The translations under genes and the position numbers were made by a program. A DNA stretch of 64,000 nucleotides from Streptococcus macacae NCTC 11558. GTDB taxonomy: Bacteria; Bacillota; Bacilli; Lactobacillales; Streptococcaceae. The notes below the pieces were generated by a model. It was not told where the DNA came from, searched no databases, and worked only from the letters and a program-made list of their open reading frames with translations. Positions 1-64,000 of the stretch are shown one piece after another. Numbering within the stretch: the first letter of the stretch is position 1; every line of letters starts with the position of its first letter. The stretch spans positions 558,001 through 622,000 of the forward strand of contig NZ_AEUW02000001.1 of assembly GCF_000187995.2 (NCBI RefSeq). The letters run 5' to 3'.

Positions 1-1085
1 CTTGGCTTTATTGGATATGCTGGACAGTTGCTTTAGGAACAGAGTTTTTAGGGGCAGGCATGCTGATGCAGCGCTGGTTTCCTCAAATCCCAACTTGGAT
101 TTTTGCTGCTGCTTTTGCTTTGATTATTTTTGGTATTAATGCTCTTAGCGTACGCTCTTTTGCTGAAGCAGAATCCTTTTTCTCTAGTATTAAGGTTATT
201 GCTATTATTGTTTTTATTGTATTAGGGTTAGGAGCTATGTTTGGCTTTGTTTCATTTGAGGGAAAGCATGAAGCCATTTTGTTTCGCCATTTAACAGCAC
301 ATGGTGCTCTGCCAAAGGGCCTTCCCGCTTTTGTTTCTGTTTTATTAACAGTAAATTATGCTTTCTCTGGAACGGAATTAATTGGTATCGCCGCTGGCGA
401 GACGGATAATCCTCAAAAAGCAGTCCCTCAGGCTATTAAAACGACTATTGGGCGCTTGGTTATCTTTTTTGTTTTAACCATAGTCGTACTGGCTTCTTTA
501 TTGCCAATGAAAGAGGCAGGAGTATCGAAAGCTCCTTTTGTTGATGTTTTTGATAGGATGGGGGTACCTTATGCTGCTGATATGATGAACTTCATTATTT
601 TAACAGCTATTTTATCAGCTGGTAATTCAGGGCTTTATGCTTCCAGCCGAATGCTTTGGTCTTTAGCTAATGAAGGAATGATCAGTAAAGCTATTGTTAA
701 AATTAACGATCATGGTGTTCCAATGAGGGCTTTGCTTTTATCTATGGCAGGAGCAGTTCTAGCTTTATTTTCTAGCATCTATGCAGCTGATACTGTTTAT
801 TTAGCCCTTGTTTCTATAGCCGGCTTTGCCGTTGTGGCAGTTTGGCTGTCTATTCCTATAGCACAAATAAATTTTAGAAAGAAATGGTTAAAAAAGCATA
901 CAGTTGAGGAATTGTCTTATAAAACGCCTTTTACACCGATTCTTCCTTATGTGACAATAATTCTATTACTTGTTTCTATTGTAGGTATTGCCTGGGATCC
1001 TGAACAACGTGTTGGTTTGTTTTTTGGTATTCCTTTTGCTGCTATATGCTATTTTTATTATTACTGGCGTCATAAAACTTATTAA
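1..1085 (+). CDS. mmuP: S-methylmethionine/amino acid permease, 5' end missing
   Basis: This is the C-terminal part of an APC-superfamily amino acid permease. The reading frame is open from the first bases of the window (it encodes WLYWICWTVALGTEF before the first ATG at 60), so the true start lies upstream. About nine hydrophobic segments are visible, with a typical permease stretch around FSGTELIGIAAGE. The next gene, mmuM, starts 10 bases after the stop and encodes a homocysteine methyltransferase, which points to S-methylmethionine as the substrate. The specificity is inferred from that neighbour; the sequence alone says only amino acid permease. Confidence 0.8.
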   Translation, partial: WLYWICWTVALGTEFLGAGMLMQRWFPQIPTWIFAAAFALIIFGINALSVRSFAEAESFFSSIKVIAIIVFIVLGLGAMFGFVSFEGKHEAILFRHLTAHGALPKGLPAFVSVLLTVNYAFSGTELIGIAAGETDNPQKAVPQAIKTTIGRLVIFFVLTIVVLASLLPMKEAGVSKAPFVDVFDRMGVPYAADMMNFIILTAILSAGNSGLYASSRMLWSLANEGMISKAIVKINDHGVPMRALLLSMAGAVLALFSSIYAADTVYLALVSIAGFAVVAVWLSIPIAQINFRKKWLKKHTVEELSYKTPFTPILPYVTIILLLVSIVGIAWDPEQRVGLFFGIPFAAICYFYYYWRHKTY

Positions 1086-1094
1086 GGAGAAAAT

Positions 1095-2066
1095 ATGGGA
1101 CGTTTTAAAGAACTGCTCAGCCAAGAAAATTATTTAATATTACACGGAGCCTTAGGGACTGAATTAGAATTTTTAGGTTATGATGTTTCTGGTAAGCTGT
1201 GGTCTGCAAAATATTTATTAAAAGATCCGCAACTAATTCAGGATATTCATGAAACCTATTTAAAAGCCGGTTCAGATATTATCACAAGCTCAAGTTATCA
1301 AGCTAGTGTCTTAGGCTTGTGTGATTACGGTTTAGACTATGAGGAAGCTTTGAACGTTATTGCCTTAACCGTTCAGCTGGCTAAAAAAGCACGTGAGAAT
1401 GTCTGGTCCACCTTAACTGAAAAAGAGAAGAAAGCACGGCCTTATCCTCTCATTAGTGGAGATGTCGGCCCTTATGCTGCCTATTTAGCAGATGGATCTG
1501 AGTATAGCGGAAATTATGGCTCTATCAGCAAAGAGACCTTGAAAGATTTTCATAGACCGCGCTTGGCTGTTTTAGTGGATGAAGAATGTGATCTTTTAGC
1601 TCTTGAAACAATTCCCAATTATCTTGAAGTCCAAGCATTGTCTGAATTGCTTCAGGAAGAATTTCCAGCAGTTGAAGCCTATATTAGTTTTACAGCACAA
1701 ACTAAAGACAGTATTTCAGACGGAACAGCTATTGAAAAGGTGGCACAATTGGTAGATCGCTCTCCGCAGATTTTAGCATTAGGTATCAATTGCAGCTCAC
1801 CGCTGATTTATAAGAGTCTATTGCAAAAAATAGCTGCTATTACAGAAAAACCTTTAGTAACTTATCCAAATTCTGGTGAAATTTACGATGGAAAACATCA
1901 GAATTGGACTAAAGCAGCAGCAAGCAGCGGCAGTCTATTAGAAAATACTTTAACTTGGTATAAATTAGGGGCTAAAATCCTTGGTGGATGCTGTCGTACA
2001 AGACCAGCTGATATTAAAAATCTCAATCAAGGGCTGCAAAGAGCTATAAAAAAGAGAGTGGGTTAA
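1095..2066 (+). CDS. mmuM: Homocysteine S-methyltransferase MmuM
   Basis: The protein (323 aa) belongs to the zinc-dependent, cobalamin-independent homocysteine methyltransferases, which move a methyl group from S-methylmethionine to homocysteine to give methionine. It starts with the family signature HGALGTELEFLGYD near the N-terminus. The three zinc-ligand cysteines are present: Cys233 in GINCSS and Cys299-Cys300 in GGCCRTRPADI. The ATG follows a good AGGAGA ribosome site. It forms an operon with the upstream permease, giving an uptake-and-use pair for plant-derived S-methylmethionine. Length is normal for the family and no defects were seen. Confidence 0.92.
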   Translation: MGRFKELLSQENYLILHGALGTELEFLGYDVSGKLWSAKYLLKDPQLIQDIHETYLKAGSDIITSSSYQASVLGLCDYGLDYEEALNVIALTVQLAKKARENVWSTLTEKEKKARPYPLISGDVGPYAAYLADGSEYSGNYGSISKETLKDFHRPRLAVLVDEECDLLALETIPNYLEVQALSELLQEEFPAVEAYISFTAQTKDSISDGTAIEKVAQLVDRSPQILALGINCSSPLIYKSLLQKIAAITEKPLVTYPNSGEIYDGKHQNWTKAAASSGSLLENTLTWYKLGAKILGGCCRTRPADIKNLNQGLQRAIKKRVG

Positions 2067-2120
2067 ATGGCAAGAATCTCCTTATAAGCGCTTCTTGCCA
2101 AAATGCTCACTTCTCTTTTT
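2050..2120. terminator. Bidirectional terminator between mmuM and pdxR
   Basis: A nested hairpin sits between the convergent genes. The inner stem is GGCAAGAA (2069-2076) with TTCTTGCC (2092-2099). The outer stem is AAAAGAGAGTG with CACTTCTCTTTT, with one bulge. Its A and T runs on both sides suit termination in both directions. Confidence 0.75.
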
Positions 2121-2139
2121 CGGATTACTGTATTTTCAT

Positions 2140-3423
2140 CTATTGCACAGATTGGCTGAAAGAGGTATGGAGAACTCTAATAACTTCTTTCCAATCCGTC
2201 TCTTTTTGCAGCTGAATGTACTGATAAGGACAGTTTTTAATATAATTTTTTTCTAACCAATCGACCGTTTTTAATTTTTTCTTTAGAAATGATTTTCTTA
2301 ATTTTGCCGGCAGCTCAAGTGTTAAAATATTTTGAGAAAGATGATAAGGAATGCAAATACGGCTTAAATGAACCTCTTTTTTGAATTCTAGACTTTTTTG
2401 CTGGCGGATTTGTCTTAAATATTTTTTATTTTTAGCAAACATGCCGTTATCAATATAAAGTGATAGTGCTTTTTGCATGATAAGATTGGTATCATAGTCA
2501 ATTAAACTTTTATCAGCTAGAAATCTTTTCCGTAATTTTTTAGGCAGCACTAACCCCCCTAGACGTAAGGCTGGAAAAAGTGACATTGAGAAAGACTTTA
2601 GATAAATGATCCGATCATGAGTATCAAGGTAGTGAAGAGGGACGTTAGCGGCTTTGTCAAAATCAGCCATGTAGTCATCTTCAATGATGTAAACATCGTA
2701 TTTATGAGCTAAATTAATCAAGTTTTCTTTTTCTTTCAAAGTATAAGATAGGCCTAAAGGATTAGAAAAACGGGGAATAGTATAGAAAAACTTAATATCT
2801 CCTTCTTTAAATAGTTTTTCCAAACGTTTAAAGTCAAGTCCTTCAAAATCACGTTTAATCGTCAAATAAGGAAGATTTTGTGATTTAACAAGTTCATTCA
2901 TCCGATGATAGGTAGGCTGTTCTAAGAGAATAGTCTTTTTTTGATTGGGAAAGTTCATTTGAGATAGGATATAAAGAGCCTGCTGTGTTCCAGAAGTGAT
3001 AACAATATTTTCTTGCTTACAATAAACCGATTCATCTAAAAAAAGATTTTGCAAAGACTGTGTTAACTCCTCAAGCCCTTCTTGACGATGGTAGTAATTG
3101 AAAAGATAGTTTTCGCGTCCGATTAAAGTTTCATTGACGCAAGTTCGAAAATTTTCATAAGCTAAATAATGATAATCCGATGGTGTAATAGCAGGAATCA
3201 TATCATCTTGATGGTTATCCTCAAGAACGTAGTAACCGCTTTTAAGAATAGGATAGATATATTTTTGGTATTTTAATTCGATCAAAGCTTTTTGAGCAGT
3301 ATCTTTGCTGCAGTGAAAAGTTTGACTTAATTGACGAACAGAAGGCAGTTTATCTCCTCTTTTTAAGCGGCCTGTGTCAATTTGCTGGATAATAGTATTA
3401 ACTATTTCTTGATATTTACTCAT
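2140..3423 (-). CDS. pdxR: MocR-family (GntR-HTH plus aminotransferase) regulator of B6 salvage, PdxR
   Basis: The protein (427 aa) fuses an N-terminal GntR winged helix (about residues 1-70, with KLPSVRQLSQTFHCSKDTA) to a fold-type I aminotransferase-like domain. The expected PLP-binding lysine lies in IIYLKSFSMSLFPALRLGG. MocR regulators of this type sense PLP. It is divergent from a pyridoxal kinase gene and an ECF transporter S component gene, the standard PdxR arrangement. A PdxR of S. mutans has been reported to act in vitamin B6 metabolism, and position and architecture make this gene its likely equivalent. The start ATG follows GGGGACAAAAA. Confidence 0.88.
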   Translation of the reverse strand: MSKYQEIVNTIIQQIDTGRLKRGDKLPSVRQLSQTFHCSKDTAQKALIELKYQKYIYPILKSGYYVLEDNHQDDMIPAITPSDYHYLAYENFRTCVNETLIGRENYLFNYYHRQEGLEELTQSLQNLFLDESVYCKQENIVITSGTQQALYILSQMNFPNQKKTILLEQPTYHRMNELVKSQNLPYLTIKRDFEGLDFKRLEKLFKEGDIKFFYTIPRFSNPLGLSYTLKEKENLINLAHKYDVYIIEDDYMADFDKAANVPLHYLDTHDRIIYLKSFSMSLFPALRLGGLVLPKKLRKRFLADKSLIDYDTNLIMQKALSLYIDNGMFAKNKKYLRQIRQQKSLEFKKEVHLSRICIPYHLSQNILTLELPAKLRKSFLKKKLKTVDWLEKNYIKNCPYQYIQLQKETDWKEVIRVLHTSFSQSVQ

Positions 3424-3455
3424 TTTTTGTCCCCATACAGTTTAAATTTTAATCT

Positions 3456-3485
3456 ATTGTACACTATTTGAAAATAACATACAAT
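3456..3485. promoter_or_regulatory. Mirror-image overlapping promoters for pdxR and pdxK
   Basis: The perfect inverted repeat ATTGTA (3456-3461) and TACAAT (3480-3485) gives two face-to-face promoters. On the + strand: -35 TTGTAC 3457-3462, 17-base spacer, -10 TACAAT 3480-3485. On the - strand: -35 TTGTAT 3484-3479, 17-base spacer, -10 TACAAT 3461-3456. Each -35 overlaps the other's -10, so the two transcripts should exclude each other. The same repeat may also be the PdxR operator. Confidence 0.65.
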
Positions 3486-3527
3486 AAAATATATTGATTA
3501 AAGAAAAAACCATTTTAAGGAGCAGTT

Positions 3528-4385
3528 ATGTCCTCACGATTGCTTATTGCTAATGATTTACCTGGTTTAGGTAAGGTAGCTTTAGGAAGTGCTTTGCCAG
3601 TAATGGCTGCTTGCCAAGTAGAAACTGCAGTTTTGCCAACAGTTTTATTATCTTCACATACCGGAGGGTTCTCTCATGTTCATATAGCTGATTTGACAGC
3701 AGACATGCAGGCTTTTCTTCATCATTGGGAAAAATTACCGATTTCTTTTGATGGTTTAGTAACAGGATATCTCAAAAATATAAAACAGATAGACTTGTTA
3801 CTGGATTTTGCTGATAAAAAGCAGTTACCTCTGTTTGTTGATCCAGTAATGGCGGATAAAGGCCGATTTTATAAAGGTTTTGACCAAGAATATGCCAATA
3901 GGATGAAACAGCTCTGTCAAAAAGCTGATGTGATTATACCTAACCTAACAGAAGCAGCTTTTTTAACAAATATGGCTTTTTTAATTGATGGCTATAAAAG
4001 GGTTCAAATTGAAGAACTATTAAGAAAATTAGGAGATCTTGGACCCAAATATGTTATTTTAACAGGTGTTTCTTTAGAACAAGGTAAGATAGGTTTAGCC
4101 ATTTATGAAAAGGCCGTAGATAAAATAATCTATCTAATGTCTAACTATTATGATAAGCACTTTTGGGGAACAGGAGATATTTTAACAGCTATTTTAGCAT
4201 CATTATATTTTCAAGGTATTGATTTAAAAATAGCTGGAAAAACAGCCTTAACTTTTTTAAATCAAGTCCTATTAAGTACCATAAAGTTAGATAGAGACTT
4301 AAGATTTGGTTTATATTTCGAACCACATCTTTTAGAACTGGCTCAAAACTGTGTGACTTTAAAGGAGGAAAAAGATGGAAAATAA
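3528..4385 (+). CDS. pdxK: Pyridoxal/pyridoxine kinase
   Basis: This is a ribokinase-fold kinase of the PdxK/PdxY type (285 aa) that phosphorylates B6 vitamers for conversion to PLP. Visible motifs are FVDPVMADKGRFY, IIPNLTEAAFL and the catalytic anion-hole motif GTGD (about residue 217). A strong AAGGAGC site precedes the ATG. It is divergent from pdxR. Its last 11 bases overlap the start of the downstream S-component gene, so the two genes are translationally coupled. The assignment as a B6 kinase rather than a hydroxymethylpyrimidine kinase rests on the neighbours. Confidence 0.87.
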   Translation: MSSRLLIANDLPGLGKVALGSALPVMAACQVETAVLPTVLLSSHTGGFSHVHIADLTADMQAFLHHWEKLPISFDGLVTGYLKNIKQIDLLLDFADKKQLPLFVDPVMADKGRFYKGFDQEYANRMKQLCQKADVIIPNLTEAAFLTNMAFLIDGYKRVQIEELLRKLGDLGPKYVILTGVSLEQGKIGLAIYEKAVDKIIYLMSNYYDKHFWGTGDILTAILASLYFQGIDLKIAGKTALTFLNQVLLSTIKLDRDLRFGLYFEPHLLELAQNCVTLKEEKDGK

Positions 4386-4905
4386 TCAACTACGTCAGTA
4401 TGTCAATATTAGTTTGTTTGCAGCTCTTATATTTGTCAGTGTCCAATTTTTGCGTATTCAAGTGGGGCCGCAGTTTATTCATTTAGGCAATGCTTTGGTT
4501 GTTGTAGCAGTACTTATTTTTGGAGCGAAATTTGGATCTTTAGCTGCGGCGATTGGTTTGGGTCTTTTTGATATTTTGAACAATTATGCAGCTGAAGCCT
4601 GGATAACTGTTATAGAATCACTTATTGTCTGCTTTGTTTTACATCTGGTTTATGAAAAAGGTATGAAATCAAATGACAGACCTCTGAATATTATTTTGGT
4701 CGGTTTTATCGCTGCAGTGACAAAGATTATCCTTAATCTTTTTAAATATACACTGATTAATAGCTTAGTAGGCAGTTTAACTTTATTTCCAGCTCTTTGG
4801 GCTGCAGCAGTTAAAATATTAGGTACTTTTGGGACATCAGCTGTAACAGTTATAGCAGTACCTTTGCTTTACCCTGTTTTTAAAAGGATTGTTAAAGGAC
4901 AGTAA
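4375..4905 (+). CDS. ECF transporter S component, probable vitamin B6 uptake (PdxU type)
   Basis: The protein is a 176-aa integral membrane protein with five to six hydrophobic helices (QYVNISLFAALIFVSVQF at the N-terminus, then VVVAVLIFGAKFGSLAAAIG). That length and pattern fit the substrate-binding S subunits of energy-coupling factor transporters, which borrow a shared EcfAAT module encoded elsewhere. It overlaps the kinase gene by 11 bases and lies opposite pdxR, which suggests pyridoxine or pyridoxal as ligand. The substrate is inferred from context only. The start has a near-consensus AAAGGAGG site. Confidence 0.75.
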   Translation: MENNQLRQYVNISLFAALIFVSVQFLRIQVGPQFIHLGNALVVVAVLIFGAKFGSLAAAIGLGLFDILNNYAAEAWITVIESLIVCFVLHLVYEKGMKSNDRPLNIILVGFIAAVTKIILNLFKYTLINSLVGSLTLFPALWAAAVKILGTFGTSAVTVIAVPLLYPVFKRIVKGQ

Positions 4906-4947
4906 TAGGAGAGATAAGAGATGTGATTTCTTGTTTAGAATAAAAGC

Positions 4948-4985
4948 AAAAGGAGCTTGGGATTATTTTATCCCAAGCTCCTTTT
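4948..4985 (+). terminator. Terminator hairpin, copy 1 of a duplicated element
   Basis: A perfect 15-bp stem, AAAAGGAGCTTGGGA (4948-4962) with TCCCAAGCTCCTTTT (4971-4985), follows the S-component gene. The same stem, loop and following TAGCAGT bases recur after rplL at 8652. Confidence 0.8.
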
Positions 4986-5074
4986 GTATAGCAGTAATGA
5001 AGTAAGACTGACTGTTTAGGCTCGAACTTTTAACAGTCCACTGGATCGTTAAAAATATCCCTTGTAGTGCAACA

Positions 5075-5109
5075 ATAAGCTCAACTGTTTAGGAAACAGT
5101 TGAGCTTAT
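5075..5109. repeat. Perfect 16-bp inverted repeat downstream of clpL
   Basis: ATAAGCTCAACTGTTT (5075-5090), a 3-base loop, and its exact complement (5094-5109). There is no strong T run on either strand, so it is either a weak clpL terminator, an mRNA 3'-end stabiliser or a small dispersed repeat. Confidence 0.6.
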
Positions 5110-5192
5110 CAAATCCCGTAAGTGATCAATTCCTAATTACTGTGCGGAAGTGGAACTGCAAAAAAGATTACTGTTCCCACTCTCTTAATGAT

Positions 5193-7295
5193 TTATTCTG
5201 CTTCGTTTTCTGTGATAATAAGTTCCTTGTCTTTCATATCGGCTTTAAGGTGTTTTACATCTGTATGATCAAGATAAAAGTCAGTAACTTTATCGCGAAT
5301 TTCTTGTTCGATAACACGGCGAAGCGGGCGTACTCCCATAGCTTCATCATAACCTTCTTCAATAAGGTGAGCTTTAGCACTGTCACTAACAGTAAGATCA
5401 ATTCCCTTTTTAGCAAGTGTCTGATTAACTTCAGAAAGCATGAGATTAACGATTTCATTCAAATCTTCTTTTGTTAAATGTGAGAATTCGATAACAGCGT
5501 TAAAGCGGTTGAGAAACTCTGGTCGGAAGAAAGGAGCGATACGATCCATAATTTTCATATCTTTATCTTCATTTCCAGTCAGACTTTCGTTGCCAAAACC
5601 AGCATTTGAAGTAGCGATAATAACAGTGTTTTTAAAGTTTATCGTGTTGCCTTGGCCATCAGTCAATCGGCCGTCATCAAGCACCTGTAAAAGCAGTGTA
5701 ATAACTTGTGGATCAGCCTTTTCGATTTCATCAAGGAGAATAATAGAATAAGGATTGCGGCGCACACGTTCCGTTAAAGTATTACTATTGTCATCATACC
5801 CTACATATCCAGCTGTTGTACCAATGAGCTTAGAAACAGCTGTACGATCGCTATATTCAGACATATCCAGCCGAATGATAGCATCTTTAGAGCCAAACAT
5901 ATCAAGAGCTAACTGTTTAGCAAGTTCAGTTTTACCAACTCCAGTTGGACCAACAAATAAGAAACTTCCGATTGGACGATTGCCTTCGTCAAAGCCTGCA
6001 CGATTGCGGCGAATAGCCCGTGATACAGCTTCAACAGCTTCGTCTTGTCCAATAACTTTGCCTTTAAGGCGAGAGTTCATTTCTTTCAAACGTTCAATAT
6101 CGCTTGTCCCCATTTTAGAAACAGGTATTCCAGTTAAACGTTCAACGGCCTCAGCGACATCATTGATGCTTGCTGTAACTTTTTGACCCTCAGTGTGGTT
6201 ATCAATTTGAGCTTGAAGTTTATCAATTTTGGTTTTTTCTTCCAGAGCTGCTTCATAATCTTCTTTTTCAGCAGCAGCTTGCTGTCTGTCTTTAGCCTTT
6301 TGGATATCAGCCTCAAGTGATTTGACATCTGTTGCTGGATGCTGAGCAGCTAAGTGAGCAGCAGTCATATCCACTAAATCAATAGCTTTATCTGGCAGAC
6401 TGCGTTGAGGAATGTATTGGACAGATAAATCTACCGCAGCTTTTAGAACTTCTTTAGGTAAAACAACATTATGGTGCTGTTCATATAGGGCTGCAATACC
6501 TTCCAAAATTTGGTAAGTATCTTCTGCAGAAGGAGCATTGACCTTAACTTCATTGAAACGGCGGGCCAGTGCAGCATTCTTCAAAATGGTATTGCGGTAT
6601 TCATCTTGCGTAGTTGCACCAATAACAGTTAATTCTCCTCTAGAAAGTGCTGGTTTTAAGATATCTGCAAGGCCTTTAGAACCATTATCACCGCCCATAC
6701 CTCCAGCTCCTAAGATCTGATGGATTTCATCAAAGAAGAGAATGATGTTTCCTGCTGATTTGACTTCATTGACTAAATTTTGAATATTTTCTTCAAAAGA
6801 GCCACGGTATTGTGTACCTGCTTCAAGGCCAGAAATATCAATAGAAATAATCTCTTTATTTTTAATAGCAGCAGGGACATCGCCATTAACGATAGCCTGT
6901 GCTAGGCCTTCAACGACAGCAGTTTTACCAACCCCTGCATCTCCTACAAGAACAGGGTTATTTTTTGTTCGCCGTGCTAAAATTTCAGCAGTTTCTTGAA
7001 TTTCTTTATTTCGGCCAATAACAGGATCAAGATTATTTTGGCGAGCTTCTTCAGTTAAGTTGCGTCCGAGTTTGGCTAGAATACCATCTGCTTTAAGAGA
7101 AGAAGCTGGTTGATTTTTCTGAGCTTCTTCGCTTGCTGGCAGTTGCCCAGTTTGACGATAGTAAGCGAATTCTTCCGGAGTAACTTCACGCCCGTTAATA
7201 AGATAGCGTCTGTTTTCTGAATTATATCCTCCCATATTTCCCATTAATTGGTTAAAAATATCATCCATATTGTTAAAATTGTCAAAATTTGCCAT
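5193..7295 (-). CDS. clpL: ClpL, Hsp100 family ATP-dependent chaperone
   Basis: The protein (700 aa) is a two-AAA+-domain Hsp100 unfoldase of the ClpL type. Its N-terminal segment (residues 1-60) is short and Asn/Gly-rich, unlike the folded N-domain of ClpB or ClpC. Walker A motifs are GDAGVGKT at residues 118-125 and GPTGVGKT near residue 448. A middle coiled-coil region with [19 protein letters not shown] lies between the two domains. ClpL works as a heat-induced disaggregase rather than a ClpP partner. A consensus promoter lies at 7416-7444. I found only a partial CtsR-like half site (GGTCAAA at 7371-7377), so CtsR control is not established from sequence. Confidence 0.93.
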
Positions 7296-7415
7296 AGAAT
7301 TTTACCTCTTTTTTATTAAAATATAAATAGTTATGCAAAGTTTATTATATAACATAGCAATTAAGAAATAGGTCAAAATTATTGATACAATAAGCTTTAT
7401 CAACTATTTGCCTAT

Positions 7416-7444
7416 AGTATAACATAAATTCTATTATATATCAA
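7416..7444 (-). promoter_or_regulatory. clpL promoter
   Basis: On the - strand: -35 TTGATA (7444-7439), a 17-base spacer, and -10 TATACT (7421-7416) with an extended TGT before it. The transcript leader is about 115 bases. Confidence 0.75.
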
Positions 7445-7491
7445 TAGAAAAGTGTTCTATAATATAAAAAATATTTTAAACTTTTCTTACC

Positions 7492-7519
7492 TTGACAAGT
7501 CTGATAGATATGATATAAT
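7492..7519 (+). promoter_or_regulatory. rplJL promoter
   Basis: Consensus -35 TTGACA (7492-7497), 16-base spacer, consensus -10 TATAAT (7514-7519). It drives the L10 leader and rplJ-rplL. Confidence 0.85.
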
Positions 7520-7526
7520 AAGCAAG

Positions 7527-7660
7527 GTTTTGAAAAACTGACCTAAGACAGCAGGGGAGCAAGCTCATAATATTCCTGCCGAGGCACAAAACGTAATGTA
7601 AAAAAAACGTATTGTACTTTCGTGTCTAGGTCTGGATGCGATTTTTTTATTGCATCCAGC
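7527..7660 (+). ncRNA. Ribosomal protein L10 leader RNA
   Basis: This is a structured 5' leader of rplJ, bound in other bacteria by the L10-(L12)4 complex for feedback control. It lies between the promoter and rplJ and has paired segments such as GACCTAAGACA with TGTCTAGGTC. It ends in a strong hairpin, CTGGATGC (7632-7639) with GCATCCAG (7652-7659), that may act as attenuator. Class assignment is from position and structure; a covariance search was not possible here. Confidence 0.75.
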
Positions 7661-7688
7661 CAAAAATAAAAACGGAGGTTAAACACTG

Positions 7689-8192
7689 ATGAGTGAAGCA
7701 AGTATTGCTAAAAAAGCAGAATTAGTTGATGCTGTTGCTGAAAAAATGAAAGCAGCTGCAAGTATTGTCATTGTTGACTCACGCGGCCTTACAGTAGAAC
7801 AAGATACCGTTCTTCGCCGTTCACTGCGCGATAGTGATGTTGAATTTAAAGTCATTAAAAATTCAATCTTACGCCGTGCTGCTGAAAAAGCTGGTCTTGA
7901 AGGACTTGAAGATGTTTTTACAGGACCGTCTGCTGTAGCCTTTTCAAATGAAGATGTTGTAGCGCCAGCTAAAATCATCAACGATTTTGCTAAAGATGCT
8001 GAAGCTCTTGAAATTAAGGGTGGTGCTATTGAGGGTTCTGTCTCTTCAAAAGAAGAAATCATGGCTCTTGCAACCCTGCCAAGCAGAGAAGGACTTCTTT
8101 CTATGCTCTTGTCTGTACTTCAAGCGCCAGTCCGCAACGTTGCCTATGCTGTCAAAGCCGTGGCAGAAAGCAAAGACGAAGACGCTGCTTAA
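7689..8192 (+). CDS. rplJ: 50S ribosomal protein L10
   Basis: The protein (167 aa) is L10, the base of the ribosomal stalk that binds 23S rRNA and carries L7/L12 dimers. It shows the family N-terminus [18 protein letters not shown], the SRGLTVEQ segment and a GPSAVAF turn. A consensus CGGAGG site lies before the ATG. The acidic, flexible C-terminal helix ([14 protein letters not shown]) anchors L12. rplL follows 65 bases downstream, and the L10 leader precedes it, so both stalk proteins are co-regulated. Confidence 0.97.
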
Positions 8193-8257
8193 GTCTTCAA
8201 ACCGTAGCATAGCGCTACAAATAATTTAATTAAAAACATATTTGGAGGAAATTAACA

Positions 8258-8626
8258 ATGGCATTGAACATTGAAAACATTATTGCTGAAATTAAAGAAG
8301 CTTCCATTCTTGAACTGAATGATCTTGTGAAAGCTATCGAAGAAGAATTTGGTGTAACTGCAGCAGCTCCTGTAGCAGCTGCTGGTGCAGCTGGCGGAGA
8401 AGAAGCTGCTGCTAAAGATTCATTTGATATTGAATTAACTGCTGGCGGTGACAAGAAAGTAGCTGTTATCAAAGTTGTTCGTGAAATCACAGGTGAAGGA
8501 CTTAAAGAAGCTAAAGGTCTTGTTGATAATGCACCATCTGTCCTTAAAGAAGGTGTGGCTGCAGAAGAAGCAGAAGAACTTAAAGCTAAACTTGAAGAAG
8601 CTGGAGCAACTGTTACTCTTAAATAA
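8258..8626 (+). CDS. rplL: 50S ribosomal protein L7/L12
   Basis: This acidic stalk protein (122 aa) recruits translation factors to the ribosome. An N-terminal dimerisation part is followed by an Ala/Gly hinge ([19 protein letters not shown]) and the conserved C-terminal domain with [19 protein letters not shown]. It has a TTTGGAGG site and lies in the rplJ transcript, which ends at the hairpin beginning at 8652. Length and composition are typical. Confidence 0.98.
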
Positions 8627-8651
8627 GAGGAACATCAGAATGACTTAAGTA

Positions 8652-8693
8652 AAAAAGGAGCTTGGGACTATTTTTTATCCCAAGCTCCTTTTT
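8652..8693 (+). terminator. rplL terminator, copy 2 of a duplicated element
   Basis: A perfect 16-bp stem, AAAAAGGAGCTTGGGA (8652-8667) with TCCCAAGCTCCTTTTT (8678-8693), followed by TGT and TAGCAGT as in the copy at 4948. Confidence 0.85.
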
Positions 8694-8843
8694 GTCTAGC
8701 AGTTATATCATAAGGCAGTAATTGAAAGTAAGATTGACTAGTTATATCTCATTGCAATTGAAATCTCCTTTTTGGTATTCAGTTTAATTTATTCATTATG
8801 TAATAGGGATCTAAAAGAGAGAACAAACTTTGCAATGTGACTT

Positions 8844-9638
8844 TTATTTTAACTCTTTTGCATCCAGTATCTGCTGTTGGTGTATTTCTATCATGGGTTC
8901 AGAAAGGGAGTTTAGTAAAATGGAAGAAATAGTTTGTATTTCTTTATTTTGGCTGATTTGATTATTAACGATGAAATTGAGTAATTTTAAGAGTGATAAG
9001 GCAAGCTCCTTATTATCATGGCTGTTAATCTTTCCTGGAGCTATAGCCTCATCTCCTAAAACTTGCGCTTTAATAAGCATTTCTTTGACTTCTTTAGGGA
9101 GTCCTTTGGTCAGTAGAGCATTAATGTTTTCATCAAGAGAGTTTTCTTTGTTTCCTAAGTATTTCAAGAGTTCTTCGATAGCTAATCTAGAAAGGGCAGC
9201 GGCAGCTTTTGGAGATTTTCCTAAAATCGCTCTAGCTTCTAAATATAATGAACAGATAGTTTGAGGCATATCAAGGCTAGGTAAGGGAATTTCTTCCATA
9301 GTTTTTTGAGGATAGATTAACTTTTCGAATTCTGACTTATCTGTATCATTAAAGATATTGTGAGAAGTATTGATTGTCTTTATCCAAATAGAAATCTTAT
9401 TACAGGCTAAACATTTTGCCTGTAAAATATAGGTTGTGATATTAGGATTCTTCTCTTCTTTGATTGTTTGTGGGTTAGGGTCAAAATCTAATTCTCGTGA
9501 AATCCATCTGTGTGATGCTAACGAGCTGCAATAAGGGCAGATTAGTCCTTTTGAGTTCATTGGTGTATTGTAGCCAAGAAGCTTACTATCGAAATTCTCT
9601 TTTCTTTTTGGGCTAGTTTCTTGTATATCTATGACCAT
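8844..9638 (-). CDS. Zinc-ribbon DUF4145 protein of unknown function
   Basis: The protein (264 aa) has an N-terminal zinc-ribbon with two CxxC pairs (Cys34/Cys37 in CPYCSS and Cys76/Cys79 in CLACNK). A helical region then carries AAAALSRLAIEELLKYLG, the characteristic DUF4145 helix. DUF4145 occurs alone or attached to nucleases and restriction subunits, and its role is unknown. The gene stands alone on the - strand between the rplJL terminator and the deacetylase, with a GGAGG site before the ATG. I cannot assign a function. Confidence 0.75.
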   Translation of the reverse strand: MVIDIQETSPKRKENFDSKLLGYNTPMNSKGLICPYCSSLASHRWISRELDFDPNPQTIKEEKNPNITTYILQAKCLACNKISIWIKTINTSHNIFNDTDKSEFEKLIYPQKTMEEIPLPSLDMPQTICSLYLEARAILGKSPKAAAALSRLAIEELLKYLGNKENSLDENINALLTKGLPKEVKEMLIKAQVLGDEAIAPGKINSHDNKELALSLLKLLNFIVNNQISQNKEIQTISSILLNSLSEPMIEIHQQQILDAKELK

Positions 9639-9953
9639 TGCTAAATCCTCCGGTAAATCATTATTCTAAGTCAATAATAGCATAAAATGCTGATAAGAGA
9701 TTTTAAAAAGTTAAGATTCAGTTTTAAAATTATCAAGAGCTAGCAAATTGGTATTTCAATTTTGAATTTTTGGTTATTGAGTTATGGCTGTAGCGCAAAA
9801 GTTGGTGTGTAAATAAATATAATATAGCTTGTTATTATTAAATCTGCAGATAAGCTGCTGTACTATTATATAAAGATGTAAAAACAACTAAAGAGCGATA
9901 GGACTCCAAATGTCTTATCGCTCTTTAGTGCTCTTTAGTTATGTAGATAAACT
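9639..9953. other. 315-base gap with a terminator only
   Basis: AT-rich sequence between the DUF4145 gene and the deacetylase. The only clear element is the terminator at 9888-9930. No small gene with a convincing ribosome site was seen. Confidence 0.6.
9888..9930 (-). terminator. Terminator of the polysaccharide deacetylase gene
   Basis: A perfect 14-bp stem, ACTAAAGAGCGATA (9888-9901) with TATCGCTCTTTAGT (9917-9930), lies 24 bases past the stop codon. On the - strand it is followed by a U-rich tail. Confidence 0.75.
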
Positions 9954-10850
9954 TTATTCAGAAACGGCGGAAGAAATACTGTTCATCAAGAGATCAGCAT
10001 TTGTACTAGGCAGTATCCTTACGCGGTTTAAAGAAAGCAAACCATTGTCAACACTTGCTAAACCTTCGTGGGTAGTCACTCCTAATTTATAGCTTTTAGC
10101 AAGAGTAATAGTAGTGGCATTGTATCGACCTGCTGGGTAGGCAATAGCATAGGTATCTTGGTTTAAGGACTTATCAAGGTAGTCTTTAGACTGTTTCAAT
10201 TCTTTCATTTGCGTTTGGGGATCAGAAACAGCTAAATCAGGATGGGTTACAGTATGTGATTGAAAAGACATGCCGTTTTTCTTCATTTCCCTCATCTGCT
10301 TTAAACTAAGATTGCTTGGACGCTTTTCATCAGTGAAGCTAGTAATCACATTATTTGTTGCTTTAGCATGATATTTTTTCAAAATAGGGTAGGCAATAGA
10401 ATAAAAGTCAATTAAGCTATCATCAAATGTCAGCCAGATAACTTTTTTAGAAGGCAGACTGTTTTGAGTAAATGCCTGATAAGCTTCTTCGGGAGAAAGG
10501 AAATAATAACCTTCCTCACTTAAACGTTTGATATGGCTTTCAAAAACACGAGGTGCAAGGATGAGATTAGCATTTGAAGCTTCCTCAGGAGCCATTTCAT
10601 GAATGGCATGATACATAAGGATGGGAATTTTGACGGTTTTTTCTTGCTTAGTCCATTTTAGCGTGTTTGGTTTTATATTTTGTTGTTGTTTGCTAATAGG
10701 CGTTTTTGTTTTTTGAGTCAACTGTCTGTGAGCTGTTTTTTTAAGAAATATAAGAAGCAGCAGTAAAACTAAGATGCAAATAAACCCCAAAATTTTCAGA
10801 ATTGTGCTTAAGTTTTTATTTCGTCTTGATTTTGTCTTTCTTTTTCTCAT
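9954..10850 (-). CDS. Membrane-anchored polysaccharide deacetylase (NodB homology)
   Basis: The protein (298 aa) has a basic N-terminus, one membrane anchor (about residues 15-38, ILGFICILVLLLLLIFL) and an extracellular NodB-type carbohydrate esterase 4 domain. Visible motifs are ILMYHAIHE, the metal-binding TFDDS and SHTVTHPDL (the HxxxH metal motif). Family members remove N-acetyl groups from peptidoglycan GlcNAc or surface polysaccharide; the substrate is not readable here. It is transcribed alone, with a terminator after it. In S. mutans such enzymes are linked to the cell surface and lysozyme response, which is family knowledge rather than evidence in this sequence. Confidence 0.85.
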   Translation of the reverse strand: MRKRKTKSRRNKNLSTILKILGFICILVLLLLLIFLKKTAHRQLTQKTKTPISKQQQNIKPNTLKWTKQEKTVKIPILMYHAIHEMAPEEASNANLILAPRVFESHIKRLSEEGYYFLSPEEAYQAFTQNSLPSKKVIWLTFDDSLIDFYSIAYPILKKYHAKATNNVITSFTDEKRPSNLSLKQMREMKKNGMSFQSHTVTHPDLAVSDPQTQMKELKQSKDYLDKSLNQDTYAIAYPAGRYNATTITLAKSYKLGVTTHEGLASVDNGLLSLNRVRILPSTNADLLMNSISSAVSE

Positions 10851-10958
10851 AAATGTTTTCTCCTAAAGTTATTATAGCATAAAGAATGCCTAAACTTTCT
10901 GTAAATTACGATAAAAATTTGGTATAATAAGAAAAATGTTTTTTACAAGGAGAAGGAA

Positions 10959-12245
10959 ATGTCTATAAGAATTGGTTTACTTGGTTTTGGTACGGTAGCA
11001 AGTGGAATTCCTTATCTATTGCGAGAAAATGGAAGTAAAATAACAGACGCTGCTGGAAATACGCTTGAAATAGCTAAAATTTTAGTGAAAGATAATGAAG
11101 AAAAAAATCGTCTTTTGGCAGCAGGCAATGATTTTAATTTTGTAACAAATGTGGATGATATTTTGTCTGACGATAGTATTGCTATTGTTGTAGAATTAAT
11201 GGGACGGATTGAACCAGCTAAAACTTTTATCACTAAAGCACTTGAAGCAGGAAAAAATGTTGTTTCAGCTAATAAAGATTTGATTGCAACACACGGTGCG
11301 GCCTTGATTGCACTTGCTAAGGAAAAAGAAGTAGCCTTTTATTATGAGGCTGCTGTTGCTGGAGGAATTCCTATTTTGCGGACCTTGGCTAATTCTTTAG
11401 CTGCTGATAAGGTTACCCGTATTCTTGGAGTGTTAAACGGAACTTCTAACTTTATGATGACCAAGATGGTAGATGAGGGTTGGACTTATGAAGCTGCTTT
11501 AGCAGAGGCTCAAGCTTTAGGCTATGCTGAAAGTGATCCTACCAATGATGTGGAAGGGATTGATGCTGCTTATAAGGCTGTTATTCTCAGCCAATTTGGT
11601 TTTGGTATGACGATTGACTTTGATCAAGTATCCCATCAAGGAATTTCAACAATTACACAAGATGATGTAGCAGTAGCTCAGCAATTGGGATATGTGATTA
11701 AATTGCTTGGCTCAGTAGAAGAAACACCGTCAGGAATTTTTGCGGAAGTGTCACCTACCTTCCTTCCGAAATCACATCCATTAGCTAGTGTTAATGATGT
11801 TATGAATGCTGTCTTTGTAGAATCAATCGGTATCGGTGAATCAATGTATTACGGGCCTGGAGCTGGCCAAAAACCAACAGCAACTTCAGTTGCAGCTGAT
11901 ATTATTCGAATTGCACGCCGGATCACAGAAGGTAATCTTGGCAAATCCTTTAATGAATTTACACGTGAAACAGTTATCGCTAATCCCAATGATGTTCAAA
12001 GCAATTATTATTTTGCTGTGGATACACCGGACAAAAAAGGGCAGCTATTGCGTTTAGCGGAGCTTTTTAACGCAGAAGATATTTCATTTGAACAGGTTCT
12101 GCAGCAAAAGGCTAATGGTGAGAGAGCACGTGTTGTTATCATTACTCATTCTTTAAATAAGACACAGCTAGCTAATATCAAACAGAAACTTCAGGATGAA
12201 CCTGAATTTGAGCTTTTAAATACCTTTAAAGTATTAGGGGAATAA
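10959..12245 (+). CDS. hom: Homoserine dehydrogenase
   Basis: The protein (428 aa) reduces aspartate semialdehyde to homoserine, the branch point to threonine and methionine. It shows the NAD(P)-binding start [12 protein letters not shown], the [12 protein letters not shown] segment, the signature [15 protein letters not shown] and a C-terminal ACT domain (about residues 350-428) suitable for threonine feedback. A -10 TATAAT lies at 10923-10928, and AAGGAGAAGG precedes the ATG. thrB begins two bases after the stop. Confidence 0.96.
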
Positions 12246-12246
12246 T

Positions 12247-13110
12247 ATGAAAATTACTGTACCGGCAACATCTGCTAATATCGGGCCTGGATTTGATTCT
12301 GTAGGAGTTGCTTTATCAAAGTATCTTTCTATCGATATTTTAGAACCGTCTGCTTCATGGGAAATTATGCATAATTTAGGAGATATTCCTAGTGATGAAA
12401 AGAATTTGCTCATCACAACTGCACTGAAAGTTAAACCTGATCTTAAACCGCATCGCCTGCAGATGAGCAGTGATATCCCCCTTGCTAGAGGCTTAGGGTC
12501 ATCCAGCTCTGTTATTGTAGCAGGGATTGAATTAGCTAATCAATTGGCAAATTTGGAATTAACAGATAATGAAAAGTTGGCTATAGCAACAGAAATTGAA
12601 GGCCATCCTGACAATGTAGCGCCAGCCCTTTTGGGTAATCTTGTTATTTCAAGCTATGTCAATAAGAAAATAAATTACATTGTTGCTGACTTTCCAGAAA
12701 GCTCCTTTGTAACTTTTATTCCAAATTATGAATTAAAAACAAATGATAGCCGCAGTGTTTTGCCTAAAGAATTTTCATATAAAGAGGCTGTCGCTGCTAG
12801 CTCTATTGCAAATGTAGCTATTGCGGGGCTTTTAAAGGGAGACTTGAATACTGCTGGAGCAGCAATTGAGAATGATTTGTTTCATGAACGTTTTCGTCAA
12901 GATCTTGTTAAGGAATTTTCAGCGATAAAAACCATTGGAAAAAAACATGGTGCCTATGCTACTTATTTATCAGGAGCTGGTCCGACGGTTATTGTCTTAT
13001 CATCAAAAGATAAAGAAAGGCTTATCCAGAAAGAAATTGAACAGCTAAATCTCTCTGGAGAACTCCACTTGCTGTCGGTTGATACTGAGGGAGTGCGTGT
13101 TAGGGCTTGA
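12247..13110 (+). CDS. thrB: Homoserine kinase
   Basis: This GHMP-family kinase (287 aa) phosphorylates homoserine for threonine synthesis. The ATP-binding loop [11 protein letters not shown] lies near residue 80, with an N-terminal [14 protein letters not shown] motif and a C-terminal [12 protein letters not shown] motif. The gene begins one base after the hom stop codon, so the pair is surely co-transcribed. Threonine synthase is not in this window. Confidence 0.96.
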
Positions 13111-13134
13111 TTGTTTAGCTATATTTTATGGACT

Positions 13135-13156
13135 AAGGGGGAGAATTAACTCCCTT
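13135..13156 (+). terminator. hom-thrB terminator
   Basis: A short hairpin, AAGGGGGAG with ACTCCCTT and one bulged G, followed by a T run, lies about 25 bases past the thrB stop. Confidence 0.6.
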
Positions 13157-13300
13157 TTTAAAAACTATTATTAAAAATGATAATTGTTTATGGTGTTCTT
13201 TTAAAGAGATAGCTTCTTGTGAAATACTTTGGATAATAAAGAATTTCCAGCAAATGCACTTTTTATAGGTAATTATCATCTGCTTATGGGTTTTGATGAA

Positions 13301-14584
13301 ATGGAGAAGAAATTGACGTATCAAGAGGCTTTAAACTGGATACAGGGGAATTTGAAATTTGGAATCAAACCAGGACTTGATAGAATGTCTTGGATGTTGA
13401 AGGAATTAGGCAACCCGCAAGAAAATATTAATGGCATACACGTAGTTGGAACAAATGGGAAGGGGTCTACAGTTCATTATTTGCAAACGATTTTTAGTCA
13501 AGCAGGTTATGAGGTAGGTACTTTTACTTCACCTTATATTGTTGATTTTCGAGAGCGTATTGCCATTAATGGAAACATGATCCGTCAAGAAGACTTGATG
13601 GTTTTAGTACAATTAGTGTCTCCTGTTGTCAAGCGGCTTCCCTTAGAGACTTCATTGGAGCCAGCGACAGAATTTGAAATTATTACCTTAATGATGTTTC
13701 TTTATTTTGGTAAATTGCACCCTGTTGATTTAGTCATTGTTGAGGCAGGTTTAGGAGGGCTTTATGATTCTACCAATGTTTTTAAGGCTCAAGCTGTTAT
13801 CTGTACCTCTATTGGACTGGATCATCAGAATATTTTAGGAACGGATTACATTCAGATTGCTCAGCAAAAAGTAGGAGTGCTAAAAAATAAGGTTCCCTTT
13901 ATTTTTAATGAAAACAGAACTGAAGTTGAAAAAGTCTTTTGTAAACAAGCAGAACAGACACAAAGTCCTATCTATCAATTAGGTAAAGAATTCTCTATTG
14001 TCAATTATGATAACAGTTTTGATTTTATATATGGAAAAACAAGAATAAATGATATTCAACTAGCTATGAAAGGACAGCATCAGTATTTTAATGCTGCCTT
14101 AAGTATTATGACCTGCCTCTTATTGCAGGAAAAATTTCCTCAAGTCACTCAAAATATTATCAAACAGGCACTTGGTCATAGTCGCTGGATAGGCAGAATA
14201 GAATTTATCAGAGACAATCTGATAATAGATGGGGCGCATAATAAAGAAAGTATTACTGTTTTGATTGATTTTTTAAAAAAGGAATACCCCACTAAAAAAA
14301 TTCATATTCTTTTTGCAGCTATTGATACGAAACCTATCGAAACAATGCTCTCCTTGCTAGAGCAGTTTAATGATTTAACTGTGACAAGCTTCGAGCATCC
14401 TAATGCTATTTGTCTAGAATCTTATCCAGAAAAATATGAGAGAGTTGCAGATTTTAAAGATTGGCTTCCTAAATGGGAAGCAGCAGAGCCCAATGATCTG
14501 TTTGTTATTACAGGGTCTTTATATTTTATCGCGCAAGTTAGGAAAACCCTTTTGCAAAGTCAAACAATAAACCGTAATAAATAA
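13301..14584 (+). CDS. folC: Folylpolyglutamate synthase / dihydrofolate synthase
   Basis: FolC adds glutamate to folates and also makes dihydrofolate. The P-loop VVGTNGKGSTVHYL, the segment FTSPYIVDFRERIAING, the EAGLGGLYDSTNV motif and the DGAHNKES motif of the second domain are present. The frame is open from a TTG at 13229, but that region looks like leader DNA. I prefer the ATG at 13301 (MEKKLTYQEALNW, 427 aa), which fits the family's start; the ATG at 13286 is the alternative. None of the three has a strong ribosome site. It heads the folate cluster but is separated from folE by 80 bases. Confidence 0.93.
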   Translation: MEKKLTYQEALNWIQGNLKFGIKPGLDRMSWMLKELGNPQENINGIHVVGTNGKGSTVHYLQTIFSQAGYEVGTFTSPYIVDFRERIAINGNMIRQEDLMVLVQLVSPVVKRLPLETSLEPATEFEIITLMMFLYFGKLHPVDLVIVEAGLGGLYDSTNVFKAQAVICTSIGLDHQNILGTDYIQIAQQKVGVLKNKVPFIFNENRTEVEKVFCKQAEQTQSPIYQLGKEFSIVNYDNSFDFIYGKTRINDIQLAMKGQHQYFNAALSIMTCLLLQEKFPQVTQNIIKQALGHSRWIGRIEFIRDNLIIDGAHNKESITVLIDFLKKEYPTKKIHILFAAIDTKPIETMLSLLEQFNDLTVTSFEHPNAICLESYPEKYERVADFKDWLPKWEAAEPNDLFVITGSLYFIAQVRKTLLQSQTINRNK

Positions 14585-14664
14585 TAAATTGGCCATAACT
14601 TTATCCATTTAAAGAAAAGCAAAAAGAAGACTTTTTGCTAAATATATTATATAGGTGAAAATAA

Positions 14665-15234
14665 ATGTCGAATCAAAAAAAGATTGAACAAGCTGTTTAT
14701 CAGTTGTTGGAAGCACTTGGTGAAAATCCAAAACGTGAAGGTTTATTAGATACCCCAAAACGTGTTGCTAAAATGTACCAAGAAATATTTTCAGGATTAC
14801 AAGAGAATCCAAAAGATCAGTTTACAGCAGTCTTTTCTGAAGGTTATGAGGAAGTTGTACTGGTTAAAGATATTCCCTTTGCTTCCATGTGTGAACATCA
14901 TCTGCTCCCTTTTTATGGTACAGCTCATGTGGCTTATATTCCTAGTCAAGGCCGTGTAACAGGTTTGAGTAAGCTTGCGCGTGCTGTAGAAATAGCCAGC
15001 AAGCGGCCGCAATTACAAGAACGGTTAACTGCTCAAATTGCTGATGCTTTGCAAGAAGCTTTGCAGCCTCAAGGTATTTTTGTAATGCTGGCAGCAGAGC
15101 ATATGTGTATGACCATGCGCGGTATCAAAAAACCAGGCAGCAAAACGGTAACGAGTGCTGCTAGAGGCATTTATAAGGAAGATAAAGAAGCGCGAAAAGA
15201 GATAATAGCTATGATTCATAATAAGGAGAAATGA
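14665..15234 (+). CDS. folE: GTP cyclohydrolase I
   Basis: The protein (189 aa) catalyses the first step of folate pterin synthesis, converting GTP to dihydroneopterin triphosphate. The zinc and active-site motifs [35 protein letters not shown] and [15 protein letters not shown] are intact, so this is the zinc-dependent FolE1 type. AGGTGA precedes the ATG. A small hairpin (14618-14639) lies in the gap after folC. Its stop overlaps the start of folP. Confidence 0.97.
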
Positions 15235-16034
15235 TGAAGATCGGTAGATATAACTTACCTGGTCAGGCAGCAATAATGGGGATTCTTAATGTCACTCCCG
15301 ATTCTTTTTCAGATGGGGGATATTACGAAACGATTGAACAAGCTTTGAGACAGGTTCAAGAGATGTTGAACGCTGGCGCAGACATTATTGATGTAGGTGG
15401 TGAATCAACACGGCCAGGGGCTGAATTTGTGACAGCTCAGGAAGAGATAAGAAGAATTGTTCCAGTTATTAAGGCTATTAAACAGCGTTTTAATTGTCTT
15501 ATCAGTGTTGATACTTATAAGACACAGACAGCTCAAGCAGCACTTGAAGCTGGGGCAGATATCTTAAACGATGTTTGGGCAGGCCTTTATGACCATCAAA
15601 TGTTTACTTTGGCGGCTCAGATGGAAGTTCCGCTGATTTTGATGCACAATCAAAAAGAAGAGGTCTATCATAAGGTTACAAGAGATGTCTGCCAATTTTT
15701 AACAGAACGAGCCCAATTAGCTTTAGACAGTGGTGTTAAAAAAGAAAATATTTGGATTGATCCTGGCTTTGGTTTTGCTAAAAATGTTGAGCAGAATGTA
15801 GAGCTTTTGAAACATTTAGATGAAATTACCCACTTAGGATATCCTGTCTTATTTGGTATTTCAAGAAAACGTGTAGTTGATAGTCTGCTTGGCGGCAATA
15901 CGAAGCCTCTTGATCGCGATGCGGCAACAGCAGCCTTATCAGTTTATGCTATCAATAAGGGTTGCCAAATGATTAGAGTTCATAATGTAGCTGCTAACAA
16001 AGATGCAGTTAGAGTAATAAATCAGTTGATGTGA
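15231..16034 (+). CDS. folP: Dihydropteroate synthase
   Basis: The protein (267 aa) joins pABA to hydroxymethyl-dihydropterin and is the target of sulfonamides. Conserved motifs are [43 protein letters not shown] and GISRKR. The tandem ATGATG at 15231-15236 overlaps the folE stop, which implies translational coupling. I see no insertion of the kind linked to sulfonamide resistance next to the second loop, but subtle changes cannot be judged here. Confidence 0.97.
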
Positions 16035-16040
16035 GAGAAA

Positions 16041-16403
16041 ATGGATAAGATTATTTTAACAGGCTGCCGTTTTTATGCCTATCATGGTGCTTTAGCTGAA
16101 GAGCAGATTTTAGGACAGATTTTTGTTATTGATGCAGAGTTGTTTCTTGATTTAACAGCGGCTTCACAAACAGATAACTTAGAAGATACTGTTCATTACG
16201 GCCTTGTTTTTAAAACAATTAAAAAATGTGTGGAAAACAATAAGTTTCAATTGATTGAAAAGCTAGCAGGTGTTATCTGCCAGGATATTTTTGATCATTT
16301 TCGTTTAGTTCAATCTATTAAAATAAAAATTACCAAAGAAAATCCGCCCATTGCTGGTCATTATAATACTGTTGGTATTGAATTGGAGCGTAAGAGGCCA
16401 TGA
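16041..16403 (+). CDS. folB: Dihydroneopterin aldolase
   Basis: The protein (120 aa) converts dihydroneopterin to hydroxymethyl-dihydropterin and glycolaldehyde. The family start ILTGCRFYAYHGALAEEQ and the C-terminal IKITKENPPIAGHYNTVGIE are clear. It follows folP by six bases, and its TGA overlaps the ATG of folK. Confidence 0.95.
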   Translation: MDKIILTGCRFYAYHGALAEEQILGQIFVIDAELFLDLTAASQTDNLEDTVHYGLVFKTIKKCVENNKFQLIEKLAGVICQDIFDHFRLVQSIKIKITKENPPIAGHYNTVGIELERKRP

Positions 16404-16912
16404 CGACTGTTTATCTTAGTTTAGGCAGCAATATAGGAAATAAACAAAAATATATAAGTCAGGCTTTATCTAAACTGGAAAGTTTAGAGCAAACTCGGCT
16501 ATTGCTCGTATCTTCTTACTATAAAACCAAACCTTGGGGGAAAACAGATCAAGATGATTTTCTTAATATTGCCTGTCAGTTAGAGACAGAATTAACTTGT
16601 CATAACTTACTTCAGCAGTGTCAAAAAATTGAACATGACTTAGACAGGATTCGCCATGAACATTGGGGGCCAAGGACGATTGATATTGATATTTTATTTT
16701 TTGGTCATCAGATTATTGATGATGATCTTTTAAAGCTGCCTCATCCTTATCTTCAGGAACGTGCATTTGTTTTAGTGCCTCTCAATGAAATTGCCAGCGA
16801 TTTCATCCATCCTGTTTTAAAAAAGCCCATTAGTAAACTGGTAAAAAATATTGAACAAACAACTGTGGAAAAAATAGAAACTCCTTTCTTAAAAGATGGA
16901 TTTAGTGAGTAA
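16400..16912 (+). CDS. folK: HPPK, 2-amino-4-hydroxy-6-hydroxymethyldihydropteridine kinase
   Basis: The protein (170 aa) pyrophosphorylates hydroxymethyl-dihydropterin before FolP uses it. It shows YLSLGSNIGNK at the start and the signature HWGPRTIDIDILFFG, including the metal-binding DxD. It is last in the fol cluster, overlapping folB by four bases. No strong terminator is visible before murB; only a T-rich stretch (16951-16970) follows. Confidence 0.96.
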   Translation: MTTVYLSLGSNIGNKQKYISQALSKLESLEQTRLLLVSSYYKTKPWGKTDQDDFLNIACQLETELTCHNLLQQCQKIEHDLDRIRHEHWGPRTIDIDILFFGHQIIDDDLLKLPHPYLQERAFVLVPLNEIASDFIHPVLKKPISKLVKNIEQTTVEKIETPFLKDGFSE

Positions 16913-17075
16913 ACTGACTTTAGCAATGCACTTTGATATAGTCTGTTTGGCCTTTTTTAACTTTTTTATCCAATAACTCTTATCGTCAAAGCTTATAAAA
17001 TTTGATATAATAAATTTTAGATTTTACTATTATACAGAAATAGTCAATATTAAACAGTATAGAATTGAGTTAGCT

Positions 17076-17978
17076 ATGTTAAATCAAATGAAAGAAGCTC
17101 TAAAAGGAATTGATATCCGTATAGATGAACCTTTAAAAAAATACACTTATACAAAAGTTGGCGGTGCTGCTGACTTTCTGACTTTTCCGCGTAACCGCTA
17201 TGAACTTTCGCGGATTGTTAAGTTTGCAAATGAATTTCAGATTCCTTGGATGGTTTTAGGAAATGCCAGCAATCTTATCGTCAGAGATGGCGGAATCAGA
17301 GGATTTGTCATCATGTTTGATAGATTAAACAGTGTTACGGTTGATGGCTACATTATTGAAGCTGAAGCAGGTGCTAATTTAATTGAAACTACAAAAGTTG
17401 CCCAGTATCATAGTCTGACAGGCTTTGAGTTTGCCTGTGGCATTCCAGGAAGTGTTGGCGGTGCTGTTTTTATGAACGCGGGCGCTTATGGCAGTGAAAT
17501 AGCCCATGTTTTAACTTCTGCTTTAGTATTAACGAGAGATGGGGAAATTAGAACCATTGAAGCAAACGAGATGCGATTTGGTTACCGTCATTCTATTTTG
17601 CAAGATACAAAAGAAGTTGTCATTTCCGCTAAATTTTCCTTAAATCCTGGCGATTATGATGTTATCCGTCAAGAAATGAAACGTTTAAATCACTTGAGAG
17701 AACTAAAACAGCCCTTAGAGTACCCTTCTTGCGGTTCTGTCTTCAAACGGCCGCACGGCTATTTTGCAGGGCAGCTTATCATGGAAGCAGATCTTATGGG
17801 ATATCGTATTGGCGGAGTTGAAGTTAGTCGTAAGCATGCTGGGTTTATGGTGAATATTGCTGAAGGGACAGCTAAAAATTATGAAGACCTGATAGCAGAA
17901 GTTATTCATAAAGTCAAAATACATTCAGGAGTTACCTTGGAACCAGAAGTGCGTATTATAGGTGATAAAGAAATATAA
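17076..17978 (+). CDS. murB: UDP-N-acetylenolpyruvoylglucosamine reductase MurB
   Basis: The protein (300 aa) is the FAD-dependent reductase that makes UDP-MurNAc for peptidoglycan. The motifs [47 protein letters not shown] and CGSVFKRP (the proton-donor serine region) are present, matching type II MurB of Gram-positives. A -10 TATAAT lies at 17006-17011. potA starts 18 bases after its stop, so the murB-pot linkage typical of streptococci is kept and a joint transcript is likely. Confidence 0.96.
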
Positions 17979-17996
17979 ACGGGGGATTCATGGCTA

Positions 17997-19151
17997 TTGA
18001 CTAATCCAATCATTGCATTTAAAAATGTTTCCAAAATTTTCGAAGACAATGGGACTGTTGTTTTAAAAGATATCAATTTTGAATTAGAAGAAGGGAAATT
18101 TTATACCCTTCTAGGTGCTTCTGGTTCAGGAAAATCTACGATATTGAATCTTATTGCTGGTTTAATTGAGGCAAGTAGCGGTGATATTTTTCTTGATGGT
18201 AAACGTATTAATGATCTGCCTATTAATAAACGCGATGTCCATACTGTATTTCAATCCTATGCTCTTTTTCCTCATATGAGTGTATTTGAAAACATTGCTT
18301 TTCCTTTAAAGCTGCAGAAAAAATCTAAAAAGGAAATAGAAGCACGTGTTGCAGAAGTTTTAAGACTAGTTCGGTTAGATGGTTTTGAAAATCGCTCCAT
18401 TCAAAAATTATCTGGAGGCCAGAGACAGCGTGTAGCTATTGCACGTGCTGTTATCAATCAGCCAAAGGTTGTACTTTTAGATGAGCCTTTATCTGCTTTA
18501 GATCTAAAGCTTCGCACAGAGATGCAGTATGAGCTGCGAGAATTGCAGCAGCGCTTAGGCATTACTTTTGTCTTTGTAACGCATGACCAAGAAGAAGCAC
18601 TGGCTATGAGCGATTGGATCTTTGTCATGAATGACGGTGAAATTGTTCAATCTGGAACTCCTGTTGATATTTATGATGAACCCATTAATCATTTTGTAGC
18701 AAGTTTTATTGGTGAGTCTAATATTTTATCAGCTATAATGATTGAAGACTATCTGGTAGAATTTAACGGTAAACGTTTTGAATCTGTTGACGGTGGTATG
18801 CGGCCAAATGAGCCAGTAGAAGTTGTTATCCGCCCAGAAGACTTACGGATCACACTTCCTGAGGAAGGAAAACTGCAGGTCAAGGTCGAAACCCAATTAT
18901 TTCGCGGTGTTCACTACGAGATAATAGCTTATGATGATTTGGGGAATGAATGGTTAATCCATTCTACTCGTAAGGCTATTGAAGGAGAAATCGTTGGATT
19001 GGATTTCACGCCTGAAGATATACATATTATGCGTCTGAATGAAAGTGAAGCAGAATTTGATGCTCGTATTGAAGAATATGTTGAAAGTGAGGAACAAGAA
19101 GAAGGCCTAATTAATGCTATTGAGGAGGAGCGTTATGAAGAAAACGTCTAA
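17997..19151 (+). CDS. potA: Spermidine/putrescine ABC transporter ATP-binding protein PotA
   Basis: The protein (384 aa) powers polyamine uptake. It has Walker [10 protein letters not shown], the signature [14 protein letters not shown], Walker [13 protein letters not shown] and a C-terminal TOBE domain. The family start ([17 protein letters not shown]) requires a TTG start at 17997. The better-placed ATG at 17990 after GGGGG is in another frame and reads MAID-stop, ending at 18004. The last bases overlap potB. Confidence 0.93.
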
Positions 19152-19929
19152 TTTGTTTTCCATCCCTTATCTTCTTTGGATAGGCCTTTTTGTTGTAACT
19201 CCGGTTATACTTATACTATATTACTCTTTTTTTGACATTGAGGGTCATTTTACTTTTACCAATTATCAAACTTTCTTATCCAGTTGGACTTATTTAAAAA
19301 TGGGCCTTAATTCAGTTTTGTATGCTGGCATTATTACTGTTGTTACCTTGCTAATTTCTTATCCGACGGCTCTTATTTTAACGCATTTAAAACATAAACA
19401 GCTGTGGCTAATGTTGATTGTTTTACCGACTTGGATTAATCTCTTATTAAAAGCCTATGCTTTTATGGGTATTTTCGGCAATCAGGGAGCTGTTAATCAT
19501 TTTTTGCATTTCATGGGGTTGGCACCTCAGCAAATACTGTTTACAGATTTTTCTTTTATTTTTGTAGCATCATACATTGAAATACCCTTTATGATTCTTC
19601 CTATTTTCAATGCTTTAAATGATATTGATCAAAGCCTTATTAATGCTAGTCGTGATTTAGGAGCGACAGAACGTCAAACTTTTCAAAAGGTTATTTTCCC
19701 TTTATCAATGAATGGAGTGAGAAGTGGTGTTCAGTCTGTTTTTATTCCCAGTCTTAGTCTTTTTATGCTGACACGTCTTATTGGCGGAAATCGTGTTATC
19801 ACACTAGGAACAGCTATTGAGCAGCATTTTTTAACCACACAAAATTGGGGGATGGGATCAACCATAGGAGTGGTTTTAATCATTGCTATGCTAATCATTA
19901 TGTGGCTGACCAAGGAGAAGACGAAATGA
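19135..19929 (+). CDS. potB: Spermidine/putrescine ABC transporter permease PotB
   Basis: This integral membrane permease (264 aa, about six helices) forms half of the polyamine channel. It carries the EAA-type loop motif [22 protein letters not shown] chose the ATG at 19135 because GAGGAGG lies just before it and the protein then begins [15 protein letters not shown]; the frame also allows a start 21 bases earlier. It overlaps potA by 17 bases and potC by four. Confidence 0.93.
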
Positions 19930-20702
19930 AAAAAGCGGCAAATTTATATTTAATATCTGTCTTTTTAATCCTTTATATTCCTATATTTTATTTAATTTTT
20001 TATTCTTTCAATCAAGCTGGTGATATGAATAGTTTTACTGGACTTACATTGAAATATTATAAAACAATGTTTAGTGATGGCCGTTTGATGCAGATCCTTA
20101 TATCTACCTTTTTTTTAGCTTTTTTAAGTTCTTTATTAGCAACAATTATTGGGACTTTCGGCGCTATATTTGTCTATCAAACAAAAATACGATATCAAAC
20201 TGTACTTTTGTCTCTTAATAATATTCTGATGGTGGCTCCAGATGTCATGATTGGTGCTTCATTTTTGATTCTTTTTACTTTTATTGGCTTTAAATTGGGA
20301 ATGGTTTCTGTTTTGCTTAGTCATATCGCTTTCTCACTTCCTATTGTGGTATTAATGATCTTACCTCGTTTAAAAGAAATGAATGTTGATATGATTTATG
20401 CTGCTTATGACCTAGGAGCGACACGTTTTCAAATGCTCAAAGAAGTAATGCTGCCTTATCTAACACCAAGTATCATTGCAGGTTATTTTATGGCATTCAC
20501 TTATTCTTTAGATGACTTCGCTGTTACTTTCTTTGTAACTGGGAATGGTTTCTCAACGCTTTCTGTCGAGATATATTCACGTGCTCGCCAAGGAATCTCA
20601 TTGGAAATTAATGCTTTATCTACAATAATTTTTCTGTTTAGTATCTTACTTGTGATCGGCTATTATTTTATTTCACAGGAGAAGGAGATAAAACATGCGT
20701 AG
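19926..20702 (+). CDS. potC: Spermidine/putrescine ABC transporter permease PotC
   Basis: The second permease (258 aa, six helices) of the polyamine importer, with the EAA-like motif YAAYDLGATRFQMLKEVMLP. The start at 19926 gives [14 protein letters not shown] and an ATGA overlap with the potB stop; the longer frame from 19845 only repeats potB DNA. It overlaps potD by eight bases. Confidence 0.93.
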   Translation: MKKAANLYLISVFLILYIPIFYLIFYSFNQAGDMNSFTGLTLKYYKTMFSDGRLMQILISTFFLAFLSSLLATIIGTFGAIFVYQTKIRYQTVLLSLNNILMVAPDVMIGASFLILFTFIGFKLGMVSVLLSHIAFSLPIVVLMILPRLKEMNVDMIYAAYDLGATRFQMLKEVMLPYLTPSIIAGYFMAFTYSLDDFAVTFFVTGNGFSTLSVEIYSRARQGISLEINALSTIIFLFSILLVIGYYFISQEKEIKHA

Positions 20703-21765
20703 ACTTTATTCCTTTATGGCCAGTATTTTAATTATTGTCATACTATTAGCAGCTCTTTCTTTTTATATGAGGTCATCAAATAGCAGCAAACAAACAAACA
20801 AATTAGTTATTTATAATTGGGGCGATTACATAGATCCCAGTCTTTTAACAAAATTCACTAAAGAGACAGGGATACAGGTTCAGTATGAAACTTTTGATTC
20901 TAATGAAGCTATGTACACCAAGATTAAGCAAGGGGGGACAACTTATGACTTAGCCGTTCCCAGTGATTATATGATCAGTAAGATGAGAAATGAGCATTTA
21001 CTGATAAAACTAGACAAATCACAGATTAAAGATTTAAATAATATTGATCCGCTATTTTTAGGAAAGCATTTTGATAAGCATAACGACTATTCTATTCCCT
21101 ATTTTTGGGGAACTGTGGGTATCGTTTATAATAAAAAAATGCTAACTAAAATTCCCAAGCACTGGAATGATCTTTGGAGCAAAGAATATGCTAATAATAT
21201 TATGCTTATTGATGGAGCTCGAGAAGTCCTTGGTTTAGGGCTCAATAGCTTAGGATACAGTTTAAATACTAAAAATTTAACTAAGCTTCAAAAAGCTGAA
21301 AACAAATTAAATCGCTTAAGACCAAATATTAAAGCCATCGTAGGTGATGAAATAAAAGGGTATTTAATTAAAGGAGATGCCCCCATTGGCGTAACCTTTT
21401 CAGGTGAAGCTCATGAAGTTTTAACTGCTAACAAAAATCTTAAATATGTAGTTCCTAGCGAAGGTTCTAATCTCTGGTTTGATAATTTAGTTATTCCTAA
21501 AACTGTTAAACATAAGCAGGAAGCGTATGCTTTTATCAACTTTATGCTAAAGCCTGAAAATGCAGCTCGCAATGCAAAATATATCGGCTACGCCACACCG
21601 AATGTAAAAGCAAAAAATCTTTTGCCAGCAGCAATAAAGAATAATAAGGCTTTCTATCCAGATAACGAAACGATTCGTCGTTTAGAAGTGTATAATAACC
21701 TTGGTAAAAAATGGCTCAGTATTTACAATGACCTTTATCTCCAATTTAAAATGTACCGCAAATAA
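20695..21765 (+). CDS. potD: Spermidine/putrescine-binding protein PotD
   Basis: The protein (356 aa) is the extracellular polyamine receptor of the PotABCD importer. After an N-terminal hydrophobic segment (about residues 5-25) the mature protein starts KLVIYNWGDYIDP, the hallmark of the family, and contains YETFDSNEAMYTKIKQGG. There is no cysteine after the hydrophobic segment, so it appears to be held by an uncleaved anchor rather than a lipid. It ends the operon; the nearest terminator-like hairpin is at 21909. Confidence 0.94.
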   Translation: MRRLYSFMASILIIVILLAALSFYMRSSNSSKQTNKLVIYNWGDYIDPSLLTKFTKETGIQVQYETFDSNEAMYTKIKQGGTTYDLAVPSDYMISKMRNEHLLIKLDKSQIKDLNNIDPLFLGKHFDKHNDYSIPYFWGTVGIVYNKKMLTKIPKHWNDLWSKEYANNIMLIDGAREVLGLGLNSLGYSLNTKNLTKLQKAENKLNRLRPNIKAIVGDEIKGYLIKGDAPIGVTFSGEAHEVLTANKNLKYVVPSEGSNLWFDNLVIPKTVKHKQEAYAFINFMLKPENAARNAKYIGYATPNVKAKNLLPAAIKNNKAFYPDNETIRRLEVYNNLGKKWLSIYNDLYLQFKMYRK

Positions 21766-21864
21766 ACAATTTATGTCAGTGTTTTACTAAAAATATAACA
21801 ATAGTGAGAATAGGTGAATTTTTTAAAACTTTCAAATTTAAAAAGAAGTAGAGCGAAATATATG

Positions 21865-21891
21865 GGCTCTTTGTCAACTGTAGTGGGTTGA
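21865..21891. mobile_element. Solitary IS end, resembling ISL3-family terminal repeats
   Basis: The stretch from GGCTCTTTGTCAACTGTAG through GTGGGTTGA resembles the terminal inverted repeat of streptococcal ISL3-family elements (IS1167/IS1193 type) as I remember it. No transposase and no second end were found, so it would be a remnant. The recognition is from memory. Confidence 0.4.
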
Positions 21892-21908
21892 TGAAAAGCT
21901 AACATTGC

Positions 21909-21938
21909 GAGAGAACGAGATTCGTTCTCTCTTTTTTT
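21909..21938. terminator. Hairpin terminator between potD and the XRE gene
   Basis: A 10-bp stem, GAGAGAACGA (21909-21918) with TCGTTCTCTC (21922-21931), is followed by a T run on the + strand. It would end potABCD transcripts. It may have arrived with the IS end. Confidence 0.7.
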
Positions 21939-21984
21939 ATGCTAATATGTTTATCTTGTATCTTAGGTAGTTATAACTTTTAAT

Positions 21985-22494
21985 TTAATCACTAATATCT
22001 TCCACAAAAGAGAAGGTCTTATAAATAGTGTTTATTGGACCTAATATGGATTGGATTAGAGGAATGACGGTTAAAATAGCATATGCTCTTTTTTCAAGTT
22101 CTGATAGCTGTCCTTTAGTTTTATTCTCTGCTATATAAGAAGCTTTAGAAGCTTTAGCTAATTGGGTCACTTTATCATCTTTAAAATCTCTTAATTTCAT
22201 TAGTTCCTTTTCTTTTTTCATGTTATTAAAAAGATAGTTCATAGTTTCTCTCAGTATAGGATTATCAGTTTTAATGATTTCATTATCAATAACAGCACGT
22301 AAAGCTATATATTGAGTCGCATTCATTAAATTAGCTTTTCCATTTGAGTTTTCTATATTGCTTATTGTTTGCTTTGTAACACCAATTTTAGTTCCTAGTT
22401 CTTCAGCAGTCCAATTAGCAATAAATCTGATTGAGGCTAAATTTGCCTGTAAAGCTAGTATTTTAGGATTAACTTTTTCTAATCTTCTGGGCAT
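21985..22494 (-). CDS. XRE-family transcriptional regulator, accessory
   Basis: The protein (169 aa) has an N-terminal helix-turn-helix of the XRE type (about residues 20-55), with WTAEELGTKIGVTKQTISN and IENSNGK. A charged helical middle follows, then a hydrophobic C-terminal stretch (about residues 140-160, AYAILTVIPLIQSILGPINTI) that may be a membrane or packing helix. It lies between an IS-end remnant and wapA, where I would expect the beta-glucoside genes in UA159. Three copies of AAGTATTTTATA lie upstream of it, possibly its operator. Its target is unknown. Confidence 0.7.
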   Translation of the reverse strand: MPRRLEKVNPKILALQANLASIRFIANWTAEELGTKIGVTKQTISNIENSNGKANLMNATQYIALRAVIDNEIIKTDNPILRETMNYLFNNMKKEKELMKLRDFKDDKVTQLAKASKASYIAENKTKGQLSELEKRAYAILTVIPLIQSILGPINTIYKTFSFVEDISD

Positions 22495-22573
22495 TGTTAT
22501 ATCTTTCTATTATGTCAATTATTTAATATCATTATATCACTATTTTAGATAAAGTAAAATAAAGAAAAAGTAT

Positions 22574-22614
22574 TATTAGTAAAGTATTTTATAGTATAAA
22601 ATACTTTACTAATA
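22574..22614. repeat. Perfect 18-bp inverted repeat, probable operator
   Basis: TATTAGTAAAGTATTTTA (22574-22591), a 5-base loop, and the exact complement (22597-22614). The core AAGTATTTTATA recurs directly at 22646-22657. It lies 80 bases upstream of the XRE start and 370 bases upstream of wapA. Confidence 0.6.
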
Positions 22615-22895
22615 TATGGGGCCCTTCTTTCCTATTAACTTGGTCAAGTATTTTATATTAAAAAGTAAAAAAGTTATTTTTAGAGTTTTGGGAGGATGTG
22701 AATGCTTTCCTCTAATTCTATGTAATTATTTGTGATTTTTATTTTACACAGACAGGTCTCAATCTTCATTTATTTTTAAGAAATTATGCTTTAAATAAGA
22801 AATTTATATCTTATTTAAAGGTTTATATAAAAGTATTTAGCGGAATAATTAGAAAAAAATTAGAAAAAACAAAATAATAACAATTAAGTGAAAAG

Positions 22896-22924
22896 TGTCA
22901 AATATAATATTTTTATGTTAAAAT
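22896..22924 (+). promoter_or_regulatory. Putative wapA promoter
   Basis: -35 TGTCAA (22896-22901), 17-base spacer, -10 TAAAAT (22919-22924) with an extended TGT. It sits about 60 bases before the wapA start. Confidence 0.45.
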
Positions 22925-22984
22925 GATGAGTGTAGATATATAAATAATAGCCTTCTACAAAAATTATTAGGGAGAAATTCTATT

Positions 22985-24394
22985 ATGAAAATGAAACATA
23001 AACTTTTTAGCTTGGTTTCAATCCTTACAATTTTATTTGGTGCTTTTTTGATTTCATCAGAAGGAGCAAAAGCAAACCAAGTAACAAACTTTACAAATAA
23101 AGCGACTATTAGCAAATCTGATGGAACTCCTTTAACTCCTAATGCAAAAGTGAGTTACTGGGAACCTTTAGCTATTAGTAATTCAATCTCTATTCCTGAT
23201 GATGTAGACATTCATTCAGGTGATACGATGACAATTAAATTACCTGAACAATTGAAATTTACAACAAAATTAGCGTTTGATGTTTATCATGCTAATGGTC
23301 AATTAGCAGGTAAAGCAGTGACGGATCCAAATACACAGTCAGTTACTGTTACTTTTACTGATATTTTTGAAAAATTACCTCTTAATAAAGTTTTATCTTT
23401 GAACTTTAATGTTCAAATGAATCATACAAATTCAGATCAAACTGGTCCAATTACCTTTAACTATAATGGTGTTGTTTATACAGTAATCGTTGGAGAAAAA
23501 GAAGTTGGGCCTGTAAGCCCAGTTATTTATAAAACAGGTTATCAAGATCAAGGTGACCCAAGTATTATTCATTGGAAAGTCTTGATTAATGGAAAGCAAG
23601 AAGCTATTGATAATCTTACTTTGACTGATACTGTTGGTGAAGGTCAGGAAATTGTTACTAGTTCTATGGTAGCAGCTCGCTTAAAACATGTTGAAGGTGA
23701 CGATGTTGATTCACTAGATGAAGCTGCATCTAGACCTTATGAGGAAGACTTTTCTAAAACTTTGTCTTATAAAACCAATAATGCAGGCGCAGCAGTAGGA
23801 TTTACTCATACATTTGCTAATGCAAATAAAAATGCCATTTTTATTTCTTATGATACTAAACTAACCCAATCTCAGTCTGTTGGTAACGATATGACAAACT
23901 CAATTTCTATATCTGGAAACAATGTCACATCTTCCAGCCAAGTAGGCTATGCACGTATTGAATCAGCATATGGACAGGCAAATTCTCGTCGCAGAAGTTC
24001 AACGCCATCAACTACAGTTGTTGAAACAACTACAACTAATAATACAACAACCAGTACTAGTGCAACAACAGAGACAACTTCAGCCACAACTAGCAACAAT
24101 TCTTCAACAACAGAAACGACAACGAAAACAAACTCAACAACGACTGAGGCTAAAACTACAACAGAGTCAGGGACAACTACAACTGGTGCTAAAACCACAA
24201 GCAGTCAGTCTACTTCTTTACAAACTAACGTACCATCAACAACAAATGTTACAACATCTTCAAATCAAGCTTCTAAACGTCCAGTAACGTTTGCTTTGCC
24301 TAGAACAGGTGAACAAGCTGGTCTTTGGCTATCAGCTCTTGGTTTGGTAATTGTTACAGTGACAGGTATCTATTTCTATAGGGCACGCCGTTAG
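22985..24394 (+). CDS. wapA: Wall-associated protein A (antigen A), LPXTG-anchored
   Basis: The protein (469 aa) has a signal peptide (residues 1-30, ending EGAKANQ) and an adhesin-type domain with beta-rich repeats (about 35-310). A long Thr/Ser-rich spacer (about 335-430) follows, and then the sortase motif LPRTG with a hydrophobic tail and RARR. WapA is a known S. mutans surface and extracellular antigen involved in sucrose-dependent adhesion and collagen-related binding. GGGAG precedes the ATG. The Thr-rich spacer is built from ACA/ACT codons and likely varies in length between strains. Confidence 0.92.
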   Translation: MKMKHKLFSLVSILTILFGAFLISSEGAKANQVTNFTNKATISKSDGTPLTPNAKVSYWEPLAISNSISIPDDVDIHSGDTMTIKLPEQLKFTTKLAFDVYHANGQLAGKAVTDPNTQSVTVTFTDIFEKLPLNKVLSLNFNVQMNHTNSDQTGPITFNYNGVVYTVIVGEKEVGPVSPVIYKTGYQDQGDPSIIHWKVLINGKQEAIDNLTLTDTVGEGQEIVTSSMVAARLKHVEGDDVDSLDEAASRPYEEDFSKTLSYKTNNAGAAVGFTHTFANANKNAIFISYDTKLTQSQSVGNDMTNSISISGNNVTSSSQVGYARIESAYGQANSRRRSSTPSTTVVETTTTNNTTTSTSATTETTSATTSNNSSTTETTTKTNSTTTEAKTTTESGTTTTGAKTTSSQSTSLQTNVPSTTNVTTSSNQASKRPVTFALPRTGEQAGLWLSALGLVIVTVTGIYFYRARR

Positions 24395-24406
24395 AAAATT
24401 CTAATT

Positions 24407-24434
24407 GAGATCCATTCATCTTGGATCTCTTTTT
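24407..24434 (+). terminator. wapA terminator
   Basis: Stem GAGATCCA (24407-24414) with TGGATCTC (24422-24429), followed by five T residues. Confidence 0.75.
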
Positions 24435-24505
24435 ATTTTGCTTTTTTGGCAAAAGTGATTTTATGGTATAATAACAGTAATTTAGCTAGTCAAGGAGGGA
24501 GTCTT

Positions 24506-26077
24506 ATTAGTACAAGCAGTAATAGAGTGAAAAGATTGCTGAAGAAAGGTAAGCGAAGTATTTTAAGAGGAATTTTCAGCCGTACGACGATAATTGTTTT
24601 TTTAATTCTTTTGCAGATTTTTATTTTAATTTCTTCTGTAATTTGGTTCCGTCAATATCAAATTCATTTTCAAATTCTCGGTATTCTTATGATGTCTGGT
24701 TCAATATTGTATTTAATAAACAGTCAGATGGATACTCTTTCTATTATTACGTGGTTATTGGTTATCTTACCTTTTCCTCATTTGGGAACCCTCTTTTTAA
24801 TTTATACTAAACAGGATTGGGGTTACCGAGAATTAAAATCTCTAATAAAGCAGTCTACACAAGCAATTAAGCCTTATTTTGAACAAGATCAAGAAATCCT
24901 TGATAAACTTAAAAAAAGCCATGCTAGAACTTATAATTTAGCTCAATATCTTCATAGAAGCGGCGGTTTCCCAGTATACGAAAATACGAGAGTGACTTAT
25001 TTCTCGAATGGAGAGACAAAATTTGAAGCTTTAAAAGACCAGCTTCTAAAAGCTAAAAAATTTATTTTTTTAGAATATTTTATTATTGCTGAAGGGGTTA
25101 TGTGGGGGGAGATTCTTGCTATTTTAGAACAAAAGGTCAAGGAAGGTGTAGAGGTTCGTGTTATGTATGATGGAATGCTTGAATTTTCAACTCTTTCTTT
25201 TGATTATGTGAAAAGATTGCAAAAAATTGGTATCAATGCAAAGGTTTTCTCGCCTATTTCTCCCTTCGTTTCGACATATTATAATTATCGTGATCACCGC
25301 AAGATTTTGGTAATAGACAATAAAGTAGCTTTCAATGGCGGAATTAATTTAGCTGATGAATACATTAATCAGATCGAGCGTTTTGGTTACTGGAAAGATA
25401 CTGCTGTAATGCTTGAAGGAGAAGGAGTAGCATCTTTTACTTTAATGTTTTTGCAAATGTGGTCTACTACTAATAGAGATTATGAATTTGCTCTTTATCT
25501 ATTGCCTGCAGATAGCAGCATTGAAGCTAAGGGATACGTTATTCCTTATAGTGACTCACCTCTTGATCATGATAAGGTTGGTGAAAATGTATATATTGAT
25601 ATATTAAATCAAGCTCGTGATTACGTTTATATAATGACACCCTACTTAATTTTAGATAGTGAAATGGAACATGCTTTAAAATTCGCTGCAGAACGAGGTG
25701 TTGATGTTAGAATTGTTATGCCGGGTATTCCTGATAAAAAGGTTCCTTATGCTTTAGCTAAAAGATATTATCCTGCATTAATGGAATCAGGTGTTAAAAT
25801 TTATGAATATACGCCAGGTTTTGTTCATGCTAAAGTTTTTGTAGCTGATAATATAAAAGCAGTGGTTGGTACGATAAACTTGGATTATCGCAGTCTTTAT
25901 CATCATTTTGAATGTGCTACTTATATGTATCAAACTGACTGTATTGCTGACATTATTCTAGATTTTAAACAAACTATAAAAATGTCACGGCGTGTTACTC
26001 GATCAACTTTAAAAAAAGAAAAATTTTCTACCAAAATAATTGGCATTGTCGTAAAATTGGTTGCTCCACTTTTATAA
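24506..26077 (+). CDS. cls: Cardiolipin synthase (phospholipase D family), likely ATT start
   Basis: A membrane cardiolipin synthase with two N-terminal helices and two PLD catalytic HKD motifs, HRKILVIDNK and HAKVFVADN. It joins phosphatidylglycerol molecules into cardiolipin. The frame is open from a TTG at 24446, but that stretch contains a -10 TATAAT and is probably promoter. The only strong ribosome site, AGGAGG at 24493-24498, is seven bases before an in-frame ATT at 24506; the first in-frame GTG (24527) is 28 bases away. I therefore place the start at ATT, giving 523 aa, with moderate certainty. Function is secure, the start is not. Confidence 0.85.
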   Translation: MSTSSNRVKRLLKKGKRSILRGIFSRTTIIVFLILLQIFILISSVIWFRQYQIHFQILGILMMSGSILYLINSQMDTLSIITWLLVILPFPHLGTLFLIYTKQDWGYRELKSLIKQSTQAIKPYFEQDQEILDKLKKSHARTYNLAQYLHRSGGFPVYENTRVTYFSNGETKFEALKDQLLKAKKFIFLEYFIIAEGVMWGEILAILEQKVKEGVEVRVMYDGMLEFSTLSFDYVKRLQKIGINAKVFSPISPFVSTYYNYRDHRKILVIDNKVAFNGGINLADEYINQIERFGYWKDTAVMLEGEGVASFTLMFLQMWSTTNRDYEFALYLLPADSSIEAKGYVIPYSDSPLDHDKVGENVYIDILNQARDYVYIMTPYLILDSEMEHALKFAAERGVDVRIVMPGIPDKKVPYALAKRYYPALMESGVKIYEYTPGFVHAKVFVADNIKAVVGTINLDYRSLYHHFECATYMYQTDCIADIILDFKQTIKMSRRVTRSTLKKEKFSTKIIGIVVKLVAPLL

Positions 26078-26084
26078 TAAATAT

Positions 26085-26112
26085 TTGTCAGTACAGGTTT
26101 TTATGATATAAT
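26085..26112 (+). promoter_or_regulatory. Promoter of the asd-type small RNA
   Basis: -35 TTGTCA (26085-26090), 16-base spacer, consensus -10 TATAAT (26107-26112). Confidence 0.75.
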
Positions 26113-26118
26113 AAGTGT

Positions 26119-26263
26119 ATGCGATGAGTCGATTATGGTTAAAGCCATATTTCGCTAAGGAGGTCAAAACGCAGAAAGCGGATCTTGAATAGTTGTGTGA
26201 ACCTGCTATTCTCACTGGAAACAGTGCCTTTGAAGCAAGAACGAAAATCTTGCTTCTTTTTTT
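26119..26263 (+). ncRNA. asd RNA motif, probably a free-standing small RNA
   Basis: An RNA of about 145 bases is predicted between a strong promoter and an intrinsic terminator (GAAGCAAGA 26232-26240 with TCTTGCTTC 26248-26256, then a T run). It lies upstream of asd, as does the asd motif described in lactic acid bacteria. Local pairing such as ATGGTTAAAGCCAT supports a structured RNA. Because it ends about 200 bases before asd and asd has its own TATAAT, it looks trans-acting rather than a riboswitch. Assignment is by position and memory of the motif. Confidence 0.65.
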
Positions 26264-26460
26264 ATTATCTTATACTTTAATACAAAGATTGGTGCTGAAA
26301 TAGTCCACGCTCTCTTTTTTAGTTTTAACTTACTTTCTTTTGCTTTTCAACAATCACTCGCTAAGCAAATGGTTGTTTAATTGACGCTGTTACGGACTTT
26401 TATTTTTCTTTAAAAAGTAGTATAATGTAACCTAATATTAAGTAGAATATGAGGTAGGTT

Positions 26461-27537
26461 ATGGGTTATACAATTGCTGTTGTTGGTGCTACTGGTGCTG
26501 TTGGAACACAGATGATTAAGATGCTTGAAGAATCCTCTTTACCAATTGATAAAATGAGATATTTATCTTCCAGTCGTTCTGCTGGTAAAGTTTTAAAATT
26601 CAAGGAACAAAATATTACTGTTGAAGAGACAAAAAAAGACTCGTTTGAGGGTGTTGATATTGCACTTTTTTCTGCAGGCGGCGGTACTTCAGCAAAATTT
26701 GCTCCTTATGCTGTAAAATCTGGAGCGGTTGTTGTTGATAATACCTCATTCTTTCGTCAAAACTCCAATGTTCCTCTTGTAGTTCCAGAGGTGAATGCGC
26801 ATGCTATGGAGGAACATAATGGAATTATTGCTTGTCCTAATTGTTCCACTATTCAAATGATGGTAGCTCTTGAGCCTATCCGTCAGAAATGGGGGCTTGA
26901 AAGGATTATCGTTTCAACCTATCAGGCCGTATCAGGAGCAGGTTCTCTTGCTATTGAAGAAACGAAACGTGAACTTAAAGAGGCAGTTGTTGATGGTATT
27001 AATCCAAAAGATTTAAAAGCTGATATTTTACCAGCTAGCGGGGATAAAAAACACTTTCCTATTGCATTTAATGCTTTAGCCCAAATTGATGTTTTTACCG
27101 ATAACGATTATACTTTTGAAGAAATGAAGATGACAAATGAGACCAAGAAGATCATGGAAGATGATTCTATTGCGGTTTCAGCAACTTGTGTGCGTATCCC
27201 GGTATTATCAGGTCATTCGGAGTCTGTTTATATCGAAACAAAAGATACTGCTGTAATTGCAGATGTCAAAAAGGCAATCGCAGAATTTCCTGGAGCAATT
27301 TTGGAAGATGACCCTTCTCAGCAAATTTATCCGCAAGCAGTTAATGCTGTAGGCAAGAAGGAAACTTTTGTAGGGCGTATTCGTAAAGATTTAGATGCTA
27401 AAAAAGGCATTCATATGTGGGTAGTGTCGGATAATCTTTTAAAAGGTGCTGCTTGGAATTCAGTCCAAATTGCAGAAAAACTTCATGAGCGCGGTTTGGT
27501 TCATCCAACAACAGAACTTAAGTTTGAGTTGAAATAG
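26461..27537 (+). CDS. asd: Aspartate-semialdehyde dehydrogenase
   Basis: The protein (358 aa) reduces aspartyl phosphate to aspartate semialdehyde for lysine/diaminopimelate and threonine synthesis. It has the NADP site [12 protein letters not shown], the catalytic cysteine in [10 protein letters not shown] and the AVSGAG motif. GAGGTAGG lies before the ATG. dapA follows after 17 bases, so the two steps toward diaminopimelate are co-transcribed; hom elsewhere in this window uses the same product. Confidence 0.97.
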
Positions 27538-27554
27538 AAAGAAAGGGAAGAAGT

Positions 27555-28436
27555 ATGGCAATTGAAGACTTTAAGGATGTTAAAATTATTACAGCTTTTG
27601 TAACACCATTTAATGAAGATGGGTCCATTAATTTTGAAGCTCTTCCAAAGCTTATTGAACATTTACTGGCCCATCATACCGAAGGGCTTTTGCTAGCAGG
27701 AACAACAGCTGAAAGTCCTACTTTAACCCATGATGAAGAATTGGAATTGTTTGCGGCTGTCCATAAAATTGTTAATGGAAGAGTGCCTTTAATTGCGGGT
27801 ATAGGAACAAATGATACACGAGATTCTGTTGCATTCGCTAAGGAGGTTGCAGAATTCGGTGGATTTTCAGCCGGTTTAGCTATTGTTCCTTATTATAATA
27901 AACCCAGCCAAGAGGGACTTTATCAACATTTTAAGGCTATCGCAGATGCCAGCAGTCTCCCTATTATTATTTATAACATTCCAGGACGCGTTGTAGTCAA
28001 ATTAGAAACTGAAACACTTTTACGTTTGGCTTCTCATCCTAATATTATAGGTGTTAAGGACTGTACAAGTTTAGATGAAATGACACTTTTAATCGAACAT
28101 AAACCAGAAGATTTCTTAGTTTATAGTGGGGAAGATGGAGAAGCTTTTCATGCTATGAACCTTGGAGCTGACGGTCTTATTTCAGTTGCGTCCCACACAA
28201 ATGGTGATGAGATTTATGAAATGTTCCAAGCCATTGAAAAGGGGGAAATGCAGAAAGCTGCTAAAATTCAGCGGCAATTTTTACCAAAAGTACAAGCTCT
28301 TTTCTCTGTAGCTAGTCCAGCACCTGTCAAGGCAGTATTAAATCATCAAGGTTTTGAAACCGGTCCTTTACGTTTGCCTCTTGTTTCTTGTACTGATGAA
28401 GAAGCAAGGGAAATTATTGCAATCGTTGAAAATTAA
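27555..28436 (+). CDS. dapA: 4-hydroxy-tetrahydrodipicolinate synthase
   Basis: The protein (293 aa) condenses aspartate semialdehyde with pyruvate, the first committed step to diaminopimelate and lysine. The TIM-barrel motifs GTTAESPTL, the catalytic tyrosine region IIYNIPGRV and the Schiff-base lysine in IIGVKDC are intact. AAAGGGAAG precedes the ATG. A terminator follows its stop. Confidence 0.97.
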
Positions 28437-28458
28437 GTTTAATTATAGCTGTTTATTT

Positions 28459-28507
28459 GTACCTCAAAAAGTGATGAAAAAGATTCGCTTTAAGTGAGGT
28501 ACTTTTT
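28459..28507 (+). terminator. asd-dapA terminator
   Basis: Stem GTACCTCA (28459-28466) with TGAGGTAC (28495-28502), containing an inner hairpin and followed by five T residues. Confidence 0.7.
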
Positions 28508-28552
28508 ATTATGATTAGGAAATTTTTATATAAGATCATTGTATGAAAAAAC

Positions 28553-28581
28553 TTGACAATTGTTTAAACAATTTAGATAAT
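28553..28581 (+). promoter_or_regulatory. Promoter with a palindrome filling its spacer
   Basis: -35 TTGACA (28553-28558), 17-base spacer, -10 GATAAT (28576-28581). The spacer is almost entirely the perfect 16-bp palindrome AATTGTTTAAACAATT (28559-28574), the placement expected of a repressor operator. Confidence 0.75.
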
Positions 28582-28625
28582 AATAGTAATTCGAATGTCT
28601 AAAAGACTAATAGAAAGAGGTTTAT

Positions 28626-28964
28626 ATGCAAGTTATTAAGCGCAGCGGTCAAGTCGTTGATTTCGATCCAGATAAAATTTATCAAGCCATTCTTGGAGCA
28701 GCACAAACAGTTTATATATTAGATGATGCTTTGCGCCAGGATTTGGCACAAGTTACAAAAAAAGTAGTGGTTGATTTAGAAGAAGCACAAATTGAGCGTC
28801 CTACTATTAGTATGATTCAATCGTTGGTAGAACACCGTTTATTGGATGCAGGTTTTATTAATATTGCTGAACATTATATTGCTTATCGTTTGCAAAGAGA
28901 TCTTGAACGCAATGGCTATGGCGATCATATCAATGTTCATTTGCATTTTGAACAAGTTAAATGA
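28626..28964 (+). CDS. Orphan ATP-cone domain protein
   Basis: This small protein (112 aa) is little more than an ATP-cone: it begins MQVIKRSGQVVDFDPDKIYQAI, typical of the nucleotide-sensing cone of ribonucleotide reductases and NrdR, and continues with VVVDLEEAQIERPTISMIQSLVE and HYIAYRLQRDLE. No catalytic or zinc-ribbon DNA-binding domain is attached. It has an AAAGAGG site, a strong promoter with a palindromic spacer, and a terminator touching its stop codon, so it is a stand-alone unit. A regulatory role in nucleotide sensing is a guess. Confidence 0.75.
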   Translation: MQVIKRSGQVVDFDPDKIYQAILGAAQTVYILDDALRQDLAQVTKKVVVDLEEAQIERPTISMIQSLVEHRLLDAGFINIAEHYIAYRLQRDLERNGYGDHINVHLHFEQVK

Positions 28965-28993
28965 GAGTGAAGAAAAACCTTACTCTCCTTTTT
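28963..28993 (+). terminator. Terminator overlapping the ATP-cone gene stop
   Basis: Stem GAGAGT (28963-28968) with ACTCTC (28982-28987), followed by six T residues. The stem begins inside the TGA stop codon. Confidence 0.65.
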
Positions 28994-29140
28994 TATGTTA
29001 AGAAATAAGCTATAGTAGTATTGATTAATTTTTTCAAGACCTTTGTACATTTAAGCTAATATTGATATCTATTTAAGATTTCATGACAGGTCTTATTTTG
29101 ATAATAATTTTGCTAAAATAGATTAAAAAAGGAGAAAACG

Positions 29141-30109
29141 ATGTTAAAAGAAAGGCGAAATCAAGGATTTATTTTATATTTAGTCATTGGTGTTATCTTT
29201 TTGATTGGATCTCTTATAACTTTTGTTGTGACTCATCAAAATCAAAATAACCAACACCCTTCTGTTGTATATAATGGAGGATCGACAAAAGCTTCTTCTG
29301 GAGATGAAATTACTTTGGAAGTTAATGCTATTTATCCTAAGCCTATAGCCGATATTGATGGGCATAAAACAGTTATATGGCTAGTTGGTTATAAAAACGG
29401 TTATGTTGGTTTAGAATCTAAAAAGAATGACAAGAATGTCGCTAAGCTCTTGAAAGCGAGAACTTCCCTTGCCAAGCATCCTAAAAAAATTAAAGTGAAA
29501 TTTTTCAAAGCGACTGCAAGCGGTAAATATGGTATCAGAAACTATTCTTTTTCACTAAGAGATATTCTAAGGAAGAATATGGAAGTTAGCCGTTACTTTT
29601 CCTTTGATGATTACCTTTCTTTGAGCAGCTTAAATGCGAATCAGCTGAATACATTCGTTATTTGTGGCTTTTTTGGATTTATGGGGATCCTTTTTATAGC
29701 TTTGGCCTTTTTCATCAAATCTAAAATTAATCGTGCTTATAATGACTTCTATGCAGCTTATCCTGAATTAAATGGTAATTTAGCGCAAGTAACTACAGAA
29801 GCCGCTTACTATGATGATAAACTCAATATTGTTATATATAAGAATCATTTAGTAAGTTATTATAGAGGTTTTGCTATTGTAGATTTAAGTCAGATCATAC
29901 AACTTTACCATCGTATCATAAAAACAAAACGTTCTTTTTTGACGGTAAATCAGCACTCTTTTCTTGTGGCTGTTAAAAATGATAATAAAAAAGTTAATTT
30001 ACCAATTCCAAATCACGGCAAAAAAACAGACAAAGAGCTCCAGCCATTATTTGAGCTTCTTCAAAGAGATTTTCCAAATATAAATCTAAAAAATGATAAA
30101 CCGTTTTAA
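29141..30109 (+). CDS. Two-helix membrane protein of unknown function
   Basis: The protein (322 aa) has one helix near the N-terminus (about residues 10-31, FILYLVIGVIFLIGSLITF) and an outside domain of about 145 residues. A second helix (about 178-200) is followed by a cytoplasmic tail of about 120 residues rich in beta-type sequence (NIVIYKNHLVSYYRGFAIVDL), which may be a PH-like fold. I do not recognise the family. An AAAAGGAG site precedes the ATG, and it is followed by its own terminator. It is not clearly linked to its neighbours. Confidence 0.7.
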   Translation: MLKERRNQGFILYLVIGVIFLIGSLITFVVTHQNQNNQHPSVVYNGGSTKASSGDEITLEVNAIYPKPIADIDGHKTVIWLVGYKNGYVGLESKKNDKNVAKLLKARTSLAKHPKKIKVKFFKATASGKYGIRNYSFSLRDILRKNMEVSRYFSFDDYLSLSSLNANQLNTFVICGFFGFMGILFIALAFFIKSKINRAYNDFYAAYPELNGNLAQVTTEAAYYDDKLNIVIYKNHLVSYYRGFAIVDLSQIIQLYHRIIKTKRSFLTVNQHSFLVAVKNDNKKVNLPIPNHGKKTDKELQPLFELLQRDFPNINLKNDKPF

Positions 30110-30121
30110 TTCATGCTATTT

Positions 30122-30152
30122 AAAAACTTGGGTACTCTATCCAAGTTTTTTT
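30122..30152 (+). terminator. Terminator before rbgA
   Basis: Perfect 10-bp stem AAAAACTTGG (30122-30131) with CCAAGTTTTT (30141-30150), followed by further T residues. Confidence 0.75.
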
Positions 30153-30230
30153 AGCTTCTGACTTATGATATAATGATTGAGAAAGTCTCATTTGTTTTTA
30201 TAATTAAATGATATAAGGAGAAAATGCTTT

Positions 30231-31082
30231 ATGCCTACTATTCAATGGTTCCCTGGTCATATGTCTAAAGCGCGTCGCCAAATACAGGAGAACCTAAAAT
30301 ATATAGATTTTGTAACGATTTTAGCGGATGCACGTCTACCATTATCAAGTCAAAATCCCATGTTAAATAAAATTGTTGGCGATAAATCAAAATTACTGGT
30401 CTTAAATAAAGCTGATTTAGCCGATAAACAGGAAACGGCTAAGTGGTGTGCATATTATAAAAAAGAAGGACTAAAAGTATTAGCGATCAATGCCAAAGAA
30501 CAAGGAGTTATAAAACAGATTAACGGGGCAGCTAAAGCTTTAATGTCAGCTAAATTTGAACATCTACATAAAAAGGGCATTCAAAGTAATATGATGAGGA
30601 CAATGATCATTGGCATCCCAAATGTAGGCAAATCTACCCTTATGAATCGTTTAGCTGGTAAAAAGATTGCTTCTGTCGGAAATAAACCAGGTATCACTAA
30701 AGGGCAGCAATGGTTAAAAACAAATAAAGATTTGGAAATATTGGACACCCCAGGTATTTTGTGGCCGAAATTTGAAGATCAGTTTGTTGGTCTTAAACTA
30801 GCTTTAACAGGAGCTATTAAAGATAACATTTTACCGATGGATGAAGTAACTATTTTTGGTCTGAATTATTTTAAAAAGCACTACCCAGAACGTCTACAAG
30901 AATATTTTAACGGAATTGATTTAAGTGAAGAAGCGCCAGAAATCATTATGAATATGACACAAAAATTGGGTTTTAGAGATGATTATGATCGTTTTTACAG
31001 CTTTTTTATAAAAGCAGTCCGTAACGGGAAATTAGGACCTTATACATTGGATAAAGTGGTAGACTTAAATGGCAACAATTAA
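30231..31082 (+). CDS. rbgA: Ribosome biogenesis GTPase RbgA (YlqF)
   Basis: The protein (283 aa) is a circularly permuted GTPase needed for late 50S subunit assembly. The G4 motif NKAD (in [10 protein letters not shown]) precedes G1 [10 protein letters not shown] and G3 DTPGI, the permuted order of the family. The N-terminus [15 protein letters not shown] is typical. ATAAGGAG lies before the ATG. It overlaps rnhB by 14 bases, a pairing conserved in Firmicutes. Confidence 0.95.
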
Positions 31083-31842
31083 GGAAATTAAACAAATACT
31101 GGCTAATATTAATCAGTTTTCAGATCCGCAATTATTAGTATTTGAAAAGGATAAGCGTGTTGGTGTACAAAATGCTGTTAAACAACGTAAGAAAGAACTT
31201 CAGTTCAATCGAGATGAAGATTTACGTTTAGAAAATATGCTCTTCTACGAAAAAGAACTATACGCCAAAGGTTATCAATATATCGCAGGAATTGATGAAG
31301 TGGGACGAGGGCCTTTGGCTGGACCTGTTGTTGCAGCATGTGTGATTTTGCCTCGTATGAGTAAAATCAAGGGGTTAAATGACAGCAAGCAGATTCCTAA
31401 GAAAAAGCATGAAGCTATCTATCAAAGGGTTCTTAAAAAGGCTTTATCGGTTGGCATTGGTATCGTTAGTAATCAGATGATTGATCAGATTAATATTTAT
31501 GAGGCTAGTAGACTGGCTATGCTGCAGGCAATCAAACAACTTTCTAAAGATGAAATTAAGCCGGATTATTTACTCATTGATGCCATGCATATAGATAGCG
31601 CTATTCCACAACGTTCTATTATTAAGGGGGATGCTAAATCTATGTCTATCGCCGCAGCCTCTATCGTTGCAAAAGTAACTCGTGATAAACTTATGGCAGA
31701 TTATAATCAGATTTATCCTGGCTACGATTTTGCACATAATGCTGGCTATGGAACTAAAAACCATTTAAATGGTTTAAGGCAGTATGGAATAACACCGATT
31801 CACCGCAAAAGTTTTGAACCTATAAAATCAATGTTACTATAA
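31069..31842 (+). CDS. rnhB: Ribonuclease HII
   Basis: The protein (257 aa) cleaves RNA in RNA-DNA hybrids and at single ribonucleotides. The catalytic [15 protein letters not shown] motif, the second aspartate in LLIDAMHI and the [21 protein letters not shown] motif are intact. It also has an N-terminal extension (about 70 residues), common in Firmicute RNase HII. It overlaps rbgA. Confidence 0.96.
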
Positions 31843-31943
31843 TATTCTTCATTCTTTAGCTGGCTTTTATGAAATCATAACTTTTGTCTGCTTTTACTTA
31901 TGTTGTAATGTAGTCATTTTAATAATAAGGAAGGAGTTGTGTT

Positions 31944-32210
31944 ATGAGTTTATTGACAAGGGGAATTGCTAAAAAGACCGTTGCTTCATTAAACGAGTCT
32001 AAACATCATATTTTCTATTCTATTATTATTTGTTTTGGTTTAGCCATTTTATTTTTATCTGCCGCAGTCTATAACATCATGACAGAAGCTACGAAAGACC
32101 CTAAAATACGTATTATTGGTATTATATTGTGTTTAGCATTAGCAGCTCTCTTTTTATTTTTAGGTCTAGCGCTGCTGCTTAAAGTAAAGAAAAAAACTAA
32201 AAAGAGGTAA
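31944..32210 (+). CDS. Small two-helix membrane protein
   Basis: The protein has 88 aa with two hydrophobic helices (about residues 23-45 and 57-78) and a basic KVKKKTKKR tail, which should face the cytoplasm. An AAGGAAGG site lies before the ATG, and the next gene begins three bases after its stop. I do not recognise a family; its coding status is supported by the ribosome site and by tight coupling to the acetyltransferase. Confidence 0.65.
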   Translation: MSLLTRGIAKKTVASLNESKHHIFYSIIICFGLAILFLSAAVYNIMTEATKDPKIRIIGIILCLALAALFLFLGLALLLKVKKKTKKR

Positions 32211-32213
32211 AAA

Positions 32214-32762
32214 ATGATAAGTGAAAAAGAAAAAATGCTGTCTGGACAGCTCTATAAGGCCAGTGATCCCGAGCTTTATCAGATGCGCCAAAAATCCCGT
32301 CAGAATATGGTAACCTTTAACAAAGAATTAGAACGCCAACAGGCCTGTCTTCTCTTAAAAGATTGGTTTGGAGCTACTGGAGAACATATTACTATCAATC
32401 CTCAGTTTACTTGTGATTATGGTTCTCATATTTATGTTGGCGAAAACTTTTATGCGAATGCGAATTGCACTTTTTTAGATGTCTGTGAAATACGCATAGG
32501 CAACAATGCTTTGATAGGACCTAATGTGCAAATGCTGACCCCTTTACATCCATTAAATGCTAAAGAACGTATTTCTGGCCTTGAATACGGTGCACCGATT
32601 ATGATAGGAGACAATGTGTGGATTGGCGGAGGGGCGACAGTTCTTCCCGGTGTAACACTAGGTGATAACGTTGTTGTTGGTGCTGGAAGCGTTGTGACTA
32701 AGTCTTTTGGAAATAATGTTGCTATTGCGGGGAACCCTGCAAAAATTATCAAGTATTTATAA
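32214..32762 (+). CDS. Maltose/galactoside O-acetyltransferase-like enzyme
   Basis: The protein (182 aa) has a short N-terminal helical domain (SEKEKMLSGQLYKASDPELY), typical of the Maa/LacA group, and a left-handed beta-helix of hexapeptide repeats ending in GDNVWIGGGATVLPGVTLG and VVGAGSVVTKSF. Such enzymes acetylate sugars with acetyl-CoA. The natural substrate is uncertain. It is co-transcribed with the small membrane protein upstream. Confidence 0.85.
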   Translation: MISEKEKMLSGQLYKASDPELYQMRQKSRQNMVTFNKELERQQACLLLKDWFGATGEHITINPQFTCDYGSHIYVGENFYANANCTFLDVCEIRIGNNALIGPNVQMLTPLHPLNAKERISGLEYGAPIMIGDNVWIGGGATVLPGVTLGDNVVVGAGSVVTKSFGNNVAIAGNPAKIIKYL

Positions 32763-32858
32763 AGGATATAAAGAAAGCACTCAATACTTGAATAAGTTTT
32801 GATACAGAGTTCATTTATAAAAATAGGATAGTGAGGCCGAACTAATTTGGTCTTGTTT

Positions 32859-32866
32859 TCGAATAG
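32859..32866 (+). promoter_or_regulatory. Competence sigma (ComX/SigX) cin-box upstream of dprA
   Basis: TTCGAATA matches the streptococcal cin-box TACGAATA at seven of eight bases. It lies 21 bases before the dprA ATG, after a T-rich stretch, as expected of late competence promoters. Confidence 0.7.
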
Positions 32867-32887
32867 TTTAAATAGGAAGGTGTAAAA

Positions 32888-33724
32888 ATGGATAATTTTC
32901 AACTATTTAAACTAAAAAAAGCAGGACTGACAAATCTAAATATTTTAAAAATTATAGAATATCAAAAAACAAAGAAAAAATCTTTGTCTCTTCGTGATAT
33001 GGCTGTTGTTTCCGGCTGTCGGGAACCTCTACTTTTTATGGAACAGTATAAAAACTTGAATAGCAGCGTATTGCGAAAGGAATTTAATCGTTTTTCCTCT
33101 CTGTCTATTTTTGATAAAGATTACCCATTGGAGCTAAAAAATATCTATAATCCTCCAGCGCTTTTATTTTATAAAGGTAATATTGATCTTTTACAAAGCA
33201 AAAAATTAGCAATTGTTGGCTCTAGATCTTCTAGCCAAAACGGTATAGATGCGGTTAAAAAGATTGTACAAGAATTGGGAAACCGGTTTGTTATTGTTAG
33301 TGGTTTGGCACGTGGAATTGATACAAGTGCTCATTTAGCTGTGTTAAGAAATGGAGGATCTAGCATTGCTGTTATCGGTACAGGACTAGATATGTACTAT
33401 CCTAAAGAAAATAAACAATTACAAGATTATATTGCTCACAATCATCTCCTTTTATCAGAATATGGACCAGGCAGCAGACCCTTAAAATATCATTTTCCAG
33501 AACGCAATAGAATCATCGCAGGGCTGTCCCAAGGAGTTGTTGTTGCAGAAGCTAAACTGCGTTCAGGAAGCTTGATTACTTCTGAACGTGCCTTAGAGGA
33601 AGGAAGAGATGTCTATGCAATTCCTGGAAATATTTTAGATGGCTACTCAGATGGCTGTCACCATTTGATACAAGAGGGAGCAAAATGCATAACTTCGGGT
33701 CTTGATATCTTAAATGAATATTAA
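32888..33724 (+). CDS. dprA: DNA processing protein DprA (Smf)
   Basis: The protein (278 aa) loads RecA onto incoming single-stranded DNA during transformation. A short N-terminal helical domain (about residues 1-70) is followed by the Rossmann-like domain with IVGSRSSSQNG, VSGLARGIDTSAH, VIGTGLDMYYPKEN and YHFPERNRIIAGLS. AGGAAGG precedes the ATG. The cin-box just upstream suggests expression only in the competent state. It is next to topA, the usual order in Firmicutes. Confidence 0.95.
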   Translation: MDNFQLFKLKKAGLTNLNILKIIEYQKTKKKSLSLRDMAVVSGCREPLLFMEQYKNLNSSVLRKEFNRFSSLSIFDKDYPLELKNIYNPPALLFYKGNIDLLQSKKLAIVGSRSSSQNGIDAVKKIVQELGNRFVIVSGLARGIDTSAHLAVLRNGGSSIAVIGTGLDMYYPKENKQLQDYIAHNHLLLSEYGPGSRPLKYHFPERNRIIAGLSQGVVVAEAKLRSGSLITSERALEEGRDVYAIPGNILDGYSDGCHHLIQEGAKCITSGLDILNEY

Positions 33725-33761
33725 ATCCCGAACAACTTCTTCTATAAGATAATCTTTGTTC

Positions 33762-33790
33762 TTGACAGGTTTCTAAAAATAATATATCAT
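33762..33790 (+). promoter_or_regulatory. topA promoter
   Basis: -35 TTGACA (33762-33767), 17-base spacer, -10 TATCAT (33785-33790), 36 bases before the GTG start. Confidence 0.8.
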
Positions 33791-33825
33791 TCTAGAAGTT
33801 TAAAACTGATAGAAAGTGTGATATA

Positions 33826-35940
33826 GTGACAGCTCAAACAGCAACTAAAGCCAAAAAAACAAGTAAGAAACGCGCAACAGCTAAGAAAAATTTAGTTATC
33901 GTAGAGTCTCCTGCTAAAGCAAAAACTATAGAAAAGTATTTGGGACGCTCTTATAAAGTTGTTGCTTCTGTGGGGCATATTCGTGACCTAAAAAAATCAA
34001 GTATGTCAATAGATTTTGATAATAATTACGAACCTCAATATATTAATATTAGAGGTAAAGGTCCTCTTATTAATTCCTTAAAAAAAGAAGCTAAAAAAGC
34101 CAAACAAATTTTTCTTGCAAGTGACCCGGATCGTGAAGGAGAAGCTATTTCATGGCATTTAGCACATATTTTAAATTTGGATCCAAAAGAAAAAAATCGT
34201 GTCGTTTTTAATGAAATCACAAAAAATACTGTGAAAAATGCTTTTACTGAACCGCGTCAAATTGATATGGATCTTGTAGATGCACAGCAAGCACGTCGTG
34301 TTTTGGATAGAATCGTAGGTTATTCTATATCACCTATTCTCTGGAAAAAAGTTAAAAAAGGCCTTTCAGCAGGGCGTGTCCAATCTGTTGCTCTCAAGCT
34401 CATTATTGACCGTGAAAATGAAATAAAGAACTTTAAACCAGAAGAATATTGGAGTATTGATGGTTTATTTAAAAAAGGAAAAAAACAGTTTCAAGCCAGT
34501 TTTTATGGACTTGATGGAAAAAAAATTAAACTAAAAAACAAGGATGGAGTTAAAGAAGTACTAGATCGTATTACAGGAGATGATTTTCTTGTTAAGAAAG
34601 TCGAAAAGAAGGAACGTAAACGCAATGCACCGCTCCCTTATACAACATCCTCTTTGCAACAAGATGCTGCTAATAAAATTAGTTTTAGGACGCGTAAAAC
34701 AATGATGGTTGCTCAACAGCTTTATGAAGGAATCAGGCTTGGTTCTAGCGGGCAGCAAGGTTTGATTACTTATATGCGTACTGATTCTACCAGAATTAGC
34801 CCTTTAGCTCAAAATGAAGCTGCTACTTATATTACAGAGCGTTTTGGCGCTCATTATTCGAAGCACGGGAATCGTGTGCGTAACGCCTCAGGAGCCCAAG
34901 ATGCCCATGAGGCTATCCGCCCTTCAAATGTTAATCATACGCCTGAATCTATTGCTAAATATTTAGATAAGGATCAATTAAAACTTTATACTCTTATTTG
35001 GAACCGTTTTGTTGCCAGCCAGATGACAGCAGCTGTCTTTGATACAATGAAGGTCAATCTTGAGCAAAATGGCGTCCGATTTACTGCTAATGGCAGTCAA
35101 GTCAAATTCGATGGATATTTAGCTATTTATAATGATTCTGATAAAAATAAAATGCTTCCTGATATGACAGAAGGTGACTATGTCAAAAAAGTTTCTACTA
35201 ATCCTGAACAGCATTTTACTCAGCCACCTGCTCGTTATTCAGAAGCAACTCTTATTAGAACTTTAGAGGAAAATGGTGTTGGCCGTCCGTCAACCTATGC
35301 GCCAACGCTAGAAACCATCCAAAAACGTTATTATGTCAAGTTAATTGCAAGACGTTTTGAGCCGACTGAACTTGGTGAAATTGTTAACAGTCTTATTATT
35401 GAATTCTTCCCAGATATTGTAGATGTCAAATTCACAGCTGAAATGGAAGGGAAACTTGATGAAATCGAAATCGGCAAGGAAGACTGGCAAAGGGTTATTG
35501 ATCAGTTTTACAGGCCTTTTGAGAAGGAAGTTTCAAAGGCTGAAGAAGAAATGGAAAAAATTCAAATTAAAGATGAACCCGCTGGTTTTGATTGTGAAAT
35601 TTGTGGTCATCCGATGGTCATAAAACTTGGCCGCTATGGCAAGTTTTATGCTTGTTCAAATTTCCCAGACTGTCATAATACTAAGGCTATTACTAAAGAA
35701 ATAGGTGTTACTTGTCCCCTTTGTAAGAAAGGACAGGTCATTGAACGCAAGACAAAACGCAACCGTATTTTTTATGGCTGTGATCGCTATCCAGAATGTG
35801 AATTTACTTCATGGAATAAGCCTATTGGGCGAGATTGTCCTAAATCTGGAGATTTTCTAGTTGAAAAGAAAGTTCGTGGCGGTAAACAAGTAATCTGCAG
35901 CAATAATGAGTGCGATTATAAAGAAGAAATTATAAAATAA
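33826..35940 (+). CDS. topA: DNA topoisomerase I
   Basis: The protein (704 aa) relaxes negative supercoils. It has a Lys-rich leader, the TOPRIM start [17 protein letters not shown], the catalytic tyrosine in [12 protein letters not shown] and three C-terminal zinc fingers (CEICGHP, CPLCKKG and a third starting CPKSGDF). It starts with GTG at 33826. A consensus promoter lies upstream, separate from the competence-controlled dprA. Confidence 0.96.
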
Positions 35941-35946
35941 ATGATC

Positions 35947-35977
35947 AGGAGTGAGATTTTTGTTTCACTCCTTTTTA
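35947..35977 (+). terminator. topA terminator
   Basis: Stem AGGAGTGA (35947-35954) with TCACTCCT (35965-35972), followed by five T residues. Confidence 0.75.
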
Positions 35978-36224
35978 ATATTGAAAGCTGCTTTCTCATT
36001 ATACAGTAGATGATTACTCACCTATAGTATATAGATAATAGAGGTTTTTATAGTCTGGAGGATAGTTGATAGCGGTAATAAAACCAATCAAAGCTTGTAT
36101 CAAAACAATCTGAAAATACTTCCAAATGTTTTAGTTTAGGAAATTCAGGAATTAAGGTATAATAAACAGGTATCACAAATAGAAAGATTTGAGCTGGGAT
36201 TTTCCTAGCAAAGAGGTATTGGTT

Positions 36225-37559
36225 TTGTCTCAATCTTACATAAATGTTATCGGGGCTGGCTTGGCTGGTTCTGAGGCGGCATATCAGATTGCCAAGCGCG
36301 GTATTCCTGTCAAACTCTATGAGATGCGCGGTGTTAAGCCGACACCTCAGCATAAAACCAGTGATTTTGCAGAATTGGTCTGCTCTAATTCTTTTCGTGG
36401 GGACAGCCTAACTAATGCTGTTGGTCTGCTTAAAGAAGAAATGCGTCGTTTGGATTCCATTATCATGCAAAAAGGTGAAGCCAACCGTCTGCCTGCTGGA
36501 GGTGCTATGGCGGTTGACCGCGAAGGTTATGCTCAAGCGGTAACTGCAGAACTCCAAAACCATCCCTTAATAGAGGTTATTCGCAAGGAAATAACAGAAA
36601 TTCCCGAAGATGTGATTACAATAATTGCGACAGGTCCTCTGACAAGCGACAGTCTGGCAGAAAAAATTCACATATTGAATAATGGAGCTGGTTTTTATTT
36701 TTACGATGCAGCAGCCCCCATTATTGATAAAAGTACGATTGATATGGATAAGGTCTACCTCAAATCGCGTTATGACAAGGGTGAAGCGGCCTATCTTAAC
36801 TGTCCTATGACTAAAGAAGAATTTATGGCTTTTCATGAAGCTTTGATAAAGGCAAAAGAGGCTCCGCTTAATTCTTTTGAGAAAGAAAAGTATTTTGAAG
36901 GATGCATGCCTATCGAAGTTATGGCTAAACGCGGTATCAAAACGATGCTTTATGGTCCTATGAAGCCAGTTGGGCTAGAATATCCAGAAGATTATAAAGG
37001 ACCGCGAGATGGTGACTATAAGACACCCTATGCTGTTGTCCAACTGCGTCAGGACAATGCTGCAGGAAATCTTTATAATATTGTCGGTTTTCAAACACAT
37101 CTTAAATGGGGAGAGCAGAAGCGAGTTTTTCAGATGATTCCTGGACTCGAACACGCTGATTTTGTCCGCTATGGCGTCATGCACCGCAACTCTTATATGG
37201 ATTCACCAAATCTTCTAACCCAGACCTTCCAGTCCAAAAGACAGAGCAATCTCTTTTTTGCTGGTCAGATGACAGGGGTAGAGGGCTATGTAGAATCAGC
37301 AGCTTCTGGTCTTATAGCTGGTATTAATGCTGTTCGCTATTTGAAGGGAGAAAAAGCTGTAGTTTTTCCGCAGACAACAGCCATCGGTTCCCTACCTTAT
37401 TACATTACACATACCAATAGTAAACATTTTCAACCTATGAACATTAATTTTGGAATTATAGCAGAATTAAAAGGTCCGCGTATTCGAGATAAAAAAGAAC
37501 GTTACACTGCCATCAGCAAACGCGCTTTAAGAGATTTAGAACCATTTTTAAACTTTTAA
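36225..37559 (+). CDS. trmFO: tRNA U54 methyltransferase TrmFO (Gid), TTG start
   Basis: The protein (444 aa from this start) is the folate/FAD-dependent enzyme that makes ribothymidine at tRNA position 54. The FAD site [20 protein letters not shown], the CSNSFRGD segment and the C-terminal [17 protein letters not shown] are present. The frame is open from a TTG at 36189, but the TTG at 36225 follows AAAGAGG and leaves the family's short N-terminus, so I use it. A TATAAT box lies about 65 bases upstream of this start. Confidence 0.93.
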
Positions 37560-37576
37560 GTTTTAGAAATAAATGC

Positions 37577-37611
37577 TAATAAAAGTCTTTGAAAATCAAA
37601 GGCTTTTATTA
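37577..37611 (+). terminator. trmFO terminator
   Basis: A 16-base stem, TAATAAAAGTCTTTGA (37577-37592) with TCAAAGGCTTTTATTA (37596-37611), with one G-U pair and a 3-base loop. Confidence 0.7.
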
Positions 37612-37673
37612 ATTTTAAATAAGATAGTTATCGGCTTTTTTAGTGAAATTTAGAAAAAATTTATAAATATCAG

Positions 37674-37711
37674 TTACAAATATTTGTTAATTATTAAAAA
37701 TATGTTACAAT
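37674..37711 (+). promoter_or_regulatory. gtfB promoter with an upstream palindrome
   Basis: -35 TTGTTA (37684-37689), 16-base spacer, -10 TACAAT (37706-37711) preceded by TGT. The perfect 12-bp palindrome ACAAATATTTGT (37676-37687) overlaps the -35. TGTTAA and TGTTAC half sites of the VicR type are present but 12 rather than 5 bases apart. Confidence 0.6.
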
Positions 37712-37757
37712 AATACTGTTTGATATAAAACATCTTTAATAATTTTGGAGGTTCCTA

Positions 37758-40700
37758 ATGGACAAAAAAGTGCGTTATAAATTGCGCAAAGTAAAGAAAA
37801 GATGGGTAACAGTATCTGTTGCATCCGCTATGATGACTTTAACAACCCTTTCGGGTGGCTTAGCAAAAGCAGATTCTAATGAAGTAAAATCTCAGAATTC
37901 TGCTGATTCTAATAATATTATTAAAAGTCAGACTCAGACGACTACCGAATCAGTTACAAGCGAACAAAATGATTCAGTAACAACAAATAGTAGTTCTAAT
38001 TCAGAAACAAGTTCTTCAGTAACACAGAGACAAACAACAAGCAATCCTTATATCTCTAATACAAGTGAACAAACAACTTCTAGCTCTGAACAGACACAAC
38101 AGACACAAAGTCAGGTAGTCACTGAGGCAGATAAAAATTCTGAAGCTAAGAAAGAGACAACTAAGGCTGCAGATAAAGTCACAGAAAATACTGAAAAAGT
38201 CACTGAAGCTAATACAGATGACACTGATGTCAGTGATATACAATTGTTAGAAAGTATTTCAAACGTCAAAGAAGTTGATGGCAAATATTATTATTACGAT
38301 GAAGCTGGTAAGGTAAGAACTAATTTTACTTTAATCGTTAATGGTAAGGCTCTGCATTTTGATGAAAGCGGTGCTTATACAGATACTTCAATTGACACTG
38401 TGAATAAGGATGTTGTCACAACAAGAAGTAATTTATATAAAAAATATAATCAAGTCTATGATCGTTCTGCTAAAAGCTTTGAACATATCGATAACTATTT
38501 GACAGCTGAGTCTTGGTATCGTCCTAAATATATTTTAAAAGATGGAAAGACCTGGACTAAATCAACAGAAAAAGATTTCCGTCCTATTCTAATGGCTTGG
38601 TGGCCAAGTCAAGAAACACAGCGCCAATATGTTAATTACATGAACAAACAGCTTGGAATTAACAAAACTTATGATGATACAAGCAATCAGGTTCAATTAA
38701 ATATTGCAGCAGGGATAATTCAGGCTAAAATAGAAGCTAAAATTACAGCGACAAAAAATACAAACTGGCTGCGTTCTATTATTTCATCGTTTGTCAAAAC
38801 ACAAACGGCATGGAACAGTGAAAGCGAAAAACCATTTGACGATCATTTACAAAATGGCGCACTTCGTTTTGATAACAAAACTAGCTTAACGCCTGGTACT
38901 GGCTCTAACTACCGTATTCTTAACCGCACACCAACTAATCAAACTGGTAAGAAAGATCCTAGATATACTGCTGATAACACTATCGGCGGTTACGAATTCT
39001 TATTAGCCAATGATGTGGACAATTCTAATCCTGTTGTTCAGGCTGAACAGCTGAACTGGCTCCACTTCCTCATGAATTTTGGAAAGATTTACGCTAATGA
39101 TCCTGATGCTAACTTTGACTCCATTCGTGTAGATGCTGTGGACAATGTGGATGCTGACTTGCTTCAAATTGCTGGCGATTACTTAAAAGTTGCTAAGGGT
39201 ATTCATAAAAATGACAAAAACGCTAATGATCATCTGTCTATCTTAGAAGCATGGAGTGACAATGATACACCTTACCTCCATGATGATGGTGACAACATGA
39301 TCAATATGGATAATAAGCTGCGTTTGTCCCTGCTTTATTCTTTGGCTAAACCTCTAAACCAACGTTCAGGTATGAATCCTTTGATCACTAATAGCTTGGT
39401 TAATAGGACAGAAGACAGTGCTGAAACGGCTGCTGTTCCTTCTTACTCCTTTATCCGAGCACATGATAGTGAGGTTCAAGATTTAATTCGTGATATCATT
39501 AAGGCTGAAATCAATCCCAATGTTGTCGGTTATTCCTTCACCATGGAAGAAATTAAAAAGGCCTTTGAGATTTACAATAAAGATTTACTAGCTACCAATA
39601 AGAAATACACGCATTATAATACAGCCCTATCTTATGCCTTGCTTTTGACCAATAAATCCAGTGTACCGCGGGTATACTACGGAGATATGTTTACTGATGA
39701 CGGTCAGTATATGGCCAATAAGACAATTAACTATGATGCCATTGAAGCGCTCTTGAAAGCACGGATAAAATACGTATCTGGCGGTCAATCCATGAGCAAT
39801 ATGAGAGTAGGGAACTCTGAAATCATTACTTCTGTACGTTATGGAAAAGGGGCTTTGACTAAAGATGCTGTTGGGGATCAAACTACTCGTCTGTCAGGTA
39901 TAGGAGTCATTGAAGCTAACCAACCAAGTTTACGCCTTAACGAAAATGAACAAGTCGTCTTGAATATGGGAGCAGCGCATAAAAACCAAGCTTACCGCCC
40001 ACTGTTATTAACAACTAATCAAGGCATTGCGACCTATAATTCAGATCAAGAAGCAGCTGGTTTGGTTCGCTATACGAATGATAGAGGTGAGTTGATCTTT
40101 ACGGCAGCTGATATTAAAGGCTATGCCAATCCGCAAGTCTCAGGTTACTTAGGAGTTTGGGTTCCTGTTGGTGCAGCTGCCAACCAAGATATTCGTGTGG
40201 CAGCGAGTGAAACTCCATCTACAGATGGCAAGTCTGTTCACCAAAATGCTGCTTTAGATTCACGTGTTATGTTTGAAGGCTTCTCGAATTTCCAAGATTT
40301 TGCGACCAAGGAAGACGAGTATACCAATGTGGTTATTGCTAAAAACGTTGACAAGTTTGCCGAATGGGGCGTGACGGATTTTGAAATGGCGCCGCAGTAT
40401 GTTTCTTCGACAGATGGGACTTTCCTTGATTCTGTGATTCAAAACGGCTATGCCTTTACAGACCGTTATGACTTAGGTATTTCTAAGCCAAATAAATACG
40501 GTACGGCAGACCACTTGGTTAAGGCCATCAAAGCGCTTCACAGCAAGGGCATTAAAGTGATGGCGGACTGGGTGCCAGATCAAATGTATACTTTCCCAGA
40601 AAAAGAAGTTGTAACAGCTACCCGTACTGATAAGTATGGTACACCGACAGAAGGTTCTCGTATCCAAAGCAGCCTTTATGTGACAGATACGAAAAGTTCA

Positions 40701-42014
40701 GGAAAAGATCAACAAGCTAAATACGGCGGTGAATTCTTGAAAGAACTTCAGGAGAAATACCCAGAACTCTTCACTAGGAAACAGATTTCAACGGGTGTTG
40801 CGATGGATCCGACTGTTAAAATTAAGCAGTGGTCAGCCAAATACTTCAATGGAACCAATATTTTAGGACGCGGTGCGGATTATGTCCTAAAAGATCAAGC
40901 TACTAATTCTCATTTCAATATTTCAGATGATAAAGAAACAAATTTCCTTCCTAAATCATTACTAAATCAAGACAGCCAAGTCGGCTTCTCTTATGATGGA
41001 ACTGGATATGTTTACTATTCAACCAGTGGTTATCAAGCTAAAAATACTTTTATCAGTGAAGGTGACAAATGGTACTATTTTGACAAAAATGGTTACATGG
41101 TGACTGGTGTTCAAAATATTAATGGTGTTCATTATTACTTCCTGCCTAATGGCCTTCAATTGAGAAACGCTATTCTTAAGAATGAAAATGGTACTTATGC
41201 TTATTATGGAAATGATGGACGCCGATATGAAAATGGCTATTATCAATTTACCAGCGGCGTTTGGCGTCATTTTAAGAATGGAGAAATGAGTGTTGGCTTA
41301 ACTGTTGTTGATAATGAGGTTCAATATTTTGATGAGATGGGTTATCAGGCCAAAGGTAAATTTGTCACAACTGCTGATGGCAAAATAAGATACTTTGATA
41401 AAGAATCTGGCAATATGCACCGAAATCATTTCATTGAAAATGAAAAAGGCCAATGGCTCTACCTTGGTGTCAATGGTGCAGCAGTAGTAGGCAATCAAAC
41501 GATTAATGGCCAACGCCTCTACTTTAAAGCTAACGGTATTCAAGCCAAAGGTGAGTTTATCACAGATCAGCAAGGCCGTATCAGCTATTATGATGCTAAT
41601 TCCGGGGATCAAATCCGCAACCGTTTCGTTAGAAACAGCCAAGGCCAATGGTTCTACTTTGACAATAATGGCTATGCCGTAACAGGAGCAAGGACTATTA
41701 ATGGTCAACGTCTCTACTTTAAAGCTAACGGTGTTCAGGCCAAAGGTGAGTTTATCACAGATCAGCAAGGCCGTATCAGCTATTATGACGCTGCATCTGG
41801 TGATCAAATCCGCAACCGTTTCGTTAGAAACAGCCAAGGCCAATGGTTCTACTTTGACAATAATGGCTATGCCGTAACAGGAGCAAGGACTATTAATGGT
41901 CAACGTCTCTACTTTAAAGCTAACGGTGTTCAGGCCAAAGGTGAGTTTATCACAGATCAGCAAGGCCGTATCAGCTATTATGATCCTAATTCTGGCGATC
42001 AAATTCTGCTTTAA
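37758..42014 (+). CDS. gtfB: Glucosyltransferase GtfB (GTF-I), water-insoluble glucan
   Basis: The protein (1418 aa) is a secreted GH70 glucansucrase that turns sucrose into alpha-1,3-rich sticky glucan. It has a signal peptide (residues 1-38, ending GGLAKA) and a Ser/Thr-rich variable region (about 40-160). The catalytic core has the nucleophile Asp459 (SIRVDAVD), acid/base Glu497 (ILEAWSD) and transition-state Asp570 (RAHDSEVQ). C-terminal YG/A glucan-binding repeats start near residue 1085. The C-terminus ends abruptly at GDQILL inside a 65-aa repeat; I recall 1476 aa for UA159, so this allele appears to have fewer repeats. TTTGGAGG precedes the ATG. Confidence 0.96.
41616..42014 (+). repeat. 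195-bp tandem repeats in the gtfB glucan-binding domain
   Basis: A 195-bp (65-aa) unit starting CGCAACCGTTTCG repeats almost exactly at 41616 and 41811. A following copy is cut right after its shared GATCAAAT, where the sequence turns to CTGCTTTAA and stops. A related partial unit precedes the first. Such repeats change number by recombination. Confidence 0.85.
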
Positions 42015-42028
42015 TCAGTGATTAAAAC

Positions 42029-42079
42029 AAGAGAATAGGATGACAATCATGTTTTTTGTCCTTCCTATTCTCTTTTTTG
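42029..42079 (+). terminator. gtfB terminator
   Basis: Stem AAGAGAATAGGA (42029-42040) with TCCTATTCTCTT (42063-42074), an inner GACAA/TTGTC stem, and a following T run. It separates gtfB and gtfC transcripts, at least in part. Confidence 0.8.
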
Positions 42080-42194
42080 TTTAAAAAATTCTTAAGGTAA
42101 GTTCAGTTATTTTTTAATACTTATCATAAATTTATAATGAATTTATTTTTTTAGAAAAAATTAAAAAAATTTATTGTAATTTAATTACAACACA

Positions 42195-42223
42195 TTGTCT
42201 TTTTGTTATAAAAATGTTACAAT
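42195..42223 (+). promoter_or_regulatory. gtfC promoter overlapped by a VicR-type box
   Basis: -35 TTGTCT (42195-42200), 17-base spacer, -10 TACAAT (42218-42223) with TGT before it. TGTTAT-N5-TGTTAC at 42204-42220 matches the VicR/WalR direct-repeat consensus TGTWAH-N5-TGTWAH exactly. VicR control of gtf genes is reported in S. mutans. Confidence 0.7.
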
Positions 42224-42266
42224 AACTATGTTTTATATCAAAACACTTAAATATTTTGGAGGATGT

Positions 42267-45200
42267 ATGGAAAAGAAAGTACATTTTAAATTACGTAAAG
42301 TGAAGAAGCGATGGGTAACAGTATCAGTTGCCTCTACCGTCTTGGCTTTGACTTCTCTTTCAGGTGGATTTGTAAAAGCAGATTCTAATGAAGATAGTAA
42401 TCAGGTTGTTAATGACTCTCAAACAGGTCTTGTGACAACAAGTAAGGAAACGACTAAAGAAGACTCTGCCTCTTCTGGTGCAGCAAATACTGCAACTTCA
42501 GAGCCTAAAGTAACTGAGAACAATCTCAAGAATAATGCAGCTACTAAAACTGCAGATGCTAATGCTGCTGTAAATGCTCAAGCAGCAGTGAGTCAATCAA
42601 AATCTGTCAGTGATAAAATAGTTGCTGCTTCGCCAAAAGCTGCAAACCGTACAGCAGCCAACAATAAAGTTGCTGCAGCAAATACCGCAGCAAATGTACG
42701 CCGATCTGTCACTGCTAAATTTGTTCCTAACAAACCAAAAGATATAAAGATAAATCAATCAGGATTGTTGGGCCGAGATAATGTTGAAGCACTTAACAGT
42801 GTTAAAAACATTAAAAATGTTAATGGTAAATATTATTATTACAAAGAAGATGGCACTGTTCAAAAAAATTATGCCTTGAATATTAATGGTAAGATATTTT
42901 ACTTTGATGAAACTGGTGCCTTATCAGATAGTTCTTTACCTAAGAGAGGATCTACATCTGATTTCACTGATAAGACTAGTGATTTTGCAAAACATAATCA
43001 GGCTTATAGTACGGCTGCAGAAAGTTTTGAACATATCAATAACTATTTAACGGCTGATTCTTGGTATCGTCCAAAGAGTATCTTGAAGGACGGAAAGACC
43101 TGGACTGAATCTACAGATAAAGATTTTCGTCCTATTCTTATGTCCTGGTGGCCTGACCAAGAAACACAGCGTCAGTATGTTAACTATATGAACACGCAGC
43201 TTGGAATCAATAGAACTTATAACTCTTCTACTAGCCAAGCACAATTAGATTTGGCTGCACAAACAGTACAAACCAAGATTGAAGAAAAAATCACGGCGAC
43301 AAAAAATACAAACTGGCTGCGTTCTATTATTTCATCGTTTGTCAAAACACAAACAGCTTGGAACAGTGAAAGTGAAAAACCATTTGACGATCATTTACAA
43401 AAGGGTGCCCTTCTTTATAGTAATAATAGTAAGACAAGCCCGCATGCTAACTCAAATTATCGTATTCTTAACCGCACGCCGACTTACCAAACTGGTAAAC
43501 ACGATCCACGTTACACAGCTGATCCAAGTATGGGAGGCTATGAGTTTTTACTAGCTAATGATGTGGACAATTCTAATCCTGTCGTTCAGGCTGAACAGCT
43601 GAACTGGCTCCACTTCCTCATGAATTTTGGAAAGATTTACGCTAATGATCCTGATGCTAACTTTGACTCCATTCGTGTAGATGCTGTGGACAATGTGGAT
43701 GCTGACCTGCTTCAAATTGCTGGCGATTACTTAAAAGCTGCTAAGGGTATTCATAAGAATGACAAAAACGCTAATGATCATCTGTCTATCTTAGAAGCAT
43801 GGAGTAATAATGATACACCTTACCTCCATGATGATGGTGACAACATGATCAATATGGATAACAAGCTGCGTTTGTCTCTGCTTTATTCTCTGGCTAAACC
43901 TTTAGGAGAACGTTCAGGCATGAATCCTTTGATCACTAATAGCTTGATTAATAGGACAGAAGACAGTGCTGAAACGGCTGCTGTTCCTTCTTACTCCTTT
44001 ATCCGAGCACATGATAGTGAAGTGCAGGATCTGATTGGCCGGATTATCAGAGCTGAAATCAATCCCAATGTTGTCGGTTATTCTTTCACCATGGAAGAAA
44101 TTAAAAAGGCCTTTGAGATTTACAATAAAGATTTACTAGCTACCAATAAGAAATACACGCATTATAATACAGCCCTATCTTATGCCTTGCTTTTGACCAA
44201 TAAATCCAGTGTACCGCGGGTATACTATGGAGATATGTTTACTGATGATGGTCAGTATATGGCCAATAAGACAATTAACTATGATGCCATTGAAGCGCTC
44301 TTGAAAGCACGGATAAAATACGTATCTGGCGGTCAATCCATGAGCAATATGAGAGTAGGGAACTCTGAAATCATTACTTCTGTACGTTATGGAAAAGGGG
44401 CTTTGACTAAAAACGTTGTTGGAGACCAAACCACTCGTTTATCAGGAGTTGCTGTTATTGAAGGAAATAATCCTAATCTTCGTTTGAATAGTTATGACCG
44501 TGTTGTCGTCAATATGGGAGCAGCGCATAAAAACCAAGCTTACCGCCCACTGTTATTGACAACTAATCAAGGCATTGCGACCTATAATTCAGATCAAGAA
44601 GCAGCTGGTTTGGTTCGCTATACGAATGACAGAGGTGAGTTGATCTTTACGGCAGCTGATATTAAAGGCTATGCCAATCCGCAAGTTTCAGGTTACTTAG
44701 GAGTTTGGGTTCCTGTTGGTGCAGCTGCCAACCAAGATATTCGTGTGGCAGCGAGTGAAACTCCATCTACAGATGGCAAGTCTGTTCACCAAAATGCTGC
44801 TTTAGATTCACGTGTTATGTTTGAAGGCTTCTCGAATTTCCAAGATTTTGCGACCAAGGAAGACGAGTATACCAATGTGGTTATTGCTAAAAACGTTGAC
44901 AAGTTTGCCGAATGGGGCGTGACAGATTTTGAAATGGCGCCGCAGTATGTTTCTTCGACAGATGGGACTTTCCTTGATTCTGTGATTCAAAACGGCTATG
45001 CCTTTACAGACCGTTATGACTTAGGTATTTCTAAGCCAAATAAATACGGTACGGCAGACCACTTGGTTAAGGCCATCAAAGCGCTTCACAGCAAGGGCAT
45101 TAAAGTGATGGCGGACTGGGTGCCAGATCAAATGTACGCTTTCCCAGAAAAAGAAGTTGTTGAAGTAACGCGAGTGGACAAATATGGAAGAGTTATTGCT

Positions 45201-46613
45201 GGTTCTCAAATTAAAAACACACTTTATGTGGTGGACAGTAAGAGCTCAGGAAAAGATCAACAAGCTAAATACGGCGGTGAATTCTTGAAAGAACTTCAGG
45301 AGAAATACCCAGAACTCTTTACTAGGAAACAGATTTCAACGGGTGTTGCGATGGATCCGACTGTTAAAATTAAGCAGTGGTCAGCCAAATACTTCAATGG
45401 AACCAATATTTTAGGACGCGGTGCAGGTTATGTCTTAAAAGATCAAGCAACAAACACTTACTTCAGCTTAGCTGCAGATAAAACTTTCCTTCCTAAGTCT
45501 TTGTTAACAGATCGTTCGTCAACTAACTATACAACTGGTTTTGTACATGACGGGAAAGGCTATACTTACTATTCAACTAGTGGCAATCAAGCAAAAAATA
45601 CTTTTATCAGTTTAGGTGATAAATGGTACTATTTTGATAAAGATGGTTACATGGTAACAGGTGCTAAGTTTATCAATGGCGCAAACTATTTCTTCCTGTC
45701 AAATGGTATCCAATTGAGAAATGCCATTTATAATAATGGTCATAATGTTTTTGCTTATTATGGAAACGATGGGCGCCGATATGAAAATGGCTATTATCTC
45801 TTTGGACAACAGTGGCGTTATTTCCGAAATGGTGTTATGGCTGTTGGTTTAACGACTGTCAACGGAGGAGCAGTTCAATACTTTGATAATTCTGGATTCC
45901 AAGCTAAAGGACAGTTTATTACGACATCAGATAATAAATTACGTTACTTTGATAGAAATTCAGGAAATCAAATTTCAAATTCATTTGTAAGAAATTCTAA
46001 GGGAGAATGGTTCTTCTTTGATCAAAATGGGGTAGCTGCCACAGGAGCAAGAACTATTAATGGCCAACGCCTCTACTTTAAAGCTAACGGTGTTCAGGCT
46101 AAAGGTGAATTTATCACAGATGGAAATGGCCGCGTGAAGTATTATGATGCCAATTCAGGTAATGAAATCCGCAACCGTTTCGTTAGAAACAGCCAAGGCC
46201 AATGGTTCTTCTTTGATAACAATGGCTATGCCGTAACAGGAGCAAGAACTATTAATGGCCAACGCCTCTACTTTAAAGCTAACGGTGTTCAGGCTAAAGG
46301 TGAATTCATTACAGAAAGCAAAGGCCGTGTCAAATACTATGATCCTCAATCAGGTATTGAAGTGCGTAACCGTTATATAAAGACATCATCAGGAAATTGG
46401 TATTATTTCGGTAATGATGGTTATTCTCTTGTAGGTTGGCACATAGTTGAAGGAAAATGGGCTTATTTTGATGAGAATGGTATTTATCGCTATAACAATG
46501 ATTACCAAAGAGGAAATCGAAATCCTAATCGTACAATAAATCGCGGAAGTACGAATGATTTCCGTTTCAGACCTAGATATGATAGATTTTTCCCTGGTTT
46601 CTTTAGATTCTAA
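42267..46613 (+). CDS. gtfC: Glucosyltransferase GtfC (GTF-SI), mixed soluble/insoluble glucan
   Basis: The protein (1448 aa) is the tandem paralogue of GtfB. Signal peptide (residues 1-37, ending GGFVKA), an Ala/Asn-rich variable region (about 60-185) that differs completely from GtfB, and a GH70 core with Asp472 (SIRVDAVD), Glu510 (ILEAWSN) and Asp583 (RAHDSEVQ). C-terminal glucan-binding repeats follow, then an Arg/Asn/Phe-rich end ([14 protein letters not shown] to FFRF). I start it at the ATG at 42267 after TTTGGAGG; upstream in-frame ATGs lie within the promoter. GtfC works mainly at the tooth pellicle. Long blocks are nearly identical to gtfB. Confidence 0.96.
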
Positions 46614-46982
46614 TATAAACAGCTAATGACTATCTGTCATTTGCGGGAAAATAGCATCATTGACTTTTCCTTATCTAAAATTCCTTTGCTTGTTATCAAG
46701 CGGTAAAGGTAATAAAATAATTAGTAGAGGCAGGACTTTGGTCTTGTCTCTATTTTCTTATGTTACTTATTTTCCAAAAGTTATTTTTTCTTCAAAGCAA
46801 GAGGAGAAGGAAATTCTTGCTTTTATAAAAATTACAATTTTGTAAGGTTATTGTTTTTTAATGTAAGGATCAAAGACTTTTTTTCCTTTAAAATAATAGG
46901 TGTTCGCAATAAATAGTTAACTTGTTTAAATGCGGTTAATACAGAGTAATTATTTTTAGTATAATGGTTTAAAGGAGAAATT
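46614..46982. other. 369-base gap between gtfC and mbrA
   Basis: It contains the gtfC terminator (46726-46751), a second hairpin AAAGCAAGA/TCTTGCTTT (46794-46823) and a -10 TATAAT (46960-46965) for mbrA with a poor -35. A 61-codon frame starting at 46660 crosses the terminator and lacks a ribosome site, so I do not call it a gene. Confidence 0.6.
46726..46756 (+). terminator. gtfC terminator
   Basis: Stem AGAGGCAGGAC (46726-46736) with GTCTTGTCTCT (46741-46751), held with two G-U pairs, then ATTTT. Confidence 0.65.
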
Positions 46983-47735
46983 ATGCTTTTAGAGATTAAT
47001 CATTTAGAAAAAGTATTTCGGACACGTTTTTCAAAAGAAGAGACACGTGCTTTACAAGATGTTGATTTTAAAGTTGAGAAAGAAGAATTTATCGCCATAA
47101 TGGGGGAATCCGGATCTGGTAAAACAACCTTGCTTAATATTCTAGCTACCTTAGAAAAGCCAACCAATGGTTCTGTTGTCCTAAATGGTGAAAATATTAT
47201 CAAAATCAAAGAAAACCGGCTAGCTGCATTTCGTCTTAAAAATCTAGGCTTTGTTTTTCAAGAGTTTAATCTTTTAGATACTCTTTCTGTTCAAGACAAT
47301 ATTTTTTTACCTTTAGTGCTTGATCGCCAAAATTACAAAGAAATGGAAAAGCGTTTATACCGCCTTGCTCCTAAACTTCGTATTCAAGATCTGCTGGAAA
47401 AGCGTCCCTTTGAACTTTCAGGAGGCCAAAAACAACGTGTCGCTATTGCTCGCAGCCTTATTACTAAGCCTCAAATCCTTTTAGCAGATGAACCGACAGC
47501 AGCACTGGATTATCGCAATTCGGAAGATTTACTGAATTTATTTGAAGATATTAATGCAGATGGCCAAACCATTTTAATGGTTACTCACTCAGCCAACGCA
47601 GCAAGTCATGCTAAACGTGTTCTTTTTATTAAAGATGGGCGTATATTCCATCAGCTTTACAGAGGAAATAAAAGCAATCAAGAATTTAATAAGGATATTT
47701 CTTTATCTATGTCAGCACTTTTAGGAGGTGAGTAA
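46983..47735 (+). CDS. mbrA: Bacitracin resistance ABC transporter ATPase MbrA
   Basis: The protein (250 aa) is the ATPase of a BceAB-type peptide-antibiotic transporter. It has Walker A GESGSGKTT, signature LSGGQKQRVAIARS and Walker B ILLADEPTAALD. AAAGGAG precedes the ATG. The gene order ABC ATPase, ABC permease, response regulator, histidine kinase immediately after gtfC is that of mbrABCD of S. mutans, known to give bacitracin resistance. The start of mbrB lies one base after its stop. Confidence 0.94.
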   Translation: MLLEINHLEKVFRTRFSKEETRALQDVDFKVEKEEFIAIMGESGSGKTTLLNILATLEKPTNGSVVLNGENIIKIKENRLAAFRLKNLGFVFQEFNLLDTLSVQDNIFLPLVLDRQNYKEMEKRLYRLAPKLRIQDLLEKRPFELSGGQKQRVAIARSLITKPQILLADEPTAALDYRNSEDLLNLFEDINADGQTILMVTHSANAASHAKRVLFIKDGRIFHQLYRGNKSNQEFNKDISLSMSALLGGE

Positions 47736-47736
47736 A

Positions 47737-49737
47737 ATGTTTTATCTTAAACTTGCAGTTAATAATATTAGGCAGTCTTTTAAACATTTTGCTCCTTTTT
47801 TCCTTGTTAGCATAACAACCTTTATGTTTAGCAGTATTACACTGCTTATTATGTTAAGTAAGACTGCTAAAACAATGGGAACAGGCAGCTTTGCCCTAGG
47901 GTTGGCTTATATTGTTTTAAGTATCTTTTCAGCCATTATGTGCTTCTATAGTTATCATTTTTTCTTAAAGCAGCGCAATCAAGAATTTGGACTTTATAAC
48001 ATCTTGGGAATGAATAAGAATCAAATCATTTGGCTATCTACCATAGAACTACTTATCATTTATGCTATCACAATGTTATTGGGGGTCGTTTTCAGCCTTA
48101 TCTTTGCTAACATCTTTTATCTTGTTTTCGTTAATTTGATTCACTATAATAATTTAAATTTTTCAGTCAATTCAATTGCCTTTGTGATTAATATTATTTT
48201 ATTCTCAGGTATTTTCTTCTTACTTGAGCTAGTAAACATTTTTAAAATCCGTAAAACTTCTGCCCTGAATCTTTTCAGTAATCAAAGTCAAGGAGAGCGT
48301 GAACCAAGAGGAAATATCATTTTAGCTCTTATTGGTCTCTTAGCGATCGGCTATGGATATTACTTATCAATTTCATCAGCTCATTTAAGCGCCTTGACAG
48401 GAATCAGCCGTTTCTTTCAAGCTATATTGGCTGTTATATTAGGTACTTATTTATTTTATATTAGTTTTATGACTTGGTATTTGAAATTTCGCCGTAAAAA
48501 TAAGAGTTACTTTTACAAGCCAGAACATTTTGTCAACACTTCTCAAATGATTTTTCGTATGAAACAAAATGCAGTTGGTCTTGCTAATATCACTTTATTA
48601 GCCATTATGGCTTTTGTAACGATTTTTTCAACAGTAGCTTTATATAGCAGCAATAACTCTCTAGTTAATGATACTTATCCTAAAAATTCACGCATTGAAT
48701 TTATAAAAATTGATAAGCCCAAAGAAGCTGAAGAAGTTATTAATCATAATGTTGTCCAGTCTTTAAAAAAAACCTACCCAAATTTTAATAAAAACTTTGC
48801 ACAGTATAAGTCCGCCTCTTTTGCTATTCCATATAACAATCAAAAAAACATTAATGTGCAACCTTCTTTTGTTGCTAATGCTTATGCTCACCTTGATAAA
48901 GTTGCTTCTATCGAAGTTATAACGCAAAAAGATTTTCGCAAATTAGGCAATAAACTACCAAAACTGTCTAAAGGTCAGGTCGCTTTCTATGATTATAATC
49001 AAAATAAAAGTTTCTCCTTTTCAGGTATCAATTGGTTAGGCCGCTATTATAAAAAGGGATACACGATAAAGAAGGTCAAAAATGTAGCTCTTAGTAATAT
49101 GGGAATACCTGCAGGTATTTTAATTGTCTCAGACGAACAAACGCTTGCTGATATGTTAACGGTTTATAATAAAAACACTCAAAGGAAAGTTAGCTATAAT
49201 TATAAGGCCTTTGCTGATTTATCGAATAAAGAACAAAAAGTATTAACTGATTTTTTCACTAAAAACAAGGGACAGTTTACTAAACAAGGACATACTATTT
49301 ATACTAATTTTACAACAGCTAAAGAGTTTCGTGAAGAAGGATTGAAAATGACAGGCGGATTTCTCTTCACAGGTTTTCTGCTAGGGATCGCCTTTTTATT
49401 GGGGGCAGCCTTAATTATTTATTACAAACAGTTATCTGAAGGAACCCAAGATAAACGTTCTTATCAGATTTTGCAGGAAGTAGGGATGAGTTTGAAGCAG
49501 GTAAAGAAAACGATCAATTCACAGATTGTATTAGTGTTTTTCATGCCTTTAATCCTTGCGATTATGCATTTTCTCTTTGCTTTACCAATTTTGAAAAAGC
49601 TTTTACTGAATTTTGGTGTACAAGGTGATCGTTTTATTTATACAGTCAGTGTATTAACTATCTTAGGTATCTTAATCATCTACTTTATTATCTATAAAGT
49701 AACTAGTAGGACTTATTATAAAATAATTGAAAGATAG
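47737..49737 (+). CDS. mbrB: Bacitracin resistance ABC transporter permease MbrB
   Basis: The protein (666 aa) is a BceB-type FtsX-family permease with ten predicted helices and a large outside domain (about residues 300-520) between helices 7 and 8. This domain is the sensor for cell-wall-active peptides in Bce systems. I start it at the ATG at 47737 after AGGAGGTGAG; a GTG nine bases upstream would overlap the mbrA stop. The transporter both confers resistance and signals to MbrD. A small terminator-like hairpin follows its stop. Confidence 0.94.
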   Translation: MFYLKLAVNNIRQSFKHFAPFFLVSITTFMFSSITLLIMLSKTAKTMGTGSFALGLAYIVLSIFSAIMCFYSYHFFLKQRNQEFGLYNILGMNKNQIIWLSTIELLIIYAITMLLGVVFSLIFANIFYLVFVNLIHYNNLNFSVNSIAFVINIILFSGIFFLLELVNIFKIRKTSALNLFSNQSQGEREPRGNIILALIGLLAIGYGYYLSISSAHLSALTGISRFFQAILAVILGTYLFYISFMTWYLKFRRKNKSYFYKPEHFVNTSQMIFRMKQNAVGLANITLLAIMAFVTIFSTVALYSSNNSLVNDTYPKNSRIEFIKIDKPKEAEEVINHNVVQSLKKTYPNFNKNFAQYKSASFAIPYNNQKNINVQPSFVANAYAHLDKVASIEVITQKDFRKLGNKLPKLSKGQVAFYDYNQNKSFSFSGINWLGRYYKKGYTIKKVKNVALSNMGIPAGILIVSDEQTLADMLTVYNKNTQRKVSYNYKAFADLSNKEQKVLTDFFTKNKGQFTKQGHTIYTNFTTAKEFREEGLKMTGGFLFTGFLLGIAFLLGAALIIYYKQLSEGTQDKRSYQILQEVGMSLKQVKKTINSQIVLVFFMPLILAIMHFLFALPILKKLLLNFGVQGDRFIYTVSVLTILGILIIYFIIYKVTSRTYYKIIER

Positions 49738-49741
49738 GAGA

Positions 49742-49766
49742 AGTAGCGATTTTTCGCTGCTTTTTT
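49742..49766 (+). terminator. Attenuator-like hairpin between mbrB and mbrC
   Basis: An 8-bp stem, AGTAGCGA (49742-49749) with TCGCTGCT (49754-49761), containing one G-T pair, with a TTTT loop and followed by a six-T run. It is only 20 bases before the mbrC ATG. Confidence 0.65.
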
Positions 49767-49780
49767 GGTAGAATGAGAGT

Positions 49781-50452
49781 ATGAGAAACCAAGAAAGAAT
49801 TTTTATTGTAGAAGATGACGTTACAATTGTTGGACTTTTGCAAAAACATTTGAGTCAGCACTATTATATTAAATCTGTTATTAATTTTCGGGCCATTATC
49901 CAAGAGGTTGAAGAGTTTCAGCCTGATCTTATTTTGATGGATATCACATTGCCATACTTTAACGGCTTTTATTGGACCACTGAGATTCGCAAGACGATGA
50001 CTATGCCCATTATTTTTCTCTCCAGTGCTGATGATGAGATGAATGCGGTGATGGCCATGAATATGGGCGGTGATGATTTTGTCAGCAAACCTTTTTCTCT
50101 CCCCATACTGGATGCTAAAATTGCAGCCTTTCTGCGTCGTGCAAATAGTTTCTCCAAACAAAAGTATAAAGTAGAACACTATCAACTTAGCCTAAATGGT
50201 ATTCTTATTAATAATGAAACACACGAAACCATTCAATTGACACCTACTGAAACCAAAATATTATCACTATTGATTGAACACCAAGGACAGGCTGTTTCAA
50301 AAGAAGCACTGCTAAATCATCTTTGGGAAGGAGAAGATTTTATTGACCAAAATACGCTGAATGTCAATATGACAAGGCTTCGCAAAAAAGCTTTATCGCT
50401 AGGTTTTGATCGTATCCATACAGTGAGAGGAGTAGGTTATTTAATACAATGA
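49781..50452 (+). CDS. mbrC: Response regulator MbrC
   Basis: The protein (223 aa) is an OmpR-type regulator. The receiver domain has IVEDD and the phosphorylated aspartate in LILMDITLPYF. The C-terminal winged helix has TPTETKILSLLIEH and DQNTLNVNMTRLRKKA. It should activate mbrAB on bacitracin stress. No strong ribosome site lies before its ATG (only GAATGAGAGT), and it overlaps mbrD by four bases. Confidence 0.94.
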   Translation: MRNQERIFIVEDDVTIVGLLQKHLSQHYYIKSVINFRAIIQEVEEFQPDLILMDITLPYFNGFYWTTEIRKTMTMPIIFLSSADDEMNAVMAMNMGGDDFVSKPFSLPILDAKIAAFLRRANSFSKQKYKVEHYQLSLNGILINNETHETIQLTPTETKILSLLIEHQGQAVSKEALLNHLWEGEDFIDQNTLNVNMTRLRKKALSLGFDRIHTVRGVGYLIQ

Positions 50453-51402
50453 TTAAAAAATATTGGCGAGAATATGGTGTTTGGTATGGTATTTATTTTT
50501 TTCTCAGCATAAATTTTCTATTGATTTTTTACCTTTACCACCTGCCTTTTTCTTATTTTCAAGCAAGTTTTATTTTCAATTTAACCTTACTATTCTTAGT
50601 GACGCTTTATTTTTATTGGAAATTTTATCAAAAATGCAAAGATTTACATCATTTTATTTATGTAAAAGAAGTGGAGGCTATAAAAAAATACACATTACCA
50701 AGTGATGATGCCTACCAGGCTATTATTCAACAGACTTTACAGGAGCATAGTTCCGCCATCCATTCTTATAAATTAAAAGACAAGCACTATCAGGATCTCA
50801 TTAAAATGTGGGCTCACCAAATGAAAGTTCCCATCTCAGCTATTTCATTAATGGCTCAAACTGAACAATTAGATAAAAAGGAAGTTCAAGAACAGCTTTT
50901 GAGACTAGAAAATGATATTGCACGTCTTTTAAACTATATAAAATTTAGTCAAAACCACAGTGATTTTCTTTTTGAAAAATGCCGGATACGTTCTCTCTTT
51001 ATTGATCTTATCAAAAAAAATAAAACTTTCTTTTTAAAAAAGGATTTATCGGTTACTATTGATGGTGATTGGGAAATCATTTCAGATAAAAAATGGCTGT
51101 CTTTTGTTTTTTCACAGATTTTGGATAATGCAATTAAATATAATAAAAAAGGCGGACACATTATAATAACGGTGAAAGAAGGTCGGATTTTGATTGAAGA
51201 TACTGGTATCGGTATTTTAAAAGAAGATATCCCAAGACTTTTTGAGGAAGGATTTACAGGCTATAATGGCCATGAACATCAAAAAGCTACAGGATTTGGG
51301 CTCTATATGGTCAAAAAAATACTAAATAATCTAGAATTAGATATTAAAATTGAAAGTCAAATCGATAAAGGGACAAAGGTTATTATTGAAAAAGAAGAAT
51401 AA
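50449..51402 (+). CDS. mbrD: Sensor histidine kinase MbrD
   Basis: The protein (317 aa) is a BceS-type intramembrane-sensing kinase. Two N-terminal helices (about residues 14-33 and 41-60) are joined by a very short loop, so it has no sensor domain of its own and must read the state of MbrAB. The H-box is WAHQMKVPISAISLM, the N-box is ILDNAIKYNKKGG, and the G-boxes are ILIEDTGIG and GFGLYMVKK. It overlaps mbrC by ATGA and is followed by a terminator. Confidence 0.94.
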   Translation: MIKKYWREYGVWYGIYFFLSINFLLIFYLYHLPFSYFQASFIFNLTLLFLVTLYFYWKFYQKCKDLHHFIYVKEVEAIKKYTLPSDDAYQAIIQQTLQEHSSAIHSYKLKDKHYQDLIKMWAHQMKVPISAISLMAQTEQLDKKEVQEQLLRLENDIARLLNYIKFSQNHSDFLFEKCRIRSLFIDLIKKNKTFFLKKDLSVTIDGDWEIISDKKWLSFVFSQILDNAIKYNKKGGHIIITVKEGRILIEDTGIGILKEDIPRLFEEGFTGYNGHEHQKATGFGLYMVKKILNNLELDIKIESQIDKGTKVIIEKEE

Positions 51403-51406
51403 GAAT

Positions 51407-51438
51407 AAAAAGAGTCAAAATACACTGACTCTTTTTAT
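51407..51438. terminator. mbrABCD terminator
   Basis: Perfect 11-bp stem AAAAAGAGTCA (51407-51417) with TGACTCTTTTT (51426-51436). Its A and T flanks could also stop xerS transcripts from the other side. Confidence 0.8.
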
Positions 51439-51559
51439 TATATTATTGGATTAATAGTTAGTACTAATGTTATTACCTTTCTGGGATAATAGACTGGAGA
51501 ATCGAAAATAAAGCAGAAGGGGATGTATAATCAGTTTATTTTACATAAATATTTTTACG

Positions 51560-52630
51560 TTATAATTTATCTAGAGCATCTTTTTGTTCATCATTAACAA
51601 TGTGCGTATAAAGATCGGTTACTTGAGTAGAAGCATGGCCTAATTGATGGCTGACCAAAACCTGTGATTTGGTAGCATCATATAGCCTTGTTGCCAATGT
51701 ATGCCGTAATTTGTGAGGAGTAACACGGATTTTGAAGTCTTCTGAATATTTAGCAACCATTTTTTCGATAGAAGAAGCATCCATACGATTAGGACAACCG
51801 CGATATTCTGATAGAAAGAAAGCTAAATCTGTTTTTTCAGCTTTATAACGACCTTTCCTAATATGAATATAGTTTTCTAAGTAAGGTTTAGCAAAACCGG
51901 CAACATTGACTGAATCGCGTTTTCCGCCCTTACGAGTAACCTCAATAATCATCATATTTAAATTAACATCTTTAAGATCAAGATTAACAGCTTCTGAGAG
52001 TCGGACGCCAGAAGCTAGCAGCAAAGCAATAATAGCTAAATCTCTTTCTTTATTTTTTCGGAAAGATGAAAGGGCACGTTTGGAAAGTTTGTGTTCATAT
52101 TCACAATCAACATATTCTAAAAATGCCATGGTTTCATTGCCTAAAAAGAGTTTTTGCTTAATATTTTCAGCCCGTGCAGCCAATGTTTCTTTTTTCTTTT
52201 TGGTTGCTACCTTTTTCATGACATTTCGATAAAAATAAGGTTCACCAGCAGCATTTTCAACCTCCTCAGTTAAGTATTTATAAAGGCTGGATAGAGCTGA
52301 AAGAGTGCGGTTTATGGTTGTTTGAGAGACACCTTGGCGTTTACTTTGAGCATTTAAAAGAGTACGTTCTCGTAAATATAAAATGAAAGATTCCATATCT
52401 TTTTTACTGAGATTTTCCAAAGTCTCTAGCGGGATATCAGCAAGCTTATTCGCGTCAGAAACATCTGAATCAATTAACCATTCAAAAAAACGGCGATATT
52501 CTTTTAAATACTCATATAAAGTTGTAAAACTGTAAGGAACGGTTAATTTAGATTGATAATATTCCAAAACATACCAGGGCATTAGTTCTTTGAGTTCATC
52601 AATTTTTTCAAGTAAAAGTTCACGCCTCAT
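51560..52630 (-). CDS. xerS: Tyrosine recombinase XerS
   Basis: The protein (356 aa) is the single Xer recombinase that streptococci and lactococci use to resolve chromosome dimers at dif-SL, in place of XerC/XerD. An N-terminal SAM-like domain is followed by the catalytic domain with [10 protein letters not shown] (Arg), [11 protein letters not shown] (HxxR), HQLGHAS and the nucleophile tyrosine in DLYTHI. The ATG has a GGGAG site. The dif site lies 65-96 bases upstream of its ATG, and the xerS promoter overlaps it. Confidence 0.95.
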
Positions 52631-52672
52631 TCTGATATATCTCCCTATATTATATTGATAATTGATATTAGA

Positions 52673-52701
52673 AGTATAACATATCTATAAACATTTTTCA
52701 A
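52673..52701 (-). promoter_or_regulatory. xerS promoter, -35 inside dif
   Basis: On the - strand: -35 TTGAAA (52701-52696), a 17-base spacer, -10 TATACT (52678-52673) preceded by TGT. The -35 box is part of the left XerS arm of dif. Confidence 0.7.
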
Positions 52702-52726
52702 GAAAATTATAGTTTTTCGGAAAGAT
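52695..52726. other. dif: dif-SL chromosome dimer resolution site
   Basis: Two dyad arms, TTTTCAAGAAA (52695-52705) and TTTTCGGAAA (52714-52723), flank a short ATTATAGT centre. This agrees with the 31-bp dif-SL of lactococci and streptococci as I remember it, and lies directly upstream of xerS, its usual place. It marks the replication terminus. Confidence 0.9.
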
Positions 52727-52945
52727 GATAAGATGCAAAATGCAATCAATAATGATCTATAATTCCTTGTTTTTTAGATTTATAAAAAAGTTTAAGAAGA
52801 TAAAATTTTAGAGATATTTGAGAATTGATTGATACTTATTTGATTTTCAAGTTCTATACTTAAATAAAAAAGGAATACAGTTATAAAAAACAGCTAACAC
52901 ATTACATTAATAACATTTTGCTAATTACAAGGAGGTAAAGCAATT

Positions 52946-53854
52946 ATGGAAAAGGTACTTAAAATCAGACACTTGTCCAAACGATATGGACAGCAATTAG
53001 CACTTGATAATGTTAATCTTACTATCCAAAAAGGGGAAATTTATGGATTAATTGGTAAAAATGGTGCAGGCAAAACAACTCTCATTAAGGTCATTACAAA
53101 ACTCATCCAACCAAGTCAAGGGAGTGTTTCGGTCTTTGGTTCTAGCACCCAGAGCGAATGGACACATGCTCTTAAACGTGTTGGCTCTGTGATCGAAACA
53201 CCTGTTGCTCTTAATCATTTGACCGCTCGTCAAAACCTACACTACTACTGCAAGGCGCGTCATATTCCTAATATTGACAAGGTGATTGATGAAAGTTTAG
53301 CATTGGTTGGTCTTACGAATACAGGTAAGAAAAAATTCCGCAGTTTTTCACTTGGTATGAAACAGCGTCTAGGTATTGCTATCGCTTTGATCGTCAAACC
53401 AGATTTTCTCATCTTGGATGAGCCAATTAATGGTCTGGATCCTGTAGCCATCAAAGAATTCCGCCACATGATAAAAAAACTTAACGAAGAACATGGTATG
53501 ACGGTCATTATTTCTAGTCATATCCTATCTGAGCTTTATCAAGTTGCTACTAAGTTCGGTATTATTGAAAATGGTTATATTGTCAAAGAAATTAGTAAGG
53601 CTGACTTTGATACCCAAAGCGAAGACTATATCGTTTTAAAAACTGGTCAAATCAATGAAGCAAGTCAAATCCTTCAGGATAAGATGAATTATCGTATTAA
53701 GGTCATCAACGCGGACAGCGAAATTCATGTGTTCGGACAATCTCATAGTATCAAACGTATTGTCAAAGAACTGGTTGCAAACGCTATTGATATTGATGAA
53801 ATCTATTACAAACGCCAAGATTTGGAAGACTACTTCACACAAATTGTAGATTAA
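52946..53854 (+). CDS. ABC exporter ATPase, peptide resistance/immunity type
   Basis: The protein (302 aa) has Walker A GKNGAGKTT, the signature FSLGMKQRLGIAIAL and Walker B FLILDEPINGLDP, and a C-terminal extension like BcrA or lantibiotic LanF. Such pairs export or exclude membrane-active peptides. A consensus AAGGAGG precedes the ATG. The permease gene follows after 18 bases, and a two-component system lies convergent beyond it. The substrate is unknown. Confidence 0.88.
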   Translation: MEKVLKIRHLSKRYGQQLALDNVNLTIQKGEIYGLIGKNGAGKTTLIKVITKLIQPSQGSVSVFGSSTQSEWTHALKRVGSVIETPVALNHLTARQNLHYYCKARHIPNIDKVIDESLALVGLTNTGKKKFRSFSLGMKQRLGIAIALIVKPDFLILDEPINGLDPVAIKEFRHMIKKLNEEHGMTVIISSHILSELYQVATKFGIIENGYIVKEISKADFDTQSEDYIVLKTGQINEASQILQDKMNYRIKVINADSEIHVFGQSHSIKRIVKELVANAIDIDEIYYKRQDLEDYFTQIVD

Positions 53855-53872
53855 AGAAAGGAGAAATCTCTT

Positions 53873-54625
53873 ATGTTACACACCATTCAAGCTGATTTCT
53901 ATCGTCTATTTCGCTCCAAAGGTTTTTGGATTTCAGAAGTTCTTTTACTATTAAATATTATCTCTGGTGTCTTTCTTGGAGCTGCAGGGAATATTGGTGT
54001 TCAGCGGTCGTCACAAGAAACTCTAAACACAGATACCTGGACCGGTTTTAAATCTCTTGTCAATTACTCAAATAATATTTCCACTACGCTTTTGTTTACT
54101 CTAATTATCATTGCTATTGTTGTTGGTGTAGATTTAAATCAACGGTTATATAAAAATAGTATTACTTGCGGCGTGTCACGAACTAGCTATTTCTTTGCGA
54201 AAGCTTCTGTTATCATCGCTATCTCATTTAGCCAACTTCTTTTGTCATATGCATTAGCTTTTATCTTAGGAACAATTGCTCATGGTTTGGGTACAGCACC
54301 TCATAATTTTGCTGCTTACTTTACGATAGCAGTTCTTATCCAGCTGCTATGCAGTCTTGCTTGGGTTAGCATTGCTACCTTTGCACTTTACATAACTCAC
54401 TCAATCGTGGCTATCTTTGTAACTTTTATCCTTGGAACTGTCGTTTTAGGTCTCCCTCCTGTTCTCTTTCCTAAAATAGAATTGTTTAAGTACATTAGTT
54501 TAAACTTCAATTTTTCTCTTGCAAGTGACGCAACTACCGCACAAAATTCGGCTTTGGCTGCTCTTGGATTTATTGTTATCTTTACCTTATTTGGTTTAAT
54601 TATTTTTAAAAAACAAGACTTATAA
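53873..54625 (+). CDS. ABC-2 type permease partner
   Basis: This membrane protein (250 aa) with six hydrophobic helices, including LFTLIIIAIVVGVDLNQ and LLCSLAWVSIATFALY, is the likely partner of the ATPase upstream. LanFEG immunity transporters have two different permeases; here there is only one, so a homodimer is likely. AAAGGAG lies before the ATG. It ends at a shared terminator facing the histidine kinase gene. Confidence 0.82.
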   Translation: MLHTIQADFYRLFRSKGFWISEVLLLLNIISGVFLGAAGNIGVQRSSQETLNTDTWTGFKSLVNYSNNISTTLLFTLIIIAIVVGVDLNQRLYKNSITCGVSRTSYFFAKASVIIAISFSQLLLSYALAFILGTIAHGLGTAPHNFAAYFTIAVLIQLLCSLAWVSIATFALYITHSIVAIFVTFILGTVVLGLPPVLFPKIELFKYISLNFNFSLASDATTAQNSALAALGFIVIFTLFGLIIFKKQDL

Positions 54626-54662
54626 AAAGAAGATTCAAGTTTGATACTTGAATCTTCTTTTT
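54624..54662. terminator. Shared bidirectional terminator
   Basis: A perfect 17-bp stem, AAAAAGAAGATTCAAGT (54624-54640) with its complement (54646-54662) and a 5-base loop. It overlaps the stop codons of both convergent genes. Confidence 0.85.
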
Positions 54663-55539
54663 ATAGCGTTACCGTTAAGATAAACCAATTATCATTAGTT
54701 GCCAAGTCTAAGCTTCCTCCAAGAATACCAACTAAATGTTGAATGATATAAAGTCCCAAACCTGAAGATTCTTCCGTATCTGACATATTTTCTGAGTAAA
54801 AACGAGTTGTCAGCTGGTTCAAATGTTGGATGGGCTGTTTGACTATGTTTTTGACTTGCAGAACAATTTCTTGATCTGTTTGCTTCAAAGTTAGCTGTGC
54901 CTGTTCCTTACCATGTTTCAGGACATTGCTAATAATATTTTGAAAAAGACGTTTAAAAATATCTGGATCTGTCTCAAATGAAATCTCTTCCTCAATCTGT
55001 AAATCAAGTATTATATCAACTTGTTGAAACATATCGTAATATAAAAGAATACTCTTGGTAACCAGATGTGACAGCGCAACTTTTTGCATCTCCGTTTGGA
55101 TAGTCCCTTCTGTAAGACGGCGATATTCCAAAAGAGCTTCAAGACGTTTAGAAACTATGGTCAGATTTTCAGAAATTTTTTCCAAATCAGCCGCGTTAAC
55201 AGTTTCTTTGCGTAACCCCTGTTGGGTATAACCGCTAGCAATTGTTAAAGGAGTACGGATATCGTGGGCAATATTACTAATGGCCATATCTAAGGTCTTC
55301 TTTTCTTGGAGAGCTATGAGGTTTGTCTTTTCAATCTGCTCAAATAGACTTTCAATTTTATTTGCCAGTTCAGTAAGACTCTGAGGCTGATTTATCAATG
55401 TTAATCGTCTCTGACTAGTATCATCTATTTTCTCTTCAATTTGTTGACTCAAGGATTTCACTGCCAAATGGTATCGTATAAGATAGATTATAGCTATGGC
55501 AAGTATAAGGCTTAAAACAAAAAGTAAAATCATACTCAT
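54661..55539 (-). CDS. Sensor histidine kinase with one helix
   Basis: The protein (292 aa) has a single N-terminal helix (about residues 4-24) and no outside domain. It continues with the H-box NIAHDIRTPLTIASGY, N-box NIISNVLKHGKE and G-box SSGLGLYIIQHL. The lack of a sensor region suggests that it reads a transporter or the membrane. I start it at the ATG whose A is the last base of the response regulator stop (TGATG overlap), after AAAAGGAG. It pairs with the next gene and faces the ABC exporter genes. Confidence 0.88.
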   Translation of the reverse strand: MSMILLFVLSLILAIAIIYLIRYHLAVKSLSQQIEEKIDDTSQRRLTLINQPQSLTELANKIESLFEQIEKTNLIALQEKKTLDMAISNIAHDIRTPLTIASGYTQQGLRKETVNAADLEKISENLTIVSKRLEALLEYRRLTEGTIQTEMQKVALSHLVTKSILLYYDMFQQVDIILDLQIEEEISFETDPDIFKRLFQNIISNVLKHGKEQAQLTLKQTDQEIVLQVKNIVKQPIQHLNQLTTRFYSENMSDTEESSGLGLYIIQHLVGILGGSLDLATNDNWFILTVTL

Positions 55540-56228
55540 CAATCTTCTCCTTTTAGCCGGACACCTAATCCCCAGATAGTTTCGATATAATCTGTGCTAT
55601 CATCAACCTGTGCGAGCTTTCTGCGAAGATTGCTTAATTGTGCATTTAAAGTATTGTCCCCAGGTAGGTAAGGCTCTTTCCAAACCGATTCATACAAGTC
55701 TTCCTTGGTAAATATTTTCTTAGGATGCTGAAGTAAGGCATGGAAAATCTGAAATTCTTTTTTTCCTAATCTGACAGATTTTTCTAAATGGGAAATTTCA
55801 AAAGTATCTGAATTGACAGTAATATTTTTAATTGATAAATTCGTTTGTTTAGTCGCTTGCTTTCGGCTTTTCGTCACACCGCGTAGTTGAACTGTCACTC
55901 GAGCATAAACTTCTCCAAGATCGAAAGGTTTGATGATATAATCATTAGCCCCTGCAAGTAAATATTGACTGATCAGCTGTTTGTCGCCAAGAGCTGTTAG
56001 CATTATAATAGGAACAGAGCTGATTTCGCGAATTTCTTGAAGAACTTGTTCACCGTTTTTTCCAGGTAACATGATGTCTAAAAGAACTAAGTCAACGTTC
56101 TCTATCTCAAACAGCCGCAGTCCTTCGGTTCCTGAATATGCTTGGATAATCTCATGTTCTTCTGAAAGAAAGTCTCGTAGAATTTTCTGGATATCATCAT
56201 TATCTTCAATTTGTAAAATACGTGCCAT
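55539..56228 (-). CDS. OmpR-family response regulator
   Basis: The protein (229 aa) has a receiver domain (IEDND and the phosphorylated Asp in LVLLDIMLPGKNG) and a C-terminal winged helix (LGKKEFQIFHALLQHP, DNTLNAQLSNLRRKL). The start at 56228 (MARILQIED) is chosen because AGGAG lies nine bases before it; the ATG nine bases upstream directly abuts that site. It is first in a two-gene operon with the kinase. The likely target is the convergent ABC exporter, by analogy with other peptide-sensing systems. Confidence 0.88.
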   Translation of the reverse strand: MARILQIEDNDDIQKILRDFLSEEHEIIQAYSGTEGLRLFEIENVDLVLLDIMLPGKNGEQVLQEIREISSVPIIMLTALGDKQLISQYLLAGANDYIIKPFDLGEVYARVTVQLRGVTKSRKQATKQTNLSIKNITVNSDTFEISHLEKSVRLGKKEFQIFHALLQHPKKIFTKEDLYESVWKEPYLPGDNTLNAQLSNLRRKLAQVDDSTDYIETIWGLGVRLKGED

Positions 56229-56822
56229 TATTATCATCTCCTAATAAGATTCAACTTAGCTACAGCTAAAACTAATAGTCCAATGAGATAGTAACCATCA
56301 TTCATCTTAGTTTTACTGTAAAGGCGTTTTATTAGCAAAAGGTTTCAAAATTAAAATCTCTGTAGGGGGAATCGGAAACCTGTTGATTTTATTATATCAT
56401 ATTCGTTGAAATACAAGAGATGGCTTCAAGGACACTATAAATTTGTTTTTTCAGATTTATTTACGATAGCTGTTTTCCGAATCCGCTATCTTTGAATATA
56501 AAGATAGACTTCATTAAAAGTATATAACTAAATACTCTACTTACTTTCTTACTGTATCGTCTAAAGTCTAAATAGCTTGAATTTTGAACTTTATCATATG
56601 TGAACCTGGGGACAACTTGACAAATAGAATCTAATTGTTACTCCGAATAAATAAAAATAAGCTTAGTAGGCTAAGGAAAGCTACTAGCTTATAAGATAGT
56701 ATTTGAAAAACAGTAATATACTTGGCAAATGGCAAAAAAGAGCCTCTTTAAATAGCTTTCGGTTTTTATATCCCACTTATCTAGTCAATCCTATAAGACA
56801 AAATTTCTCAGCTTTCTAAAGT
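56229..56822. other. 594-base gap between the two-component system and pta
   Basis: On the - strand an extended -10 (TGATATAAT, 56399-56391) could start the response regulator transcript, leaving a leader of about 155 bases. Near 56463-56512 the segment GCTATC can pair with GATAGC on one side or, as CTATCTTT, with AAAGATAG on the other, giving alternative hairpins. No coding gene is supported; a degraded gene is possible. Confidence 0.5.
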
Positions 56823-57806
56823 TTAAAGTTTGTCAAGCGTTTGTGCAGCTGTTATAATGGCTAATTTATAAATATCTTCGTCATTTGATCCACGTGATAA
56901 GTCGTTGACAGGTTTATTCAGTCCCTGAAGGATGGGGCCAATCGCTTCAAACATTCCCAAGCGTTCAGCAATTTTGTAACCAATATTTCCAGATTGTAAG
57001 TCTGGAAATATGAAGACATTAGCATATCCAGCGACTTTACTACTAGGAGCTTTAATTTTTGCAGCAGCTGGAACATAAGCAGCATCAAATTGTAATTCTC
57101 CATCAAGACGTAAATCTGGCCGTAAGTCTTGGGCTATATGAGTAGCTTCTACGACCTTATCAACAGCCGGAGACTTTCCGCTTCCTTTTGAAGAAAACGA
57201 AAGCATAGCAATATTAGGATCAATATCAAATATTTTAGCTGTGTCAGCAGTATTTATTGCTATCTCTGCTAACTCTTGCGAAGTTGGATTAATATTAATG
57301 GCGCAGTCTCCAAAAATTAGTTTTTCTTTGGTGCTTTCTCGATTCATGATAAAGATACCTGAAGTTCGTGATATACCAGGCTTTGTTTTAATAATTTGCA
57401 ATGCTGGCCGTACCGTATCAGCTGTTGAGTGGGCAGCTCCGCTGACCATCCCATCAGCTAACCCCATTTGAACCAGCATAACTCCAAAATAATTAGCATC
57501 TTTGAGAATATCAGAAACTTGGTTTTCATCCACTTTACCTTTACGTATCGTCAAAAATTTCTGCTTCATGTCTTCAAAATGAGCATAAGTTTTAGGATTA
57601 ATAACCTTCACGTAACTGCTAGTATAACCAGCTTTAATTAAATGCTCTTTTATTTGTGTTTCATCACCTAAAATAATAGGGACTAAAAGACCTTCTGCTC
57701 CTAGCCTTCCTGCTGCATGAATGACTCGAGGATCATCACCTTCAGGAAAGACAATCTTAATATTTTTTCCATTAATTTTTTCAATCAAACTTTTAAATAA
57801 TGACAC
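56823..57806 (-). CDS. pta: Phosphate acetyltransferase, GTG start
   Basis: The protein (327 aa) converts acetyl-CoA and phosphate to acetyl phosphate, feeding acetate kinase for ATP. It is the short, single-domain Pta form of Gram-positives, with IVFPEGDDPRVIHAAGRL, MVSGAAHSTADTVRPALQI and SRTSGIFIMNR. The start is GTG at 57806 with a weak ribosome site (GAAGG 11 bases upstream). It lies 15 bases behind the rluD-type gene. A perfect CcpA site (57848-57861) just upstream suggests catabolite control separate from the operon. Confidence 0.95.
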   Translation of the reverse strand: MSLFKSLIEKINGKNIKIVFPEGDDPRVIHAAGRLGAEGLLVPIILGDETQIKEHLIKAGYTSSYVKVINPKTYAHFEDMKQKFLTIRKGKVDENQVSDILKDANYFGVMLVQMGLADGMVSGAAHSTADTVRPALQIIKTKPGISRTSGIFIMNRESTKEKLIFGDCAININPTSQELAEIAINTADTAKIFDIDPNIAMLSFSSKGSGKSPAVDKVVEATHIAQDLRPDLRLDGELQFDAAYVPAAAKIKAPSSKVAGYANVFIFPDLQSGNIGYKIAERLGMFEAIGPILQGLNKPVNDLSRGSNDEDIYKLAIITAAQTLDKL

Positions 57807-57821
57807 AAACCAACCAACCTT

Positions 57822-58718
57822 CTAATGAGATATTTTTTTCAATTTCATGATAACGCTTTCAATATCATCTGTCAAGGAACTGCTATAGGTATTGAGCCCT
57901 CCTGTATAAGGATCGGTAAAGGATAAATAATGGCAATGCAAGGCTTGTCTCTTTAAGCCGTGATTCATATCTCCTCCATAAAGCTCATCCCCTAAAAGCG
58001 GGAAACCAATATGAGAAAAGTGTACACGGATCTGATGCGTACGGCCTGTATGAAGTCTAATGTCAACCAATCGAACTTCTCCATATTGAGCAATGACTTC
58101 ATAGGAAGTATGGGCATATTTTCCTAATCGGTCAACACAGCGGGTAATAATACTGTTTTTATCTCTGGCAATGGGAGCTATAATATCTCCTTGAGCCGCA
58201 AGTTTTCCCTTACCAGAGACTAAAGCATAATAACGTTTATCAATAGTTTTAGATTGTAGCTGTTTATCTAATCTAGCATGTGCATAACCATGTTTTGCAA
58301 ATAGCATTAAACCACTTGTATCTTTATCTAATCTAGTGACAATATGAATTTGCTTATTGGGATAATGATTTTCCAGATAATAATTTTTTACAAAATTAGC
58401 CATAGTGTTAGTGTGCAAGATGCTAGGGATACTAGCGACACCGGCAGGTTTATTCACAATAAGATAGTGTTCATTTTCAAAACAAATATCTAGAGGGTAT
58501 TCAACTGGCTGTAAGCTATTATGTGATTCTTCATTAGGTATAGTAATAGTAACTTGATCGCCTGCTGTAAGCAGATAAACAGCATTTTCTTCTTTTCCAT
58601 TAACTAATATTTGGCCGCCTTTAAATTTGATTTTAGCCAGCAGAGCTTTTGAAATATCATGTCCCTTTAAAAAAGTTTTAACCTTGACTCTTCTATCAGC
58701 TATAAATTTGAATTTCAT
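57822..58718 (-). CDS. RluD-family 23S rRNA pseudouridine synthase
   Basis: The protein (298 aa) makes pseudouridine in large-subunit rRNA. An N-terminal S4-like region ([23 protein letters not shown]) is followed by the catalytic [17 protein letters not shown] (Asp in RLDKDTSG) and [15 protein letters not shown]. The start at 58718 gives an ATGA overlap with the nadK stop and a GGAG site about ten bases upstream; the ATG three codons earlier is too close to that site. The exact uridine target cannot be read from sequence. Confidence 0.9.
57848..57861 (-). promoter_or_regulatory. Perfect cre (CcpA) site upstream of pta
   Basis: TGAAAGCGTTATCA matches the consensus TGWAARCGYTWNCW at every position. 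It lies inside the 3' end of the rluD-type gene, about 42-55 bases before the pta GTG. Confidence 0.7.
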
Positions 58719-59548
58719 GAATCCCATTCTCCGATAAAGGAATCTTTAACCCTCTCCCAGAAACTTGTATGACTTGGCGTTGAAACAAAACTGATTTTTT
58801 TATTGTCTATTTTATATTCGATTTTACTAATATTTCGATGTGTATAGGTCTTGTTATCAATAGACAAAACATAAGAACCTAAACGTTTAGGGATGATTTC
58901 AATCTTATCTTTTTTAGGAATAATAATCGAGCTTCCTAATGTCCTGAAAACACGATTATTAAGGCTGGAAATTTCTGTCAATTGTAAAGCTTCAATCGTA
59001 GGATGCAAGATAGCTCCCCCCAAAGATTTATTGTAAGCTGTACTTCCCGTCGGGGTAGAAACAGAAATACCATCTCCGCGAAAACGTTCAAATTTAACAT
59101 CATTGATGACAACGTCTGCTACCATTGTTTTCTCGATACGCTTAACAGTTGCTTCATTAAGAGCTCTTGAGGTGATCTGATGGCCATTAGATAAGGTAAC
59201 GGTTACTTTAAGAATAGGGTAAGAAATTTTTTCACCTTTATCGGTATAAAGATTTTCCAATAAAGTATCCACTTCAAAATCTCGATAGTCTGTATAAAAA
59301 CCTAAATGGCCTGTATGGATGCCCACAAAACGAACACGGTCTAATTGTTTTTCATACATGTGAAAAGCGGATAAAAGCATACCATCTCCGCCAATCGAAA
59401 TAACAATATCGGGATTTTTTTTAGTTAAATAAAAGTCATCTGCATCTCTAAAGGTATTAAAAAGTTTAGTTGCTAAGCGTTTACTTTGATATTTTCCGTT
59501 AGCAATAATAGCAACTTTTGTTTTAGTGTTAAAAGTCATCTGTGTCAT
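58715..59548 (-). CDS. nadK: NAD kinase
   Basis: The protein (277 aa) phosphorylates NAD to NADP. The GGDG motif in [15 protein letters not shown], the ALNEATVKR motif and the [15 protein letters not shown] motif are intact. The frame continues upstream through relQ, but the ATG at 59548 follows AGGAAACAGTG and gives the usual family length, so I start there. It overlaps relQ by 20 bases and the rluD-type gene by four. Confidence 0.94.
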
Positions 59549-60188
59549 CACTGTTTCCTGTACCGTTATTCCGCTTTCTTTTTTCAGATTCATAAAATAA
59601 TTGTGCTTCTGTGATATCATCTCGGATTTGCCGCATCTCCTCATCAAGCTGAAAGGCAATTTTTGAGGTGATTTCTAAGCGTTTCTTAATATCTTCCGGA
59701 AATTCACCATGATATTTGTAATTAAGTGAATGTTCAATCGTTGCCCAAAAATTCATTGCGAGTGTTCTAATTTGAATTTCAGCAAAAATAAGCTGCTGGC
59801 CGTTGATGGTATCAACAGGATATTCTATAACAACGTGATAAGAACGGTAACCACTTGATTTTAGATTACTAATATAATCACGTTCATAAACTATTTTCAT
59901 ATCTTGACGATGGCGCAAAAGCTCCAAAACTTCATTAACATCATCAACAAATTGCACCATAATGCGCAAACCGGCAATATCCTGCATATCTTGTATAAGA
60001 TTCTCTTCTTTGATACCTCTTAAAGCCATCTTTTCTTTGATACTTTCTACTGGTTTTACACGTCCAGTTACAAATTCAATTGGGGAATACCGATTTTGTT
60101 TGAGAAATTGTTTACGGATGCCTCGAAATTTTATTTTTAATTCTCCAACAGCTTGGATATAAGGGTCGAGAAAAACTTCCCAATCCAT
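59529..60188 (-). CDS. relQ: Small alarmone synthetase RelQ
   Basis: The protein (219 aa) is a synthetase-only RelA/SpoT homologue that makes (p)ppGpp. It shows the ATP/GTP site [42 protein letters not shown] and the [17 protein letters not shown] motif. There is no hydrolase, TGS or ACT domain. It is first in a - strand operon with nadK, the rluD-type gene and probably pta. In S. mutans the enzyme called RelQ is linked by others to acetyl-phosphate and stress metabolism. Confidence 0.93.
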
Positions 60189-60282
60189 AAGATTTTCACT
60201 CCATTCTTGTCAAAAATAAGACTTTTTTATAGAATTAAACTAATAATTCATTATACCATAATAAGCTTAACAAAGGAAAAGA

Positions 60283-60873
60283 ATGATGAACCATCTTGAA
60301 ATAGAATTTAAAACACTTTTAACCCAGAAAGAATTTAAAAGCATTGAAAAACAGCTGCAAGAAGTTGAACCTATCGTTCAAACCAACTACTACTTCGATA
60401 CTGAGAGCTTTGATTTAAAATATCATAAAATGTCTCTTCGAATACGTATTTTTAACGATAAAGCTGAATTGACCTTAAAAATTCCGCAAGCAGTTGGAAA
60501 TTTTGAATATAATCATTATTTAACTGTATCAGAAGCGGAGCGCATGATAGACACTAATGATATACACAATACTTTTTGGGATTCAGATTTAGAATTGATG
60601 CAGCCTATTAAAGAAGCAGGAATTGAATTAACGGATTTAAAATTATTAGGAAGTTTAACAACAACACGCCGAGAAATTTCGACTAAAATAGGCCTCATGG
60701 CACTTGATTATAATTATTATGGCGGTTTTGAAGATTATGAACTAGAATTGGAAGTTAACGAAGCAGAAAAAGGGAAAAGAGACTTTAAAGCCTTTTTAGA
60801 ATCTAACAATATTAAATTTAAATATGCTAAGAGCAAAGTGGCACGTTTTAGTGCTACTTTAAATAAACCATAA
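60283..60873 (+). CDS. CYTH domain protein, probable triphosphate-binding enzyme
   Basis: The protein (196 aa) is a CYTH-fold protein. It starts with HLEIEFKTLLT, a version of the ExExK metal/triphosphate motif, and has MSLRIRIFNDKAELTLKIP and YELELEVNEAE in later strands. CYTH proteins bind triphosphates; many bacterial ones are inorganic triphosphatases. It is divergent from relQ with a 94-base gap and is followed by a terminator overlapping its stop. The physiological substrate is unknown. Confidence 0.85.
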   Translation: MMNHLEIEFKTLLTQKEFKSIEKQLQEVEPIVQTNYYFDTESFDLKYHKMSLRIRIFNDKAELTLKIPQAVGNFEYNHYLTVSEAERMIDTNDIHNTFWDSDLELMQPIKEAGIELTDLKLLGSLTTTRREISTKIGLMALDYNYYGGFEDYELELEVNEAEKGKRDFKAFLESNNIKFKYAKSKVARFSATLNKP

Positions 60874-60909
60874 AGCTGCGGGCCATTTCTGCAGCTTTAT
60901 GGTTTATTT
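60861..60909 (+). terminator. Terminator overlapping the CYTH gene stop
   Basis: A perfect 19-bp stem, AAATAAACCATAAAGCTGC (60861-60879) with its complement (60891-60909) and an 11-base loop. The left arm includes the last codons and the TAA stop. Confidence 0.8.
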
Positions 60910-61059
60910 TGTAGTATTGATAGAGCGAGGCAGTATAAAAGGAATATTTAACGTAATGAAATAGCTTATTATAGGCAGTCATCATCCTGTCATAAAAGAT
61001 GAAAAAAATGAATAATTTTGATAAAATGGGATTAGATTAATAAAAGGAGCCGTTCCATT

Positions 61060-62040
61060 ATGCTTAATGCATGTTCTGACAAACAACTCAAATTATTTTC
61101 TCTAACTTCGAATACAGCCATTGCAGAAAAAATTGCTGAAGCTGCAGGACTTCCTCTAGGAAAATTATCTTCTCGCCAATTTTCAGATGGGGAAATTATG
61201 ATTAATATTGAAGAAAGTGTCCGTGGATCTGATATTTATATTATTCAATCAACAAGCAATCCCGTTAACGATCATCTCTGGGAATTATTGATTATGGTTG
61301 ACGCCTGCAAGCGAGCAAGTGCTAACAGTGTTAATGTTGTCATTCCCTATTTTGGCTACTCACGTCAAGATCGTATAGCTGCTGCTCGTGAACCCATCAC
61401 AGCAAAATTAGTAGCCAACATGCTGGTTAAAGCAGGTGTTGATCGTGTTCTTACTTTAGATTTACATACCGTTCAAGTACAAGGTTTCTTTGATATTCCT
61501 GTTGATAATCTTTTTACTATTCCGCTGTTTGCTAAACATTATATTCAGCAAGGACTATTCGGAGAAGAGGTCGTAGTTGTCAGCCCTAAAAATTCAGGAA
61601 TCAAACGCGCACGGAGTTTAGCCCAATACCTTGATGCTCCTATTGCTATTATCGATTATGCACAAGACGATGATTCTTTACGAGAAGAAGGCTATATTAT
61701 TGGTGAAGTTGAAGGAAAAAAAGCCATTCTCATTGATGATATTCTTAACACTGGAAAAACTTTTGCTGAAGCTTCAAAAATAGTTGAACGCGGAGGCGCA
61801 ACTGATATTTATGCTGTAGCAAGTCATGGACTATTTGCTGGCGGCGCAACAGAAATGCTTCAGTCTGCTCCCATAAAAGATATCCTTATTACAGACTCTG
61901 TCTGCACTAATGAAAAACTCCCTGACAATGTACATTATTTATCTGCTAGTAAATTAATCGCTGATGCTATTATTCGCATTCAAGAGAGAAAACCGCTCAG
62001 TCCGCTATTTGCTTATGATCGTAAAGGAGATGAATCTTAA
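61060..62040 (+). CDS. prs: Ribose-phosphate pyrophosphokinase
   Basis: The protein (326 aa) makes PRPP for nucleotide, histidine and tryptophan synthesis. The class I motifs [48 protein letters not shown] and the PRPP loop [12 protein letters not shown] are intact. AAAAGGAGCC lies before the ATG. The cysteine desulfurase gene starts two bases after its stop. Confidence 0.96.
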
Positions 62041-62042
62041 AT

Positions 62043-63158
62043 TTGTTTTATTTTGATAATGCTGCAACAACTCCGCTTACAGATACAGTTATTGAGGTTA
62101 TGTCTCAAACGATGTCTTCTATTTTTGGCAACCCTTCCAGTACCCATGCTTATGGGAGGAACGCTAATAAATTACTGCGAGACTGTCGTAATCAAGTTGC
62201 GCAGATATTTGCTACAGACCCTCGAAAAATTATCTTCACTTCAGGTGGTACAGAAAGCAATAATACTGCCATTAAAGGTTATGCCTTAGCCAATCAAGAT
62301 AAGGGAAAGCATATTATATCCACAGCAATTGAACATCATTCTGTCCTTCATACACTTGATTATTTAAAAGAGCGTTTTGGTTTTGAAATTACTTACTTAA
62401 AGCCAATTAAAGGCCAAATTTTTTCACAGCAAATTCAGGAAGCCTTAAGAGATGACACTATCTTAGTCTCAACCATGTTTGTTAACAATGAAACAGGTGA
62501 CATACTTCCGATTCAAGAAATTGGAAGTATTTTAAGAGAACATCAGGCTGTTTTTCATGTTGATGCTGTTCAAGCGGTTGGTAAATTCCCTGTTCATCCA
62601 GAAAAACTAAATATTGATTTTCTTTCTGCTTCTGCTCATAAATTTCATGGTCCAAAGGGGACAGGAATTCTCTATGCAAACTCTCTTCACTTTGATAGTC
62701 TTCTTCATGGAGGTGAACAGGAAGAAAAACATCGAGCCAGTACTGAAAATCTTGTCGGAATAAAAGGGCTTACTCAAGCACTTCTTTCTTGCCATAAAAA
62801 TCAAGAAAACTATCTGCAGCATGTCAAGAAACTTAAAAGTATTTTCTTGAGAGAATTATCAGAAATAGATCACTATTTAAATTCTGAAGAAACCGCTTTG
62901 CCCCATGTTGTTAACATCGGCTTTCCTAATTATAATAATGACGCTTTATTGGCACAGTTGGACTTATCCGGCTTTGCTGTATCAACAGGATCTGCTTGCA
63001 CAGCAGGGACGGTTTCCCCTAGCCATGTTCTTATGGCAAAATATGGCAGCAATTCTCAACGTTTAAAAGAGTCTATTAGGATTAGCTTTTCAGAACAAAA
63101 TACTTATGATGAAGTTGAAGCACTCTGCAAAAAAATTAAGGAGATAGTAGGAAAATAA
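62043..63158 (+). CDS. Cysteine desulfurase (IscS/NifS type), TTG start
   Basis: The protein (371 aa) is a PLP enzyme that takes sulfur from cysteine for tRNA thiolation or Fe-S work. It begins YFDNAATTPLTDTV and has the PLP lysine in SASAHKFHGPKGTG and the active cysteine in STGSACTAGTVSPSHV. An in-frame stop at 62031-62033 leaves TTG at 62043 as the only usual start, 13 bases after GGAG. Lying next to prs and before DUF1831 and rex, it follows the common streptococcal order. It may act in tRNA thiolation, but the sequence does not decide. Confidence 0.92.
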   Translation: MFYFDNAATTPLTDTVIEVMSQTMSSIFGNPSSTHAYGRNANKLLRDCRNQVAQIFATDPRKIIFTSGGTESNNTAIKGYALANQDKGKHIISTAIEHHSVLHTLDYLKERFGFEITYLKPIKGQIFSQQIQEALRDDTILVSTMFVNNETGDILPIQEIGSILREHQAVFHVDAVQAVGKFPVHPEKLNIDFLSASAHKFHGPKGTGILYANSLHFDSLLHGGEQEEKHRASTENLVGIKGLTQALLSCHKNQENYLQHVKKLKSIFLRELSEIDHYLNSEETALPHVVNIGFPNYNNDALLAQLDLSGFAVSTGSACTAGTVSPSHVLMAKYGSNSQRLKESIRISFSEQNTYDEVEALCKKIKEIVGK

Positions 63159-63160
63159 AA

Positions 63161-63514
63161 ATGGCTTTTGAACAGACAATACAATTACCAAATTGCAACT
63201 ATAGTTACACTATCAGCCCAACCATAAAAAAGTATACTCTACGGGATACAACTTTTACTCAAAATAGGCTAGGAAATTATGAACTGACTCGTTTGTTAGA
63301 AAAGGTTCCAAATAGCGGTGATGGTTTTCCTTTAAAAATTGTTATCAATAAAGACTTAACAGCTTTCAAATTAACAATTACAGACAAGTCAGGACTGCGA
63401 ATTGTTAATATTTTTAACTCTGAAGATAATAGAATACTCCAAGAGAAGTTTTATTTTTTAATGGATAGTTTAGTTGATCGCGATATTTTTGTTAAAACAA
63501 AAAACAAAGGATAA
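63161..63514 (+). CDS. DUF1831 family protein
   Basis: The protein (117 aa) fits the DUF1831 family of small Firmicute proteins, often found next to cysteine desulfurases. It starts MAFEQTIQLPNCNYSYTISP and is predicted to be soluble and beta-rich. It begins two bases after the desulfurase stop and is surely co-transcribed. Its function is unknown; the conserved neighbourhood suggests a link to sulfur transfer. Confidence 0.75.
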   Translation: MAFEQTIQLPNCNYSYTISPTIKKYTLRDTTFTQNRLGNYELTRLLEKVPNSGDGFPLKIVINKDLTAFKLTITDKSGLRIVNIFNSEDNRILQEKFYFLMDSLVDRDIFVKTKNKG

Positions 63515-63614
63515 TATTGTTTTAAGCAGAAAAAAATCATTACTAAAATAGATATGATTACCTTAGAGATATTAGAGACAAAAGATTTATATATCTGGAA
63601 TTAGAGAAAAAATG

Positions 63615-63643
63615 TTGCTATTTTCACAAAGTTTTTTTACAAT
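63615..63643 (+). promoter_or_regulatory. rex promoter with a partial Rex-type half site
   Basis: -35 TTGCTA (63615-63620), 17-base spacer, -10 TACAAT (63638-63643). The spacer carries TTCACAA, one perfect half of the Rex operator TTGTGAA-N4-TTCACAA; the other half is poor. Confidence 0.6.
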
Positions 63644-63671
63644 AGTATTACTAAGTAAAGGAGATGATACA

Positions 63672-64000
63672 GTGACATTTGATAAAGCAATTCCAAAAGC
63701 TACCGCCAAACGCCTATCACTTTATTATCGCATATTTAAACGTTTTAATTCAGAAAACATTGAAAAAGCTAGTTCAAAGCAAATCGCTGAAGCCATTGGT
63801 ATTGATTCTGCTACTGTTCGTCGAGATTTCTCTTATTTTGGTGAACTTGGACGTAGAGGCTTTGGTTACGATGTCAAAAAATTAATGAATTTTTTTGCTG
63901 ATATTTTAAATGATACGTCTACTACTAATGTATTGTTAGTGGGAGTTGGTAATATTGGCAGAGCCCTCCTGCACTATCGTTTCCACGAACGCAATAAGAT
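63672..64000 (+). CDS. rex: Redox-sensing repressor Rex, 3' end missing
   Basis: Rex senses the NADH/NAD ratio and represses fermentation genes. The N-terminal winged helix ([39 protein letters not shown]) and the start of the Rossmann domain ([14 protein letters not shown]) are visible; the gene runs off the window. It starts with GTG at 63672 after AAAGGAG. About 110 of an expected 210 or so residues are present. Confidence 0.93.

Follow-up and report, generated by a model that had tools for sequence, protein, structure and literature searches.

The window, by which we mean the whole 64,000-nucleotide stretch of Streptococcus macacae NCTC 11558 DNA analysed here, carries xerS on the minus strand (51560..52630). 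The gene encodes a tyrosine recombinase of 356 amino acids. Its product matches the XerS-type equivalog profile NF003462 with a score of 553.7 bits (cut-off 267). Upstream, and also read on the minus strand, is difSL, the 31-bp XerS recombination site (TCTTTCCGAAAAACTATAATTTTCTTGAAAA; 52695..52725). The original prediction correctly placed dif upstream of xerS but its limits, 52695-52726, were one base too long; the 31-mer runs from 52725 to 52695. The xerS ATG is 64 bases past the end of this exact 31-mer. The site is single-copy, with 1 genome match to the 31-base pattern when up to 3 mismatches were allowed. In a profile of the 64-kb window only, cumulative GC skew peaks at ~52-54 kb, as expected near the replication terminus. 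A terminator-like hairpin (51404..51439, found on both strands) lies between xerS and a histidine kinase gene. On the other side is a divergent ABC-transporter gene at 52946. Hence, xerS is most simply read as a single-gene unit, which needs a promoter of its own within 52631-52945.

A candidate promoter is present on the minus strand of this interval. It consists of a −35 hexamer (TTGAAA, 52701-52696), a 17 bp spacer and an extended −10 element (TATGTTATACT, 52673..52683), in which a TRTGn motif, with its TG preceding the −10, is followed by TATACT (52678-52673). The −35 hexamer corresponds to positions 25-30 of the difSL 31-mer, so that the whole −35 is dif DNA. The predicted transcription start, marked by conserved −1T and +1A columns, is at 52667/52666 and matches the position, 52666, given previously. 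The predicted 5′ leader is thus 36 nt long (52631..52666), with a Shine-Dalgarno-like GGGAG at 52645-52641. An overlap of the −35 with the left recombinase arm had been proposed. The overlap stands but the arm is 'left' only on the plus strand of the window; in the published orientation the −35 is the outer part of the right, xerS-proximal, half-site. No other promoter-like site was listed on the minus strand between xerS and the divergent gene. Across the window there are 181 occurrences of TTGAMA and only 2 are followed, 16-18 bp on, by TGnTATAMT (~0.08 expected). A simple promoter scan of the window found 11 sites, against 9.7 expected, which is not significant by count alone. The case for the promoter therefore rests on conservation. 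A search of main texts turned up no published start-site data for xerS.

We compared loci from 80 + 45 Streptococcus and from nine other genera of the family. By a 28-mer search with up to 2 mismatches, difSL was present in 284/284 Streptococcus genomes. There were 187 XerS-like open reading frames in all, 177 of them scoring >400, and 167 of these 177 had an adjacent dif, defined as a site no more than 200 bp from the ATG and with at most 5 mismatches. After merging identical modules, and leaving out the 10 genes scoring >400 with no adjacent dif and the 10 reading frames scoring ≤400, the 167 loci gave 143 distinct modules, which represent Streptococcus and seven other genera. Genera g4 and g6 contributed no module with a recognisable dif. 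Because the genome sets overlap, our counts are of distinct sequences rather than genomes. They depend on the segment compared: 143 for the gene plus a 71-base region, 134 for dif-to-ATG and 118, later 147, for 60-mers.

A −10 element was found in all 143 distinct modules, 17 bp past the −35 position in 138 and 18 bp in 5. Our test fixed T, A and T at positions 1, 2 and 6 and demanded at least 4 matches out of 6; when the 40 bases after dif were shuffled, 8% passed. We also examined 49 further Streptococcus loci, 40 taken from the list of difSL-containing genomes and nine chosen for a low XerS score, odd dif distance or second dif. They represent 46 distinct 60-mers, 29 of them new, and 49/49 passed the −10 test at 17 bp. 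The TTGA of the −35 was intact in each of the 147 distinct 60-base modules that make up the union of both samples. TG precedes the −10 in 127 of the 142 distinct promoters with 17-bp spacing. Thus, the overlap of −35 and dif, which was to be checked in other streptococci, is kept there and in seven other genera of the family too.

Changes at each column were counted by parsimony on a xerS tree built from the 138 modules whose spacing is 17 bp; the 5 with 18-bp spacing were left out. As a neutral yardstick, 30 fourfold-degenerate (silent) xerS sites changed a mean of 38 times. Over the −10 hexamer the counts were 0, 0, 8, 0, 6 and 0, so that positions 1, 2, 4 and 6 are invariant in the 138 modules. 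Within the TRTG motif, the first T changed 7 times and the TG 4 and 4 times. The −1T and +1A columns changed 5 and 11 times. Ten of the 17 spacer columns had 25-33 changes and the four nearest the −35 had 9-19. Upstream of dif, columns changed 18-63 times, bar the base touching dif (3 changes); hence, no other conserved promoter was seen there. As judged from the aligned letters, the pattern is that of a promoter. The spacing between −35 and −10 is 17 or 18 bp although the distance from −10 to ATG spans 6-140 nt. The promoter predicted from the S. macacae DNA alone, TTGAAA/17/TATACT, is therefore confirmed in the sequence, and comparison across modules strongly supports it as real.

Distinct modules fall into two groups by the distance between the end of the −10 and the ATG: 30 have 6-9 nt and 104 have 18-140 nt. 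The short-distance group comprises one S. castoreus module and 29 of the 37 distinct modules from outside Streptococcus, all of the latter in genera g2, g8 and g9 and with only 28-31 nt between dif and ATG. Downstream of the predicted start, a Shine-Dalgarno-like run was seen in 0/30 short-distance modules, 95/96 Streptococcus modules with a leader and 6/8 others with a leader. This is the pattern to be expected if transcription begins at the predicted start. Consequently, in three of the seven other genera we predict a xerS transcript with no leader or almost none. The promoter, its overlap with dif, its conservation and the leaderless form in three other genera are thus shown at the level of sequence.

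Sites resembling difSL also occur on Lactococcus plasmids (56 Lactococcus records in one search and 37 in another), and in the 37-record search no annotated gene lay under the matches. We examined 22 such Lactococcus sites, of which 15 are distinct. The arms are largely conserved in these sites and the core is different. None of the 15 has a −10 at 16-18 bp, which indicates that the −10 belongs to the gene and not to the recombination site. These data bear on whether the conserved block that follows dif could be an accessory element for recombination instead of a promoter. A nearly fixed distance from dif would suit such a role. However, the plasmid sites do without the block, the letters that never vary in it match a sigma-A extended −10, its spacing takes either of two values and the leader pattern fits a start at the predicted position. 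We regard an accessory role as extremely improbable, and treat the block as a promoter below.

At the −35 position the plasmid sites read TTGAAA (9), ATGAAA (2), CTGAAA (2), TCGAAA (1) and TTTATT (1, the doubtful site L206). Since TTGAAA is kept in 9/15 sites that have no promoter, conservation of the arm is no evidence for a −35. The consensus −35 for sigma is TTGACA. This sequence is found in 24/36 distinct non-Streptococcus modules, all from g2, g8 and g9, and in 0/15 plasmid sites. Confinement of TTGACA to promoter-coupled sites argues that the arm serving xerS moved to the sigma consensus in these three genera. Genus g8 is probably Lactococcus, on the basis of IS981 copies and fragments at 95-100% in genomes G239 and G241; the modules of these genomes (L136 and L137) both have TTGACA. 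Among the 15 promoters without TG, TTGACA occurs in 12 and TATAAT in another 2, a covariation with few lineages behind it. The remaining one, L156, is a TTGAAA promoter with neither TG nor TATAAT.

Two further ideas about the arm were set aside. The right arm of difSL is odd in having an extra base and a TTGA that does not mirror the left arm. Promoter need was considered as the cause and rejected, because TTCTTGAAA is kept in 8/15 distinct Lactococcus plasmid sites without a promoter. Similarly, T1 or T2 of the −35 is changed in 5/15 distinct plasmid sites (L206 uncounted) versus 0/147 promoter-coupled modules. We do not press the view that these bases are kept only where a promoter exists, because drift is also seen in the left arms of the plasmid sites. 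With regard to the plasmids themselves, 6 of the 22 sites (L198-L219) precede an annotated Fst-family type I toxin gene by ~100 bp and 5 are just after a plasmid recA. Perhaps they are XerS-dependent plasmid resolution sites. Searches of phages gave no convincing difSL copy (best E ~1) and viral contigs contained 0 exact matches.

The 10 of 177 XerS genes without a recognisable adjacent dif include all three sampled from g4 (L147, L158 and L160, in genomes of 1.2-1.3 Mb). At a minimum of four dif-less loci (L170, L171, L173 and L174) inspection by eye showed a −10-like hexamer immediately upstream of the ATG. Hence, xerS expression is possible without dif. Also by eye, L158 retains TTGGAA, 17 bp and TACAAT with TG. 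The divergent XerS genes L173 and L174 (g8) have a predicted leaderless promoter (TTGACT, 17 bp, TATAAT) with a possible diverged dif directly upstream of the −35. Other loci are rearranged. In genome G053 (L182), ~1.2 kb separates the dif promoter from xerS, with dif and the extended −10 intact. In S. sanguinis BCC31 (L085) and G324 (L193), dif and the promoter are repeated in tandem (80 bp) right at a contig end, which may be an assembly effect. Four loci (L169, L175, L176 and L178; three g8 genomes and one g2 genome) have a second XerS-like phage-integrase gene, of ~350 amino acids, 0.5-0.8 kb upstream of dif. Beyond this gene, at L177 and L178, is a half-dif with a perfect left arm, which suggests dif-targeting elements. 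In genome G251, xerS (L149) is preceded by the right dif arm and the promoter, the left arm having been lost. A complete dif whose right arm is identical (L192) occurs on a different contig. This looks like an element inserted at dif.

We propose that a single sigma-A promoter drives xerS, and that its −35 would be provided by the outer bases of the dif half nearer the gene. This DNA would then have two users. XerS would cover it, and read mainly the inner TTTTC, while sigma would read the outer TTGAMA. XerS on dif would shut out RNA polymerase, so that its own synthesis would be held low; when dif is free xerS would be transcribed. Negative autoregulation of xerS by occupancy of dif is, on balance, the reading that we think probable; use of the −35, occlusion by XerS and homeostasis are the inferred parts of it. 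Block of the xerS promoter by XerS at dif, the central claim of the original prediction, is to be expected on physical grounds and by analogy with prophage integrase genes, where there is tested precedent. That claim went a step further, and XerS supply might be tied to dif occupancy or to a dif synaptic complex.

Structural data for a distant relative of XerS, XerH (5jjv, E 1e-9), are consistent with two users of one arm. XerH is described as covering 10-11 bp of each difH arm, of which the inner 5 are read specifically; its contacts to the outer bases are mostly with the backbone, and a helix sits in the major groove there (PMC5241119). If this can be transferred to difSL through the shared inner TTTTC, the −35 falls in an outer part that XerS would cover but read little. 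RNA polymerase and XerS should therefore exclude each other. There is an exception in that one outer thymine of the left difH arm is reported to be read and needed (PMC5241119). Hence, the outer arm is not free everywhere. Because both the −35 and the −10 are on the gene side of the crossover, exchange by XerS at dif should leave the promoter with xerS. Locus L149 of genome G251 is a possible natural example.

Two observations weaken the case for autoregulation. Extended −10 promoters can work with a poor −35, and the TG found before most of the −10 elements may make the xerS −35 partly dispensable. In S. pneumoniae D39, 449 starts are listed with only a −10 or extended −10 (PMC6212727). Furthermore, XerS is reported to bind the right, xerS-proximal, half-site more weakly (PMC5357621). 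Both points would favour passive sharing, in which the promoter is real and the arm serves as its −35, but XerS is too scarce or too weakly bound to alter transcription. The overlap would then reflect compactness of a gene-plus-site module and not control; the tight spacing of most non-Streptococcus modules, and retention of the arm by plasmid sites without a promoter, agree with this. Conversely, the distribution of TTGACA between promoter-coupled and plasmid sites makes it seem that the −35 matters, and prophage integrase promoters with such an overlap are described as repressed when tested (PMC2951348). We consider passive sharing a possible but somewhat unlikely explanation, and continue with autoregulation as the preferred one.

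Regulation could be more elaborate than occlusion. The promoter may sense whether dif has been duplicated by terminus replication, synapsed or passed by FtsK, and supply XerS as a pulse, shortly before division or in dimer-containing cells. Pcer, in the cer site of ColE1, is a known promoter in a Xer site that is used during dimer formation, and XerS recombination is stated to require FtsK at the septum (PMC5357621). However, the product of Pcer is a small RNA and not a recombinase, and plain occlusion requires no such sensing. State sensing of this kind seems to us very unlikely. Less doubtful, but still unlikely, is that dif carries a dual code, as recombination site and recombinase promoter, with XerS supply set by terminus occupancy, such that each round of terminus replication and each passage of FtsK clears dif and a burst of xerS transcription coincides with the need to resolve dimers. 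On that reading, a Lactococcus transcript that begins at or next to the ATG would have no leader for another layer of control.

To our knowledge, how cells control the level of a chromosome-dimer recombinase has been little explored. Fusion of a promoter to dif in much of the family would be a simple and testable answer, and suggests a reason why gene and site persist as one module. It also bears on the interpretation of dif mutants in these bacteria, since dif mutations may alter xerS expression besides recombination. Among the titles and opening lines of abstracts searched, we found no earlier report of a promoter in dif or of XerS autoregulation. Le Bourgeois 2007, the founding paper of XerS/difSL, might hold a remark, as might Leroux 2011.

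The arrangement described here can be compared with four systems. The module is the same as that of XerS/difSL in streptococci and lactococci, a single recombinase gene beside a 31-bp dif (PMC5357621). The available sections of that review cover adjacency, half-site bias and FtsK dependence, and not a promoter inside dif (PMC5357621). XerH/difH of Campylobacter and Helicobacter is alike in having a single recombinase and a site near the gene (PMC2731167; PMC5241119), at 16-282 bp in 7/12 species (Table 2, PMC2731167), but is described as phylogenetically unrelated to XerS (PMC2731167). The cer site of ColE1 is similar in that a promoter is tied to a Xer recombination site. It differs because Pcer, used in dimers, makes the small RNA Rcd, whereas the xerS promoter makes the recombinase (PMC5357621). 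The closest likeness in regulation is with intS of the KplE1 prophage, where attL overlaps the integrase promoter and the integrase represses its own expression (PMC2951348). Further integrase genes with overlapping promoters of the KplE1 type were predicted and several were tested, according to the same source (PMC2951348). In both intS and xerS the recombinase promoter overlaps the binding sites of its own product, although negative autoregulation is shown for intS only (PMC2951348). At intS, an arm-type site overlaps the −10 and the directionality factor also represses (PMC2951348). Conversely, XerS is a recombinase that resolves dimers for the host, and the predicted −35 is part of the half-site itself.
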